Below the pieces are notes generated by a model. That model saw only the letters and a list, made by a program, of their open reading frames with translations, searched no databases and was not told the origin of the DNA. The position numbers and the translations under genes were made by a program. This document shows positions 1-64,000 of a DNA stretch of 64,000 nucleotides, piece by piece (within the stretch, counting starts at the first letter, position 1; every line of letters begins with the position of its first letter). Source of the stretch: a bacterium (GTDB lineage Bacteria > Actinomycetota > Acidimicrobiia > Spongiisociales > JAENVV01). The DNA lies in NCBI GenBank assembly GCA_024641305.1, contig JAHEDI010000007.1:47664-111663 (forward strand), in the 5' to 3' direction.

Positions 1-2
1 TC

Positions 3-560
3 ATGTGGCGGGGCCTTATGCTGTCAAAGGCCCTCGAGCAGTTCCTCAAACAAGTGGAGTGGGGGGAACTCGACTACCTCTTCCTCGATATGCCGCCGGG
101 GACCGGTGATGTCCAGATGGCTCTCACCCGACTCCTTCCCCAGGCCGAGATGATCGTGGTGACCACCCCCCAACAAGCCGCCCAAAAGGTCGCCATCCGG
201 GTCGCCGACATGGCCCGTCGCTCGTTCATGCCGGTGGTTGGGGCACTCGAGAACATGACGCACTTCGTGTGCGACCACGGGGATATCTACGAATTGTTCG
301 GATCCGGCGGTGGGGCGGAACTCGCCGAGGTTCTCAACGTCCCCCTCATCGGTTCGATCCCGATCGACCCGCAGATGGTCGCAGGCGGTGACAACGGGTT
401 ACCGGTTGTCGTTCACGCCCCCGACAGTCCCTCCGGCCGAGCGTTTCGAGAAGCGGCCGCCCGACTGATCGAAATCGTGCCGCCCGCCCAGGACGAAACC
501 TGCACCGGACGAATCGCCAAGTTGCTCGAAGCGCTACCAGTAACTAGTCACTCCGAGTAA
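3..560 (+). CDS. mrp: Mrp/NBP35 (ApbC) family Fe-S cluster carrier ATPase, 5'-truncated by window edge
   Basis: LDYLFLDMPPGTGDVQMALTRLLPQAEMIVVTTPQ...GALENMTHFVCDHGDIYELFGSGGGAELAEVLNVPLIGSIPIDP is typical of Mrp/ApbC. Confidence 0.9.
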   Translation: MWRGLMLSKALEQFLKQVEWGELDYLFLDMPPGTGDVQMALTRLLPQAEMIVVTTPQQAAQKVAIRVADMARRSFMPVVGALENMTHFVCDHGDIYELFGSGGGAELAEVLNVPLIGSIPIDPQMVAGGDNGLPVVVHAPDSPSGRAFREAAARLIEIVPPAQDETCTGRIAKLLEALPVTSHSE

Positions 561-686
561 CTTCTAAACCGCCCCCAAGTTAACCGGCCCTCCTGACCGA
601 TATAAGAAAAGAACGTGCCAAAGGAACCAGGGACCGGTTGGGAGTCATCCGAAGAGATGCTCCCCCTCCGGAGCTCTCAAGAAACA

Positions 687-724
687 GTGAAGGACCGATC
701 CTCCGTTATCGGTCCTTCACTCGT
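687..724. terminator. Hairpin terminator between mrp and the convergent M23 peptidase gene
   Basis: Perfect 13-bp stem GTGAAGGACCGAT(687-699)/ATCGGTCCTTCAC(708-720), then TCGTTTT. Confidence 0.75.
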
Positions 725-786
725 TTTGGATGCTGGCCGCCGTGCAACGCCAGACTCCCTGACTCAACAACGCGTCAGGACCGGGT

Positions 787-1872
787 TCAACCACACAAGG
801 AACGGACGAGCGGGGTCGGGTTAACGGCTGACCCACCACCTGGGTGATACTCGAAGTGGAGGTGCGGCACGTTGGCGGGAGCGTTGCCGGTGGTTCCAAC
901 CTCCCCGACCTTGGTACCCGCCGAGACATGCTGACCTTTGGATATTCCCGAAGCGAACGAGTCGAGATGGGCATAATAGAAATCATCACCAGAGTCGCCC
1001 TTGAACCAGATCGTGATGCCACCAATGCCACCATTGCCCATCCGGGATATGGTTCCCGCTTCGATCGCTACGAGAGCGGTACCTCGGGCCGCAAGCATGT
1101 CAACGCCCTTGTGACTGCGACCACCCGACCGCGACGCTCCCCAGGTATCGGAAAAGGCCACCACGCCCTGGACGGGGCACGTGCGGCCTGACACGACCAC
1201 AGGTGGCGGAGCTCCCCTATCGCTGCTATTGCCGCCTCCGGCGGCGATCCGGGCGGCCTCGGCGAGTCGAAGCCGCTCCTGCTCAGCAGCCAGACGAGCC
1301 GCCTCCTGGGCCTGCCATTCGGTGTAGATCTCGTTGTACTGCGACTGAGCAGCTTCGAGCGTCTGGTTCAACTCTTCGGCGGTCGCCTCCAGCTTGACAT
1401 TCGCCTCCTTCTGGGAGGCCCGGGCTGCGGCCAGGTCCGCCTCAATCCGGGCGATATCGCGCTCCAAGATTGCCAACTGATTCAGCAGAGCTTGGTCGTC
1501 GTCGCTGGCATCGCGCAGATACGCCAACCCTGCCTCCATGTCTGACAGCGAGCCGGCTCCGGTAAACAGCGGAAGATGGTTTCCCAGTGCTCCGATGTAC
1601 ATGTCAACAGCCCGTTCGGTGGCCACCACCCGGGTTAGCTCCATCTGACGGTCCAATTCGGCTGCCTGACTTTCTGCCCCAGCAATCAGCCAATCAAGGT
1701 GTTCCGTCTCCTCAAGGGCAGCTTCGTAGGCCGCCGCCAGCGCCTGCACCTCGTCCCGGACCGCAATCAACTCGCCTTTCGCCTTCTCCAACTCCTCCGG
1801 GGTGACCTCTCCGCGCGCTGGCAAGGCCACAACAAGAATCAGGAGGAAGGCCAGTGGGAACAGTCGACGCAT
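787..1872 (-). CDS. M23 family metallopeptidase with N-terminal coiled coil (EnvC/NlpD-like murein hydrolase activator)
   Basis: Signal peptide MMRRLFPLAFLLILVVALPARG, long coiled coil, C-terminal HKGVDMLAARGTALVAIEAGTI...PHLHFEYHPGG. Confidence 0.85.
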   Translation of the reverse strand: MRRLFPLAFLLILVVALPARGEVTPEELEKAKGELIAVRDEVQALAAAYEAALEETEHLDWLIAGAESQAAELDRQMELTRVVATERAVDMYIGALGNHLPLFTGAGSLSDMEAGLAYLRDASDDDQALLNQLAILERDIARIEADLAAARASQKEANVKLEATAEELNQTLEAAQSQYNEIYTEWQAQEAARLAAEQERLRLAEAARIAAGGGNSSDRGAPPPVVVSGRTCPVQGVVAFSDTWGASRSGGRSHKGVDMLAARGTALVAIEAGTISRMGNGGIGGITIWFKGDSGDDFYYAHLDSFASGISKGQHVSAGTKVGEVGTTGNAPANVPHLHFEYHPGGGSAVNPTPLVRSLCG

Positions 1873-2660
1873 CATGCGCGAACCATCTCGACCAGTGACC
1901 CCCATAGGTCCGACGCACCAGCTTCGCCGAACGTAATCAGCCCGTCGTCGGTCAGCTTGCGGAGATGGGCTGCTACCGACAGTGCCGCGACCCGGTGCAA
2001 CTCCTCGGGAACATCCTTGTATACCTCGATGACGACGTCTCCGACCGATCCAGCCCCATCCTGCAAGGCGTTCACGATCTCTTTTTCTCGCTCCATCCGG
2101 TGGGAAATGTAGTAGTCGATTACTTCCTGAGGGTTGTCGATCTCCGGGCCATGGCCGGGCAACAACTTCGAAAGGGAAACCGATTGGAGTCGTTCAAGCG
2201 ACGCCAGGTAGCGGGTCAGGTCTTCGATCATCACGGTCGAGCCACCGATGATGTGATCACCGGTGAACATGGTGGTACCAAGCAGCAGGCAAATGTGATC
2301 GTCGGCATGGCCGGGGGTGTAAAGAACCTCGAGCGTCTCACCCTCCACTTCGATGTGATCACCCTCCCGGACCAGGTCGGTCGGGGCGAACTCCGGTCCG
2401 GGTGCAAATCCGTAGACCGGGGCATCAACTTCGAGCCCGAGCGGATTGGCCAGCGGGGCGTGATCGGGATGGGTGTGGGTGACAACGATCGCGGCGGTTC
2501 GGCGATCGCCGATCGCCTCGAGAATCCGGTCGCGATGTTCAGGAATGACGGGTCCCGGGTCGATTACCAGGGCGCGTGTTTCGCCTCCAAGCACATAGGT
2601 GTTGGTACCGGCCCCGGTAAACAAACCGGGATTCGGAGCGAGAAGATGGACAATGTTCAT
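1872..2660 (-). CDS. MBL-fold metallo-hydrolase (LACTB2-like, with C-terminal winged helix)
   Basis: VVTHTHPDHAPLANPL, TPGHADDHICLLLG, FTGDHIIGG motifs. Confidence 0.9.
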   Translation of the reverse strand: MNIVHLLAPNPGLFTGAGTNTYVLGGETRALVIDPGPVIPEHRDRILEAIGDRRTAAIVVTHTHPDHAPLANPLGLEVDAPVYGFAPGPEFAPTDLVREGDHIEVEGETLEVLYTPGHADDHICLLLGTTMFTGDHIIGGSTVMIEDLTRYLASLERLQSVSLSKLLPGHGPEIDNPQEVIDYYISHRMEREKEIVNALQDGAGSVGDVVIEVYKDVPEELHRVAALSVAAHLRKLTDDGLITFGEAGASDLWGSLVEMVRA

Positions 2661-3286
2661 GCTGGTCCTGCTTGACGACGCCTTATATCGGCTTCCTGGT
2701 CGATTTCTCCAGCGAATCGACCAAGAATGGCACCCTGTAAAGCGACGTCGACCGTTCCATAGTGGTCCAAATACCGCAGATGCGCAACCGTCGGCGAGAC
2801 CATCTGCAGTTCGCCACCCGCCCAGCTTCGCAATGCGCGGGCGGGTTCAAACCAACCGGCACTAATCAGCTCTCGATCGTCGATGCGCAAAACGCTGCCC
2901 GCCGGCGCCACCGCAAGATAGAACCGTGTATCAAAACGGATACCGGACCGTTCGGGCGTCACCCACCTCGACAGGTACACGACATCGTCATATGCGAAAT
3001 CTTCCACCGACCGTTGCTCGGCCAGCGGTCGGCCGGGATCAACCGGGCTGCCGACCCGGTCGGCCAGGAGCAGTCCAACCTCTTCGAAGGTCTCACGAAT
3101 GGCCGCCGCCTTGAATGGATCGGGAGCCCGCCGATCGGTGTCGTCAACTCCGCCTCCGGGAAACACCGAGGCACCTGGTACGAACGGCGACCCGTGTGAC
3201 CGCTTCGCCAAGAGCACCTCGATGCCGGCCCGGCCATCACGAACCACACAGGCGGTGGCAGCCGGTCGAGGAACCGACGGGGTCAC
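2657..3286 (-). CDS. NUDIX hydrolase
   Basis: FPGGGVDDTD...AAIRETFEEVGLLLA Nudix box. Confidence 0.88.
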   Translation of the reverse strand: MTPSVPRPAATACVVRDGRAGIEVLLAKRSHGSPFVPGASVFPGGGVDDTDRRAPDPFKAAAIRETFEEVGLLLADRVGSPVDPGRPLAEQRSVEDFAYDDVVYLSRWVTPERSGIRFDTRFYLAVAPAGSVLRIDDRELISAGWFEPARALRSWAGGELQMVSPTVAHLRYLDHYGTVDVALQGAILGRFAGEIDQEADIRRRQAGPA

Positions 3287-3642
3287 CTGGTGGATCTCCG
3301 CTGTACATACGTGGTCAATCGATCACGAACCACTCTACGAACCAGCGGGGCCATCAGTGAGAATCCGACCAGGTCAGTCAAGAGTCCGGGAGTCAACAAA
3401 AACGCCCCACCCACCAGAATCAGCGCCCCGTCTGCCAGTTCGCCGGCCGGCAGCTTCCCTTGTTGAAATGCGGCTCCGATCGCTCTCCAGGCGTTGGTTC
3501 CTTGCCGCTTCACCAGATAGGCACCGATCAAGCCGGTGACCACGACGATTCCGAGGGCTATCTCCCAACCGATGACGCCGGACAAATAGACCAGCAAGCC
3601 CATCTCGAGGGCGGGTATCACGATGAAGAGGACCGGCAGCAT
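3283..3642 (-). CDS. FxsA family membrane protein
   Basis: LFIVIPALEMGLLVYLSGVIGWEIALGIVVVTGLIGAYLVKRQG...PAGELADGALILVGGAFLLTPGLLTDLVGFSLM. Confidence 0.9.
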   Translation of the reverse strand: MLPVLFIVIPALEMGLLVYLSGVIGWEIALGIVVVTGLIGAYLVKRQGTNAWRAIGAAFQQGKLPAGELADGALILVGGAFLLTPGLLTDLVGFSLMAPLVRRVVRDRLTTYVQRRSTR

Positions 3643-3675
3643 GCGCCGAAAGCCTAACGGGTACCATTACCAACC

Positions 3676-5013
3676 ATGACTCTCCGTGACCTGCCTTCGG
3701 TCGATGCGCTCGCCAGACAACTCAACGGAATCCCCCGGGTCGTAGCCACCGAGGTGGCCCGTTCGTCCCTTGAGGAGGCTCGACGTCTCCTGGTTGACGG
3801 CCAGCCCGCCGACGCCAGCGAGATCGCCGCCGCCCACGCCCGAAGGCTCGCCAGGCTCAAATTCCGGTCACTGATCAACGCCACCGGCGTGCTGCTCCAC
3901 ACCAACCTTGGCCGGGCCCCGGTGCACCCTGACGCCGTTCGGGCTGCCGCTGAGGCAACTCTGGGGTATGGCAACCTCGAATTTGACCTCGACCAGGGTG
4001 AACGAGGCGGGCGGGGTGCCTATGTGCACGAATTGCTCATGGCTTTGACCGGCGCAGAAGCTGCCCTGGTCGTCAACAATAACGCGGCCGCGTTGCTACT
4101 GGCCCTGGCCACGCTTGGAACGTCAAAAGGGGTCGTAGTCTCGCGAGGTGAACTGATCGAGATTGGCGGGTCATATCGGCTCCCCGAACTCATGGCGGCA
4201 TCCGGCGCAGAGATGATCGAAGTCGGAACCACCAATCGGACCAGAATCGCCGATTATGCGCAAGTGGCACCAGCTGCGGGCCTGCTTCTGAAAGTCCACC
4301 CGTCGAACTACCGGGTGGTCGGCTTTACCGAATCAGCCGCCAGCCAGGAACTCGTCGAACTTTCCCGCCGCAGCGACGTACCGTATGCCTACGACGTCGG
4401 TTCCGGTCTGGTAGATGAGACCAGCCCCTGGATCTCCGGACCTCCCCCAAACTGGCTGGCAGGAGAACCTGGCGTACGTCAGGAAATCGACCGGGGAACT
4501 GGCCTCGTCATGTTCTCCGGAGACAAACTCTTTGGCGGACCGCAGGCCGGGATCATGGTCGGCGAAAGCCACCTCATCAAACGCATCAAGTCACATCCGA
4601 TGGCCAGAGCCATGCGCGTGCCAGGACCGACCCTGGCGGCCCTGGCGGTAATCACCGAAATGTACCTGGACGGGCGGGCCCTCGAGATCCCGTTCTGGAG
4701 GATGGCAACTGCCCCATACGAACACCTTGAAATTCGGTTGCAAGCCCTACTCGACGCGGGCATCCCGGGCACGATCATCGAAAGCACCTCGTTGTTGGGA
4801 GCCGGGTCGGTGCCCGGAATGACCGTGGCATCACCAGCACTCCAGGTCACCGCTCAAGCCGATCGGCTGTGGGACGAGCTGTTGGCCGCCGAACGCCCAC
4901 TGATCGGACGGCGGGAGGCAGGGGCCTTCCTCGTCGACCTTCGATCGGTCAACCCCGACGAGGACGCATCGGTGGCCGCCACGTTGCGGGCTGCTGTCGC
5001 CGCATGCCAGTAG
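3676..5013 (+). CDS. selA: L-seryl-tRNA(Sec) selenium transferase
   Basis: INATGVLLHTNLGRAPV, FDLDQGERGGRG, VNNNAAALLLALATL, FSGDKLFGGPQAGI. Confidence 0.95.
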   Translation: MTLRDLPSVDALARQLNGIPRVVATEVARSSLEEARRLLVDGQPADASEIAAAHARRLARLKFRSLINATGVLLHTNLGRAPVHPDAVRAAAEATLGYGNLEFDLDQGERGGRGAYVHELLMALTGAEAALVVNNNAAALLLALATLGTSKGVVVSRGELIEIGGSYRLPELMAASGAEMIEVGTTNRTRIADYAQVAPAAGLLLKVHPSNYRVVGFTESAASQELVELSRRSDVPYAYDVGSGLVDETSPWISGPPPNWLAGEPGVRQEIDRGTGLVMFSGDKLFGGPQAGIMVGESHLIKRIKSHPMARAMRVPGPTLAALAVITEMYLDGRALEIPFWRMATAPYEHLEIRLQALLDAGIPGTIIESTSLLGAGSVPGMTVASPALQVTAQADRLWDELLAAERPLIGRREAGAFLVDLRSVNPDEDASVAATLRAAVAACQ

Positions 5014-6797
5014 TCGGTACCGCGGGCCATGTGGATCATGGCAAATCCACACTCATCCAGGCACTGACCGGCCGGGACCCCGACCGCCTCGCCGAAGAAA
5101 AAACTCGTGGGTTGACGATCGACCTTGGTTTTGCCTGGACTGATCTTGACGGAATCGAGGTGTCATTTGTTGACGTTCCCGGCCACGAACGGTTCATGAA
5201 GAACATGCTGGCCGGCACAGAGGCAATCGACATCGCCATCCTGGTCGTGGCTGCCGACGAGGGCTGGATGCCCCAGACGGAAGAACACCTCGCGGTCCTC
5301 GACCTCCTCGGGGTTTCCCTCGGCGTCGTCGCCATAACCAAGACCGATCGGGTTGATCCCGAATTGCTCGAACTCGCCGAACTGGAGATCGAAGAACAGG
5401 TGGCAGGCACCGCCTTCGAGACGGCCCGACTCATCGCAGTGTCTGCGATGAACGGCGACGGACTCGACGACCTTCGTACCGAGCTGCGGTCGCTCTGCGA
5501 ACAAGCCGAGACCCGACGGATCCTCAAAGATCCAGCGTTGTGGGTTGATCGCTCCTTCAGCATCGACGGCGCCGGAACCGTTGTGACCGGGACGCTTCTG
5601 GGCGGTCCTCTATCAGTTGGCCAGACGCTTTCGGCCTGGCCGGGTGGTCACTCGGTTCGGATTCGCACGTTGCACAGCCATGAGCAGACCCACGAAACGG
5701 TTTTCGCCGGTCGGCGCACGGCCGCCAATCTGGTCGGGATAACCAGGGATCAGATCGCCAGAGGGTCGCTCCTTTCCCCTTCACCGTGGCCGACCAGTTC
5801 TTCGTTCAGTGTGGTTATGCGACCTGCTCGATACGCAGATGACGTCGGCGAGCGAGGGGCCTACCACCTCCATATGGGATCCGGTTCGTGGCCGGTCGAG
5901 CTCCGACCGTTGACCGGCAACGAGGACCCTGACGTTGGAAATCCGATGACGGCGCTGATCAGGTCTGAAATCCCACTTCCGGTCCGGGTCGGGGAGCGCT
6001 TCATCCTGCGCGAAACCGGTCGGCAATCGGTGGTTGCCGGAGGTCGCATCGTCGATCCGGCCGCCCCCCGTCGGGCGGCAGAAGCTCGCCAGGCGCTTCG
6101 TCAACTAGAAGGAATCCTTGAAGCCGATCAGAACGATGCCGCCACCCAACTTCTTGACGCCCGCGGCATCTGCACCGTCCATGAACTCGCCGGTTGGACG
6201 GGCGGCGGGTACCCCCGCACCGGTCTCACACGCGGCGATGTGGCCATTTCCGTCGGGCGGGTAGCCGAATTGCTGACCTCGGCGGTGCACGATGTTGCCG
6301 CTTTCCATCACGAACACCCATTACGAGAGGGGATGCCGGTCGCCAGTCTGGCAAGTCGCCTCAACCTTGACATCGACACCACCCGAGCACTCCTTGCCAT
6401 GGACGACCGGGTGCGCGACGACGGACCGACCACCGCCCTGATTACGTTCAACGCCGGTCTGACGGACACTCAGGAATCGCAACTCATAACGGTCATCGGT
6501 CAACTGACAACCGCCGGATTTAACGTGCCAAGGCTCGACGAACTCAACCTCGACCGCGAACTGCTCCACATAGCGCTCCGGGAAGGCAGGCTGGTCCGAG
6601 TCTCAGATGATCTGGTGTTCCTCCCCGACCAAATCGAGGCCATCGGGAGCCGGCTACGAGAATTGCCCACCCCGTTCGGGGTGGGCAATTTCAAGGATGT
6701 CATTGGAGTATCGCGCAAGTACGCAGTGCCACTGCTCGAGTACTTCGACGCGCTTGGAGTTACCCAACGCGTCGGGAACGATCGGATCCTGCGCTAG
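5004..6797 (+). CDS. selB: Selenocysteine-specific translation elongation factor SelB
   Basis: MPVVGTAGHVDHGKSTLIQALTGRDPDRLAEEKTRGLTIDLGFAW; C-terminal winged helices ending FKDVIGVSRKYAVPLLEYFDALGVTQRVGNDRILR. ATG at 5004 lies in the supplied ORF frame and overlaps the selA stop. Confidence 0.95.
   Translation: MPVVGTAGHVDHGKSTLIQALTGRDPDRLAEEKTRGLTIDLGFAWTDLDGIEVSFVDVPGHERFMKNMLAGTEAIDIAILVVAADEGWMPQTEEHLAVLDLLGVSLGVVAITKTDRVDPELLELAELEIEEQVAGTAFETARLIAVSAMNGDGLDDLRTELRSLCEQAETRRILKDPALWVDRSFSIDGAGTVVTGTLLGGPLSVGQTLSAWPGGHSVRIRTLHSHEQTHETVFAGRRTAANLVGITRDQIARGSLLSPSPWPTSSSFSVVMRPARYADDVGERGAYHLHMGSGSWPVELRPLTGNEDPDVGNPMTALIRSEIPLPVRVGERFILRETGRQSVVAGGRIVDPAAPRRAAEARQALRQLEGILEADQNDAATQLLDARGICTVHELAGWTGGGYPRTGLTRGDVAISVGRVAELLTSAVHDVAAFHHEHPLREGMPVASLASRLNLDIDTTRALLAMDDRVRDDGPTTALITFNAGLTDTQESQLITVIGQLTTAGFNVPRLDELNLDRELLHIALREGRLVRVSDDLVFLPDQIEAIGSRLRELPTPFGVGNFKDVIGVSRKYAVPLLEYFDALGVTQRVGNDRILR
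6661..6690. repeat. Perfect 13-bp inverted repeat (4-nt loop) inside the 3' part of selB
   Basis: AATTGCCCACCCC-GTTC-GGGGTGGGCAATT. Confidence 0.85.
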
Positions 6798-7045
6798 CTG
6801 GCTCGCACCCGGCGGTCGACCTCGGTCGTCCCACCCCAGATGCCGTACGGTTCGCGAATCTCCAGTGCATAGGAGACACAGTCACCCTGAACCGGGCATA
6901 CATCGCAAATGGCCTTGGCCCGCGACTCGCGACGCTCGCGCTCATCCTTCTTTTCGAACGTGCTCGGAGGGAAGAACAGGTGTGAATGGTTACCCCGGCA
7001 AAGCCCTTGAATCTGCCAGTCGCCGATGGCCAAACTCACAATCAC
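6794..7045 (-). CDS. WhiB family Fe-S transcriptional regulator
   Basis: Four Cys (LCRG...AICDVCPVQGDCVSYAL) plus GIWGG turn. Confidence 0.9.
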   Translation of the reverse strand: MIVSLAIGDWQIQGLCRGNHSHLFFPPSTFEKKDERERRESRAKAICDVCPVQGDCVSYALEIREPYGIWGGTTEVDRRVRAS

Positions 7046-7122
7046 TCCTCCTCAGGATCGCCTTGGTACCTTCGGGAAACTACCACCCACCCTGCCGGGC
7101 CGCCAGGAAAATTTTAGGAGGC

Positions 7123-8391
7123 TTAGGGTTGTTTTTCGCGATCTGGAGACTCGACCTCAAGGAACAAGCCCTGGACTGAGGCAACCACCACGGGAGATCC
7201 CTGCGAGATACCGGCTTCACGATGGGAGGTCGCCCGCCAGCGTGCTCCCTCAATTTCGACCAGCCCTTCGCCAGTGACATCCGTCAGAGCAACCCCCACC
7301 GCACCGATGAGATGGTCACGACCCATCGTTTGTGTCGTGAACCGGGAGCGCGCCACCGTCGACATGGCGAACATGTAGAAGAGCGCCACCCCGAGCGTTG
7401 TCACGACAACCGCACCTACGCTCGGAGGCATGTCGGGATACGTCCCGGCAATAAACAGGCCTCCCAGGGCAAGGAGCACCGTCCCGATGTATGACAGAAC
7501 ACTGAAACCGCCCCGCTGATAGTCAACCGTCAGCAGCCACATGGCGAACAGGGTTACCGGCAAACCCCACCCGAACCGCATGGCGGACAGCCCGTAACCC
7601 GCCAGAAGAATCGGAACAACAGCCGTGGCCGCCGCCAGACCAGGTCCAATCGCGTAGAACTCGAAGGCTGCGAACGCCAATCCGACCACAAGAAAGAAGA
7701 AAGCCGCCTCCGGTGTTATGGCGAGACGCATGGTTCGGGCCCACACGCCAAGTTCGTTGAATCGGACTTGCTTGGTGACCTGCGACCGTACCTGACCGTC
7801 GTCCTCGGCCACCTGCTCGGCGGTATGCAAGGTCACCGTCCGATCAGCGAGTTCAATCGTCTTGCCGTCAAGCGAAACGATGAGCGGGCCAAGCGCCGCC
7901 TGAATATCGTCAATGGCGCCCGGGATCGGTTCGGTCACGGTAACCAGGACATCACCGTCAGAAGCAGCGGCAGACTCGCCAATAATCGTTCGGAACCGGC
8001 GCCCGATCTCCACTCCCGGTGCGGCGATCGTGATTTGCGCAGCTTCGGCGAGTCGGAGACTGGCTCCCTGGGCCGTGGCTGGTGCGTCGCCGATCCACGC
8101 CACAACCGGCAACGGCGGGTTTCGGACGAGGGCAATAAGTTCTTCCACCTCTGCGGTCAAGGACCCTGGAGAATCGATCTTGAGGATCACAAACTCCGAG
8201 TCGCCCGCTGCTGCACGTTCGATCGAATCCGTTACGAACCGAACCAAAAACTGATCAACCGGGCCCTGCACCTCGACGACATCTATTACCCCGTCAGAAG
8301 TTTGTGCAAAGGCCGGTACGGCCAGAGTGCCAAGCAGAAATACGAGGACCAGAATACGTCGCATGAACCTGGATGATAGGAGGCGCGTCAT
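7123..8391 (-). CDS. NfeD-like membrane protein with N-terminal ClpP/SPPA-like domain (start may be downstream, at MRRILVL)
   Basis: EVQGPVDQFLVRFVTDSIERAAAGDSEFVILKIDSPG; TM bundle; C-terminal OB-type domain GVALTDVTGEGLVEIEGARWRATS. Confidence 0.8.
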   Translation of the reverse strand: MTRLLSSRFMRRILVLVFLLGTLAVPAFAQTSDGVIDVVEVQGPVDQFLVRFVTDSIERAAAGDSEFVILKIDSPGSLTAEVEELIALVRNPPLPVVAWIGDAPATAQGASLRLAEAAQITIAAPGVEIGRRFRTIIGESAAASDGDVLVTVTEPIPGAIDDIQAALGPLIVSLDGKTIELADRTVTLHTAEQVAEDDGQVRSQVTKQVRFNELGVWARTMRLAITPEAAFFFLVVGLAFAAFEFYAIGPGLAAATAVVPILLAGYGLSAMRFGWGLPVTLFAMWLLTVDYQRGGFSVLSYIGTVLLALGGLFIAGTYPDMPPSVGAVVVTTLGVALFYMFAMSTVARSRFTTQTMGRDHLIGAVGVALTDVTGEGLVEIEGARWRATSHREAGISQGSPVVVASVQGLFLEVESPDREKQP

Positions 8392-8424
8392 CGGCCTCAG
8401 TCGACGGCACTACAGTGAGTCATC

Positions 8425-8778
8425 ATGGAATCAATCCTCCTGGTAACCGACAGCAACTGGGTCCGCAACGACGTCGAAGCGGCGATCCTCGACCAAACTA
8501 CATCCATTACCCATGTCGAAGACCCACGGACGGTCATCGCCGTCGCCGGGGAATCTCCACCGACGTTCTATATCGTTGACATGCAGGTCGGATCGATGGG
8601 GGGAATGGCCATCACCAGGGCGATCAAGTCCGCGGCGAACAACGGCGACATCGAAGACCGCCCGGTGGTTTTGCTTCTTGACCGTTCGGCCGATGAGTTC
8701 ATCGCCAAACGCGCCGGGGCAGATCGGTGGGTCGTGAAGCCGTTCACTGCCCAGGCTCTTCGCGCTGCCTTGGGCTGA
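8425..8778 (+). CDS. Stand-alone response-regulator receiver-like protein
   Basis: LLVTDSNWVRNDVEAAI...FYIVDMQVGSMGGMAITRAIKS...DRWVVKPFTAQALRAAL. Confidence 0.75.
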   Translation: MESILLVTDSNWVRNDVEAAILDQTTSITHVEDPRTVIAVAGESPPTFYIVDMQVGSMGGMAITRAIKSAANNGDIEDRPVVLLLDRSADEFIAKRAGADRWVVKPFTAQALRAALG

Positions 8779-8783
8779 TAGTT

Positions 8784-10043
8784 GTGAGCCTCGCTGCCCT
8801 CTGGATCGTTCTAGCGCTCTGCCTCATCGCCTCGGGGTTTTTGTCAGGATCCGAAACGGCCGTGACCGCCATACCTCGCGAGCGGGTGGTGCGTCTGGAA
8901 GGCCATCGAGGAGAACGCCTCGCTCGCCTGGCAACCCACCCGGAACGGACCATTGGGACGATCCTGATCGCCAACAACTTCGTCAACATCCTGGCGGCGT
9001 CGATCGCCACGATTCTGGCCGTCGACCTGACAGACGAGACGATCGGCCCGGTAATTGCCACGTTCCTCCTTACCGCCGTGGTGCTGGTGGTGGGTGAAAT
9101 CACGCCCAAAACGCTAGCGTCGCGATACCCCGAAGAATACGGACTGGCCGTCGCTACCGGTTTGACCGCCGTTGCCACGATGCTCAATCCGATTTCGCGG
9201 GTGTTCCGGTTCGTCTCGAATCGACTGCTCCGAATCTTCGGAGTCTCCGACGACCCGGACCGCTCCGTGACGGAAGAAGATGTCAAGGCTCTCACCGCCC
9301 TCGGTGAACAGGCCGGAGAGATCGATCAGGTCGAGCGAGAAATCATCGAAGCTTTGTTCGCGGCTACCGACCGGCGGGTGCGCGAAGTGATGACGCCGCG
9401 AGTCGATATCGAAACCATCGATGCTCCAATCGATGAGGCCAAAATTCGAGCCGCTGTCTCCGGCACCGCTCACTCTCGATATCCCGTCGTCGCTCCCGGT
9501 CGAGGCCTCGACGAACTGGTCGGAATCTTGTACGTAAAGGATCTGCTTCGAATGCCTGGCGCCATCACCCCCGAAGCGGCCGCCCGTCTCATCCGCGAGC
9601 CGTTGTATGTGCCGGAAAGTGCTCCACTCATGACCGTACTCCACGAATTTCGCGACCGGCGCATCGGATATGCCATGGTGCTGGACGAACATGGCGGTGT
9701 CGAGGGAATGATCACTGCCAAAGACCTCATCGCCGAACTGATCGGCGATTTCCAGGACGAGTACGACCCTGGTGTACCGAAGGCCGCCCCAACCGGGGCC
9801 GGTACCTGGACCGCCGACGGGTCGATGACGGTCGAAGAGTTGAGCACCGAGATCGACTACCCCCTCCCCGAGGGGCCATACACGACCGTGGGCGGTCTGG
9901 TCATGTACCTGAGAGGCGACATCCCGACCGAAGGCGACATCGTAGACATCGACAGGGTTCGACTGCGGGTTGCCATCATGGACCGTAACCGTATTGGCCG
10001 GGTTTCGGTTTCCATATTGCCGGCGGGCCGCGCCGAAAACTAA
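8784..10043 (+). CDS. CNNM/CorC (hemolysin C-like) transporter with CBS domains
   Basis: FLSGSETAVTAIPRERVVRLEG, REVMTPRVDIETID, CBS pair, CorC_HlyC C-terminus; GTG start at 8784. Confidence 0.88.
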   Translation: MSLAALWIVLALCLIASGFLSGSETAVTAIPRERVVRLEGHRGERLARLATHPERTIGTILIANNFVNILAASIATILAVDLTDETIGPVIATFLLTAVVLVVGEITPKTLASRYPEEYGLAVATGLTAVATMLNPISRVFRFVSNRLLRIFGVSDDPDRSVTEEDVKALTALGEQAGEIDQVEREIIEALFAATDRRVREVMTPRVDIETIDAPIDEAKIRAAVSGTAHSRYPVVAPGRGLDELVGILYVKDLLRMPGAITPEAAARLIREPLYVPESAPLMTVLHEFRDRRIGYAMVLDEHGGVEGMITAKDLIAELIGDFQDEYDPGVPKAAPTGAGTWTADGSMTVEELSTEIDYPLPEGPYTTVGGLVMYLRGDIPTEGDIVDIDRVRLRVAIMDRNRIGRVSVSILPAGRAEN

Positions 10044-10063
10044 GGCGCTAACATCCACCGCAA

Positions 10064-10140
10064 CGGGACGTGGCGCAGCTTGGTAGCGCGCGTCGTTCGG
10101 GACGACGAGGTCGCCGGTTCAAATCCGGCCGTCCCGACCA
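10064..10140 (+). tRNA. tRNA-Pro (anticodon CGG), CCA encoded
   Basis: Acceptor CGGGACG/CGTCCCG, anticodon arm CGTCG-TTCGGGA-CGACG, T-loop GGTTCAAATCC, 3' ACCA. Confidence 0.95.
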
Positions 10141-10252
10141 GTTCTCTCTTCACGAGAGTACGAGTCGGAACCACCGTACTTGAGGGCTCTTCATCCGAGG
10201 GGCCCCCAAGTGTTTAAAGGGAACCAGTCAGGGCGCCGATGATTTGATAACC

Positions 10253-10717
10253 ATGAACTGCCCGCGATGCGACGTGATCCTCATCCCCACCCATGCCACT
10301 GGCAATCGGTATGAGTGTCCGCGCTGCAATGGACGCCTGTCGAACAACAACGACATCGGCCTGCTGCTCAGCTTCGCCAAACGAAACCAGCTCGTTCGGG
10401 CAGCCGCCGAAGTCTCCTACGAGGGCCTCAGGTGCCCTTTCTGTGGCTCGCCGATGACGCCGGTGAATCTGACCCACCGGCTAGGTGAAATGGAGGTCGA
10501 CGTCTGTAACCCGTGCGTCGCCCTATGGACCGATCCCGGTGAAATCACCAAGCTCTCCCAGTCAACCATCGGATCGACCACCAGTCACGAACTGGCGGCG
10601 ATGGACCCTGACCTGCCGCTGAGCTGGCAACGAAGGTCCGTGGGTAGCGATGCCAACGGGAAGGCCACCACCGGGTTACTCGACCTGCTGGTCGAGATCT
10701 TCACAACCCGAATCTAG
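10253..10717 (+). CDS. TFIIB-type zinc-ribbon protein (start approximate)
   Basis: MNCPRCDVILIPT...YECPRCNGRL...LRCPFCGSPM...VDVCNPCVALWTDPGEI. Confidence 0.75.
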   Translation: MNCPRCDVILIPTHATGNRYECPRCNGRLSNNNDIGLLLSFAKRNQLVRAAAEVSYEGLRCPFCGSPMTPVNLTHRLGEMEVDVCNPCVALWTDPGEITKLSQSTIGSTTSHELAAMDPDLPLSWQRRSVGSDANGKATTGLLDLLVEIFTTRI

Positions 10718-10726
10718 AGAACCCAG

Positions 10727-11743
10727 CTAGGCGAGCAGCAGTTCAGCAATCTCAACGGTGTTGAGGGCGGCGCCCTTGCGCAGGTTGTCGCCAACTGCCC
10801 ACAATGAAATTCCACCCCGTTCGCCGACCGTCGGTCGAATTCTCCCGACGAGAACATCGTCAATGCCAGCCGAGTCGAGAGGAGTGGGGATCTTGTCTTC
10901 CCAGACTTGTACCCCTGGACTGGCGGCGATTGCGGCAGTCGCCTCGGCAACGTCAATCGGTCGATCGAACATCATGGTGGCGGCTATGCCATGGCCGACC
11001 ATGACCGGGACTCGCACACAGGTCGGTTCAACCGCGATCCCAGGAGCACCGAGAATCTTGCGGGTTTCGTTGACAAGCTTCCACTCTTCGTCCGTGTAGC
11101 CCTCGGTTGCCGCATTGCCGGCAAACGGCAACACGTTCCAGCCGATCGGACGAACATACAAGTAGTCGCCCGGCTCCTGCCATGAGCCGTCGACCAATCC
11201 TTGCCGATTGGCGGCGAGGGCCGCATTCTGGCGCACCAACTCATCCATGCCGGCCATCCCGGACCCGGACACCGACTGGTACGAAGTGGCCACCATCGAT
11301 CGAAGCCCGGCCACCTGGTGAAGCGGACCGACCGCCATGAGCAGGGCCATCGTCGTGCAGTTCGGGTTGGAGATAATCCCGGCGTGCCCGGCCAGGGCGT
11401 CATTGTTCACCCCGGCCACCACCAGAGGAACGTCGTCACGCATCCGGAAGGCCGAGGAATTGTCAACCACCGTGCAGCCGGCTTCCGCAAAGCGAGGTGC
11501 GAACTCCCTCGAACGGTCACCTCCCGCAGAAAAGAGGGCAATGTCGAGGCCGGCCGGGTCCGCTCCGGCCAGACTCTCTACGAACACTGGACCCCATTTG
11601 GTGGCGACCTCAGTACCGGCCGACCGCTCCGAGGCGAACAAACGCAATTCTTTGACGGGGAAATCCCGTTCTTCAAGGATGGACAACATGGTCCGACCGA
11701 CGGCACCCGTCGCTCCGACGATGGCAACATTCGACAGGGTCAT
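10727..11743 (-). CDS. asd: Aspartate-semialdehyde dehydrogenase
   Basis: [56 protein letters not shown]. Confidence 0.95.
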
Positions 11744-12972
11744 GCTCCGACCTCCTCTGCAACCTCTTCGAGGTTGAACAACGAAACAAGCGTTCCGACC
11801 GCATTGTTCACATCAGCTTCGGGAACCACACAAGATATCCGGATCGACGAGGTCGAGATCATGTCGATATTGATCGACTTGTCAGCCAATGCCCGAAAGA
11901 CCCGGGCGGCGATACCTGACTCGGACTTCATACCGGCCCCGATTAGCGAGACCTTGGCGATGGATTCGTTCAGGTCGATCGGGCCGGAGCCAAGTTCGGC
12001 ACCGACCGCTTCAGCCAGTTGCCCGGCCTTGTGAGCCTGGATGCGGGGGACCGTAAAGGAAATATCCGTGTGACCGGCACGCGAGACGTTCTGAACAATC
12101 ATGTCGACGTTGACCCCACCCCCAGACATCGCTTCGAAGAGCCGGGCAGCCACCCCGGGGGTGTCGGGCACACCGGCGACGGTTACTTTGGCCTGCGAGG
12201 TGTCATGGGCAACACCACTGACGATCGCCTGCTCCATGGTTGTCTCCTTTACCCAGGTGCCCGGGTTCGTGTGAAATGATGAACGAACATGTATTGGAAT
12301 GTTGAAGCGCCGACCGACTTCCACCGACCGTGCCATAAGTACCCCGGCACCCGACGATGCCAGCTCAAGCATCTCGTCGAACGAGATTTCGTCGAGCTTC
12401 CTGGCGGTGGGAACGACCCGCGGATCTGCGGTGAACACCCCATCAACATCGGTATAGATCTCGCAGACCTCGGCGTGGTGGGCGGCGGCCAGCGCGACGG
12501 CGGTCGCATCAGAGCCTCCTCGACCGAGCGTCGTCACCTCTTTGGTATCCGGGGAGACGCCCTGGAAACCAGCGACGATCACGACCTTGCCTTCGTCGAG
12601 GCTATTGCGGATCCGGTCACCCCGAATCTCGGTGATCTTGGCCGATCCGTGTTCATTGTCCGTCAGGATGCCCGCCTGGGAACCGGTCAATGAGACGGCT
12701 TCGACCCCTTCGGCGTGGAGAGCCATGGCTACCAGGGCCATCGAAATACGTTCGCCGGCGGTAAGCAACATGTCCATCTCACGGGCCGGCGGATCTGGAG
12801 TGATATCTGCGGCCAACGCGATGAGGTCATCGGTGCTTCTTCCCATGGCCGACACCACTACGATCACCTCGTTCCCGGCGCGGCTCGTGTCGGCAATGCG
12901 CCGGGCCACCCGCTTGATGCGGTCGGGGTCTCCCACCGAAGTCCCACCGAATTTTTGAACAATGAGTGCCAT
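11740..12972 (-). CDS. lysC: Aspartate kinase
   Basis: [44 protein letters not shown], two ACT domains. Confidence 0.96.
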
Positions 12973-13090
12973 GATAAGTCTCTTCGCAGCGCCGACGGGG
13001 AAAGTCTACAAGCACTCGGCAAGCATCCCGTCATCACCAAATCGACGTACTCGACCAAACCCCCCTTCCGACGATCTAACATGCCGCCTC

Positions 13091-13843
13091 GTGTCACGCT
13101 CAAAGGCAAACAAAGAAGCTGCCCGCAAACAACGGCAAAAACAGGCCCAGAGAAAACAGCTACTGGCCACGCTGCGCCGTTTCGGCATCGCCACGATCAT
13201 TGTGGTGATCGTCCTCGGCCTGGCCTCCATATTCAGCAGTAAAGCCGGTCCACTCGGCGAGACATACGACGAGATTCGGACCTTCCCGGTTGCCTGCGGT
13301 GGCGACCTACCGCCCGAGATCACCACACCACAAACCTTCACGGAAGCCACCGATCAAGGATTGACGGAAAACGCCACCGCCACTGTTGTTACGTCGTGCG
13401 GGACCATTGAAATAGCTCTCGATCTGACCACTTCTCCGACAGCCGCAAACACGTTCGCGTTTCTTGCCAACGAGGGCTACTACAACGGAACCGCCGCCCA
13501 TCAACTCCTCCCCCAATTCGTCAAGTTCGGCGACCCGACCGCCACCGGCCTTGGCAATCCAGGCTTCACCTTTCAAGCTGAGAAGCCACCTGCGAACTTC
13601 GAGTACACACGAGGGGTGGTGGCCCTGGGCTTGAACGAAACTCAACGCAACGACGGCCAGTTTTTCATCGTGCTGGCCGACAAATCGACACGCGCCCCGA
13701 ATTTCAGTCCCATCGGGGTCGTCACGGACGGCCAGGACGTTCTCGATAAGATCGCGGCCATCAACGTGCAGTTGGGAGTGATTCCCGAAATCAGCCAACC
13801 AGCCGAGACAATCTATATCGAGTCAATCACGATCAACCCGTAA
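13091..13843 (+). CDS. Membrane-anchored cyclophilin-type peptidyl-prolyl isomerase
   Basis: SPTAANTFAFLANEGYYNGTAAHQLLP...NDGQFFIVLADKS; GTG start at 13091 in the ORF frame. Confidence 0.85.
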   Translation: MSRSKANKEAARKQRQKQAQRKQLLATLRRFGIATIIVVIVLGLASIFSSKAGPLGETYDEIRTFPVACGGDLPPEITTPQTFTEATDQGLTENATATVVTSCGTIEIALDLTTSPTAANTFAFLANEGYYNGTAAHQLLPQFVKFGDPTATGLGNPGFTFQAEKPPANFEYTRGVVALGLNETQRNDGQFFIVLADKSTRAPNFSPIGVVTDGQDVLDKIAAINVQLGVIPEISQPAETIYIESITINP

Positions 13844-13881
13844 AGACGCCGTTCCTACCCAAAAGGCGGTACCGTCGCATC

Positions 13882-14718
13882 ATGGCTGTCGACCTGCACA
13901 CACACTCTCGCGTTTCGGATGGGTCCGACAGTCCAACCGAACTTGTTGCCAACGCCGTATCGGCCAGGCTCAACGCCCTCGCTCTCACCGACCACGACAC
14001 CCTCGATGGCCTCGAAGAGGCTCAGGCAGCCGCCGACCTGGCTGGTATCCGACTCATCCGAGGGGTCGAACTATCGCTCGAATGGACCAAGGGCGGGATG
14101 CACCTGGTCGTGCTGTTTCTCACCCCCGAGGGCCCTCTCCAGGATCGACTCGCTGATCTTCAGATAGCTCGTCAAACCCGCAACGACCGGATGATCCTGC
14201 TTCTCCAGTCCCTCGGATATGACATCACGATGGAAGAACTGATCGAAGAATCAGGCGGCGGGGTCGTCGGCCGACCGCACATGGCGGCCATCCTCGTCAG
14301 GAAGGGCTATTTCCCGGATCCTCCCGCGGTCTTTGACGAGCTCCTTGCTACCGGTCGACCCGGTTACCTCGGCCGGGACCGACTCGATCCCGAGGAGGCC
14401 ATCAGGCTTGCCAGGGCTTCGGGAGGCGTACCCATCGTTGCCCACCCTCACACGTTGGGCCTCGATACGGCGGCCGAATATGCCGACGCGATGGAGACCC
14501 TGGCGACCACCGGGCTGGCTGGCATCGAGTGTTACTACGGCGACTACCCCCGGGCCCAGCAAGAAGAACTTGCCACGACCACCAGGCGCTTCGGGCTGAT
14601 CCCTTCTGGAGGATCCGACTACCACGGTACGTACAAGGAGGGTCTCGAGTTGGGAATTGGCCGGGGAGAACTGCTCGTTCCTGATCACGTCCTGGAAGAG
14701 CTAGAAGCCAACCGGTGA
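13882..14718 (+). CDS. PHP-domain phosphoesterase (RNase AM/TrpH-like)
   Basis: VDLHTHSRVSDGSDSPTELV, ALTDHDTLDGLEEA, IPSGGSDYHG. Confidence 0.9.
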   Translation: MAVDLHTHSRVSDGSDSPTELVANAVSARLNALALTDHDTLDGLEEAQAAADLAGIRLIRGVELSLEWTKGGMHLVVLFLTPEGPLQDRLADLQIARQTRNDRMILLLQSLGYDITMEELIEESGGGVVGRPHMAAILVRKGYFPDPPAVFDELLATGRPGYLGRDRLDPEEAIRLARASGGVPIVAHPHTLGLDTAAEYADAMETLATTGLAGIECYYGDYPRAQQEELATTTRRFGLIPSGGSDYHGTYKEGLELGIGRGELLVPDHVLEELEANR

Positions 14719-16304
14719 CCAAAGGAATGGGGCGGGCCGCCCTGATCGTCTCGGCCGGCATCCTCGTCTCAAGAGTCCTCGGACTCGTGCGAGAGTCGGT
14801 CATGGCTGCGTTACTCGGAGCGGGTACCGAGTCGGGAATCTATGTGGCGGCCTTCGCCATCCCGGACATCCTGTACTACCTGATGGCGGGCGGGTACCTA
14901 TCCATCACATTCATACCGATTCTCTCCCGTCACCTCGCTGCGGACGATGAGGCTGGTCAGTGGGAGTCTTTCGCAGCCATCGCCAAACCCGTGACCACCG
15001 TCATGGTCGCCGTCACCGCCGCCGCCATGGTCTTCTCCGATCAATTGGTCGACTTCGTTTATGTCGCCCTCCCCCGGCTTCTCGACAGCGACGCCATCGT
15101 GGCTCTCGGCCCAACAGAGCTCGCTCAAGTAGCCCACTTGACCCGAATTGTCCTTCCCGCCCAAACGTTCTTCATGCTCGGCTCGCTCCTGGCCGCCGTT
15201 CAATACGCCCACCGCCGATTCACCCTGCCGTCGTTGGCGCCGCTCGTCTATAACCTGGCAATCATCGTCGGGGGGGTTCTGGGACCATCCCTCGGAATCG
15301 GCGGCGCCGAAGGGTTCGCCTGGGGTGCCCTGCTCGGGTCGATCCTTGGCAACTTTGGCCTTCAGTTATATGGCGCCAGACAGGTCGGCCTGCGGTGGGC
15401 ACCGGGAACTTCCTGGCGAGGGCCGGTCGTCGGCGAGTACCTGCGCCTGGCACTACCGCTCATGCTTGGACAATCCATCGCCGTCCTCGACGCCCAGTTC
15501 ATTCCGATCTTCGGCCAGACCCTCGGCGAATCGGCCATTTCTCAGGTGTACTTCGGCCGCCGCCTCAATATGTTTCCGGTGGGCATCATCGCCCAGGCGG
15601 CAGGAGTCGCCGCCTATCCGTATCTGGCCAGGCTGGCCGAGGAAGGCAAACTTTCCGAACTCTCGGCTACCTTGACCAGAGCCCTGAGATACACCATCTT
15701 TGCCGGGTTCGCGGCTGCAGCAGCCGTATTTGCGGCCTCGGCACCAGCCGTACGGATTGCCTACCAGAGAGGTGATTTCACGAGCACGGACACGGTGGCG
15801 GTGGCCACTGCGCTGGCCATCTACAGCCTGTCGATTCCGTTGTGGGGCGCCCACCAGGTGTATTCCCGGGCCTTCTACGCCCGACGCAAAATGTGGACCC
15901 CGGTCGTGATCGGCACATTGTGGACGGTGCTGGGCGCAGGCATTTACTGGTGGTTCGTGGCCCGGTATGGTCAATCAGGCCTGGCAGCCGCCAGTGTGAC
16001 CACGATGGCGCTGTACACCCTCCATCTTGCCTTGTCCTGGTACCGCCAGACCGGATTATCCGAGGGCCGTTCCGTGGCCGGCGTCACCGGGAGGTCGGCA
16101 CTGTCGGCACTTCTGGCCGGAGCGGTCGGTTCGTACGCGGTACGGATGATCACCGGCCCGGTGGAGTCGATGGGCCTCTTCGAGAGCCTGGCGGGCCTTG
16201 TGGTGGCGACGGTGGTGGTGGGCGGTCTATACCTGGCAATGACCAAAGTGCTGGGGGGACGTGAGCTATCAGAACTACGACTCGCCAGGCGGGCCGGGGA
16301 CTGA
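14715..16304 (+). CDS. murJ: Lipid II flippase MurJ/MviN family
   Basis: ALIVSAGILVSRVLGLVRESVMAALLGAG...ISQVYFGRRLNMFPVGIIAQAAGVAAYPYLARLA; multi-TM. Confidence 0.9.
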   Translation: MTKGMGRAALIVSAGILVSRVLGLVRESVMAALLGAGTESGIYVAAFAIPDILYYLMAGGYLSITFIPILSRHLAADDEAGQWESFAAIAKPVTTVMVAVTAAAMVFSDQLVDFVYVALPRLLDSDAIVALGPTELAQVAHLTRIVLPAQTFFMLGSLLAAVQYAHRRFTLPSLAPLVYNLAIIVGGVLGPSLGIGGAEGFAWGALLGSILGNFGLQLYGARQVGLRWAPGTSWRGPVVGEYLRLALPLMLGQSIAVLDAQFIPIFGQTLGESAISQVYFGRRLNMFPVGIIAQAAGVAAYPYLARLAEEGKLSELSATLTRALRYTIFAGFAAAAAVFAASAPAVRIAYQRGDFTSTDTVAVATALAIYSLSIPLWGAHQVYSRAFYARRKMWTPVVIGTLWTVLGAGIYWWFVARYGQSGLAAASVTTMALYTLHLALSWYRQTGLSEGRSVAGVTGRSALSALLAGAVGSYAVRMITGPVESMGLFESLAGLVVATVVVGGLYLAMTKVLGGRELSELRLARRAGD

Positions 16305-17753
16305 GGCCGTCGGGGGAACGTTCATCAGCGTTCCTGGTTGAGGACCGGTCTGACCACCAAGGTTTCCAACCCCGGTCCGTTGCATGTCACCCCAGACCTT
16401 CTTCTTGGGGTTCCAAAACAGGGACCGCACCCGCCACCAGACCGATCGTTGCCGAAGCCCGAGATGCTCCCCGAGCGTGTACATCAACAAGCGTAAGGTC
16501 GATCGGCCGTCTGAGTAGTAGCCGAACCGATCGTCAAGAAAGAGGGAGGCAATCGAGTTGGCGGTACCCAATAGCAACGCGATCAGGATGAGCGGCACAG
16601 CCACCTCGGGGTTCAAAAAGCCGGTGAGCAACGAGATCGGTATGAGAATCCATCCGGTGAACTCAAGAACTGGTGCGATGAACTCGAACGCGATGAATGA
16701 TGGCCATGCCACCATCCCGACAAACCCATAGCGCGGATTCAAGATCATTCCCTTGTATTGCCAGATGACCTGGATGAGTCCCCGATGCCAACGAACCCGC
16801 TGCTTCTTGAGCACGTTCCAGGTCACCGGTACCTCTGTCCAGGCTACTGCATCGGCCGAGTACACAATGCGATAGTCCTGCTTCTTCCGCCGGAAATGCC
16901 GGTGTAGTCGCATGGTCATCTCCATGTCCTCGCCGAGATGGTCGTTCCGGAAGCCCCCGACCTCGGTCACCGCCGCCTTGGAAAATATTCCAAAGGCGCC
17001 CGAAATGATGAGCAGCGACCCCATCCGGGACCAACCAGGTCTGGCCGACAGGAACGATCGTATGTATTCCACGACCTGGGCCATCTCAATCGCGGTTCGA
17101 GGCAGCGAGACTTTCGTCACCTTCCCGAGGCGCACCTCGCAACCGTTAAGCGGGCGAACATTGCCGCCGACGGCCACCGTTCGTTCCCGATCTTCTACAA
17201 AGTGGCGAGCTGCATGGATGAGCGCCTCGGATTCGAGCACCATGTCGGCATCGGTCGCCATGAAATACGGAAACTTGGAGACGTTGATTCCGGCGTTGAT
17301 GGCATCGGATTTGCCGCCATTTTCTTTGTCGACCAGGACGACGGGATGTGGCAAGCGACTCTTGTACAGCCGTCGTATTGTCTGCGTCGGTATCGCATTA
17401 CGAAACGGAAAGTCGATCGGCACCATATCGAAGGCTTCGATCATCCGTTGAACCGTTTCATCCTTCGAACCGTCGTTGACGACGATGATCTCCATGTTGG
17501 GATAGTGCAGCATCGCCATGGATCGAACCGAGTCGGCGATTCCGGTCGCTTCGTTGTACGCCGGGATCACGATCGAAATCGGTGGAGTCGTATCGGAGGT
17601 AATCATGTCCTGAATGCGACCGTGCCGGGTCACGAACCGGTCGGAAGCCAGGGCACGATAAGACATCGTTGCCACAAAAAAGACTTGTATCTGCATCAGG
17701 ATGACGTAAAAGATGATGAAGAAATTGAACGTCTGAACGATGGTGTTGAGCAT
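16275..17753 (-). CDS. Processive family-2 glycosyltransferase (PgaC/BcsA-like, membrane)
   Basis: ISIVIPAYNEATGIADSVRSM, VNDGSKDETV, ATDADMVLESEAL, LGEDMEMTMRLHRHFR, QKRVRWHRGLIQ. Confidence 0.9.
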   Translation of the reverse strand: MLNTIVQTFNFFIIFYVILMQIQVFFVATMSYRALASDRFVTRHGRIQDMITSDTTPPISIVIPAYNEATGIADSVRSMAMLHYPNMEIIVVNDGSKDETVQRMIEAFDMVPIDFPFRNAIPTQTIRRLYKSRLPHPVVLVDKENGGKSDAINAGINVSKFPYFMATDADMVLESEALIHAARHFVEDRERTVAVGGNVRPLNGCEVRLGKVTKVSLPRTAIEMAQVVEYIRSFLSARPGWSRMGSLLIISGAFGIFSKAAVTEVGGFRNDHLGEDMEMTMRLHRHFRRKKQDYRIVYSADAVAWTEVPVTWNVLKKQRVRWHRGLIQVIWQYKGMILNPRYGFVGMVAWPSFIAFEFIAPVLEFTGWILIPISLLTGFLNPEVAVPLILIALLLGTANSIASLFLDDRFGYYSDGRSTLRLLMYTLGEHLGLRQRSVWWRVRSLFWNPKKKVWGDMQRTGVGNLGGQTGPQPGTLMNVPPTASVPGPPGES

Positions 17754-17821
17754 GATGTACCGTCAGGTCGCGGTTGAACTCATTCTGGTCGGTGCGAGGG
17801 TCATTGCCAGGGACCTCTCGC

Positions 17822-19000
17822 TCAGACCCGCATCCGGAGGGCGTCGACATACTCGGGATTGAGACCCGCCACCAGGAAGAACTCTGCCTTCCCGGCCTGA
17901 ACCAGGGAGGAGATGAGATCCTCGGCGGCCAGCCGGTCAGTTGCTTCTGTTGAACGGAGCGCTTCAACAGCCTCGCCAGCAACCCCGGACGACAGAAGAA
18001 CCGCGGCCGCCGCATCACGTGCATACGGGTCGGGATGTCCCAGCGAGGAACGGAGCGCCTCGTTTCCTCCTGGAACCTCGACCAGGGCTGAGGCAGCATT
18101 GTGCCGTACCCACCAGGATTGGTCACTGAGTGCTCTCCGGAGCCAGGGTATGGCCTGACGGTCAGTTCGTCGTCCCAACGCCGAGGCGGCCTGGGCACGG
18201 ACCTCCCACTGTTTATCTGCGAGAAGCTCCAGCAATGAGGGCACCGCCCGGGGAGTTCCGGCTCTTCCGAGCGCAGCAGCTGCCCTCATTCTCAAATCGG
18301 CGTCGGACGAGGACAGCGCCTGAATCAGCGATCCTTCGGCCCGAATATCACCGATAAGTCCAAGCGTGCGGGCAATCAAAGGCCGGTAGCGACCCGTCCC
18401 CTGCAAATAGCGAGCCATCTCGGGGACCGCCTCGCGCCCGAACGAGTAGAGGGCGTCGGCTATCCGTTGGGCGTGCCACTCGTCCTGGTGTTCCATGCCG
18501 GCCAGGAGACTCCTGACGGAACTCGGGTCTCCGATATGAGCCAGCGCGGCAGCTGCCTGCACCTGGATCTCGGGGACGATGTCGTGCAGCATGAACACGA
18601 GATCGGTAACGGTGGTGGGGTCGCCGATTTCGCCGAGCGCCTCCACGGCACTCACCCGTTCATCCCGGTCTTTCGACCGCAATCCCTTAAGGAAACGGTC
18701 GACTAATCCCATGTCACGGGCCGCCGTAAGCAACCGGAGTCGATCGTCGCCCTGGAGCATGCGCATATATTCGAGCACCACCGATCGAAACTCCGGATCT
18801 CCGGCGTATCGACGGAAATTTCGAGATCCGGGATCACCGCGGACGATGAGTTCTCCAACCAAATCGACGAACCTGGCTCGCCGGGCGGCAGTCCGGCGAC
18901 GGCGAGCCCCACTCACTGCCTTCAGGAGGAACAGAGAAACGGCGGAGATGATGACCAACCCGCCGAGGCCGATGAGAACTGCCACTGCCAGATCAGCCAT
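17822..19000 (-). CDS. HEAT-repeat protein with N-terminal TM segment
   Basis: Repeats such as SAVEALGEIGDPTTV, AAAALAHIGDPSSV, MRAAAALGRAGTPRAV, RAQAASALGRRTDRQAI. Confidence 0.88.
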   Translation of the reverse strand: MADLAVAVLIGLGGLVIISAVSLFLLKAVSGARRRRTAARRARFVDLVGELIVRGDPGSRNFRRYAGDPEFRSVVLEYMRMLQGDDRLRLLTAARDMGLVDRFLKGLRSKDRDERVSAVEALGEIGDPTTVTDLVFMLHDIVPEIQVQAAAALAHIGDPSSVRSLLAGMEHQDEWHAQRIADALYSFGREAVPEMARYLQGTGRYRPLIARTLGLIGDIRAEGSLIQALSSSDADLRMRAAAALGRAGTPRAVPSLLELLADKQWEVRAQAASALGRRTDRQAIPWLRRALSDQSWWVRHNAASALVEVPGGNEALRSSLGHPDPYARDAAAAVLLSSGVAGEAVEALRSTEATDRLAAEDLISSLVQAGKAEFFLVAGLNPEYVDALRMRV

Positions 19001-19373
19001 TCTGAGGCCGATCGCGGATTTGCACCTTCACTCTGGCAATGATCTCCCGAACCGAAAAGGGTTTCCGCACGTAGTCGGAGGCGCCTGACTCGAGTGAACG
19101 CACGATGTCCTCTTCGTTCGAGACCCCCGAGACGATGATGATCGGGGTTGCCATGCCGGCCTGGCGCCACCGTTGCACGACTTCCTGACCGAGCAGTCCC
19201 GGCAAGAGGTGATCAATGAGGATGACATCGAATCGTTCGGCCAACGCGCGCTCGAATGCCTCGAGACCGTCGGCGAGGGCAGTCACCTCACAGCCAGCCG
19301 ACTCAAGGGCGCGCGTCAACAGAAAGGCAACAGCCCGTTCATCGTCTACGACGAGAATCTTTGGTTTGTTCAT
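18993..19373 (-). CDS. Single-domain response regulator
   Basis: KILVVDDERAVAFLLTRAL...DVILIDHLLPGLLG...PIIIVSG...SDYVRKPFSVREIIARVK; no output domain. Confidence 0.9.
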   Translation of the reverse strand: MNKPKILVVDDERAVAFLLTRALESAGCEVTALADGLEAFERALAERFDVILIDHLLPGLLGQEVVQRWRQAGMATPIIIVSGVSNEEDIVRSLESGASDYVRKPFSVREIIARVKVQIRDRPQNG

Positions 19374-19415
19374 GCGCCAATTCCACCACCGGCACCCCCG
19401 GCGCTGTCGATGGAT

Positions 19416-20495
19416 TTAGTCGCTCGTTATCTCACTATCTGCCATTTGAACCAACCGCTCGACGAGCGGTGCATAAATGCGGTAAAACAAGGCCGCGTTT
19501 CCGTGAGCTGCCAAACGCTTCATTACCGGCAGCGCGCCCGCTATGTGGCGCGCCGGAAAGGCTGCCGGAGTTGAAGCAAGATTGCCTGCTGCGTACACCG
19601 TGTTGTCGTTCCAAACGAGAAAAGGCGAACGCTGGGCGATACCCCATTCCTCGAGAAGAGCAGCTCCCCGATCATTGACCGGGAGGTTGATCCACAGGGA
19701 TGTATCGGCACCGGAATCCGCTTCTATAAGGGCAAACCACGAGTCGAAGGAAACGTCCAATTTCTCACGTTCGTCGGGCAAACTGCCGGTGATGCGGGGT
19801 CGGGGACTCTCCAAATCGGCCGATTGCAGCACAACGAGGGCCGGAGCACGGGTGCGGGTACCGACGCTAGTTCCAACAATGATTATCCCGGGTCCCTGAT
19901 AGTCCCACGCCCCGGCATGAAGGCTCCGCAACCGCGGGCCGGCATCCTGCAGATCCTCAAACGCCCGCCCCACCCAACCGGTGGCATCGATCCCGAAGAT
20001 CGACTGAAGCATTTCCGATGTCCCCGGATCGGTCGGCTCGTGCATCATGTTGAACTCAGCCATCACCACCGTGCCCTCGTCGGCCCATCGGGCTACATCG
20101 CGAGCGAACGATGGTGGGAAAGTCTGGCTGACTCTCACAATCCCGTCCGCATCAATCTCAGCCAATTCATTCACATAGACCCCGTAAGCGTCCACCAACA
20201 AGACGAGGTCGGGCCGTTGATCAGGCCACGTCCCGAACGGAAGCCCTCCGGGACCCGACCCGACATAGTCGGTAGCGCCATTGAACGGCACCTTCAGATA
20301 CGTCATCATCAGGCCTACCGCATTGTGCTCACGACGCAGATCGTCAACGACGGTCGAGTCATAGACGAGAAGGTCGATGGGTCGTTCGGACGTAAGCGAC
20401 CACCGCAACCACCCGCCAAATGGAAGCCCGGCTATCACAACCAATCCGATGAGCGAAAGCCCCAGGAATAGCCGATTCGCCGAGCGCAGTTTCAA
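19416..20495 (-). CDS. Exported/membrane-anchored protein of unknown function
   Basis: N-terminal TM LFLGLSLIGLVVIAGLPFGGWLRWSL; extracytoplasmic domain of about 330 aa; no family recognised. Confidence 0.65.
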   Translation of the reverse strand: MKLRSANRLFLGLSLIGLVVIAGLPFGGWLRWSLTSERPIDLLVYDSTVVDDLRREHNAVGLMMTYLKVPFNGATDYVGSGPGGLPFGTWPDQRPDLVLLVDAYGVYVNELAEIDADGIVRVSQTFPPSFARDVARWADEGTVVMAEFNMMHEPTDPGTSEMLQSIFGIDATGWVGRAFEDLQDAGPRLRSLHAGAWDYQGPGIIIVGTSVGTRTRAPALVVLQSADLESPRPRITGSLPDEREKLDVSFDSWFALIEADSGADTSLWINLPVNDRGAALLEEWGIAQRSPFLVWNDNTVYAAGNLASTPAAFPARHIAGALPVMKRLAAHGNAALFYRIYAPLVERLVQMADSEITSD

Positions 20496-20716
20496 TGGGC
20501 TTGGTCGACGAACCGACTCGGCTTGCCCGCCACTGCCGAGCTGGGTGGTGGAGGGGCGGCGCGGAGACGACTCCGAGTCTGCCGGACGGCCGCCACCCAG
20601 GCAGACGGCTCCGGCCGATACGCGGGTCGTCGCGCGCCTTCTTCCTCGTGGATCAAGGCAACCACGACCGCAATCGCGGCCGCTTCCTGCGGTCCGGCAC
20701 CACCTCTAATGATCAT
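20492..20716 (-). CDS. Acyl-CoA carboxylase epsilon-subunit-like small protein
   Basis: MIIRGGAGPQEAAAIAVVVALIHEEE...PSAWVAAVRQTR resembles AccE. Confidence 0.7.
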   Translation of the reverse strand: MIIRGGAGPQEAAAIAVVVALIHEEEGARRPAYRPEPSAWVAAVRQTRSRLRAAPPPPSSAVAGKPSRFVDQAH

Positions 20717-21119
20717 GCGACAACTCTACGAGCTCAACGAGGGTCCCGCCCAGCGTCGAGGGGTGTACAAAGGCAATCCGGGCACCACGTCCGCCGGACC
20801 GTGGCACGGTATCGACCAGGCGAGCTCCCTGTTCGGCCAACTCACTCAAAGCCACTTCAATGTCATCAACGGCAAACGCCAGATGATGCAGACCCTCGCC
20901 GCGACTCGCCAGGAACCGGCCGACCGGAGAATCAGCCGATAACGGCTGAAGAAGCTGCACAAACGAGCCGCCAACCGGAATCATGGCCTCCTCGACTCCT
21001 TGCGCCTCGACCGTTTCACGGTACAACGGAAAGACGCCATACAGGCGTTCGTAATCGGACAGGGCCGCGTCCAGATCAAACACGGCAATCCCCACATGGT
21101 CAACGTTGTACAGGCGCAC
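20706..21119 (-). CDS. mce: Methylmalonyl-CoA epimerase
   Basis: VDHVGIAVFDLDAALSDYERLYG...FVQLLQPLS...GEGLHHLAFAVDDIE; VOC fold. Confidence 0.9.
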   Translation of the reverse strand: MRLYNVDHVGIAVFDLDAALSDYERLYGVFPLYRETVEAQGVEEAMIPVGGSFVQLLQPLSADSPVGRFLASRGEGLHHLAFAVDDIEVALSELAEQGARLVDTVPRSGGRGARIAFVHPSTLGGTLVELVELSHDH

Positions 21120-21169
21120 GACTCAAGTGTAAACGGCTTGAGTACGATGGACCACTACAGGAGGAATCC

Positions 21170-22345
21170 ATGGCGGCTGTCATCGTTGGTGCAAAACGCA
21201 CACCAATCGGAAAATTCGGCGGCGGTCTCGCCCCATTACGAGCGGTTGAACTTGGTGCCATGGCCATTCGGGCGGCGCTGGGCGATCTGGATCCAGGCCG
21301 GATCGATGAGGTCATTTTCGGCCAGGTACTCCAAGCAGGAGAGGGCCAGATCACTGCCCGACAGGCGGCCGTGAAAGCTGGACTGCCGATGACCGTCCCA
21401 TCGGTGACCATCAACAAAGTGTGTCTTTCTGGCCTGGCGGCCATTGGCATGGCCAACCGATCCGTGTTGCTCGGCGAATCAACCTTTGTCGTTGCGGGCG
21501 GGATGGAATCGATGTCGAACGCTCCATACGTCATGCCCAAGGCCAGGTGGGGGGCTCGCCTCGGAGACGCAGAACTCATCGACGTGATGATGCACGACGG
21601 CCTGTACTGCTCGTTCGATGCCTGTTCGATGGGCCAGGCCTCCGATCTCAAAAATGACCAACTTGGGATCGATCGCCTTCGTCAGGACGAGTGGTCCGCC
21701 AGGAGTCACAAGCGCGCAGAGACCGCCACCCGCAACGGAATCTTCTCGAAGGAGATCGTGCCCGTTGAAGTACCACAGCGCAAAGGGTCAGCGCTTCTGA
21801 TCAGTGAAGACGAAGGCATCCGTACCGGCACGACTACCGAGAGCTTGGGGAGCCTCCGGCCGGCGTTCGGAGCGACGGGCACGCTTACTGCGGGCAACTC
21901 AAGCCAGATATCAGATGGCGGGGCGGCGGTCATAGTGACGAACCGCCAGGCGGCCGAATCTGAAGGGCTAAGTATCCTTGCCGAGATCCGCTCCTACGGA
22001 CAGATCGGAGGCGTCGACCCTTCCCTGCACGAACGGCCAGCCGAGGCTCTTGCGGTCGCGCTCCAACGGGCCAACCTCTCGGCTGGCGACCTCCACGCCG
22101 TCGAGATCAACGAGGCATTCGCTTCAGTTGCGCTTTGGTCAGCCCAGATGCTTGGAATACCGGAGGATCGCGTGAACGTCCACGGCGGAGCCGTGGCGCT
22201 GGGCCACCCGATCGGTGCAACCGGCGCCCGACTGGTCGTCAGTTTGATCAACGCGCTCAGCGAGCGCGGAGGCGGCCTTGGCGCCGTAACCTTGTGTGGA
22301 GGCGGCGGACAAGGCGACGCCCTGATTTTGGAGGTCCATGCATGA
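21170..22345 (+). CDS. Acetyl-CoA C-acetyltransferase (thiolase)
   Basis: AAVIVGAKRTPIGKFGGGL, INKVCLSGLAAI, VNVHGGAVALGHPIGATGARL, GGGGQGDALILE; ATG at 21170 within the longer ORF. Confidence 0.93.
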   Translation: MAAVIVGAKRTPIGKFGGGLAPLRAVELGAMAIRAALGDLDPGRIDEVIFGQVLQAGEGQITARQAAVKAGLPMTVPSVTINKVCLSGLAAIGMANRSVLLGESTFVVAGGMESMSNAPYVMPKARWGARLGDAELIDVMMHDGLYCSFDACSMGQASDLKNDQLGIDRLRQDEWSARSHKRAETATRNGIFSKEIVPVEVPQRKGSALLISEDEGIRTGTTTESLGSLRPAFGATGTLTAGNSSQISDGGAAVIVTNRQAAESEGLSILAEIRSYGQIGGVDPSLHERPAEALAVALQRANLSAGDLHAVEINEAFASVALWSAQMLGIPEDRVNVHGGAVALGHPIGATGARLVVSLINALSERGGGLGAVTLCGGGGQGDALILEVHA

Positions 22346-23328
22346 CAGAGGTTCCCGAACGAAACCTTGGCCTGGAACTGGCCAGAGTCACCGAATCGGC
22401 CGCCATTGCCGGCGCTCGATGGCAAGGGCGGGGCGACAAGATGGCGGCTGACCAGGCCGCCGTCGACGCCATGCGAATCATCCTTTCAACCATCGACATC
22501 GACGGCACCATTGCCATCGGCGAGGGTGAAAAAGACGAAGCTCCCATGCTGTACAACGGAGAGAAGGTCGGGACCGGGTTTGGTCCCAAGGTCGATGTGG
22601 CTGTCGACCCAATTGACGGAACGTCACTGACTGCGGCCGGTCGACCGGGAGCGCTCGCAGTTATCGCCTTGGCCGAAGCCGGCACCATGTATTCGCCGGG
22701 AAGCCTGGTCTATATGGACAAAATCGCCGTCGGCCCCGAAGCCGCCGGCTGGATTGATATCGAGGCGCCCGTGGCGCACAACTTGCGCCAGGTTGCCAAA
22801 GCTCGTGACAAAGACATTGATGACCTCACGGCGATCATTCTTGACCGCCCCCGCAACCAGCCATTCATTGACGCAGTCCGGTCTGCCGGCGCTCGCATCC
22901 GACTCATCTCGGATGGAGATGTTTCGGGGGCAATCGCCACCGCCGAGCCCGACTCGGGTATCGACATCCTGTTCGGTATCGGTGGATCACCCGAAGCGGT
23001 GATCGCCGCCGCCGCACTCACGGCCATGGAAGGCGAAATTCAGTGCAAGCTGTGGCCCCGCGACGAAAGTGAACACCAGTACGCCGCCGACAACGGACAC
23101 GATCTCGACAAGATCCTGACGCTCAAAGATCTGGTGAGCGGCAAGAACATCTTCTTCGCAGCTACCGGTGTGACCGATGGCGAGCTCCTCCAAGGGGTGG
23201 ATTTCTTCGGCCACGGCGCAACCACCCATTCGGTTGTGATGCGCTCCAAGACCGGCTCGATTCGCTTCATGCACGCACGCCATAATCTGGATCGCCTTGA
23301 CCGTCTCAAAGGCACACTCGACGAGTAG
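22342..23328 (+). CDS. glpX: Class II fructose-1,6-bisphosphatase
   Basis: TIAIGEGEKDEAPMLYNGEKVG, VDPIDGTSL, ILDRPRN, IRLISDGDVSGAI. Confidence 0.95.
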   Translation: MTEVPERNLGLELARVTESAAIAGARWQGRGDKMAADQAAVDAMRIILSTIDIDGTIAIGEGEKDEAPMLYNGEKVGTGFGPKVDVAVDPIDGTSLTAAGRPGALAVIALAEAGTMYSPGSLVYMDKIAVGPEAAGWIDIEAPVAHNLRQVAKARDKDIDDLTAIILDRPRNQPFIDAVRSAGARIRLISDGDVSGAIATAEPDSGIDILFGIGGSPEAVIAAAALTAMEGEIQCKLWPRDESEHQYAADNGHDLDKILTLKDLVSGKNIFFAATGVTDGELLQGVDFFGHGATTHSVVMRSKTGSIRFMHARHNLDRLDRLKGTLDE

Positions 23329-23335
23329 CTCACAG

Positions 23336-24430
23336 GTGCGAGTTTTCCTTATTGAGCCCTACTACACGGGGTCACATAAAGCGTGGGCGGACGGTTGGAA
23401 AGCCTCCTCCCGTCACGACGTGCACCTGCTCACAATGGAAGGGCGGTTCTGGAAGTGGCGGATGCATGGCGGACCGGTCACGCTCGCCCATCAGGCGCTT
23501 GAAATAGCCGCCCAAGCAGGTAGGCCCGACGTGATCGTGGCGTCGTCAATGCTCGACCTCGCCACCTTCCTCGGACTAGCCGGGTCGCAGCTCGGGAGCC
23601 CACCATCGTTGCTGTACATGCACGAAAACCAGCTGACCTACCCGCTTTCACCCCGGACCCGGGGCGAGGATTTGAGCTACGGATTCGTCAACTGGCGATC
23701 GATGGTCGCTGCGGACCGAATCTTGTTCAATTCGCGCTACCACGAGGACGCCTTCTTTGGGGCGGTCGGGCCTTTCCTCAAGAATTTTCCCGACTACCGC
23801 CAGCTTCACCTCATCGACCGGGTCCGCGACAAGACCGCGGTGATCGGCGTCGGAATCCCCATCCGAACACCGGGTCAAACTCCGTCACTCCCCCCGCTCG
23901 TGCTGTGGAATCAGCGTTGGGAATACGACAAAGACCCAATCGGGATGTTTGAGATGCTGTACGCGGTCGACGACCAGGGGATGAACTTTCGCCTGGCGTT
24001 GACCGGCGAGAACTTTCGACAAACCCCGACCGAATTCGAGGTGGCCAAACAACATTTCGGGGATCGAATCATCCAATTCGGGTACGCCGACGCCCATCGG
24101 TACGAACGCCTTGTCTCCGAGGCAGACATCGTCGTGAGTACCGCCAACCACGAGTTTTTCGGGGTTGGAGTCGCCGAAGCCACCGCTGCCAGAGCGTTTC
24201 CCGTGCTGCCCCGACGTCTCTCGTACCCCGAACTACTTCCCGAACAGATCCACCCGGCCTGCCTATACGAGACGGCCGACCAGGCAGTCGCTTTGTTGGC
24301 AGCGGCGTTGACCAATCCGCAACACCGATCGACGATCACCGACATCGCAGGACCCTCCCTTGAGCGCTTCGCCTGGCCAATCATCGGTGAGGCCTACGAC
24401 GAAGTTGTCGACCATCTCGCCGGAACCTGA
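23336..24430 (+). CDS. Glycosyltransferase of the DUF3524/GTDC1 group (tRNA-queuosine alpha-mannosyltransferase-like)
   Basis: VRVFLIEPYYTGSHKAWADGW, LLYMHENQLTYP, WRSMVAADRILFNSRYHEDAFF, LWNQRWEYDKDP; GTG start at 23336. Confidence 0.8.
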   Translation: MRVFLIEPYYTGSHKAWADGWKASSRHDVHLLTMEGRFWKWRMHGGPVTLAHQALEIAAQAGRPDVIVASSMLDLATFLGLAGSQLGSPPSLLYMHENQLTYPLSPRTRGEDLSYGFVNWRSMVAADRILFNSRYHEDAFFGAVGPFLKNFPDYRQLHLIDRVRDKTAVIGVGIPIRTPGQTPSLPPLVLWNQRWEYDKDPIGMFEMLYAVDDQGMNFRLALTGENFRQTPTEFEVAKQHFGDRIIQFGYADAHRYERLVSEADIVVSTANHEFFGVGVAEATAARAFPVLPRRLSYPELLPEQIHPACLYETADQAVALLAAALTNPQHRSTITDIAGPSLERFAWPIIGEAYDEVVDHLAGT

Positions 24431-24481
24431 GACCCGACCACGAGAGTCGTCCATACACCGGGCGACCGGTAGGGTGCTCGA

Positions 24482-25141
24482 ATGCAACATGTCATCTGGG
24501 ACTGGAACGGCACTCTGCTCGACGATATTCACATCGTCGTCGACGCGGTGAGCGAGACAGTCGCCGCCTTCGGAGTTCCGACGCTGACCATCGAGGATCA
24601 CGCCAGACTCTTCACCCGCCCGGTGTCGGTGTTTTACGAGCGGATGCTTGGGAGGCCGATCACCGGCACGGAATGGCGCCAGCTCGACGACACGTTCCAC
24701 GAGGCGTACGCCAGACGCATGGTTCAAGCGGAGCTTTCCGTCGGTGCTCATCAGATCCTCGGGGACCTCGCTGACCAGGGAAAGAGCCAATCGCTCCTCT
24801 CGATGGCCCCGCACGATCATGTCCTGGAACGAGCTGCCACGTTCGGGGTCGACCGGTACATGATCCGCATCGATGGGCTGCGCGATGGCAGTGGGGCCCT
24901 GAAAGAATCGTCGATGAGCGCTCACCTGAGCGCCCTACTGGATCACCCGACTGCTCCGGATGATCCGGGTGCATACGTCGTCATCGGTGACTCGCTTGAC
25001 GACGCCAAGGCAGCGCGAGCCAACCGGGTTCCAGCGGTGATGTTTGCGTCCGGGTCACATCACCGGGCTGACCTGGTCGCCACCGGCTTTCCGGTTGCTG
25101 ACACCTTGCACGATGCCGTTCGCATCGCCATGGACCAATAG
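24482..25141 (+). CDS. HAD-family hydrolase (phosphoglycolate phosphatase-like)
   Basis: VIWDWNGTLLDDIHIVVDAV...YVVIGDSLDDAKAARANRVPAVMFASG. Confidence 0.85.
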   Translation: MQHVIWDWNGTLLDDIHIVVDAVSETVAAFGVPTLTIEDHARLFTRPVSVFYERMLGRPITGTEWRQLDDTFHEAYARRMVQAELSVGAHQILGDLADQGKSQSLLSMAPHDHVLERAATFGVDRYMIRIDGLRDGSGALKESSMSAHLSALLDHPTAPDDPGAYVVIGDSLDDAKAARANRVPAVMFASGSHHRADLVATGFPVADTLHDAVRIAMDQ

Positions 25142-25181
25142 CTCGCGATGTGATTCACCCGGGACGTTCTACACTCAGGCC

Positions 25182-25508
25182 ATGACTCAGCGACCACCCG
25201 ACATGCGCCAACTCATGAAGCAAGCCCAGAAAATGCAAGAGCAACTCGCCACCGCTCAAGCCGAGTTGGCCGAGCGTGAGTTCCAGGGCTCGGCCGGGGG
25301 AGGCGTGGTCACCGCCAGCGTGAAGGGCTCCGGCGAGGTCCTGACGGTGAATATCGACCCATCGGTCATCGACCCCGACGACCCGGAGATGCTTGGTGAC
25401 CTGGTCGTAGCCGCTATCAACGCCGCCCTTCGGGGCGTTAGCGACGTCGCCGCCGAACAGATGGGCGGGCTAACGGGTGGCTTGGACCTCGGCGGCTTGC
25501 TCGGCTGA
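25182..25508 (+). CDS. YbaB/EbfC family nucleoid-associated protein
   Basis: DMRQLMKQAQKMQEQLATAQAELAEREFQGSAGGGVVTASVKGSGEV; ATG at 25182. Confidence 0.93.
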   Translation: MTQRPPDMRQLMKQAQKMQEQLATAQAELAEREFQGSAGGGVVTASVKGSGEVLTVNIDPSVIDPDDPEMLGDLVVAAINAALRGVSDVAAEQMGGLTGGLDLGGLLG

Positions 25509-26101
25509 TGTTTGAAGGACCTATCCAGAGACTCATCGACGAGCTCTCCCGGCTACCTGGTGTAGGTAGGAAGTCGGCTCAGCGATTGGCGTTTCATCTT
25601 CTCAACGGTGAGGAAGCCGATGCCCGTCGCCTGGCCCAGGCAGTCATCGACGTCAAGGAGCAAATCGGACTCTGCGCTCGCTGTTACAACGTGACGGCCG
25701 GAGACGAATGCAACATATGCCGTGACGTGCGACGGCTCCCGGATATCGTCTGTGTCGTCGAACGAGCCCAGGACATTCCCGTCATCGAGTCGACCAGAGA
25801 GTTCACCGGTCGCTATCACGTCCTCGGAGGGGCATTGTCGCCGATTGATGGAATCGGACCGGGTCAGCTTCGTTTCAACGAGCTGAAACGGCGGGTCGAA
25901 AACGAAGGCATCACCGAGTTGATCTGCGCTACGAACCCGACCATTGAAGGCGATGCGACGTCCATGTATATCGCCAGGGAATTCAAGCCGCTCGGAGTCA
26001 AGGTGAGCCGTTTGGCTTCGGGCTTGCCGGTCGGCGGAGATCTCGACTACGCCGACACGGTGACCCTGGGTAGAGCACTAACCGGACGTTCCGAGCTGTA
26101 G
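25508..26101 (+). CDS. recR: Recombination mediator RecR
   Basis: IDELSRLPGVGRKSAQRLAFHLL, CYNVTAGDECNICRD, LGGALSPIDGIGPGQL. Confidence 0.96.
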   Translation: MFEGPIQRLIDELSRLPGVGRKSAQRLAFHLLNGEEADARRLAQAVIDVKEQIGLCARCYNVTAGDECNICRDVRRLPDIVCVVERAQDIPVIESTREFTGRYHVLGGALSPIDGIGPGQLRFNELKRRVENEGITELICATNPTIEGDATSMYIAREFKPLGVKVSRLASGLPVGGDLDYADTVTLGRALTGRSEL

Positions 26102-26119
26102 GGAATCAATCGGACCCGG

Positions 26120-27928
26120 TTATGACTCTTCGATGACCTCGCCACCGAGAAGGTCCTCGACGAGACCGACCGGGTCGTCTACCTCGCCGGCTTCGGCCAT
26201 TCGATCCTTATCAGTCTCTTCGTCATCGTCATCGTCGACCCCCAACTCCACCGGAGAAGCCTGGTCGGCATTGTCAGCCACAAACCGAGCTGCCACCAAC
26301 CCGCCCAACAAGGAAGACGCTTCCGCAGATACCGCGGCAGCGAACTGCGGGTCGGAAACCATTTGCTCAAGGTGAAAGCCAAGATGGCTGGGAACATGGA
26401 TTACCAGCGTCGCCCCATCAACCAGCCCCGGGCGCGCCTCGCGGAATAGGGCATGCCGGCGATTCCCGAGTTCGTCTTTGATGCGGGCCGATAAGGCCGG
26501 CCAGATCCGCTTGAACGCCGCGAGATCGACGTCACCCGTCGGCGCACCGTCGCCACCTGCCCCCGAAGCCGGAGCGCCAGAAGGCTCAGACATCGGGGTC
26601 TCAGGTTTGGATGACACCGGGACCGCGCCTACGGGCGCCTCCGCCGTCGGTTCCTCGCCGGTTGACTCAGTGCCGGGAATGGAACGAGGGGAACCGGCCG
26701 GAACGCTCGGGCGCAGGGTAGGAGTAGGAGCCGGAACTGCGTCTGCTGACAGGGTCGGGGCCTGCCGGGCGATGGCCGAAACCCGCCGCTCAAGGGTATC
26801 GAGGCGGGCCTGTATAGACGGGACATCCGCGGCAATCTCGGGTCGGGTCAATTTCAAGAGAGTGATCTCGGTCATGAGCCGCTCCTCGCGTCCTTCGCGC
26901 AACCGCAAGAGCCCATCCGAAAGCACATCCATCGACCGGATGACATCGCTAACGGAAAGGGTGTCTGCGACCGCTCGCCAATCAGCCAGGATATCGGCTG
27001 GTTCGTCTGCCACCTCTTCCAGATTCGGTGCATAGTGCGCCAGGAAGACCCCGCGGAAAAAGGCAATGGCTTCCGAGATGAACCGCCGCAGATCGACGCC
27101 GTTGCCAGCCAGTGTCGCGACAAGTTCTAGAGCGGTCCGGGCGTCGTGTTCGCCAACGGCCACGGCAAGTCGGGCAAACACATCACGGTCGGCCAGACCC
27201 AGCGCCCGATTGACGGCGGCTGGATCAACCGAACCGTCTCCCAGGGCGGCCACCTGTTCCAGCAGGCTCAACGAATCTCGAACGGAGCCTGCCGCGTGAC
27301 GAGCGACCAGCTGAAGAGCCCCCTCGGCCACGGTATAGGACTCCAACTTGGCAACGCCGGCTAGATGATCGGTCAATGCCTCGACGGAGACAGGATGAAA
27401 ATCGAAGCGTTGGGATCGGGACCTGATCGTATCAAGCAGTTTGTACGGTTCCGTCGTCGCCAACACAAAGTGCACGTGTTCAGGTGGTTCCTCAAGCGTC
27501 TTGAGGAGGGCGTTGGAAGCAGCCTTGGACAGCATGTGGGCTTCATCCAGGATGAACACGCGCTTGGCCCCACCAACCGATGCCACCGTCGTGACACTCA
27601 CCTTGATGTCGCGGATGTCATCGACAGAGTTATGTGAAGCGGCGTCAAGTTCTGTTACGTCAAACGAGGACCCGTTGACAATCGCCAAACAGGAGTCACA
27701 GGCGTTACATGGTTCGCCGCCTCCCGGGGGGTTCTGACAGTTCAACGATTTGGCCAACAGGCGTGCAGAGGTGGTTTTGCCCGTCCCCCGCGGACCCGCA
27801 AACAGGTACGCGTGGGCCACCTTGCCCTCGGCGATCTCTCTCACGAGGGTATTGGTAACGTGACTCTGGCCAACCACCTCTTCGAAAAGTTGGGGTCGGT
27901 ATTTCCGGTAAAGGGCTTGATATTCCAC
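26120..27928 (-). CDS. dnaX: DNA polymerase III subunits gamma/tau
   Basis: VEYQALYRKYRPQLFEEVVGQSHVTNTL, FAGPRGTGKTTSARLLAKSLNC, CNACDSC, LDEAHMLSKAASNALLKTLEEPP; GTG start inferred at 27928. Confidence 0.95.
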   Translation of the reverse strand: MEYQALYRKYRPQLFEEVVGQSHVTNTLVREIAEGKVAHAYLFAGPRGTGKTTSARLLAKSLNCQNPPGGGEPCNACDSCLAIVNGSSFDVTELDAASHNSVDDIRDIKVSVTTVASVGGAKRVFILDEAHMLSKAASNALLKTLEEPPEHVHFVLATTEPYKLLDTIRSRSQRFDFHPVSVEALTDHLAGVAKLESYTVAEGALQLVARHAAGSVRDSLSLLEQVAALGDGSVDPAAVNRALGLADRDVFARLAVAVGEHDARTALELVATLAGNGVDLRRFISEAIAFFRGVFLAHYAPNLEEVADEPADILADWRAVADTLSVSDVIRSMDVLSDGLLRLREGREERLMTEITLLKLTRPEIAADVPSIQARLDTLERRVSAIARQAPTLSADAVPAPTPTLRPSVPAGSPRSIPGTESTGEEPTAEAPVGAVPVSSKPETPMSEPSGAPASGAGGDGAPTGDVDLAAFKRIWPALSARIKDELGNRRHALFREARPGLVDGATLVIHVPSHLGFHLEQMVSDPQFAAAVSAEASSLLGGLVAARFVADNADQASPVELGVDDDDDEETDKDRMAEAGEVDDPVGLVEDLLGGEVIEES

Positions 27929-28026
27929 TGAGGCTGATGGTAGCCCGCACAGATCTCCACGAGTCCAAAGGATCAGAAAACGAGTGGGGCACTCGCACAT
28001 TCTCGGAACGCTGCCAGACTGTCGCC

Positions 28027-28806
28027 ATGACGGACGGACAACCAGCGGTTTGGGCGCGTGGATTATCACGGCGTTTCGGAAACAAGGTAGCTGTTAAGGG
28101 GATCGATCTCGCCGTAATGCCAGGGGAATTCTATGGCCTCCTCGGACCGAACGGAGCCGGCAAGACCACGACCATCAAGATGATTGTCGGATTGCTGCGC
28201 CCCGATTCTGGAACGGCCGGGATCGGCGATATCAACACCTGGGAGCATCCCACGGATGCCAAACGGCGGATCGGCGTCCTGCCCGAAGAATTCAACCTCT
28301 ACGAGCGATTGACCGGTGCTGAACTTCTCGACTTCACGGCCGCCATTCACGGGCTGCCCAAAGCCCAGGCGGCCTCGCGACGACAGGAACTACTTAGCCT
28401 TCTCGATCTCGAAGATTCCTCTCGCACCGTCATCGGCGACTACTCGCGCGGCATGCGCAAGAAGGTGGCCCTGGCCGCGGCGGTTATTCATGCTCCCCCG
28501 GTACTTTTCCTGGATGAACCATTTGAAGGGGTGGATGCGATAAGTGCCAGGCTGATCCGTCAGCTTCTCCAGCGATACACCGAAAGCGGCGCCACCATCA
28601 TCTTCTCGTCCCACGTGATGGAGCTCGTGGAACGATTGTGTACCCGTATCGGGATCATGGTCGGTGGTCAACTTATTATCGAGGCGACGCCCAAAGACCT
28701 GCTGGCCCGATACGACGCGAGCACGGTCGAGGATGCTTTTCTGGCGGCGGTCGGCGCTTCTGACACAACCGAAGGTCTTGAATGGCTCGCCAACTCGTCT
28801 GGCTGA
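28027..28806 (+). CDS. ABC transporter ATP-binding protein (ABC-2 exporter type)
   Basis: LLGPNGAGKTTTIKMIVGLL, YSRGMRKKVALAAAVIHAPPVLFLDEPFEGVD. Confidence 0.93.
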   Translation: MTDGQPAVWARGLSRRFGNKVAVKGIDLAVMPGEFYGLLGPNGAGKTTTIKMIVGLLRPDSGTAGIGDINTWEHPTDAKRRIGVLPEEFNLYERLTGAELLDFTAAIHGLPKAQAASRRQELLSLLDLEDSSRTVIGDYSRGMRKKVALAAAVIHAPPVLFLDEPFEGVDAISARLIRQLLQRYTESGATIIFSSHVMELVERLCTRIGIMVGGQLIIEATPKDLLARYDASTVEDAFLAAVGASDTTEGLEWLANSSG

Positions 28807-30386
28807 AGTGGCGACTTCTGGCAAACGGTCTTCGCACGGACCGGCAACGCCGATGGGGGCTACCGGTCATCGCGGTCGGGCTGACGGTTATCGCCGCCCT
28901 CGGCGGCCAGTTCTATTACGACACCGCTCGATCTCTCGATCCGGCCGCCGCCGCCCAATTTGCCATCTGGCTGTCGGTTGTCGGGTGGGTTGGGTGGGCC
29001 ACATTGCCGGTGCTCATCTTCCCGATTGACGAGACCCTCGACCCAGCCAAGTTCGCCACGTTGCCGCTGACGCGCCGGCAGATGATGATCGGCCTCACCG
29101 GAGCGGCCATGCTCACGCCACCCATCGTGGTGCCAGTCCTCGTCATCTTGGTCAACCTTGCCTTGTGGAGCGGTTGGGTTCTGACGCCGATCACCGTCAT
29201 GGCGGTCACTCTGCTCATCACCTCCTACGTGGTGGGCGGACAGGCCTTCACGACCGCTTTTTCCATGCTTATCAAGAGCCGACGGGGCCGGGACCTCACC
29301 ATGTTGTTCGTTGTGGGCCTCGGACTTGGGCTGTACGCCGCCCAGGCCGTTGGCGCAGATAAGATTGGTTCGCTTGGCCTGGAGGGAGCCCTGCTGGCCC
29401 ACCCCGCCAGTTCATGGGCATGGGTTCTGCCTCCCGGGGCGGCCCAATCGGCCATCCATGCGGCCGATCGTGGAGAGTGGCTCTTGACGGCAGGATTGTT
29501 GCTTTGGTCAGCACTGAGCCTCGTGGGTCTTGCCTACGTATGGAACCGGATGCTCACCCGCCTCATCACCCAACCAGAGGCCACCTCGACGAAGTCGGTT
29601 TCTCGTATGAAACCATTTACGGATCTCGCAGGATGGGGTCCAACCGCCGTAGTGGTCCGCAAAGAGTTACGCATGTATCTGCGCGATCCCCGCATGAGAA
29701 TGGTCTGGACGGGGGGTGTTATCTTCATCGGCATTCTCGGAGCAACCCTCCTCCTCGGGCAGACCCGACTCGAGCGGCTCGGCGCCAGTCCGTGGCTCGT
29801 CCTGGCCGCCCCGAGCGCCGTGCTGTTCGTCGGCCTGCCGGTTGCGCTTAACCAGTTTGGATGGGAACGCCGGGCGGCCTCGTACCTCTTCGCTCTCCCG
29901 ATCACACCCCGCCAGATGCTGGTCGGAAAGAACGTCGCAACCATGATTGCCCTAAGCCTTGAAACCGCCATTCTGACCGTGACACTGGCCGCCATCACCG
30001 GCGGATGGTCCAGGGTTATCTACCTGCCGGCCATTCTCCTCACCGCGGTTGCCTGTCAGTTGGCGGTCGGCAATCTGGCCTCGGTTCTGACTCCCCTGCG
30101 ATTGCCGGACATGGGTACGGATGTGTTTTCCCAGGCCAGCGAACACGGTTGCCTGGCGATCGCTTCTCAGCTGGTGTCGTTTTTCATGATTGGCCTCCTG
30201 ATGGTCCCACCAGCGGTTGCGTTCACCCTTGTCGAAGCATTTGGAGCCACCCGGTTTTCGCTCTGGCAGGTCTCGGCCGTGTCAGTCCTGTATGGCGTGT
30301 TCATCTATCTCGTGGCGTTGAAACTGGCTTCGATATTGCTGAGACGTCGCATGCCGGAGGTCCTCGATTGGGTTCGGATCAACTGA
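28782..30386 (+). CDS. ABC-2 type transporter permease
   Basis: Multi-TM protein, ATG overlapping the end of the ATPase gene. Confidence 0.8.
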   Translation: MARQLVWLKWRLLANGLRTDRQRRWGLPVIAVGLTVIAALGGQFYYDTARSLDPAAAAQFAIWLSVVGWVGWATLPVLIFPIDETLDPAKFATLPLTRRQMMIGLTGAAMLTPPIVVPVLVILVNLALWSGWVLTPITVMAVTLLITSYVVGGQAFTTAFSMLIKSRRGRDLTMLFVVGLGLGLYAAQAVGADKIGSLGLEGALLAHPASSWAWVLPPGAAQSAIHAADRGEWLLTAGLLLWSALSLVGLAYVWNRMLTRLITQPEATSTKSVSRMKPFTDLAGWGPTAVVVRKELRMYLRDPRMRMVWTGGVIFIGILGATLLLGQTRLERLGASPWLVLAAPSAVLFVGLPVALNQFGWERRAASYLFALPITPRQMLVGKNVATMIALSLETAILTVTLAAITGGWSRVIYLPAILLTAVACQLAVGNLASVLTPLRLPDMGTDVFSQASEHGCLAIASQLVSFFMIGLLMVPPAVAFTLVEAFGATRFSLWQVSAVSVLYGVFIYLVALKLASILLRRRMPEVLDWVRIN

Positions 30387-30462
30387 CCCGGCGGCGTCGA
30401 TCGATCTTTGGTTTCGACCGAGACCCTCTATCCTCGCTGGTCTATGGCCCCTGGAAGTACAC

Positions 30463-31014
30463 ATGCGTCTCGGTATTGACCTCGATGGAGTGGTCGCCAA
30501 CTTCAACGGCGGGTGGATCACCTTCTACAACCAAGAGTTCGGCACCAATCTGACGCCCGAGGTAGTTGACAGCTGGGACGGAATTCCGGCAGCCACCCAC
30601 TTCCCGTCGATGCGCCAGTTTTGGGATTGGGCTCGGTATCTGAATGGAGCATCTCTGTTCCGTCACCTCGACCCATACGACGGGGCGGTTGAGACACTAT
30701 GGGACCTGGCCAAAGAGGATCACACGATTGTGATCCTGACCTCAAAACCGTATTGGGCAACTCACGACACGTACGCCTGGATCGCCGAGCATCGATTACC
30801 AACCCGGGAAGTTCACATCCTCGATGATAAGTGGCAGGTCGATTGCGATGTCTACCTCGATGACGCTCCTCACAACGTCTACGACATCCATCACCACCGG
30901 CCCAATCGGGCGACGGTCCGGTACGTCCGACCCTGGAATCATCCCGTTCCGGGAACATTCGATGTCTCGAACTGGGACGAGTTCCGGGCATTCGTCAATA
31001 ACCACACGCCGTGA
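30463..31014 (+). CDS. 5'(3')-deoxyribonucleotidase-like HAD protein
   Basis: MRLGIDLDGVVANFNGGWITFYN...IVILTSKPYW...HILDDKWQVDCDVYLDDAPHNV. Confidence 0.8.
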   Translation: MRLGIDLDGVVANFNGGWITFYNQEFGTNLTPEVVDSWDGIPAATHFPSMRQFWDWARYLNGASLFRHLDPYDGAVETLWDLAKEDHTIVILTSKPYWATHDTYAWIAEHRLPTREVHILDDKWQVDCDVYLDDAPHNVYDIHHHRPNRATVRYVRPWNHPVPGTFDVSNWDEFRAFVNNHTP

Positions 31015-31122
31015 CGTTTTCGCGGTCTGGAAACCTTCGCCGCTCCTCGCTAGCCTCGTAATGGCGCCCTGGGTGGAATCCACCCCGGATGCCAGTCCAA
31101 TAACCCGACCGAGGGAAATCAA

Positions 31123-32229
31123 ATGAAAGCTCGTACCTGGGCAACGATGAGCGTCGTGCTGGCGCTTGTACTGACTGCATGCGGAGGGGCCGACACGGCC
31201 GACACCACCAGTGCTGCGCCTGAAACCACTACCACTACCCAAGCCGAGACCACGACGACGGTGGCCCCGACGACCACCACCGAAGCGATGTCCACGGTGG
31301 GTTCCCCGGAGAACCCCATCAAGGTTCTCTTCGTACCGTCCGCCGAAGCAGCGATCATCGTGACCGGTGGCGAACTGATGGCGCAGGCTCTCAACGAAGC
31401 GACCGGCCTGACCTACGAGGTCGTAGTCCCAACCGACTACTCAGCCACCATTGAAGAAATGTGTGCCTCACCGGAGAACACAATGGGCTTCATCCCGGGC
31501 GCTGCCTATGTCGAAGCCTCTGCCCTATGCGGCGTTGACGTTTCCTTCAAGGCGGTTCGCTTCGGATGGGCGGTGTACTGGGCTCAGATCCTCGTACCGC
31601 GCGACAGCGATCTCATGACGATCGAAGATCTCGAAGGCAAGAGCTGGGCCTACCCCGACTCTGGCTCCACTTCTGGATTTCGGGTCCCGAGCCTGATGTT
31701 CTCGGAAGCCGGCGTGACCCCCGGCGAGCAGGTCGAAGCCGGTGGACACACCCAGGCGGCCCTGGCCGTCTACAACGGTGATGTCGACTTTGCCACGACC
31801 TTCTTCAGCCCACCCTTGTTGCCCGATGGCAACTGGGACGAAACCATGTCTCCTGAATTGCCTGACGACGTGATTGCCACGTGTGGACCGAACGAAGACG
31901 GTTCAAAGCTGGTCTGTGGCGCCGACGGCGAATACCGCATTCTTGATGCCCGCGCTTCGGCTCGTACGGACGCACCGGACATCATGCAAAAGGTGCGGAT
32001 TCTCGCCATCTCACCAGGTATTCCCAACGACACGCTCTCGTTTGGACCGGAATTCCCTGCCGACCTTCGGGCCGAAATCGAAGCTGCCCTGGTTGCCTTC
32101 GCCGGAACCGACGCTTGGAACGAGTCGATCGGAAACCAGGACTTCTACGGATGGACTGGCATCGAGCCAGCCGTCGACTCTGAGTACGACGGTCTTCGTA
32201 AGATCGAGGCGTTGCTCGCCGATCAGTAG
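31123..32229 (+). CDS. phnD: Phosphate/phosphite/phosphonate ABC transporter substrate-binding lipoprotein
   Basis: Lipobox LALVLTACGG, Thr-rich linker, PIKVLFVPSAEA...GLTYEVVVPTDYSATIEEM...SWAYPDSGSTSGFRVPSLMF. Confidence 0.9.
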   Translation: MKARTWATMSVVLALVLTACGGADTADTTSAAPETTTTTQAETTTTVAPTTTTEAMSTVGSPENPIKVLFVPSAEAAIIVTGGELMAQALNEATGLTYEVVVPTDYSATIEEMCASPENTMGFIPGAAYVEASALCGVDVSFKAVRFGWAVYWAQILVPRDSDLMTIEDLEGKSWAYPDSGSTSGFRVPSLMFSEAGVTPGEQVEAGGHTQAALAVYNGDVDFATTFFSPPLLPDGNWDETMSPELPDDVIATCGPNEDGSKLVCGADGEYRILDARASARTDAPDIMQKVRILAISPGIPNDTLSFGPEFPADLRAEIEAALVAFAGTDAWNESIGNQDFYGWTGIEPAVDSEYDGLRKIEALLADQ

Positions 32230-32252
32230 AAAGCCCATCACCTACTAGCTAG

Positions 32253-32285
32253 CTGGGGGCGGGACTTGTCCCGCCCCCAGAATTT
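32253..32285. terminator. Strong intercistronic hairpin between phnD-like and phnC-like genes
   Basis: Perfect 13-bp stem CTGGGGGCGGGAC-TT-GTCCCGCCCCCAG followed by AATTTT. Confidence 0.8.
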
Positions 32286-32308
32286 TCTCCACTCGATAAG
32301 GCAGGGCG

Positions 32309-33061
32309 ATGCTCAAAGTAGAACACCTCACCAAGGTGTACGGCAACGGCACTGTGGCGCTTGAGGACGTCAGTTTTGAGGTGCCAGACGGACAGTTTCT
32401 GGCGGTCATCGGCTTGTCCGGCTCGGGCAAGTCCACGTTGCTGCGGTGCATCAACCGGCTCATCGAGCCCACCGAGGGCACCATCCTCTGGGACGGAGTA
32501 GACGTGACGGCCGCCGGTCCCGACGAGATGCGCCGCATTCGGCGCAACATCGGCATGGTCTTCCAGCATTTCAATTTGGTGGATCGATCCAAGGTAATCA
32601 CGAATGTCCTGGCCGGATCGCTCGGGTACGTCAACCCGATGCTCAGCGTCATCAATCGTTTCCCCCAACAGTACAAGGATCGAGCCATCGCCCAATTGGA
32701 ACGAGTCGGTCTCGCCGAGAAAGCCTACATACGTGCCGACAACTTGAGTGGCGGTCAACAACAGCGCGTCGGGGTCGCCAGGGCCATGATGCAGGAACCA
32801 GGCATGCTCCTCGCCGATGAGCCCGTCGCATCTCTCGATCCGGTGCTGGCCCATTCAATCATGCAGTACCTCGAGAAGATCAACAAAGAGGACAACGTCA
32901 TGGTCCTCTGCAGCCTGCATTTCCTCGACCTCGTCCATCGCTACGCCGATCGAGCGATCGCCCTCAATGATGGAAAGCTCGTATTCGAGGGTCCGCCGTC
33001 GGCCATTGATGACGCCAAATTCAAGGAGATCTACGGCAAGGAGGCCGAGCGTGTCGGCTAA
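32309..33061 (+). CDS. phnC: Phosphonate-type ABC transporter ATP-binding protein
   Basis: VIGLSGSGKSTLLRCINRLIEPTEGTI, FQHFNLVDRSKVITNVLAG, LSGGQQQRVGVARAMMQEPGMLLADEPVASLDP. Confidence 0.93.
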   Translation: MLKVEHLTKVYGNGTVALEDVSFEVPDGQFLAVIGLSGSGKSTLLRCINRLIEPTEGTILWDGVDVTAAGPDEMRRIRRNIGMVFQHFNLVDRSKVITNVLAGSLGYVNPMLSVINRFPQQYKDRAIAQLERVGLAEKAYIRADNLSGGQQQRVGVARAMMQEPGMLLADEPVASLDPVLAHSIMQYLEKINKEDNVMVLCSLHFLDLVHRYADRAIALNDGKLVFEGPPSAIDDAKFKEIYGKEAERVG

Positions 33062-34976
33062 GCCTGACGCCCCGGTCCCTCCCCTGAAAGACAAGGCCGG
33101 GAACGCTTCCAACCCGAAGCAACGCAGCCGCCGACAATCCATCATCCTCGGCCTGGCCATCATCGCGACCATTGTCACCTACGCGTACGGTTTCCAGGTT
33201 ACGAAGGTGAACCTCAAGGAGATCAGCTCTGAGACCCGACGCGGCCAGCTCGTCCGGGTCCTTCGCGAAATCGCCCGACCCGAACTGCTGACGTACGACC
33301 GCATTCCCACGAACACCGAGTTCGAGATCTTCTTGCCTTGTCCGGCTGGTGGGTATCAGCCGCCGGCCGTCACGGAGGGACGCCGCCTTCTCGTTGAACC
33401 GGCTTGTGCAGAACCGGGCGAAACGATGACCATCACCGGCGAAAACTTTGCTCCCAACGCGCGTGGTTCAATCAACCAGGTTCCGCCAGATGGGGACCTC
33501 GAGCTCAAAATCGGAACGTTCATAGCCGACGCCGACGGCCATTTTGAGGTCGCAGTCGATACGAGGGAACGGGCCAACGAACAAGCTCAATTCATCAGAG
33601 TGGTCACCAACGAGAGGGTCGGGACGATATTCTCCCCGGTCGAAGTCGCCTCGCCATCGGGCGATGCTCGAATGTCGCCCAGGATCAGCAAAGCGCTGAT
33701 CGACACCTGGGACAAGATCGTCGAGACCGTGTTCCTGGCGCTTCTGGCCACGACGCTCGGTACCGCCCTCGCCATTCCGCTCAGCTTCCTTGCCGCCCGG
33801 AATCTCATGCGCGACATCACAACCACCGTCAGCAAGCTTGCCATGCAACTACTGGCGATACCACTGGGGGTCGTGGTGGGCGTCTTATTGTCACGGACGG
33901 CCCAACGACTCGCCGACCAACTCACCGAGAATGGGGTCTTGCTCGGGCTCGGTTTGATCGTGGTACCGGTCGTTGCCTGGCTGGCCGTCCGATTCGCCTT
34001 CCCACCCGTTGACGATGAGCCACCAACTCCGACCGAACGGGGTCAACGTGGAGCTGTGGCGATTGTCGGCGCCGTGGCGGGATTATTGGGAATCCTGCTG
34101 GTCTCGGAGCTATTCATCCAGGTGGGGGGTTGGCTCAGCAGTGCCCTTGGCAGTTTCGGGTTTCTCGGCGGATTCCTCGAGAAGAGCGGTGAGATTGCCA
34201 CGGCCATCACGACGCTCCTCTCGGCGTTGCTGGGGGCCGCTGTATTCGCCAACCTGGCAGGACGTCTGACGAACTTCATCCGAAGTCGAGTCCCCGACGC
34301 CGCTATGCAATCGGCTACCTACCCGCTGGCGGCACTCTCTGGGGCTGTAATCGCCACCATCATCGGAGCTGGAATTGGGTGGCTATACCGGATCACCGAT
34401 CCCACCTACCTGTATTGGTGGCCGGCGGCGACGGGAGCACTTATCGGACTTCTTCTGGCCGTGCGCACCCGGGGCCGATCGTCCGTGCAGATCGGATTGG
34501 TCACGTACTACCTGGCCAGAACCATCTTCAACTCGTTGCGCTCGATCGAGCCACTGGTCATGGTCATCGTCTTTGTGGTCTGGGTCGGCATCGGACCGTT
34601 TGCCGGTGCCCTAGCGCTAGCCATTCATACCGTCGCCGCTCTCGCCAAGCTCTACTCGGAACAAGTGGAAAGCGTCTCTGAAGGCCCGATTGAGGCGGTC
34701 AAGGCCACCGGGGCCACCCGATTACAAACGATTGTGTACGCGGTAGCCCCCCAGATCGTGCCGCCCTACATCGCGTTCACTCTCTACCGCTGGGATATCA
34801 ACGTGCGCATGTCGACGATCATCGGGTTCGCCGGTGGTGGTGGCATCGGGTTCGTCCTTCAACAGAACATCCGACTACTCAATTACTCGGCGGCGTCGGT
34901 AAACATGCTGGCTATCGCCATCGTGGTGGCCTCGATGGACTATTTGAGCTCGCGGATTCGAGAACGGGTCGTCTGA
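33051..34976 (+). CDS. phnE: Phosphonate-type ABC transporter permease, enlarged, with extracytoplasmic insertion
   Basis: VFLALLATTLGTALAIPLSFLAARNL...LRSIEPLVMVIVFVVWVGIGPFAGALALAIHTVAALAKLYSEQVESV; GTG at 33051 in frame. Confidence 0.88.
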   Translation: MSAKPDAPVPPLKDKAGNASNPKQRSRRQSIILGLAIIATIVTYAYGFQVTKVNLKEISSETRRGQLVRVLREIARPELLTYDRIPTNTEFEIFLPCPAGGYQPPAVTEGRRLLVEPACAEPGETMTITGENFAPNARGSINQVPPDGDLELKIGTFIADADGHFEVAVDTRERANEQAQFIRVVTNERVGTIFSPVEVASPSGDARMSPRISKALIDTWDKIVETVFLALLATTLGTALAIPLSFLAARNLMRDITTTVSKLAMQLLAIPLGVVVGVLLSRTAQRLADQLTENGVLLGLGLIVVPVVAWLAVRFAFPPVDDEPPTPTERGQRGAVAIVGAVAGLLGILLVSELFIQVGGWLSSALGSFGFLGGFLEKSGEIATAITTLLSALLGAAVFANLAGRLTNFIRSRVPDAAMQSATYPLAALSGAVIATIIGAGIGWLYRITDPTYLYWWPAATGALIGLLLAVRTRGRSSVQIGLVTYYLARTIFNSLRSIEPLVMVIVFVVWVGIGPFAGALALAIHTVAALAKLYSEQVESVSEGPIEAVKATGATRLQTIVYAVAPQIVPPYIAFTLYRWDINVRMSTIIGFAGGGGIGFVLQQNIRLLNYSAASVNMLAIAIVVASMDYLSSRIRERVV

Positions 34977-35986
34977 TGCCCGAGATGCTCCGCCTCACGC
35001 GAGAGGACCGCGAAGCCCGTGAGATGCAAACACTGGCCGATGCCGCAACGCTGAGTTCTCAAACAAAAGGTCGGGCCATCGAAGAAGAACCCGACGTGTT
35101 TCGGACGGCGTTCCAGCGCGACCGCGACCGGATTCTCCACTCCAAGGCCTTCCGACGCCTCAAACACAAAACCCAGGTCTTCATGAACCCCGAAGGTGAC
35201 CATTTCGTCACCAGGCTCACCCATACGCTCCAGGTCACCCAGGCGGGTCGATCCATGGCTGCCGCCTTGGGGCTGAATGAAGACCTAACCGAAGCCATCT
35301 GCCTTGGTCACGACGTCGGTCACTCCCCGTTCGGTCACACCGGAGAGGATGCCCTGACCCCCTATGTCGATGGTGAATGGCTCCACTCGGAACAGTCTGT
35401 TCGCATTATGACCGTTCTCGAACCACTCAATCTGACCTGGGAAGTCCTCGACGGAATCCGGGCTCATTCGTGGAAAACTGATCCTCCGCCGGCGACTCCT
35501 GAAGGCTACCTGTGCCGGTACGCCGACCGGATCGCCTATCTCACCCACGATGTCCAGGACGCCTTGCGCGAGGGGGTGATCCGGTTCGACGATCTTCCAA
35601 GCAATGGCATAGCCCTATTCGGCGCCGAGCCAGGATCGGCCTGGATTGGCACCATGATCGAGGCCGTCGTGGACGGATCAAACGATGCAGGCCGGGTAAC
35701 GATGCAGGCCGACGTTCTCGAGGCCATGCACGAACTACGCGATTTCATGTTCGACCGTGTCTATCTCCGTCACGACACCAACGGTCAGCGGGAACGAGCA
35801 GTTCGAATCATCTCGCAACTCGTCGATTACTACGGCCGTCACCCTGACGAGATACCGGCCACCTACCAGGTCGACGATGCTTCGGACCTGACGAAGGCGA
35901 TCGACTACGTGTCCGGAATGACCGACCGATATGCCCTACGCGAACACGACCGACTGTTCAAACCGCGACTCTTTCCTGACGACTAA
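34976..35986 (+). CDS. dGTPase-like deoxyguanosinetriphosphate triphosphohydrolase (HD domain)
   Basis: FRTAFQRDRDRILHSKAFRRLKHKTQVF, TRLTHTLQVTQAGRS, LGHDVGHSPFGHTGEDAL. Confidence 0.93.
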   Translation: MPEMLRLTREDREAREMQTLADAATLSSQTKGRAIEEEPDVFRTAFQRDRDRILHSKAFRRLKHKTQVFMNPEGDHFVTRLTHTLQVTQAGRSMAAALGLNEDLTEAICLGHDVGHSPFGHTGEDALTPYVDGEWLHSEQSVRIMTVLEPLNLTWEVLDGIRAHSWKTDPPPATPEGYLCRYADRIAYLTHDVQDALREGVIRFDDLPSNGIALFGAEPGSAWIGTMIEAVVDGSNDAGRVTMQADVLEAMHELRDFMFDRVYLRHDTNGQRERAVRIISQLVDYYGRHPDEIPATYQVDDASDLTKAIDYVSGMTDRYALREHDRLFKPRLFPDD

Positions 35987-36029
35987 CTCCATTTACGTGT
36001 AAACGGCCGCGGCGCGTAAAGTCAGTCAG

Positions 36030-37034
36030 ATGCGATCACGAATTGCCGGGACTGGTTCGTTCACACCTGACCGGGTGATAACCAACTTCGAACTGGCTGA
36101 TGCACTCGGCACTACCGCTGACTGGATCGAGCAGCGCAGCGGTATCCAGGAACGACGCTGGGTGACCGGCCGAACAACGACCTCAGACCTAGCGTTCGAA
36201 GCCTCCGTCCGAGCCATGCAGGCCGCTGGTGTCACCGCCGTGGACCTTGACATGATCATGCTTGCCACGATCAGCCCCGACCATGACTTTCCGGGAACGG
36301 CCTGTTTCCTCCAACAAAAGCTCCATGCACCGGAGATTCCCGCCATCGACGTCCGGCAACAGTGCTCGGGCTTCATCTATGCACTGTCAATGGCCGATCT
36401 CTACATTCGGGCGGGTCAAGCAAAGACCGTTCTGGTCGTGGGGGCCGAAATTCACTCCAAGGGCCTCGACGTCTCTCCGCGGGGACGAGACGTCTCGATC
36501 CTGTTTGGCGATGGCGCCGGGGCAATGGTGCTGGAGGCGATTGAAACACCCTCGCCCGAGGACTCTCAGATCTACTCGACACACATTCACTCAGATGGGC
36601 GTGGCGCCAAGAGCCTGTGGGCCGAGGCCCCTGGGCAGGCGATGGCCGGGCACCGAATCACGGTTGAAGACATTGAAGCGGGCCGCCACTTCCCCATCAT
36701 GGACGGACGGCGGGTCTTCATGAACGCGGTGAAGCGGATGCCTGAATCCATCTACGAAGCGCTTGACGCCAACGGCGCGAAGATCGATGAGGTCGAATGG
36801 TTCTTCTTCCATCAAGCCAACCTGCGCATCAACGAAGCCGTCGCCAAACGGCTCGAAATCGACGGTTCCCGGGTATTTAATACCATCGCCCGATTCGGGA
36901 ACACCACCGCGGCCACCATCCCACTTGGCATTGATACTGCCGTCACCGAAGGCGCCCTCTCCAGGGGACAACTAGTAGCGCTCTCAACCTTCGGAGCCGG
37001 TTATACGTGGGGATCGGCGCTCCTGCGGTTCTAG
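36030..37034 (+). CDS. 3-oxoacyl-ACP synthase III family protein (FabH-like)
   Basis: IEQRSGIQERRWV, IDVRQQCSGFIYALSMADLYI, FFFHQANLRINEAVAKRL, IARFGNTTAATIPL. Confidence 0.92.
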   Translation: MRSRIAGTGSFTPDRVITNFELADALGTTADWIEQRSGIQERRWVTGRTTTSDLAFEASVRAMQAAGVTAVDLDMIMLATISPDHDFPGTACFLQQKLHAPEIPAIDVRQQCSGFIYALSMADLYIRAGQAKTVLVVGAEIHSKGLDVSPRGRDVSILFGDGAGAMVLEAIETPSPEDSQIYSTHIHSDGRGAKSLWAEAPGQAMAGHRITVEDIEAGRHFPIMDGRRVFMNAVKRMPESIYEALDANGAKIDEVEWFFFHQANLRINEAVAKRLEIDGSRVFNTIARFGNTTAATIPLGIDTAVTEGALSRGQLVALSTFGAGYTWGSALLRF

Positions 37035-37064
37035 AGCCTTAATCCGGCCGGGCCTTCGCAACGA

Positions 37065-38300
37065 ATGTCATTCATGCGGGTAGCAATAGTTGGAACCGGA
37101 ATATCAGGGTTGGGCGCCGCCCATCGACTTAAAGATGATGTCGACCTGACTTTATATGAGGCGTCAGACTGGGTTGGCGGACACAGCCATACTGTCGATG
37201 TCGAAATCGCCGGGGTTTCCCTGGCGGTCGACACGGGATTCATCGTCTACAACACCCAGACCTATCCACTCCTGACAGCCTTGTTCGCCGAACTCGGCGT
37301 AGAGACCGAACCAAGCAACATGTCGTTCGCAATCGCCGGACCCCCGGTCGAATACGAGGGCAGCCTGGCAGGGATGACAGCCTCCCCGTCAGCCCTCTTG
37401 CGGGTCAGTCATTGGCAGATGATGAGAGATATCCTTCGCTTCAACCGGTATATCCAGACCGTCGACATCGACGACCCCGAGCTTCGACTCGGAGACCTCA
37501 CCGCCGGCTACTCAAGTGCCTTTCGTGAACGGTACCTGCTTCCGATGGGGGCGGCGATCTGGTCAACGCCGGCGGCCGAAATGGCCGACTACCCGGCCGC
37601 CACGCTCGCTCGATTTTTCCGAAACCACGGCCTCGTACAGCTCCGCAATCGCCCGCAGTGGCGAACCGTCTCTGGCGGTAGTCGCCGCTACGTTGAAAAG
37701 CTAAGTGCCCCCTTCTCGCAGAACATCCGGCTCGACGAACCGGTCGTCAGTGTCCGGCGAGATTCGTCCGGAGTCGAGATCCTCAGTAGCTCCGGCTCTG
37801 AGCGATTCGACCAGGTGATCTTCGCCACGCACGCCGATACCACCCTGGCTCTGCTCGGATCCGAATCAACCTCGCACGAACAGTCGATCCTCGGGAGTTT
37901 TGCGTACTCCCGGAACCGTGCAGTCCTTCACACCGATCCGCGCTTCATGCCAAGGCATCGGCGGGCGTGGGCAAGTTGGAACGTCAAGACCGGTCAAAAG
38001 GGTGATCTCCCGTCTGTCACGTATTGGATGAACCGTCTTCAGAACCTGACAACCGACGTACCGGTGTTCGTATCGCTCAACCCGCCGGAAGAACCCGACC
38101 ACCAGTTGGGCTCCTGGGACTACGATCATCCTATGTTCGATCGGGCGGCCATTTCGGCACAAGCTGAATTGCCTTCCATACAAGGGACCAAACGTTCCTA
38201 TTACTGCGGCGCCTACGCCCGCTACGGCTTTCATGAAGATGGACTGATGTCCGGATACGCAGCTGCCGATGCCCTCCTTCGTCAACCCGCCGACCTATGA
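37065..38300 (+). CDS. FAD-dependent oxidoreductase (cfa-associated, amine-oxidase-like)
   Basis: VAIVGTGISGLGAAHRL...YEASDWVGGHSHTVDVE; LMSGYAAADALLR. Confidence 0.88.
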   Translation: MSFMRVAIVGTGISGLGAAHRLKDDVDLTLYEASDWVGGHSHTVDVEIAGVSLAVDTGFIVYNTQTYPLLTALFAELGVETEPSNMSFAIAGPPVEYEGSLAGMTASPSALLRVSHWQMMRDILRFNRYIQTVDIDDPELRLGDLTAGYSSAFRERYLLPMGAAIWSTPAAEMADYPAATLARFFRNHGLVQLRNRPQWRTVSGGSRRYVEKLSAPFSQNIRLDEPVVSVRRDSSGVEILSSSGSERFDQVIFATHADTTLALLGSESTSHEQSILGSFAYSRNRAVLHTDPRFMPRHRRAWASWNVKTGQKGDLPSVTYWMNRLQNLTTDVPVFVSLNPPEEPDHQLGSWDYDHPMFDRAAISAQAELPSIQGTKRSYYCGAYARYGFHEDGLMSGYAAADALLRQPADL

Positions 38301-39055
38301 ACTCGCTCTACGTCGGCAAGGTCAGCCACCGACGCACCCGGCCCAAAGAACACTCCTTCTCCTATGGCGTGTACTGGATGTTGCTCGACCTCGACGACCT
38401 CGGCGGTGCGAACGCGGCCAGCCGGGTGTTCTCCGTCGACAAGCCAAATGTGTATTCGTTCCGACAGGGTGACCATGGCCCCCGGGACGGATCCTCTTTG
38501 AAGACATGGATCACGGGCCAGACCGCCCAGGCGGGAATCGAGATCGGCCGGGTTCGTTTGTTGACGATGCCGCGTCTGTTTGGATACGCCTTCAACCCGC
38601 TCAGCATATGGTTTTGTGACGATCCGTCCGGAAACCTGGCTGCCGTGCTGTACGAAGTACGCAACACGTTCGGGGAGTACCACAGCTACCTCCTCCCGGT
38701 CGACGACCCATCCCCGGTCATACACGAATGGGACAAACAGTTCTTTGTCTCACCCTTTATCGACATGGGGGCTCGCTACCGCTTCGCCCTCTCGGCACCC
38801 GGAGAACTGATGAAACTCACGGTTTCCGAATCCGACAGGAACGGTCACCTGTTCAGCGCCGTCATGTCTGGCCGACGGGCACCACTAACCACCGGAACGC
38901 TCGTCCGGTTGCTCGTGTCACATCCCTTGCTTACGTTCAGAGTGATGATCGGTATCCACTGGCAGGCTCTCCATCTCTGGCGCAAAGGTGCCGACTATCG
39001 CCGACGCCCGGAGGCTCCCTCGTCAGAAGTTTCAATGCCGTTGGTTCATGGATGA
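38297..39055 (+). CDS. DUF1365 family protein
   Basis: NSLYVGKVSHRRTRPKEHSFSYGVYWMLLDLDDL...FNPLSIWFCDD...YEVRNTFGEYHSYLLP. Confidence 0.9.
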   Translation: MNSLYVGKVSHRRTRPKEHSFSYGVYWMLLDLDDLGGANAASRVFSVDKPNVYSFRQGDHGPRDGSSLKTWITGQTAQAGIEIGRVRLLTMPRLFGYAFNPLSIWFCDDPSGNLAAVLYEVRNTFGEYHSYLLPVDDPSPVIHEWDKQFFVSPFIDMGARYRFALSAPGELMKLTVSESDRNGHLFSAVMSGRRAPLTTGTLVRLLVSHPLLTFRVMIGIHWQALHLWRKGADYRRRPEAPSSEVSMPLVHG

Positions 39056-40233
39056 TTGATCGACTGGTGCTTCGCGTTCTCGGTGCAGGCGTAGCGGTCG
39101 GGTCACTGGACGTGACCTTCGCAGACGGTTCGAAAGGAGCCTTGACGGGATCCGAGCCCGGGCCGAAGGCGACCGTGCGCCTCATCAAGGCCGGCTCGCT
39201 TCGCAGAGTGTTGTGGGGCGGATCGAATGCCTTGGTCGAGGCATATATGGCAGGCGAATTCGAGCCAGACGATCTCACCGATTTCCTCTTTTTCGCTGCG
39301 CTGAACCAGAAGCATTGGGCCGAGCGGCATCCGCTCCTCTATACGCTTGGCCGCAAAATGGGCACCTGGTTGCCAACCAGCAATCGGACCGTCGCAGTTG
39401 ACTCGATGGTCGATCACTACAACCTCGGCAACGAATTTTACCAAGCCTGGCTGGACCCTTCCATGACATACTCGGCCGCCCGGTTCAGCCTCGCCGGCGC
39501 TTCTGACGACGTTTCACTCGAAGACGCCCAGCAGGCAAAATACGCTCGCCTCGCAGAGATGGCCGACCTCCGACCCGGCCAATCTGTGCTCGAGATCGGT
39601 ACCGGATGGGGAGGGATGGCTCGCTACGCAGCCAGCCTCGGATGCCACGTGACAACGTTGACGATTGCCGAGGCTCAGGCCCGGTACGCCGTCGACAAGA
39701 ACCGGGCCGCCGAACTCGACGGCATGATCGACGTTCAACTCCTCGACTACTCGAAGATCGAGGGCCAGTTCGATCGGGTGGTCTCCATCGAGATGATCGA
39801 GTCGATCGACGATTCACGCTGGCCAGACTACTTCGACACGATCGCCAGGGTCCTCAAGCCGGGCGGCCGAGCCGGCCTCCAGGTCATACTCATCAACGAC
39901 GAGTTCTACGACTCCTACCGAACAAACGAAGACTTCATCCGTCGCTACATTTTTCCTGGCGGAATGGTTCCGAGTCCGCGAGTCCTCAAGGATCTCACCT
40001 CGAGGAGCGGCCTGACCTGGGATACCGAGGAACGATTCGGGCTCGACTACGCCCGGACCTTGAAGGAATGGCAGGTGCGATTCGAATCGGCTTGGCTCCA
40101 GATAGCTCCGCTCGGATTTGACGAAACCTTCCGGAAAATGTGGAAGACATACTTGTCCTACTGCGAAGCTGGCTTTCGCGCGGGCCGAATCGACGTAACG
40201 CAGTTCAGCCTCACTCGCCCCGCAAACATCTAA
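39052..40233 (+). CDS. Cyclopropane-fatty-acyl-phospholipid synthase family methyltransferase
   Basis: HYNLGNEFYQAWLDPSMTYSAARF, VLEIGTGWGGMARYAA, SIEMIESIDDSRWPDYF; ATG at 39052 inside the longer ORF. Confidence 0.93.
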   Translation: MIDRLVLRVLGAGVAVGSLDVTFADGSKGALTGSEPGPKATVRLIKAGSLRRVLWGGSNALVEAYMAGEFEPDDLTDFLFFAALNQKHWAERHPLLYTLGRKMGTWLPTSNRTVAVDSMVDHYNLGNEFYQAWLDPSMTYSAARFSLAGASDDVSLEDAQQAKYARLAEMADLRPGQSVLEIGTGWGGMARYAASLGCHVTTLTIAEAQARYAVDKNRAAELDGMIDVQLLDYSKIEGQFDRVVSIEMIESIDDSRWPDYFDTIARVLKPGGRAGLQVILINDEFYDSYRTNEDFIRRYIFPGGMVPSPRVLKDLTSRSGLTWDTEERFGLDYARTLKEWQVRFESAWLQIAPLGFDETFRKMWKTYLSYCEAGFRAGRIDVTQFSLTRPANI

Positions 40234-40265
40234 TCTGAGGCATCCAAACCGAGAGGACTGTCCGC

Positions 40266-40484
40266 ATGTCAGATTTCATCGAGCAGGGCGTCGTAAAGAT
40301 CATCGAGGTCATCGGAATCTCCGAAGTGAGCTTTGAGGACGCCATCCAGCGCGGAGTCGCCAAGGCGGCAGAGTCGGTCAAGGGCATCACCGGTGTCGAG
40401 GTACAGAACATGACCGCTCGCGTGAAAGACGGCAAGGTCATCCAGTATCACGCCAACATGAAGCTGGCCTTCGCCGTCAGGTAG
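40266..40484 (+). CDS. Dodecin family flavin-binding protein
   Basis: VVKIIEVIGISEVSFEDAIQRGVAKAAESVKGITGVEVQNMTARVKDGKVIQYHANMKLAFAV. Confidence 0.93.
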   Translation: MSDFIEQGVVKIIEVIGISEVSFEDAIQRGVAKAAESVKGITGVEVQNMTARVKDGKVIQYHANMKLAFAVR

Positions 40485-40504
40485 TCGCGACAAACCGCTC
40501 CAAA

Positions 40505-42691
40505 CTACTGAAGAATCAAATCCAGATCCGCCGATTTCGAAGCCAGGATGAATGCCACCGCTGGGATGGATTCGGTTTGAAGGATCAAGGCATCCAGGAC
40601 GTCTGCGAATCCGGCGACGTCGGTCGGATCAGGCGTAGGCAACCCCAAAAAGGCGATATCGGCCGTGCGGGACGTCGATGAAATCACTTCGGGGGCAGGT
40701 CGAGGATCCACGATGATCTCGACCTCGGCATCGATTCGAGCAGACTTGATGAGGGCGGATAGGTTTTGGCGGGCTTCTTCAGCCCCGCCCGGGTTGACGA
40801 CAATCATCCGGACGGTCACCGTTGCCCCGCGCCACTCCAGGCTGGTTGCCAACAGATGAGACAGCGTCAGCATCAAAGCACCATTGCCCCGAATTCCGTG
40901 GAGCCACACATCGATTCGCTGGCGACGACCAAAACTTTCCGACGGAACCGCTCGCACCAGCACGATGTTGCGGTTGGCATGGTGAATGTTGGACAGCATC
41001 GTGGCGTACTCGGTGCGATTACCGGTCGTCTCACCGTCACCGAGCATGATCGTATTCGGGATCAGCGTGCCGAGCCCATAGGCTTCGACCAGCAAGCCCA
41101 CGCCGATGTAGGGCGTGGGGGCGGAGACGACTCGGACGAGCGCTTCGACGCTCTTCTCCTCAAGGTGGTCCCGGATCGTGGCGGCCAACTGGGTCTTACG
41201 CTCACTCGTCACCGGATCGGGGAGGATCGTCGCAACGCTCAGGATTCCCCGGTCGTGCGAGATGGTGTTCGCCAGGTCGATGAGATACCAGCGTTTGGAG
41301 GGACTGCCGGCCAGCACGAGGAAGTTGGGCCGCCAGGTCTTGGCATATCCGGAGGAGCGCAGGTTGATGAGTCCCCACCGGATCAAAGCTTGCCAAGCTC
41401 CCTCACGCGCATCGCCCCAGGTGGTTTTGATGCCGCGACGCTGGAGCCAGAGATAGATCCCAAGAACAATGAAGGCCGCCACCACCGTTGCCACCGGGTT
41501 GATCAGAAACATGACCGCCGAACATCCGACTGCCCCAAGAGCCGACAGCGCCCAATGGACCCGAAAGGTAGGCCGGAACGACGGCGAACGCAGGAAGCGT
41601 TCCACGGCTGATACGACGTTTACAACGGCGTAGGTAGCCAGAAAGAACATCGTGAGTATCGGGGCGATAACGTTCAAGTCTCCAAGGGCGATGGCTCCGA
41701 GGGCGAGGGCCAAGGAGACATAGGTGCCGATGCGTGGCTCGTCGGACGGACCGGAACCCCTCCCGACAAAACGCAGGGGCCTGGGGAGGATGTTGTCGCG
41801 CGCCAGCGCCTGCAAGATACGCGGGGCACCCAGAATGCTGCCAACGGCACTCGACAACGTCGCACCCCAGACACCGACCAATATCGCATCGCCCCAGATG
41901 GCGATTCTGCGCATGATGAGCGGATCGTTGATGAGGTCGGCGGTGGAGGCGGATCGGGCCAAGACGAACGGAATGGTCATATACACGAGGTAGCTGACCC
42001 CGATGGCCGCCATCGTGCCGCGGGGAATCGAACGCCTCGGATCGACCAGGTCGCCGCTCATGTTGACGCCGGCCATGATGCCGGTCACAGCCGGGAAGAA
42101 CACCGCGAAGACCAACCAAAACCCGACGGTCGGTTGGCCGACGGTGGCCACGGCGGCGTCCGGCAGGGGGTCGCCGAAGAAGAACGACACCAGAGATATC
42201 ACGATCCCGGCCATGATGAAGTACTGCACCCGGATGGCCGTACGAGCCGAAATCAATGCCAGGGCGGTTACCGCAATTGCGGTCGCGGCTGCGACGATCC
42301 GCTGATCGAACGAGGGAAAGACGACGGTAAGGCTCTCAGCGAAACCGATGGTGTACAAAGAGACGGACAGTGCCTGAGCGATGTACAAGGGGATACCGAT
42401 CGCCCCGCCAACCTCGATGCCCAACGCCCGACTGATCATGTAGTAGGCACCGCCAGTTTTGATCCGCTGGTCGGTGGCTATCTGAGAGATCGACAAACCG
42501 GTAAGAAAGGTAATCCCGGTAGCGATCGTCACGATGATCAGGGTTCCGGCCAGGCCGGCATTTCCGACTACCCACCCGAACCGCAGGTACATAATGACAC
42601 CGAGGATCGTCAGAATCGACGGGGTGAACACCCCACCGAACGTCCCAAGGCCCACAGGAGCGGGCTTGTCCGCTATGCCAGCTTCAGTCAT
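40505..42691 (-). CDS. APC-superfamily transporter resembling SLC12 cation-chloride cotransporters
   Basis: LGTFGGVFTPSILTILGVIMYLRFGWVVGNAGL...GGAYYMISRALGIEVGGAIGIPLYIAQALSVSLYTIGFAES; large cytosolic C-terminus. Confidence 0.85.
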   Translation of the reverse strand: MTEAGIADKPAPVGLGTFGGVFTPSILTILGVIMYLRFGWVVGNAGLAGTLIIVTIATGITFLTGLSISQIATDQRIKTGGAYYMISRALGIEVGGAIGIPLYIAQALSVSLYTIGFAESLTVVFPSFDQRIVAAATAIAVTALALISARTAIRVQYFIMAGIVISLVSFFFGDPLPDAAVATVGQPTVGFWLVFAVFFPAVTGIMAGVNMSGDLVDPRRSIPRGTMAAIGVSYLVYMTIPFVLARSASTADLINDPLIMRRIAIWGDAILVGVWGATLSSAVGSILGAPRILQALARDNILPRPLRFVGRGSGPSDEPRIGTYVSLALALGAIALGDLNVIAPILTMFFLATYAVVNVVSAVERFLRSPSFRPTFRVHWALSALGAVGCSAVMFLINPVATVVAAFIVLGIYLWLQRRGIKTTWGDAREGAWQALIRWGLINLRSSGYAKTWRPNFLVLAGSPSKRWYLIDLANTISHDRGILSVATILPDPVTSERKTQLAATIRDHLEEKSVEALVRVVSAPTPYIGVGLLVEAYGLGTLIPNTIMLGDGETTGNRTEYATMLSNIHHANRNIVLVRAVPSESFGRRQRIDVWLHGIRGNGALMLTLSHLLATSLEWRGATVTVRMIVVNPGGAEEARQNLSALIKSARIDAEVEIIVDPRPAPEVISSTSRTADIAFLGLPTPDPTDVAGFADVLDALILQTESIPAVAFILASKSADLDLILQ

Positions 42692-42913
42692 TCGGTGGAA
42701 ACTTGCATCGTCGAAGGACGTCCGAAACAACGATGCTGGTTGAATTCGTCACGCCCTCTTGATCCCTGCATCAGCATGCTCTCTCCTCAGCGATCAATCG
42801 CAGCGGGGCCATGATAGGCGACCGCCGCGCGGCGTATCTGAAGAGGAAGACAATTCGTTGCCGCTCACACCCTGAGTCGTTCGAAGCCCGGCTAGTCCTC
42901 TACAGTTCTCGCC

Positions 42914-43732
42914 ATGGATTTCGCAAGCGACGTCATCACCGTCGAACAAGACGGCCACATCGGCACGGTCTGGCTCGACCGGCCGGAGAAACTCAATGCC
43001 ATGGGTCAGGCCTTCTGGACCGATCTTCCCCTCGCTATGCAAGCCGTCGGAGAGGCGGAGGACATCCGGGTCGTGGTCCTGGCGGCGCGGGGCACTGCGT
43101 TCTCCGTCGGACTGGATCTCGTCGAATTCGCCGGCGTCAGCGTCGGTTCAGGGGATTCGCCGGCCGCCAAGGCCAAGAGTGCCTATCAAGAGATAAAGCG
43201 CATGCAAGCCGCACTGTCGGCCGTGGCCGATTGTCCCAAACCGGTTATTGCGGCCATTCACGGCTACTGCCTAGGTGGTGGGATCGACCTCATTACGGCC
43301 GCTGACATCAGGATTGCCTCCCGAGATGCCGTGTTCGCAATTCGAGAAACGAAGATTGCCATCGTCGCCGATGTCGGAACCCTGCAACGACTCCCGGCCA
43401 TTCTTGGCTCCGGCCATGTCGCCGAACTGGCGTATACGGGCAAGGACATCGACGGCGCTCGCGCCGAAAAAATCGGACTTGTCAACGACCTTTTTGACGA
43501 CGTTGCCAGTCTGCACAAAGCTGCCTGGTCCATGGCTCAGGACATTGCTGCCAATTCTCCCCTGGTGGTGGAGGGAACCAAGCACATCATGCGAGCCAAC
43601 GAGGGCCGGACGGTCGCCGAGGCTCTCGACTACGTGGCGCTCTACAACGCTTCCCACCTCCAGTCGGCCGACCTCATGGAGGCGATGGTCGCCTACGCGG
43701 AAAAGCGCTCTCCGATCTTCACGGGGAAATAG
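42914..43732 (+). CDS. Enoyl-CoA hydratase/isomerase family protein
   Basis: GTVWLDRPEKLNAMGQAFW, VIAAIHGYCLGGGIDLITAADIRIAS. Confidence 0.92.
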   Translation: MDFASDVITVEQDGHIGTVWLDRPEKLNAMGQAFWTDLPLAMQAVGEAEDIRVVVLAARGTAFSVGLDLVEFAGVSVGSGDSPAAKAKSAYQEIKRMQAALSAVADCPKPVIAAIHGYCLGGGIDLITAADIRIASRDAVFAIRETKIAIVADVGTLQRLPAILGSGHVAELAYTGKDIDGARAEKIGLVNDLFDDVASLHKAAWSMAQDIAANSPLVVEGTKHIMRANEGRTVAEALDYVALYNASHLQSADLMEAMVAYAEKRSPIFTGK

Positions 43733-43734
43733 CC

Positions 43735-44775
43735 TTGATCATTCCCGTAATCCTGTCGGGTGGATCCGGCACCCGTTTGTGGCCTCTTTCTCGCAAGGCG
43801 ATGCCGAAACAGTTTCGATCACTCACGGGGACCAACACCCTGATCCAGGACACCGCCTCGCGGCTCACGTCCCTGAGCAACGTCGACAGACCACTGGTCG
43901 TATGCGGGGCTGCCCATGTCAACCGAGTCATTGATCAGTTGGGCGTCGCTCCGTCGATCCTGATCGAACCGGCGGCCAAAAACACGGCTCCGGCAGTCGC
44001 CAGCGCCTGTTTGGCTGCGGTCGAACGGGACGCGAATGCCATCGTTGTGGTTCTTCCGTCCGATCACGTCATCGGTGACGTCACCGAGTTTGCCCGCATG
44101 GTGAGCCTGGCCACCACCACGGCCGGCCAGGGTTACATGACAACATTTGGGGTGATCCCCACCTATGCGGCGACTGGATATGGATACATCCAGCCCGGCC
44201 GACCCATCGCGCATGGAGCGAGCCGGATTGCGGCGTTCGTTGAAAAGCCGGATGTCAATACGGCGACCCGATATCTTGAGGAAGGATTCCTGTGGAACGC
44301 CGGAATCTTTGTGTTTAGAGCAGCGGATTTCCTCACCGAACTGGAGATACACGCCCCAACGATGTTTGAACTTGTGACGACCGCATACGAAGGATCCACA
44401 CTTACGGGCAACACTCGCCTCCTCGACAGCGACAGCTGGAACGCCATCGAGCCATTATCAGTCGACTACGCCGTAATGGAATCGACCACGCGAGGTGCCG
44501 TACTGCCGCTGTCGTGTGGATGGAGTGACATCGGGTCCTGGGCGACGTTGTACGACCTCGGAAACGCCGACAAAGACGGAAACGTCGTCGGTGGTCAGGT
44601 CTACCTGTCGAACGTCAAAAACTCGTATGTACGTTCGGAGTCGAAACCGGTCGTGGTTCTAGGTGTTCACGACTTGATCATTGTCGAAACCGAGGACTCG
44701 GTTCTCGTGATGCACCGTGATTCAGCCGAAGACATCAAGACCGTCGCCGAACGGCTGCCAGACGACCTGAAATGA
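43735..44775 (+). CDS. Mannose-1-phosphate guanylyltransferase
   Basis: IIPVILSGGSGTRLWPLSRKAMPKQFRSL, FVEKPDVNTA, LWNAGIFVFRA; TTG start. Confidence 0.92.
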   Translation: MIIPVILSGGSGTRLWPLSRKAMPKQFRSLTGTNTLIQDTASRLTSLSNVDRPLVVCGAAHVNRVIDQLGVAPSILIEPAAKNTAPAVASACLAAVERDANAIVVVLPSDHVIGDVTEFARMVSLATTTAGQGYMTTFGVIPTYAATGYGYIQPGRPIAHGASRIAAFVEKPDVNTATRYLEEGFLWNAGIFVFRAADFLTELEIHAPTMFELVTTAYEGSTLTGNTRLLDSDSWNAIEPLSVDYAVMESTTRGAVLPLSCGWSDIGSWATLYDLGNADKDGNVVGGQVYLSNVKNSYVRSESKPVVVLGVHDLIIVETEDSVLVMHRDSAEDIKTVAERLPDDLK

Positions 44776-45614
44776 GCGCGCTGCTCGCCCTGGCATCGGC
44801 GGTCAGTTTCGGGTTCTCAGACTTCTTCGGTGGGTACGCATCCAAACAGATGGCTGCTACCAGAGTGGCCTTTCGGGCGGCCCTGACGGCGCTCGCTCTT
44901 GCTACGACTGGTTGGCTGATCATGGGCGGCGAAATCACGCTCCGGGACACGCTGTACGGTGCGGGCTCCGGATTGGCCGGCATGCTCGGCCTCGTCTTCC
45001 TCTTCAAAGCCCTGGCCGTCGGACCCATGGCCGCCGTATCGCCGTTGACCGCGTTCGTCGGAGCCATCGTGCCTTTCTCCGTCGGCTTGCTCACTGGGGA
45101 GCGGCCCTCGGCGCTGGCCCTGACCGGGGCGGCGTTCGGCCTCATTGCCGTTCCGCTCGTCTCCGGGTTTGACAGGGCGCCTGAACACCGACCGGCCCGG
45201 TCCACGCTGATCATGGCTGCCCTGGCGGGGCTTGGCTTCGGCGCGTTCTTCGCGTTCATCGCACAGATCGACGAAGCAGCGGGGCTCTGGCCGCTCATCC
45301 CGGCCAAGGTGGCAGCCATCGTGGTCCTCGGCACGATTCTTCTGGCCACACGCGACCGGCCAGGTGCGCCCCCGGCGGCAGCCCGCTGGGCGTACGCGTC
45401 GGGTTTCATCGACATGGTGGCCAACATCTTTTTCTTGCTGGCCAGCCAGATAGGACTGCTATCCATCACGGGCGTAATCTCGTCCCTCTACCCGGCCGTC
45501 ACGGTGGGCCTCGGCCGGGTCGTGCTGAAGGAGCGGCTCAGCTTCGTTCAGATCGCCGGAGTGGGTTTGATCATTGCGGCGCTCGCACTCATCGGCTACG
45601 CCCCCTCGACCTAA
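44772..45614 (+). CDS. EamA/DMT family transporter
   Basis: About 10 TM; ALASAVSFGFSDFFGGYASK, SSLYPAVTVGLGRVVLKERLSFVQIAGVGLI. Confidence 0.88.
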   Translation: MSALLALASAVSFGFSDFFGGYASKQMAATRVAFRAALTALALATTGWLIMGGEITLRDTLYGAGSGLAGMLGLVFLFKALAVGPMAAVSPLTAFVGAIVPFSVGLLTGERPSALALTGAAFGLIAVPLVSGFDRAPEHRPARSTLIMAALAGLGFGAFFAFIAQIDEAAGLWPLIPAKVAAIVVLGTILLATRDRPGAPPAAARWAYASGFIDMVANIFFLLASQIGLLSITGVISSLYPAVTVGLGRVVLKERLSFVQIAGVGLIIAALALIGYAPST

Positions 45615-45639
45615 CCGCCTCCGGAAAGATTCCGACCGC

Positions 45640-47115
<1,476 letters not shown>

Positions 47116-47139
47116 CTAGAGCAGGTAGCGTCCTGCCCC

Positions 47140-48312
47140 ATGCGGCGGCACCTGACCCTCAGTTCAATCATGGCCGGAGTGATGGGAGCCTCCACTTTTC
47201 CACTCGTCATCGCAGCTGTGCTTGCCTCGAGTCTGATCACCGAATTCGGCGTCGCGCGTTGGCAGATCGGGGTGCTCGCCACGGCGTCGTCTGTCGTTGG
47301 CGCCATACTGGCCCCTCGCTTCGGAGCCGAAATCGATCGGATCGGGGCGAAGGCGGGATCGGTTGCTGCCCTCGCAATAAGCGGGGTCAGCCTCGGGTTG
47401 ATGGCGACCGCTTCGGGATACGGCGTCCTGTTGGCGGGCGCCCTCGTCTCGGGGGTGGCTCAATCCATGTCCAATCCCGCCACGAACAAACTGATCTCCC
47501 TCCACGTCGAAGCAGGAGTAAAAGGGATAATCACTGGCCTCAAACAGTCCGGCGTACAGGTGTTCACTTTCCTCGGGGGACTCACACTTCCGTGGCTCGC
47601 CGGACTCGCCGGATGGCGCATGGCCGTCGGCATCTATGCCGGGTTCGCCTTCATCGGCTTCGGGATAGCCAAAAGACTTCTGCCTGGCGACCCTCCAGAT
47701 CGAACGATCACCCGGAGCGTAACCAAAGAACCACTTCCCCCCCTCATTTGGAGGATCTCTACCTTCGGCTTCCTCCTCGGGTTGGCCGGCTCCGGAATCT
47801 TTCAGTGGGTTCCGCTCTTTGCACAAGAAGTACTCGGAATGACTCCGCAGGTGGCCGGAGGCACGGCCGCCCTCGCCGGTCTACTGGGGATCTTCGGACG
47901 GATCTGGTGGGGACGGGCCGCCGAACATCAGGTCGGGGTCCAACAAAGCCTGCTGATTATCTCCCTCGCCTCGGTTCTGTCAGCCGGATGTCTGGCACTG
48001 GCTCCCCAGGTTGGTGGCTGGTTGGTCTGGCCGGCGGTCTTCATCGCCGGTCTGAGTGTTAGCTCATGGAATGCCGTTGGCATGCTGGCGGTGATTCAGG
48101 GCGTCCCCGCCCGACAAGCCGGCCGGGCCTCCGGGATTGTCATGTTCGGTTTCCTGTCAGGGCTCGGAATTGGAGCACCCCTCCTCGGCTACTCCGTCGA
48201 CGTGTTCGTCGACTACCGGCCAGGATGGGTGGCAGCGATGGGGCTATTTGTCGTTGGGGCGACACTCGTCACCCCCGCCCGGTTTCGAAATGATCAGGAT
48301 CCGATAAGCTAA
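47140..48312 (+). CDS. MFS transporter
   Basis: 12-TM pattern; [43 protein letters not shown]. Confidence 0.85.
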
Positions 48313-48338
48313 CGATCGTTAACCCGAGGAGGATCAAC

Positions 48339-49523
48339 GTGAAAGAAGCCGTCATCGTCTCGACCGCCCGCACCCCGATCGGGAAGGCGTATCGCGGGGC
48401 TTTCAACGATCTTGAATCTCCTTCGTTGGCTGGAAAAGCCATTGCAGCCGCCGTCGAACGGGCCGGGCTCGAACCCGGTGAGGTCGACGACGTCATCCTC
48501 GGGGCGGCACTTCAACAAGGTTCTCAGGGAATGAACGTAGCCCGGATCTCGGCCATCGCCGCCGGTCTCGCCGCCACTACCTCCGGGATGACGATTGACC
48601 GCCAGTGCTCCTCCGGTCTGATGGCGGTCGCCACCGCCGCCAAACAGGTCATGTTTGACGGAGCCCCCATCGTGGTGGCCGGCGGGGTCGAATCGATCAG
48701 TCTCGTCCAGAACGCCAACATGAACATGTACCGCGCCGCCGACCCGGCAGTTCTTGACCGCGAACCCAACATGTACATGCCCATGATCCAGACCGCCGAA
48801 GTGGTGGCTAAACGGTACGGGATCACCCGCGAAGCCTGTGACGAGTACGGCTATCAGTCACAGATGCGGGTGGCTGCTGCTCAACAGAACGGTTTGTTCG
48901 ACGAAGAGATCATCGAAGTAACGGCCACCAAGGCGTTGGTGAACAAGGAGACCGGCGAGACCACCAAAGAATCGGTCACGCTCAGACTCGACGAGGGCAA
49001 TCGTCCGACCACCACCCTTGGGGGTCTGGCATCGCTGCAACCGGTCAACGGTCCGGGCGGGAACGTCACCGCGGGCAACGCATCGCAACTAAGTGACGGT
49101 GCCGCCGCCCTCGTGGTCATGGAATCGTCGGAGGCGGAGAAGCGGGGGCTGGAACCCCTCGGCTATTACCGGGGCATGGCGGTGGCCGGCGTCGACCCGG
49201 ACGAGATGGGGATTGGCCCGGTGTTTGCCGTTCCGAAGCTGCTGGCACGCGCCAACCTCACGATCGACGACATCGGGCTTTGGGAACTCAATGAAGCGTT
49301 CGCCGTTCAGGCGATCTATTGCCGTGATCAGCTTGGCATTGACAACGAGATCTTCAATGTCAACGGCGGCGCCATCTCCATCGGACACCCCTACGGCATG
49401 TCCGGAGCCCGGATGGTCGGCCATGCTCTCCTCGAAGGCAAGCGCCGCGGCGTCAAGTACGCCGTGGTGACCATGTGTGTCGGAGGCGGAATGGGCGCCG
49501 CCGGGCTCTTCGAAGTGGCCTAG
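48339..49523 (+). CDS. Acetyl-CoA acetyltransferase / thiolase
   Basis: [74 protein letters not shown]. Confidence 0.93.
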
Positions 49524-49542
49524 AAACCGTCTGACAACCCGG

Positions 49543-49977
49543 TCAGGTTACGCAGAACTCGTTTCCTTCCGGATCCAGCAGTACCACCCAGGCCGGTCCA
49601 TGGTCAGAACGGGTGTCTACGTACCTAGCTCCGGCCTCGACCAACTGTGCGACCTTCTCGTCGCGAACCCTTTCGCGTTCGGAGTTTTCAAGTCCTTGGG
49701 GAAGACGCACGTCGAGGTGAACCCGATTCTTGGCGGTCTTCTCTTCTGGCACATTCAAGAAGAGGATCCTCGGACCCTGCCCGGTCGGATCGACAATGGC
49801 CGAAATCGACTCCCGGTCTTCCTGCGGCATGTCGATGGAATCGGCAAAGGCATCCCAAGACTCAAACCCGGGCGGGGGCGGCTCAATGATGTACCCGAGC
49901 GCCAGCGCCCAGAACTCGGCAAGGGATGGCGCATGGCGGGCGTCAAACGTAACTTGAAAACCCTTGAACATGACCAA
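49543..49977 (-). CDS. VOC family (glyoxalase-like) protein
   Basis: FKGFQVTFDARHAPSLAEFWALALGY...NRVHLDVRLP...WVVLLDPEGNEFCV. Confidence 0.9.
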   Translation of the reverse strand: MVMFKGFQVTFDARHAPSLAEFWALALGYIIEPPPPGFESWDAFADSIDMPQEDRESISAIVDPTGQGPRILFLNVPEEKTAKNRVHLDVRLPQGLENSERERVRDEKVAQLVEAGARYVDTRSDHGPAWVVLLDPEGNEFCVT

Positions 49978-50203
49978 AGCATAGCTATAGGGTCGTAGAC
50001 GATCCGGCCGAGTCGAGGGGGTGCCTTGCCAAGCGGCCAGAACAGCCCTGATAAACCCCAGAACCAGTGCTGGCTACCGCCTCTAAGAAATTGTCGTTGC
50101 CATCGCACGTTCCGATCAGGCCGAGCGCGTAGGAAACGCCCGGTCATGAGCAAAGCCCGGCCCATTGTTGTCGGGAGTCTCGACCCCGTGATCCGGGGAC
50201 GAC

Positions 50204-51424
50204 CTACTGATTGCGACCAGGAAACTGACCCTGGAGTTCCGACATCCGCATGCTCAAGAACGCCCGGTCGGATTCGTTCATATCGCAGTTCAGGGCCTGG
50301 TGATATGCCACCAGGGCCTCGTCGCCGCGCCCGAGGCGGCGGAGAAAGTCGGCTTTGGTCGACCAGTACAAGTGCCAGCTATCGAGCCCTTCGATCGCCT
50401 CCAGAACCTCCAATCCGATGTCAGGGCCAGACAATTCGGCCTCGGCAACGGCTCGATTGACCGCGATTACCCCCGACCCGCCCATGCCTTCCAACATCCG
50501 GTAAAGGGTCACGATTTGCTCCCAATCAGTCTCACTAGCGGTGGGCGCAAGACTGTGCAACGCCGAGATCGCAGCCTGGATTTGATAGGGTCCGACGCTG
50601 CGACGGCGTAGGGCGCCATCAACCAGCCGGGAAGCCTCTTGAATCTGCTCCTGGTTCCACCGCTTTCTGTCCTGATCAGCCAGGAGAACGGGCAACCCGT
50701 CATCCGATTGCCGGCCGGGTTGTCGGGCGGCCGTCGCCAAACAGAGAGCCAGCAACCCGGCACACTCAGGCTCGTCCGGCATCAACCCGGCCAACATCCG
50801 GGCCAGGCGGATCCCCTCATCTCCCAGATCAACACGGTCGTCCCACGAACCGAACGGAGCGTGGTGGCCGGTTGTGAAGATCAGATAGATAACGTTCAGA
50901 ACCGCAGGCAGACGATCGGGCAGTTCATGGTCGTCGGGTACCCGATACGGAATATGGGCCGAAGCGATTTTGGCTTTGGCTCGCGAAATCCGTTGTCCCA
51001 TCGTTGACTCGGTCACGAGGAACGCCCGAGCTATCTCCTTGGTCGTGAGACCCCCCAACGTGCGCAGGGCCAGCGCCACTCGCGCTTCTGGACTGAGGGC
51101 CGGATGGCAGCATGTAAAGAGAAGACGCAGCTGATCCGTCGGCTCGGTATCGGTGTCTTCAACGAGCAGGCTCATAGCTTCCGCTTCCTTGGCAGCACGC
51201 TTGGCCTCGCGCCGGAGACGATCGAGCGCCTTGCGTTTGGCAACCACCGTCAGCCAGGCCGCCGGGTTCTCCGGTAATCGCTCATCCGAGAATTTCTCGT
51301 TGGCAATCAAGAGCGCGTCCTGCAACGCGTCTTCGGCGAGGTCGAACCGTCCGGTTAGTCGGATGAGGGTGGCCAGAACCTGGCCACCTTCAAGCCGCAG
51401 GGTCTCCGAGAGAGACCTGCTCAC
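50204..51424 (-). CDS. ECF sigma factor (SigJ/ECF42-like, with C-terminal TPR-like extension)
   Basis: RFDLAEDALQDALLIANEKF...LLFTCCHPALSPEARVALALRTLGGLTTKEIARAFLVTESTMGQRISRAK; long helical C-terminus. Confidence 0.9.
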   Translation of the reverse strand: MSRSLSETLRLEGGQVLATLIRLTGRFDLAEDALQDALLIANEKFSDERLPENPAAWLTVVAKRKALDRLRREAKRAAKEAEAMSLLVEDTDTEPTDQLRLLFTCCHPALSPEARVALALRTLGGLTTKEIARAFLVTESTMGQRISRAKAKIASAHIPYRVPDDHELPDRLPAVLNVIYLIFTTGHHAPFGSWDDRVDLGDEGIRLARMLAGLMPDEPECAGLLALCLATAARQPGRQSDDGLPVLLADQDRKRWNQEQIQEASRLVDGALRRRSVGPYQIQAAISALHSLAPTASETDWEQIVTLYRMLEGMGGSGVIAVNRAVAEAELSGPDIGLEVLEAIEGLDSWHLYWSTKADFLRRLGRGDEALVAYHQALNCDMNESDRAFLSMRMSELQGQFPGRNQ

Positions 51425-51789
51425 CCCTCCGGGAACTCCACACACGGACGAACTTCAACCCGCCCGTGCCAGGCGCCGGGAATCTGGGATGCCCACTTGA
51501 TGGCTTCGTCGAGGTCGGCACACTCAAGCAAATAGAAGCCGCCGAGGACTTCCTTGGTCTCCGCGAACGGACCGTCCGTCGTCAAAATGTCGCCACCCTT
51601 GCCACCACTGACCTTGATGGTGGTCGCTGTATTCGTGTCATGGAGCGCCTCGCCGCCGATAATTACTCCGGCGGCGCCGGCGGCCTCTCCAAACTCGTTG
51701 TATTCGGCCATGACCCGGGCCCAATCCTCTGGACTTCCCATACCCTCGGTTTCTGCGGGCGAATAGATAAGAGCTGCGTATTTGGGCAT
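51421..51789 (-). CDS. YCII/DGPF-domain protein
   Basis: MPKYAALIYSPAETEGMG...ILTTDGPFAETKEVLGGFYLLECADLDEAIKWASQIPGAWHGRVEVRPC. Confidence 0.92.
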   Translation of the reverse strand: MPKYAALIYSPAETEGMGSPEDWARVMAEYNEFGEAAGAAGVIIGGEALHDTNTATTIKVSGGKGGDILTTDGPFAETKEVLGGFYLLECADLDEAIKWASQIPGAWHGRVEVRPCVEFPEG

Positions 51790-52245
51790 GCCATCCTCCA
51801 TTTTGTTGCGGCTACCTCTGGCCACACAACGAAGACCGTCCAGGGTTTTCGACAAGGTCTTGCCGATTCTACGTTTCTGATGGCAACGATGCTCGAGACT
51901 GCCGAACACCCGACGAAATTAGCTTGCGCTATGACCGGTGGGACGACGAAGCTGTGATTACGGCACATCCCGGTGCCTTCGCACGGAAAGGAGACCTGAA
52001 TGTTGATTGGAACACATGTCTCCGGCCGCCGCCTTAACGCCTGCTGATAGCTGGCCCGAGTCCGGCCCGGACACTTTCAGAGGTTCCTCCTCAGCGTCGG
52101 GCATACAACTGTCCGACCGTCCCAGAAAGGAGAACACGATGTTTGTTCGTGTTCAGGACCTGCCAGATTTCCAACGGCAACGGTTGGCTGTACGCCATCC
52201 GCCGTGGGAAAGACCCGCCAGGTTCCGACCCCATCGAAGGAAGTA

Positions 52246-52285
52246 ACTCAAGGGGCCGCCGCCAATAGGTAGCCGCCCCTTGAGT
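52246..52285. terminator. Hairpin upstream of the PPOX-family gene (possible terminator/attenuator)
   Basis: Perfect 11-bp stem ACTCAAGGGGC(52246-52256)/GCCCCTTGAGT(52275-52285). Confidence 0.5.
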
Positions 52286-52296
52286 AAACTTGCTCC

Positions 52297-52722
52297 ATGA
52301 CCTGGGATGAATTTGTCGTCGGAGCAAGAGCTGTGAGCTGGTTGGCCTATCTCGGGACGGCTAGCACCGACGGGCGGCCCCATGTCGCACCGGTGTCGCC
52401 CGGTTTCACCAAGGACACAATCTGGTTTGCCACCCGGACCGGGAGCCGCAAGTTTCGCAATTTGGTCGAAAACCCGCGAACGTCATTTCACTGGCCGGTT
52501 GGCGGCACCGAGGGCCCCGGTGAGTTGTTCGCCGAAGGGGACGCCCACTTGCATACCTCAGAGGCCGATCGACGGCGCCTATGGACGGAAGCCAACCTTC
52601 CCTTTGACCCCGCCAACTTTTTCGGCAGCCCAGAAACACCCGACCTGGCGTTCGTCGAAACAAGGGTCACTTCAGCATCCATCCTCGGTCCAGACTTTCA
52701 CCGTTCCTTTTACCGACCATGA
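52297..52722 (+). CDS. Pyridoxamine 5'-phosphate oxidase-family (FMN-binding split barrel) protein
   Basis: AVSWLAYLGTASTDGRPHVAPVSPGFTKDTIWFATRTGSRKFRNLVENPRTSFHW. Confidence 0.87.
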   Translation: MTWDEFVVGARAVSWLAYLGTASTDGRPHVAPVSPGFTKDTIWFATRTGSRKFRNLVENPRTSFHWPVGGTEGPGELFAEGDAHLHTSEADRRRLWTEANLPFDPANFFGSPETPDLAFVETRVTSASILGPDFHRSFYRP

Positions 52723-54122
52723 CAGGCGGGATGTCTTCTGACGAGTTCCGTAGATATGGGAAGGAACTCATTGACTGGGTGGCTGACTACTACGAGAAAG
52801 TGGAATCGCTTCCCGTAACCCCGACAGTGCAGCCGGGTGCCATCCGCGCTCTCCTGCCTCCCAACGCTCCGGAAGGCCCTGAACCATTTGCAGAAATCAT
52901 CGAGGATCTGGACCGTGTGGTGATGCCAGGGATCACGCATTGGCAGTCACCGAATTGGTTTGCCTATTTTCCCGGCGATTCCTCGTTTCCAGCCATTCTC
53001 GGAGAGTTGGTATCCGCCGGTCTCGCTCAGCAAGGCATGCTCTGGTCGACGAGTCCCGCGACCACCGAGATCGAATCTCACATGATGGATTGGCTTGTAG
53101 ATCTCCTCGGGCTTCCCGAGGCCTGGAAGACCACCGGACCAGGCGGCGGCGTCATCCAGATGAGCGCATCGGACTCGACGCACACCGCGCTGGTGGTGGC
53201 CCGTCAGCTTGCCCAACAATCCACCTCTCTTGACAACATCGTCGCGTACGCCTCTTCGCAGGCTCACAGTTCAATCGAAAAAGGGGCCCGAGTTGCCGGA
53301 TACCGACACTTTCGAGCGATCGGAGTCGACGACCACTTCGCCATGCGGCCCGATTTGTTGGTCGAAGCGATAATTTCGGACCGCCGGGCCGGGCTACTGC
53401 CCGCCTTTGTTTGTTCGGCGGTTGGAACCACCGGGACAACGGCCGTCGACCCGGTCCGTGCGATCGGTGAGATTGCCCGCAGCGAAGGCATGTGGCATCA
53501 CGTCGACGCCGCCTATGCCGGCTCCGCCATGATCTGTCCGGAATTCCGGATTCATCAGGATGGGCTCGAGCTGGCCGACTCGTATGTGTTCAATCCGCAC
53601 AAGTGGATGTTTGTGAACTTTGACGCATCGGCGTTTTATGTCGCCGACCGGCGGCCACTCATCGAAACACTGAGCATCCTGCCGCCCTACCTGCAAGACG
53701 CCGCGTCACAATCGGGAGCGGTGATCGACTATCGAGACTGGCATGTCCCGCTTGGACGACGGTTTCGCGCTTTGAAACTCTGGTTCACATTGCGCTCGTA
53801 CGGTGCCGAAGGAATCCGGACCAAGATTCGCGAACACGTGGCCGCCGCCCGGTCTCTGACGGCTCAACTCGAAGGTGACGCTCGATTCGAATTGGTAGCC
53901 CCCACCCTCTTCGCCCTGGTCAGTTTTCGCCATGTGGATGGTGACCCACCCACTGACCGGCTAGCAGCCCGCGTCAATGAATCGGGCCGGGCTTACCTCA
54001 CTGCTTCGAAGCTGCCGGGCGGATCTTCGTTCATTCGGATATCCATCGGGCAAACCAACACAACCCAGCACCACGTCGATGAGTTGTGGACATTGATCGA
54101 TGAGATGGCAGATCCGGCGTAA
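52719..54122 (+). CDS. Pyridoxal-dependent decarboxylase (aromatic-L-amino-acid decarboxylase family)
   Basis: HWQSPNWFAYFPGDSSFPAILGELVSAGL, WHHVDAAYAGSAMICPEFR, DSYVFNPHKWMFVNFDASAFYV. Confidence 0.94.
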   Translation: MTGGMSSDEFRRYGKELIDWVADYYEKVESLPVTPTVQPGAIRALLPPNAPEGPEPFAEIIEDLDRVVMPGITHWQSPNWFAYFPGDSSFPAILGELVSAGLAQQGMLWSTSPATTEIESHMMDWLVDLLGLPEAWKTTGPGGGVIQMSASDSTHTALVVARQLAQQSTSLDNIVAYASSQAHSSIEKGARVAGYRHFRAIGVDDHFAMRPDLLVEAIISDRRAGLLPAFVCSAVGTTGTTAVDPVRAIGEIARSEGMWHHVDAAYAGSAMICPEFRIHQDGLELADSYVFNPHKWMFVNFDASAFYVADRRPLIETLSILPPYLQDAASQSGAVIDYRDWHVPLGRRFRALKLWFTLRSYGAEGIRTKIREHVAAARSLTAQLEGDARFELVAPTLFALVSFRHVDGDPPTDRLAARVNESGRAYLTASKLPGGSSFIRISIGQTNTTQHHVDELWTLIDEMADPA

Positions 54123-54183
54123 CGCCCGTTACCGTCGTAGCCGACCGAGACGCCGGATCCTTCCTGGTAGAACCCGGACCTAT

Positions 54184-54561
54184 CTAGAAGATCCAGACTG
54201 CCAAGAACGCCATTGCGATTGCCAGGACGACTACGGCGGCAGTCGCCCACCAGGTCGTCCTCGATTCCATCCGTGAACCAAGTTTTGATGACCGGTTGCT
54301 GATCCAAGCGAACCAGGTTCCGAAAATCCCGGTTGAAAGGGCCGACAAGCCGAGTCGCCATCCCTCATGCAAGTTTTCCACGACATATTCCGTGCCGAAG
54401 AAGTTGACGATCGCATTGGCAGGATGGAAGAACAGGTAGACGGCGACGGCGCCGATCACGGCTGCGATCGACCCGATGAGCCAGTCCATCCTTCGATACT
54501 CCGACTTCGAAGTGACCGATTTCGGCGATCGAACGTCGGGACGGTTCTGAAGCGTGGTCAT
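54184..54561 (-). CDS. Small membrane protein of unknown function
   Basis: 3-4 TM segments; SIAAVIGAVAVYLFFHPANAIVNFFGTEYVVENLHEGWRLGLSALSTGIFGTWFAWISN. Confidence 0.6.
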   Translation of the reverse strand: MTTLQNRPDVRSPKSVTSKSEYRRMDWLIGSIAAVIGAVAVYLFFHPANAIVNFFGTEYVVENLHEGWRLGLSALSTGIFGTWFAWISNRSSKLGSRMESRTTWWATAAVVVLAIAMAFLAVWIF

Positions 54562-54719
54562 GGCAAACCTCCCTTGCTCAAGCTTCGCTTCAACAGTACG
54601 AGCAGGACGCTCGGCCGACCAGGGTACGAAGACCAATCCGCGGATCGGGGTCAAAACAACCGCCAGTAGCCGGACGGGAGATCCACAATCGCACTAGGTT
54701 CGACTCCGAGGAGGTTGCA

Positions 54720-56354
54720 ATGCGGACCGTTTCGATCGTGCTGATTATTGGCATGATGATTCTTGGGTCGACTGCGGGAGCGCTGGCCACCGCCACCGAC
54801 CCCGGGGGCACCTTCTGGGACGACGACGGAAACACTCACGAAGCCCAGATCGAAGCCATTGCCGCTGCACGGATAACCTTGGGCTGTGACGCCGATCTGT
54901 ACTGCCCCGGTCAGGTAGTCACTCGCGGCCAGATGGCCGCATTCTTGAAGCGCGCTTTTCCTATCTCTAGCGCTTCGGCCGACCATTTCGATGACGATGA
55001 CGATTCCACGTTTGAGAACGACATCAACGCCCTGGCAGACGCCGGAATCACCGTTGGATGTGGAGTACGTTCCTACTGCCCGGATCGCCCTGTCACCCGG
55101 GGTGAAATGGCCGCCTTCCTTGCGCGAGTTCTTGAATTGCCGGGTGGGCCTGAACGTTTCGTCGACGACAACGAATCAATCTTCGAGAACGACATCAACG
55201 CGATTGCCGCCGCCGGCATCACCCTGGGGTGTAACGCAGAAGGAGACCACTTCTGCCCATTCGCCCCGATCAGACGCGATCAGATGGCCTCGTTTCTCGC
55301 CCGGGCCTTGCACCTTTCTCCGTTGCCTGCCGCCCAGCGGCCCAGCTTCACGGTCACGTTTACTGGCGATATTCTTCTGCATTTGCCCGTCGACTCTGCG
55401 GCCGCCCGTTATGGCCTCGACTCGGGGAAGAAGTATGACTTCGAGCCAATGTTTGCAGCCATCAAACCGATCATCAGTGCCGCCGACCTGGCGCTGTGTC
55501 ACCTCGAAGTGCCGCTCCACCCCGACTCCATCAACCTCTCCGGTTATCCGGCGTTTCAGGGTCCCGCCGAGATTGCCGATGCCATCGTGGCGGCCGGCTA
55601 CGAGGGGTGCTCTGTCGCTTCAAACCACTCGTACGACAGGGGCGTCACGGGCGTGTTCAACACCCTTGACGTGATGACATCTCGCCGACTCGGCTACGAC
55701 GGGATGGCGTACGACTCGGCGGATCGCCTGGCAGCCCAGATGTACGAAGTGGGCAACGTCACGGTCGCCCACCTGTCCTACGCCGAATGGCTCAACGGCC
55801 TAAAGGTACCGGCTGACAAACCATGGTTGGTGAACCTTATCGACCCTGCCGTAATCATCGGCGACGCCGAGCGAGCCAAAGCAGAGGGCGCTGACGTCGT
55901 CCTCGTAAGTCTGCACTGGGGCACTGAATACCAGGTAGACCCGACCGCCAACCAGACCCGAATCGGCAAGCTCCTAACGAACGCCGACGCCGTCGATCTC
56001 GTCGTCGGGCACCACGCCCATGTGGTCCAACCGATTGGTCAATACGGTTCCGAATACGTCGTCTACGGACTCGGGAACTCGCTGTCGAACCAATTGTGGA
56101 GCGCCCAAACCACCGACGGGGTTCTCGTAACCGTTGAGATGGCTCTGCGCCAGGGAGATTGGATGCCCCGCAAGGTCACCTTCACACCCACCTGGGTTCA
56201 AGCTGGCTCGTACAAAATCCTCCCGGTCGCCGAAACGCTCAATGCCGGAGGAGTCTCCTCATCGCTGAGGAGTCAACTCCTCGGCTCGTGGAAACGAACA
56301 ATGGAAAGAATCTACCGACTCGGCGCCGATGTGTCACCGACAGCAGCTCCGTAG
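54720..56354 (+). CDS. Exported protein with three SLH-like repeats fused to a CapA (PgsA-like) metallophosphatase domain
   Basis: Three repeats ending ...ITLGC/ITVGC...CP...RGQMAAFLxRA; then FTGDILLHLPVDSAA...VVGHHAHVVQPIGQYGSEYVVYGLGN. Confidence 0.88.
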   Translation: MRTVSIVLIIGMMILGSTAGALATATDPGGTFWDDDGNTHEAQIEAIAAARITLGCDADLYCPGQVVTRGQMAAFLKRAFPISSASADHFDDDDDSTFENDINALADAGITVGCGVRSYCPDRPVTRGEMAAFLARVLELPGGPERFVDDNESIFENDINAIAAAGITLGCNAEGDHFCPFAPIRRDQMASFLARALHLSPLPAAQRPSFTVTFTGDILLHLPVDSAAARYGLDSGKKYDFEPMFAAIKPIISAADLALCHLEVPLHPDSINLSGYPAFQGPAEIADAIVAAGYEGCSVASNHSYDRGVTGVFNTLDVMTSRRLGYDGMAYDSADRLAAQMYEVGNVTVAHLSYAEWLNGLKVPADKPWLVNLIDPAVIIGDAERAKAEGADVVLVSLHWGTEYQVDPTANQTRIGKLLTNADAVDLVVGHHAHVVQPIGQYGSEYVVYGLGNSLSNQLWSAQTTDGVLVTVEMALRQGDWMPRKVTFTPTWVQAGSYKILPVAETLNAGGVSSSLRSQLLGSWKRTMERIYRLGADVSPTAAP

Positions 56355-56441
56355 CTTCTCCAATCAGGATGTTGACTCAAGCGTTTCATATCGCAGCCGA
56401 TGTACACTGCAAGTCACAACTGAGATCAAGCTACAACTTGA

Positions 56442-56610
56442 AGCGCCTGACCCCGTCTAGGGGTGACGAGGAGGAGAATCATCGAAAGCGACCCCGGTCG
56501 CGTCGGCGGATGTTCTCCCGGCCGCTCACGGTCGTAACGCTGGTGGACAAAACCCGACGGCAACGCCGGGGACAATTCTCACCGCGACGTGAGGGGATCT
56601 ACCAAAGGTC
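56442..56610 (+). ncRNA. glmS-type self-cleaving ribozyme (glucosamine-6-phosphate responsive); 3' boundary approximate
   Basis: A|GCGCCTGAC, TGACGAGGAGGAGAATCATCGA, GTCGGCGGATGTTCTCCCGGC match the conserved glmS ribozyme core in order, directly upstream of glmS. Confidence 0.9.
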
Positions 56611-56650
56611 CCGTTCTTTCGCTTGATCCGCACCCAAGGAGACTCTGCAC

Positions 56651-58483
56651 ATGTGCGGAATTGTTGGCTATGTCGGCTCAAAGCCGGCTCAATCAGTACT
56701 GGTAAACGGACTAGCTCGCCTCGAATATCGGGGTTATGACTCTGCCGGCATCGCCATCATGGGAGATGACGGCATCGGCGTCACCCGAACCGCCGGCCGC
56801 ATCGCCGATCTTGTATCGGTGATCAACAGCGAGCAAGGATCGTATGCGGGTTCGGTCGGAATCGGCCACACCCGGTGGGCTACCCACGGCGCTCCGGTCA
56901 CCAAGAACGCCCATCCCCATCAAGATTGTTCGGCCACCGTAGCGGTCGTTCACAACGGGATCATCGAGAACTACATCCAACTGCGCGACGAGCTGATCGC
57001 GCAGGGACACACGTTCACATCCGATACGGACACCGAAGTCCTCGCTCACATGGTCGAGCGGATGGGAGATCAACCGCTCGAACTGGTTGTTCGCAACATC
57101 ATGGAGAAAGCCGAAGGTGCCCTGGCGATCGGCGTAGTGAGAGCCTCAGATCCCGAACTGGTGGTGGCCGCCCGCCGGGGTAGCCCGTTGGTCATCGGGC
57201 TTGGCGAGGACGAGAACTTCCTGGCATCTGACATCCCAGCGATTCTGGAGCACACCAGGCGAATCGCCATCGTCGGCGATGACAACGTCGTCTCCCTCCG
57301 ATCTTCCGGTATTGCCATCACTGATCTGGCCGGGAATCCGGTCGAACCGATTGTCAGGGAGATCGAGTGGGATCTTGAATCCGCCGAACGAGGCGGATAC
57401 GACGACTTCATGCTGAAGGAAATCTTCGAGCAACCAACAGCACTCAGGGACACACTGGCGGGTCGGATCGACGAGCACCATCGAATCCACCTTCCGGAAC
57501 TCGATCTGACTGCACGTGAGGCTCGCGCCATCGACAAAGTCTTCGTGGTTGCCTGCGGCACGTCGTACCATGCCGGGTTGATGGCGAAGTACGCGATCGA
57601 GCGCTGGACCCGACTCCCGGTCGAGATCGACATCGCTTCCGAATTCCGATATCGCGATCCGGTCCTCGACGACCGCACGATGGTCATCGGTATGAGCCAG
57701 TCTGGCGAGACTGCCGACACGTTGGCCGCCCTTGAGTATGCTCAGGCCCAGGGAGCCTATGTTGTGGCGACCACCAATGTCGTGGACTCATCGATGGCAA
57801 GAGTCGCCGACGCTGTGTTGTACACCAGAGCGGGTCCCGAAATCGGAGTGGCATCGACCAAGACCTTCGTATGCCAACTCGTACTCATGCAGCTACTCGG
57901 CCTATACCTGGGACAAATTCGCGGCGCACTCGACGGAGCCACGATCGAACTCATGGCCAAGTCGGTCCGGGCACTGCCCGAGCAAGTGGAACAACTCCTT
58001 GAGCATGCCGACGACATCATGGCCATGGCCCGCAAATACAAAGACGTCAAAGACGTTTTCTTCTTGGGGCGGGGGGCTTCGTTCCCCATCGCCCTTGAAG
58101 GGGCACTCAAGCTCAAAGAGATTGCCTACGTGCGAGCTGAAGGTTATCCGGCCGGTGAGATGAAACACGGACCGATCGCCCTCATCGAGAAGGGCGTCTT
58201 GGTGATCGGAGTCGCAACGAGCAGTCACCTGCATGCCAAGACACTGTCCAACATGGAGGAGGTCAAAGCCCGTTCGGCAACCTTGCTCATGGTGCTGACC
58301 GAAGGTGACATTGATGGACAGCGGATGGCCGACGACATCGCCTGGGTTCCGCATGCTCCTGAGCTGATCGCACCGGTGACCGCGGTCATTCCGCTTCAGT
58401 TGTTTGCGTATGCCATTTCCAAAGCCAGAGGGTTAGACGTCGACAAACCCCGAAACCTGGCCAAAACCGTCACGGTTGAATAA
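56651..58483 (+). CDS. glmS: Glutamine-fructose-6-phosphate aminotransferase (isomerizing)
   Basis: MCGIVGYVGSKPAQSVLVNGLARLEYRGYDSAGIA, GIGHTRWATHG, two SIS domains, C-terminal KPRNLAKTVTVE. Confidence 0.98.
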   Translation: MCGIVGYVGSKPAQSVLVNGLARLEYRGYDSAGIAIMGDDGIGVTRTAGRIADLVSVINSEQGSYAGSVGIGHTRWATHGAPVTKNAHPHQDCSATVAVVHNGIIENYIQLRDELIAQGHTFTSDTDTEVLAHMVERMGDQPLELVVRNIMEKAEGALAIGVVRASDPELVVAARRGSPLVIGLGEDENFLASDIPAILEHTRRIAIVGDDNVVSLRSSGIAITDLAGNPVEPIVREIEWDLESAERGGYDDFMLKEIFEQPTALRDTLAGRIDEHHRIHLPELDLTAREARAIDKVFVVACGTSYHAGLMAKYAIERWTRLPVEIDIASEFRYRDPVLDDRTMVIGMSQSGETADTLAALEYAQAQGAYVVATTNVVDSSMARVADAVLYTRAGPEIGVASTKTFVCQLVLMQLLGLYLGQIRGALDGATIELMAKSVRALPEQVEQLLEHADDIMAMARKYKDVKDVFFLGRGASFPIALEGALKLKEIAYVRAEGYPAGEMKHGPIALIEKGVLVIGVATSSHLHAKTLSNMEEVKARSATLLMVLTEGDIDGQRMADDIAWVPHAPELIAPVTAVIPLQLFAYAISKARGLDVDKPRNLAKTVTVE

Positions 58484-58484
58484 A

Positions 58485-58523
58485 ACTCTGGCTGGGCCGG
58501 GCGAAACCCGGTCCAGCCAGAGT
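58485..58523. terminator. Terminator hairpin between glmS and the convergent usp gene
   Basis: ACTCTGGCTGGGCCGGG-CGAAA-CCCGGTCCAGCCAGAGT, 17-bp stem with one G:U. Confidence 0.8.
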
Positions 58524-58550
58524 CAGCGTTCAGTCGATTGGTAGTCGCTA

Positions 58551-58967
58551 CTAGACGGCCGGGTCGTGAACGCGGACGGTCACCACCGGGCATGGCGCTT
58601 CCATAATGATCGCCTGGGCGTTACTTCCCAGGATGAGCTTGCCGAGGCTCGATCGTCGTCTGACCCCGATCACAATCAAGTCTGCCGCTTCCGATCTGGC
58701 GACATCAACGATATCTTCAACCGGCTTGTTTCCAAGCACGAGGCCGGCCAGACGGAAGTTCGAGATACCTTCGTCGCGCAGTCGCTGTTCGATCCGCTCT
58801 CCCGCCTCGCGGTAGGCAATCACATCTTCGTCCTTGTCGTGATCACCGCCCCGTGCGGAGTGAATAATCACCAGCCGCGCGTCACTACGCTTTGCTTCGG
58901 CGATCGCCCAGTCGAGGGCCACCTTGCCTTCGCCAGTCAATACAAACCCAACCACGATTGTGCTCAT
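58551..58967 (-). CDS. Universal stress protein (UspA family)
   Basis: STIVVGFVLTGEGKVALDWAIAEAKRSDARLVIIHSA...VIGVRRRSSLGKLILGSNAQAIIMEAPCPVVTV. Confidence 0.92.
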   Translation of the reverse strand: MSTIVVGFVLTGEGKVALDWAIAEAKRSDARLVIIHSARGGDHDKDEDVIAYREAGERIEQRLRDEGISNFRLAGLVLGNKPVEDIVDVARSEAADLIVIGVRRRSSLGKLILGSNAQAIIMEAPCPVVTVRVHDPAV

Positions 58968-59079
58968 CAAGATCCTCTCGTTGTCGTTCATTCTCGTCAC
59001 TTCATTTCCCGCATGCGTCCTTTCTCGCCATCTACACGTAGCCAGGGTTCGAAGTCCGACTCGGTGTCATACTGGGCAG

Positions 59080-59730
59080 GTGCAAAGAACTGTTCGCGCG
59101 TTCATCTACGGCTACTTCCGAGACGAAGCTGCTGCCCCAACTGTCGCAACGATTGCCGATCAGCTCTCTCTTTCGACCTCAGCGGTGGAAGAAGCCCTTG
59201 AGAGACTCGCCGAATCACATGCCATCGTGTTACAGCCAGGAACCCACACGATATGGATGGCTCATCCTTTCTCAGGGATCCCGACCGACTACACCGCAAC
59301 CGTGGCAGACCGGACCTGGTTCGCTAACTGCGGGTGGGACTCGATCGCCATCCTGGCGTTGCTCGGAGATGGAACGTTCGCCTCAAAAGATCCACTCACC
59401 GGGGCGACCAACCAGTGGACCGTCAAAGGCGGCGCCATCGTTCCCGACGGCGTTGTGCATTTCCTGGTGCCAGCCCGACAGTTCTGGGACGACATCGGCT
59501 ACACCTGAGGCAACATTATGGCCTTCCGGTCGGAAGGCGATATCAAACTATGGGTACAGTCACGAGGAACCGAAATCGGGGCAATCGTAGATATGCAAAC
59601 CGTGTTTCAATTAGGCCATGATTGGTATTCGGGGCGGTTCGACCCAAACTGGGACCGCCCTGACGCCGATGACGTCGTTTCTATGTTTGCCTCGCTCGGA
59701 CTAACCGGCCCATTCTGGTCACTGGGCTAG
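59080..59730 (+). CDS. MerB (organomercurial/alkylmercury lyase)-family protein, candidate selenoprotein with Sec encoded by TGA at 59506-59508
   Basis: ORFs 58924..59508 and 59518..59730 share one frame, separated only by TGA. Joined (216 aa): HPFSGIPTDYTATVADRTWFANCGWDSIAILALLG...FLVPARQFWDDIGYT[U]GNIMAFRSEGDIKLW...LGLTGPFWSLG. GTG start inferred at 59080. Confidence 0.88.
59506..59538 (+). promoter_or_regulatory. Candidate bacterial SECIS element: recoded UGA plus downstream hairpin GCCTTCC-GGTC-GGAAGGC
   Basis: Perfect 7-bp stem 59521-59527/59532-59538, apical loop GGUC starting 20 nt after the UGA (19-nt spacer). Confidence 0.85.
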
Positions 59731-59806
59731 CTGGGCCCCGGTATGGTCCAACCCATCATGGGGGCGAAACGCTATACCCGCCCGGACATGCGACCATAAT
59801 CACCAG

Positions 59807-60487
59807 ATGGACGCTCGCATTCTTATCGTCGAAGACGACGAATCGATCCGAGAGACAACTGCCATCGGGCTTCGACAGGCGGGCTTCACCGTGGCAGAGG
59901 CCTCCGATGGTCACGAGGGCTTAAGGTTGTTTCGGGACTGGCACCCTGACGCGATTCTGCTCGATGTGATGCTGCCAAAACTCGACGGGCTTGAGGTCTG
60001 TCGCTCCATCCGCAAGGAAGCCACCGTTCCCATCGTTATGCTGACGGCCCGGTCTGACACGATCGACGTGGTCGTTGGGCTCGAAGCCGGTGCTGATGAC
60101 TACATCACCAAGCCATTCGAGTTCCCGGTCCTCGTGGCTCGTCTCCGGGCCGTCCTGCGGCGGTCAACCGAGACACACCTAGCCGAGCTACTGAGGTTGG
60201 GACCACTGACGATCGACCAGACGGGCTATGAGGTCATCAAAGACGAGGAGCTCATCCGGCTGAGCAATACTGAATTTGAACTGCTGGCTACGCTCGCCAG
60301 CCGTCCCAAGCAGGTGTTCACCCGAGAAATGTTGCTGGATCAGGTCTGGGGCTACGACTATCTCGGCGACTCTCGACTCGTCGATGTGGCCGTCCAGCGC
60401 TTGCGCGCAAAAGTAGAAGACAACCCGGCCGAACCGGTCCTGATTTTGACGGTACGCGGTGTGGGCTATCGCGCCGGTCACGGCTGA
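59807..60487 (+). CDS. OmpR-family response regulator
   Basis: RILIVEDDESIRETTAIGLRQAGF...ADDYITKPFEFPVLVARLRAVLRR...VWGYDYLGDSRLVDVAVQRLRAKVEDNPAEPVLILTVRGVGYRAG. Confidence 0.95.
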   Translation: MDARILIVEDDESIRETTAIGLRQAGFTVAEASDGHEGLRLFRDWHPDAILLDVMLPKLDGLEVCRSIRKEATVPIVMLTARSDTIDVVVGLEAGADDYITKPFEFPVLVARLRAVLRRSTETHLAELLRLGPLTIDQTGYEVIKDEELIRLSNTEFELLATLASRPKQVFTREMLLDQVWGYDYLGDSRLVDVAVQRLRAKVEDNPAEPVLILTVRGVGYRAGHG

Positions 60488-61905
60488 TGCGTCGGCGGCT
60501 CATCGGGACGACCCTCACATTGGTCGGGTTGACCGCCGCCGTACTCGCTGCGGCGGTTTGGCTGGTCGTGTCAGGCGCCTTACGGAGCCAACTGGTCGCC
60601 GACACGACCAGTCGCGTGGAGTTCGCTGCAGCCGTACTAGCCCCTGCCAGGCTCGATGCCACACCAACCCTCGACGAGTTCGTGGCGGCACAGTTCGACG
60701 CTGATCTCCGTCTCGCCGGCGATGAGGGTCTCTACGTCGACTTCGGCGAAGGAGAACCGTTCGTCTCAGGGTTCCGGTTCTCAACGCCCCCCGACGCTCA
60801 ACTGGTGTCGCCGGTGGCCGACGGCAACCTGGCCTGGCAGTGGACGACGGTCGCCAATGCGGGCTACCTCGTGGCCGGTGCCCGCACGCCATCGACCGGC
60901 CCCGACCTGTATCTCTTCGTTCCGACGGCCGAACTTGATGCGACCCTGGCATCCTTGCGGAACGCGGCTCTCCTGGTAGGCCTTCTCGTGATCGCCATCG
61001 GAGGACTCGTCGCCAGGCGAGTGGCTCGTCAGGTACTCAAACCCGTTGGTGAGGCAGCCCATGCCGCCCGGAAGATGGCGGCCGGCGACCTGGCAACCCG
61101 ACTCGATGACAACTCGACCGACGAATTCGGCGACTGGGCAGGTGCATTCAATCAGATGGCTGTCAGTCTCGAATCGACCATTGCCCAACTGCGCGCTTCT
61201 GAGGAACTACAGCGGCGGTTCGTTGCCGATGTCGCCCACGAACTACGCACGCCGGTCACCGGTCTCGTCAACGAAGCCGAATTACTCCGACGTCAGATCG
61301 ACGAACTACCGGGCGAACTGCGGCGCGTGGCGCAGCTTCTTATTCACGACGTCGGCAGGTTGCGTCGATTGGTTGACGATCTGCTCGAAATCTCTCGACT
61401 CGATGCCTCGTCCGACCCGATCCGACCCGAACCCTTCGACATTCGGGACTTTCTCAAGGCCCATGTCGCTGATCGACTGCCCGGAGCGGTCCTGGCATGC
61501 GAACTGCACAGGATTGTTACCGATCGTCGGCGACTCGACCGGATCGTCGGCAACGTATTGAGCAACGCGGCCTCCCACGCCGGGGGTAGCAAAGTGGACA
61601 TAGAAAGCTATGTGGACGATGGACGGCTCACGATCTTGATATCGGATCGAGGACCCGGATTCGACGGGGACCTCGAGTGGTTATTCGGCAGGTTCTCGCA
61701 GGCCGACGCTTCCCGGTCAGGGTCCGGTTCGGGCCTTGGCCTGGCGATCGCCCGGGACCACGCTCGATCACTCGGCGGCGATCTCGCTGCTGTCCGCCGC
61801 ACCGCTGGCGGGCTGACATTTCGACTCGACATACCTGTGACAGAACTGTTACCCAACGGTGAAGATGATGTGACGTTGGCGTCGCATGATGAAGGTGAAC
61901 GATGA
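60487..61905 (+). CDS. Sensor histidine kinase (HAMP-HisKA-HATPase)
   Basis: HAMP region, FVADVAHELRTPVTGLVNEAELL, ISDRGPGFDGDLEWLFGRFSQADASRSGSGSGLGLAIARDHARSLGG. Confidence 0.94.
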   Translation: MRRRLIGTTLTLVGLTAAVLAAAVWLVVSGALRSQLVADTTSRVEFAAAVLAPARLDATPTLDEFVAAQFDADLRLAGDEGLYVDFGEGEPFVSGFRFSTPPDAQLVSPVADGNLAWQWTTVANAGYLVAGARTPSTGPDLYLFVPTAELDATLASLRNAALLVGLLVIAIGGLVARRVARQVLKPVGEAAHAARKMAAGDLATRLDDNSTDEFGDWAGAFNQMAVSLESTIAQLRASEELQRRFVADVAHELRTPVTGLVNEAELLRRQIDELPGELRRVAQLLIHDVGRLRRLVDDLLEISRLDASSDPIRPEPFDIRDFLKAHVADRLPGAVLACELHRIVTDRRRLDRIVGNVLSNAASHAGGSKVDIESYVDDGRLTILISDRGPGFDGDLEWLFGRFSQADASRSGSGSGLGLAIARDHARSLGGDLAAVRRTAGGLTFRLDIPVTELLPNGEDDVTLASHDEGER

Positions 61906-61925
61906 TCAACAAGGAGGAGCGCATC

Positions 61926-63356
61926 ATGCGTACCAGGTTCACCACAATCGCCGCCACCACCCTGCTTCTGGTCGGAGCATGCGGATCAGGCCAGGTGCAA
62001 ATCGGAGGGCAAGTCACCACACCGCCTGAACCAACCACGACTACCACACCAGGTAACACCCCTGTAACCACTGTCCCCACCGATAGTGCCCTTCAGGACA
62101 TGTTGCCAATCACCGTCTATTTCCTCGCCGACGACGGAGACTCCAAAATCCGGCCGGGGCCGTTTTTGATTCCGGTCGAACGGCAGATGCCGATCGAGGC
62201 GGACACTCTCACCGGCCCTGTTCCACCCCTCACAGGTGCCATCAATGCGCTACTCGCAGGACCGACCGACGCAGAATCGGCTGACGCCCCGGCGATCAGC
62301 AGCAGCGTCCCCACCACCAGCACCCTGCTCGGCGTGACGGTAAGCGGAATGACCTTCGATGAGAGCGGTGCCGCGATAGGCGTAGGTACTGCCGAGATCA
62401 ATCTGTCGAGCGGATTCGAATCGGGCGGCGGAACGTTCTCAATTTCAAGCAGACTCGCCCAGTTGGTGTACACGGCGACCGCCTTCAACGGCATCGACGC
62501 TGTATCACTCCTCATCGATGGCCAACCGGCCGACGTCTTCTCAAGTGAAGGGCTCGTCATTGACGCTCCCATGACTCGCGGCGACTTCATCGATCTGGTT
62601 CCGGGCATCCTGGTCGAAGGTCCGGCGTCGGGGGCCGTCATATCAGGACCGATCTGGCTTCGAGGTACTGCAGCCGTTTTCGAAGCCGTCTTCCAGGCCC
62701 GCCTGGAGGCGGACGGAGTCGTTTTATGGGAGGGGATCGTCGAAACGACCAACGGTATGGGTTGGGGGGCGTTCGACACCAGTATCGGATACGACGTCAC
62801 CGTCGAAACTCCGGCCACTCTGACCGTCTGGGAATACTCCGCTGAGGACGGCAGTGTCATCAACGAGCGCACCCACCATCTGCTTCTGACACCGTGGACG
62901 AGGGTCACCGAGAACGGATGTCCGACCATTCCGGGGCTGGTCGCCGTAGGGCCCGGAGATCTGCAGTTCGGCATGGTGCAACAGGCCCAGGATCTGACTG
63001 GGGGCGTTGAGCTAAGCATCGATCCGGCTCGCTTCCTTACCGGAGAGATGGCCCAGGCAGCAGCCGCTGCCGACGGCCAGGAGGCACCAGGCGGCTTCTA
63101 CATCCAGATGATTGGCTCATCTTCACGATCTCAGGTGGTCGCCTCCGACGCGATTGTTTGCCTGATCACGACCGAAGGCACGGGAGGCTTCCTCGAAGAT
63201 CGGGGCTACCCGGGCCTCGAACGGATCACACCAGCCGAGTATGCGGCGGTGTACAACGACTCCGGCTCGACCAAGTGGTATTCGGGCGGCCGGTGGGTCT
63301 GGTACACACATGACGGAGACATCATCACATCGATCGTGGAACAGTACCTGCCGTAG
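61926..63356 (+). CDS. Lipoprotein with GerMN and Gmad2-type immunoglobulin-like domains
   Basis: Lipobox LLLVGACGSG, Thr/Pro linker, ITVYFLADDGDSKIRPGPFLIPVERQMP...AINALLAGPTDAES (GerMN), GILVEGPASGAVISGPIWLRGTAAVFEAVFQARLE (Gmad2). Confidence 0.85.
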   Translation: MRTRFTTIAATTLLLVGACGSGQVQIGGQVTTPPEPTTTTTPGNTPVTTVPTDSALQDMLPITVYFLADDGDSKIRPGPFLIPVERQMPIEADTLTGPVPPLTGAINALLAGPTDAESADAPAISSSVPTTSTLLGVTVSGMTFDESGAAIGVGTAEINLSSGFESGGGTFSISSRLAQLVYTATAFNGIDAVSLLIDGQPADVFSSEGLVIDAPMTRGDFIDLVPGILVEGPASGAVISGPIWLRGTAAVFEAVFQARLEADGVVLWEGIVETTNGMGWGAFDTSIGYDVTVETPATLTVWEYSAEDGSVINERTHHLLLTPWTRVTENGCPTIPGLVAVGPGDLQFGMVQQAQDLTGGVELSIDPARFLTGEMAQAAAAADGQEAPGGFYIQMIGSSSRSQVVASDAIVCLITTEGTGGFLEDRGYPGLERITPAEYAAVYNDSGSTKWYSGGRWVWYTHDGDIITSIVEQYLP

Positions 63357-63398
63357 GCCACGAGTCCCCAAACCGGCCACCTGACGCGGTACAACTTA

Positions 63399-63434
63399 AA
63401 AAGCGGAACCCCGGCAAGCCGAGGTTCCGCTTTT
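63399..63434. terminator. Bidirectional terminator hairpin
   Basis: AAAAGCGGAACC(63399-63410)/GGTTCCGCTTTT(63423-63434). Confidence 0.82.
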
Positions 63435-63569
63435 CGAGTCCGGAGGGAGTGGGGAGTTCCGGACTCGATTAGAGCCCAATGATAACGCTTTCCGAGACCT
63501 TCGGAAGCCCCCATTCCAAAATCCTCACCTGAGGCAACCGGTTGGGGAAAATCTTCCCCCATTCGTGGC

Positions 63570-64000
63570 TCACTGGTCGTGCACCATGTGTCGCAACTCG
63601 CGTCGAAGGATCTTGCCGGTCGTTGTCCGGGGAAGCTCGGCAACGAACCTGATCACCCTGGGAACCTCATGGGCAGCCAATCGGGTACGGACCAGCTGCT
63701 GGAGCTCGCTTGCCAACGCCGGCGAACCTCGATATCCGACCTTGACGACAACAAATGCCGCCGTGACTTGCCCGCGTATCTCGTCTGGTATCCCAATCAT
63801 CGCGCACATCGCGACCGACTCGTGGCACATCAGTGCCTCCTCGATTTTTCCTGGCCCGATTCGATATCCGCCAGAAGAAATCACATCGTCCCTTGCGGCT
63901 CACGAACCACAAGTTACGAAGCTGCTCGGACGCCCTAATAACGAACGTCCATTCGTACTCTTCCCGGTCGGCTACCCGATCCCCGATGCCCAGGTCCCGG
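63570..64000 (-). pseudogene. AMP-binding acyl-CoA synthetase, C-terminal part, cut by window end and apparently frameshifted near 63889-63895
   Basis: One frame gives DLGIGDRVADREEYEW...LWFVSRK up to the shift; another continues DDVISSGGYRIGPGKIEEALMCHESVAMCAMIGIPDEIRGQ...LPRTTTGKILRRELR. Real frameshift versus sequence error is unresolved. Confidence 0.65.

Follow-up and report, generated by a model that had tools for sequence, protein, structure and literature searches.

Does the reading frame at 59080 to 59730 (plus strand) of the window, by which we mean the whole 64,000-nucleotide stretch of DNA analysed, encode a relative of MerB in which a selenocysteine (Sec) stands in for a catalytic cysteine, and if so, what would such a protein do? 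MerB is the enzyme that cleaves carbon-mercury bonds. The gene starts with GTG, ends with a TAG stop at 59728-59730 and encodes 216 residues, with a single in-frame TGA at codon 143 (59506-59508, plus strand). The sequence-only reading had placed this codon by hand opposite Cys159 of MerB, and had recognised a C-x-x-D motif upstream. Comparison with the MerB and MerB2 structures by phmmer returns the same pairing: Cys84 (TGC, 59329-59331, plus strand) aligns with Cys96, Asp87 (GAC, 59338-59340, plus strand) with Asp99, residue 143 with Cys159 and Gly144 with Cys160. The interval 59329-59508 singled out by that reading runs exactly from Cys84 to residue 143, with a spacing of 59. Moreover, the protein matches the Pfam MerB family (PF03243) at 69.1 bits (cut-off 27), and practically all members of the family alignment have an intact Cys-x-x-Asp motif followed by Sec or Cys.

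The predicted structure is in line with this assignment. An AlphaFold model built from a 56-row alignment reaches a pLDDT of 97.3, and all 11 of its significant PDB matches in Foldseek are MerB or MerB2 (best 5c17, E 7e-10, TM 0.70); on this model the fold is that of MerB. The window protein thus shares with MerB (R831b-type; 3f0o, 1s6l) and Bacillus MerB2 (5c17) the fold, the equivalents of Cys96 and Asp99 and the spacing to position 159, but differs in having Sec for Cys159 and Gly for Cys160, in the want of a mer operon and, usually, of MerA in the genome, and in falling under the NCBIfam cut-offs. Its scores against the two canonical MerB equivalog models are 29.7 bits (cut-off 193) and 16.9 bits (cut-off 200). 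Assignment to canonical MerB was rejected on these scores, on the replacement of Cys159 and on the missing mer operon and MerA. Over 56 members the best E-values are 3e-16 with the MerB model and 7e-16 with that of SaoL, a MerB-like selenoprotein discussed below, and so NCBIfam (June 2026) seems to hold no model for the family. Trp86 and His127 are invariant or nearly so among its members and are not seen in the canonical MerB rows. Because the Sec codon is read as a stop, family members resemble broken genes in ordinary annotation.

The case for selenocysteine begins with the conservation of the codon itself. A stop-readthrough search of 99 relative genomes gave a match in 29; exactly one internal stop, always TGA, was found in the window's own genome and in 22 of these relatives, two of which (L032, L036) carry instead a paralogue described below, with Glu in place of Asp87. 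TGA occupies the codon-143 column in 139 aligned rows, gene duplicates counted, well above what chance would give. When the family alignment was searched against a genome collection, 79 of the 80 loci fetched had TGA and one had Cys (Actinomadura harenae, L121), a proportion which is not an unbiased Sec to Cys ratio since these are the best 80 of 329. By their record titles the 80 loci cover at least eight phyla (Actinomycetota, Acidobacteriota, Gemmatimonadota, Chloroflexota, Thermodesulfobacteriota, Pseudomonadota, Marinimicrobia and Calditrichota), with the proviso that many family sequences are contigs of metagenome-assembled genomes (MAGs) and that some MAG titles are doubtful (e.g., L055 and L088, titled Acidobacteria). 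The family is large and apparently uncatalogued.

Immediately downstream of the UGA lies a hairpin with the features of a bacterial SECIS (GCCUUCC-GGUC-GGAAGGC, 59521-59538, plus strand, fold z -2.55), with a 7-bp stem and a GGUC loop at 59528-59531, 15-32 nt from the first base of the UGA. GGTC is found at the loop offset in 98 of 106 distinct Sec rows versus none of 11 Cys rows. Codon choice within the element is frozen, Arg150 being CGG in 88 of 90 rows and Ser151 TCG in 86 of 86, whereas control codons outside it vary (Ser65 TCG 45/87, Arg6 CGG 21/89, Arg186 CGG 44/90). Two stem pairs flanking this frozen core covary, with several pair types and with pairing above all 2000 shuffles; given that shuffles ignore relatedness, this figure alone is no probability, and the spread across phyla is the stronger argument. 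Purifying selection also acts on the codons that follow the TGA, where dN/dS is as low as upstream (0.07-0.14 after the UGA versus 0.11-0.17 before it, in four comparisons). Finally, Cys homologues fill the same column, and two of them (L029 and L121) branch within the Sec clade of the tree, on long branches. Loss of Sec in the family is often accompanied by loss of the acid, as Asp87 is also Cys (CxWC...C) in the Cys homologues L029, L172, L173 and L174. The plasmid-borne CxWC...C homologues of Ralstonia, Paraburkholderia and Sphingomonas, with about 31-34% identity over at least 90% of the length, likewise have Cys in place of both Sec and Asp87, as in L029.

The machinery for selenocysteine insertion is encoded in the same genome. 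Within the window, selA (selenocysteine synthase, 3676-5013, plus strand; TIGR00474, 425 bits, cut-off 268) is followed by selB (selenocysteine elongation factor, 5004-6797, plus strand; TIGR00475, 353 bits, cut-off 242), while selD and a tRNA-Sec with anticodon TCA reside elsewhere in the genome, so that all four components of bacterial selenoprotein synthesis are present. The selD gene (L046, G000:C60:41802-42731, minus strand) has an in-frame TGA of its own, so its product, selenophosphate synthetase, probably contains Sec as well. Among 50 other host genomes, many of them incomplete, 43 have tRNA-Sec; co-occurrence with SelB is uninformative, because 83 of the 99 relatives carry SelB over the cut-off. 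SelB would bring Sec to the UGA at 59506 by way of the GGUC hairpin. That UGA is ordinarily a stop codon is the sole point in favour of truncation or of a pseudogene in decay, and we consider this explanation wholly improbable and reject it: the identical TGA is retained in loci of many phyla, selection continues past it, a covarying SECIS follows it, the Sec machinery is encoded and homologues have Cys at the same column. The UGA at 59506-59508 is read as selenocysteine, and the window gene is a true MerB-superfamily selenoprotein in which Sec143 replaces the catalytic Cys159, as the sequence-only reading had held.

A selenocysteine at this position already has a precedent. The Sec-assisted organometallic (SAO) system and its protein SaoL were reportedly described by Haft and Gwadz in 2023. 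According to a review, SaoL is a MerB-like selenoprotein acting as the organometallic lyase of that system (NF040728; PMC13188914), and an earlier list already gives the accession of SaoL to a single "alkylmercury lyase MerB-like protein" (PMC9312934); the original authors behind this entry may have met members of the present family. A Desulfuromonas genome that has a member of this family also has a SaoL over the cut-off, whose Sec aligns with U143. The two proteins share the MerB superfamily, the C-x-x-D motif and Sec at the Cys159 column. In contrast, the window protein scores 23.8 bits against the NF040728 cut-off of 140, on which membership in SaoL was rejected; SaoL has a Cys immediately before Sec (the CU motif), where the window protein has Thr; and SaoL is placed in an operon of selenoproteins and transporters, whereas the window gene stands alone, with glmS, an MtrAB-like pair and a gene for a universal stress protein around it, and belongs to a clade of its own on the tree. 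The product of 59080-59730 is thus a selenium-containing MerB-fold protein of a separate, stand-alone family.

Further variation at the catalytic positions is found among its relatives. At the positions of Cys96, Asp99 and Cys159, and counting duplicates, 117 rows read C-D-U, 10 C-E-U, 7 U-E-U and 5 U-D-U, the remainder having Cys at the Cys159 position. The U-D-U proteins (L063, L072, L074, L078 and L086), from MAGs titled Desulfobacterota and Chloroflexi, have Sec at both thiol positions and form a single, fully supported branch nested in the C-D-U clade, so a single gain of the second selenol is probable. In four of the five U-D-U genes the GGUC loop is replaced by another hairpin (loop approximately AGTTC) after the second UGA, and the assignment of Sec in them rests mainly on the conservation of both TGAs. 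The C-E-U/U-E-U sequences represent a paralogue that likewise adopts the MerB fold in its model (pLDDT 81) and whose profile matches that of the present family (E 1.7e-34). In genome G037 the two types adjoin, a C-E-U gene (L157, 2176-2835, plus strand) converging on a C-D-U gene (approximately 3323-3961, minus strand). Most U-E-U genes (L150-L155) have, 14-31 nt beyond their first UGA, a hairpin (GCUGGC-CGUGC-GCUGGC or near) that is a candidate second SECIS. In relatives the second thiol position also became Sec, the rest of the domain being free of such changes, which argues for a pair of soft-metal ligands.

Some U-E-U domains are fused to signalling or ATPase modules. In three genomes, one of them in the window's own genus, the domain is followed by a C-terminal class III adenylate/guanylate cyclase (PF00211; L178:7452-8630, plus strand; L179:3112-4254, minus strand; L180:8929-10131, plus strand). 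The metal-binding motifs of the fused cyclases, FTDIVDST and GDGF, look intact, and a MerR-family regulator lies directly upstream of the fusion in L178 (6632-7123). Fusion to an AAA ATPase occurs in four genomes, in one by Pfam (PF00004; L177, minus strand, Sec at 6074) and in three by sequence similarity of the extension (L176 and L184, plus strand; L185, minus strand; L186, plus strand). In genome G026, a MerA over the cut-off is encoded about 3 kb from the ATPase fusion gene. On account of these fusions, at least the U-E-U paralogue can be argued to be a sensor or switch.

The surroundings of the window gene offer no link to a mer system. A universal stress protein gene (58551-59000, minus strand) is the divergent neighbour; downstream are an MtrA-like response regulator (59807-60487, plus strand; NF040689, 292 bits, slightly under the cut-off of 300) and an MtrB-like histidine kinase (60487-61905, plus strand; best model NF040691, far under its cut-off). 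A glmS ribozyme (RF00234, 77.8 bits) is located at 56431-56595 (plus strand), right upstream of glmS, in this actinobacterium of the class Acidimicrobiia. The initial observation that mer genes are lacking nearby extends to the family: there is none among the window neighbours and none recurs when 57 flanking genes are tallied by Pfam. Clustering of flanking ORFs at 81 loci revealed no operon partners beyond within-group synteny, as with translation genes clustered in Chloroflexi or, in the genus of the window, the surroundings of glmS; flanks were called by a simple ORF rule, and the biggest clusters looked like fragments of the selenoprotein gene itself. No phage match was found. MerA over the cut-off is absent from the window's own genome, and present in 2 of 21 Sec-carrying relatives versus 18 of 78 others and in 2 of 50 further host genomes; matches under the cut-off were not counted because every genome has some. 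This scarcity is weak counter-evidence to mercury detoxification, as about half of merB-carrying genomes are also devoid of merA (906 of 1795; PMC8261052).

What, then, would the protein do? We rank an organometal lyase first, a sensor or binder second and an enzyme with a different substrate third. From the sequence, there is about an even chance that the window protein is a stand-alone organometal lyase, most likely acting on methylmercury or similar organomercurials. The three catalytic positions and the MerB fold speak for it, with an active-site geometry deduced from homology. In such a scenario Cys84 and Sec143 would bind the soft metal, Asp87 would protonate the leaving carbon, and the metal remaining on the Cys/Sec pair would pass to cellular thiols or selenols instead of MerA. 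With a selenolate, the metal would be bound more strongly and protonolysis would go faster; selone mimics of organomercurial lyase cleave the Hg-C bond faster than their sulfur analogues (PMC11639659). Against a lyase, there are no adjacent mer genes and MerA is rare in the hosts, a Cys/Sec site with no MerA to relieve it may grip Hg(II) so tightly that turnover fails, and the fusions of the double-Sec paralogue to cyclase and ATPase point to sensing, at least in that paralogue.

These same fusions, together with the missing MerA and mer operon, favour the possibility that the Sec-containing MerB fold is a sensor or binder of soft metals or organometals, with Cys84 and Sec143 capturing the ligand for signalling or sequestration. 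The N-terminal helical domain, which resembles a LexA-type winged helix (24.9 bits versus 23.7), points the same way, but that of true MerB is likewise a winged-helix relic. Since the window protein, like almost every C-D-U protein, has no output domain, and since these proteins retain Asp87, an acid dispensable for mere binding, we find this role rather unlikely for the window protein. Slightly less likely still is a lyase or other enzyme unrelated to mercury, with an organotin, organolead, organoarsenic, organoselenium or thiol compound as its substrate. The family-specific Trp86 and His127, host habitats that are not mercury-specific and scores under both canonical equivalog cut-offs would suit such a substrate; yet MerB has the same three catalytic positions, and the nearest solved structures are mercury-bound MerB2 and MerB.

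In this context, and returning to the organomercurial lyase, we put forward tentatively, as a proposal that may well prove mistaken, that bacteria from soils, sediments and waters, across at least eight phyla, commonly break methylmercury by a selenium-dependent route that needs neither a mer operon nor MerA, and that the same superfamily holds a double-selenol clade and a double-Sec sensor fused to cyclase or ATPase. This route would have been missed because merB surveys employ a signature that demands Cys159 (PMC8261052) and gene callers stop at UGA. Beyond the precedent of SaoL, the locus brings a large stand-alone family, a double-Sec clade and a signalling-fused paralogue. Should the protein prove to be a lyase, organomercurial lyases of an entire class would have gone unseen, as their UGA-split genes fail the Cys159-based criteria for merB, and the methylmercury demethylation potential of soils and waters would be undercounted. 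If not, the family would still show something seldom seen, the replacement by selenols of the two catalytic thiols of a well-studied fold, first one and then the other. The natural Cys, single-Sec and double-Sec members would provide a direct test of the role of selenium in soft-metal chemistry.
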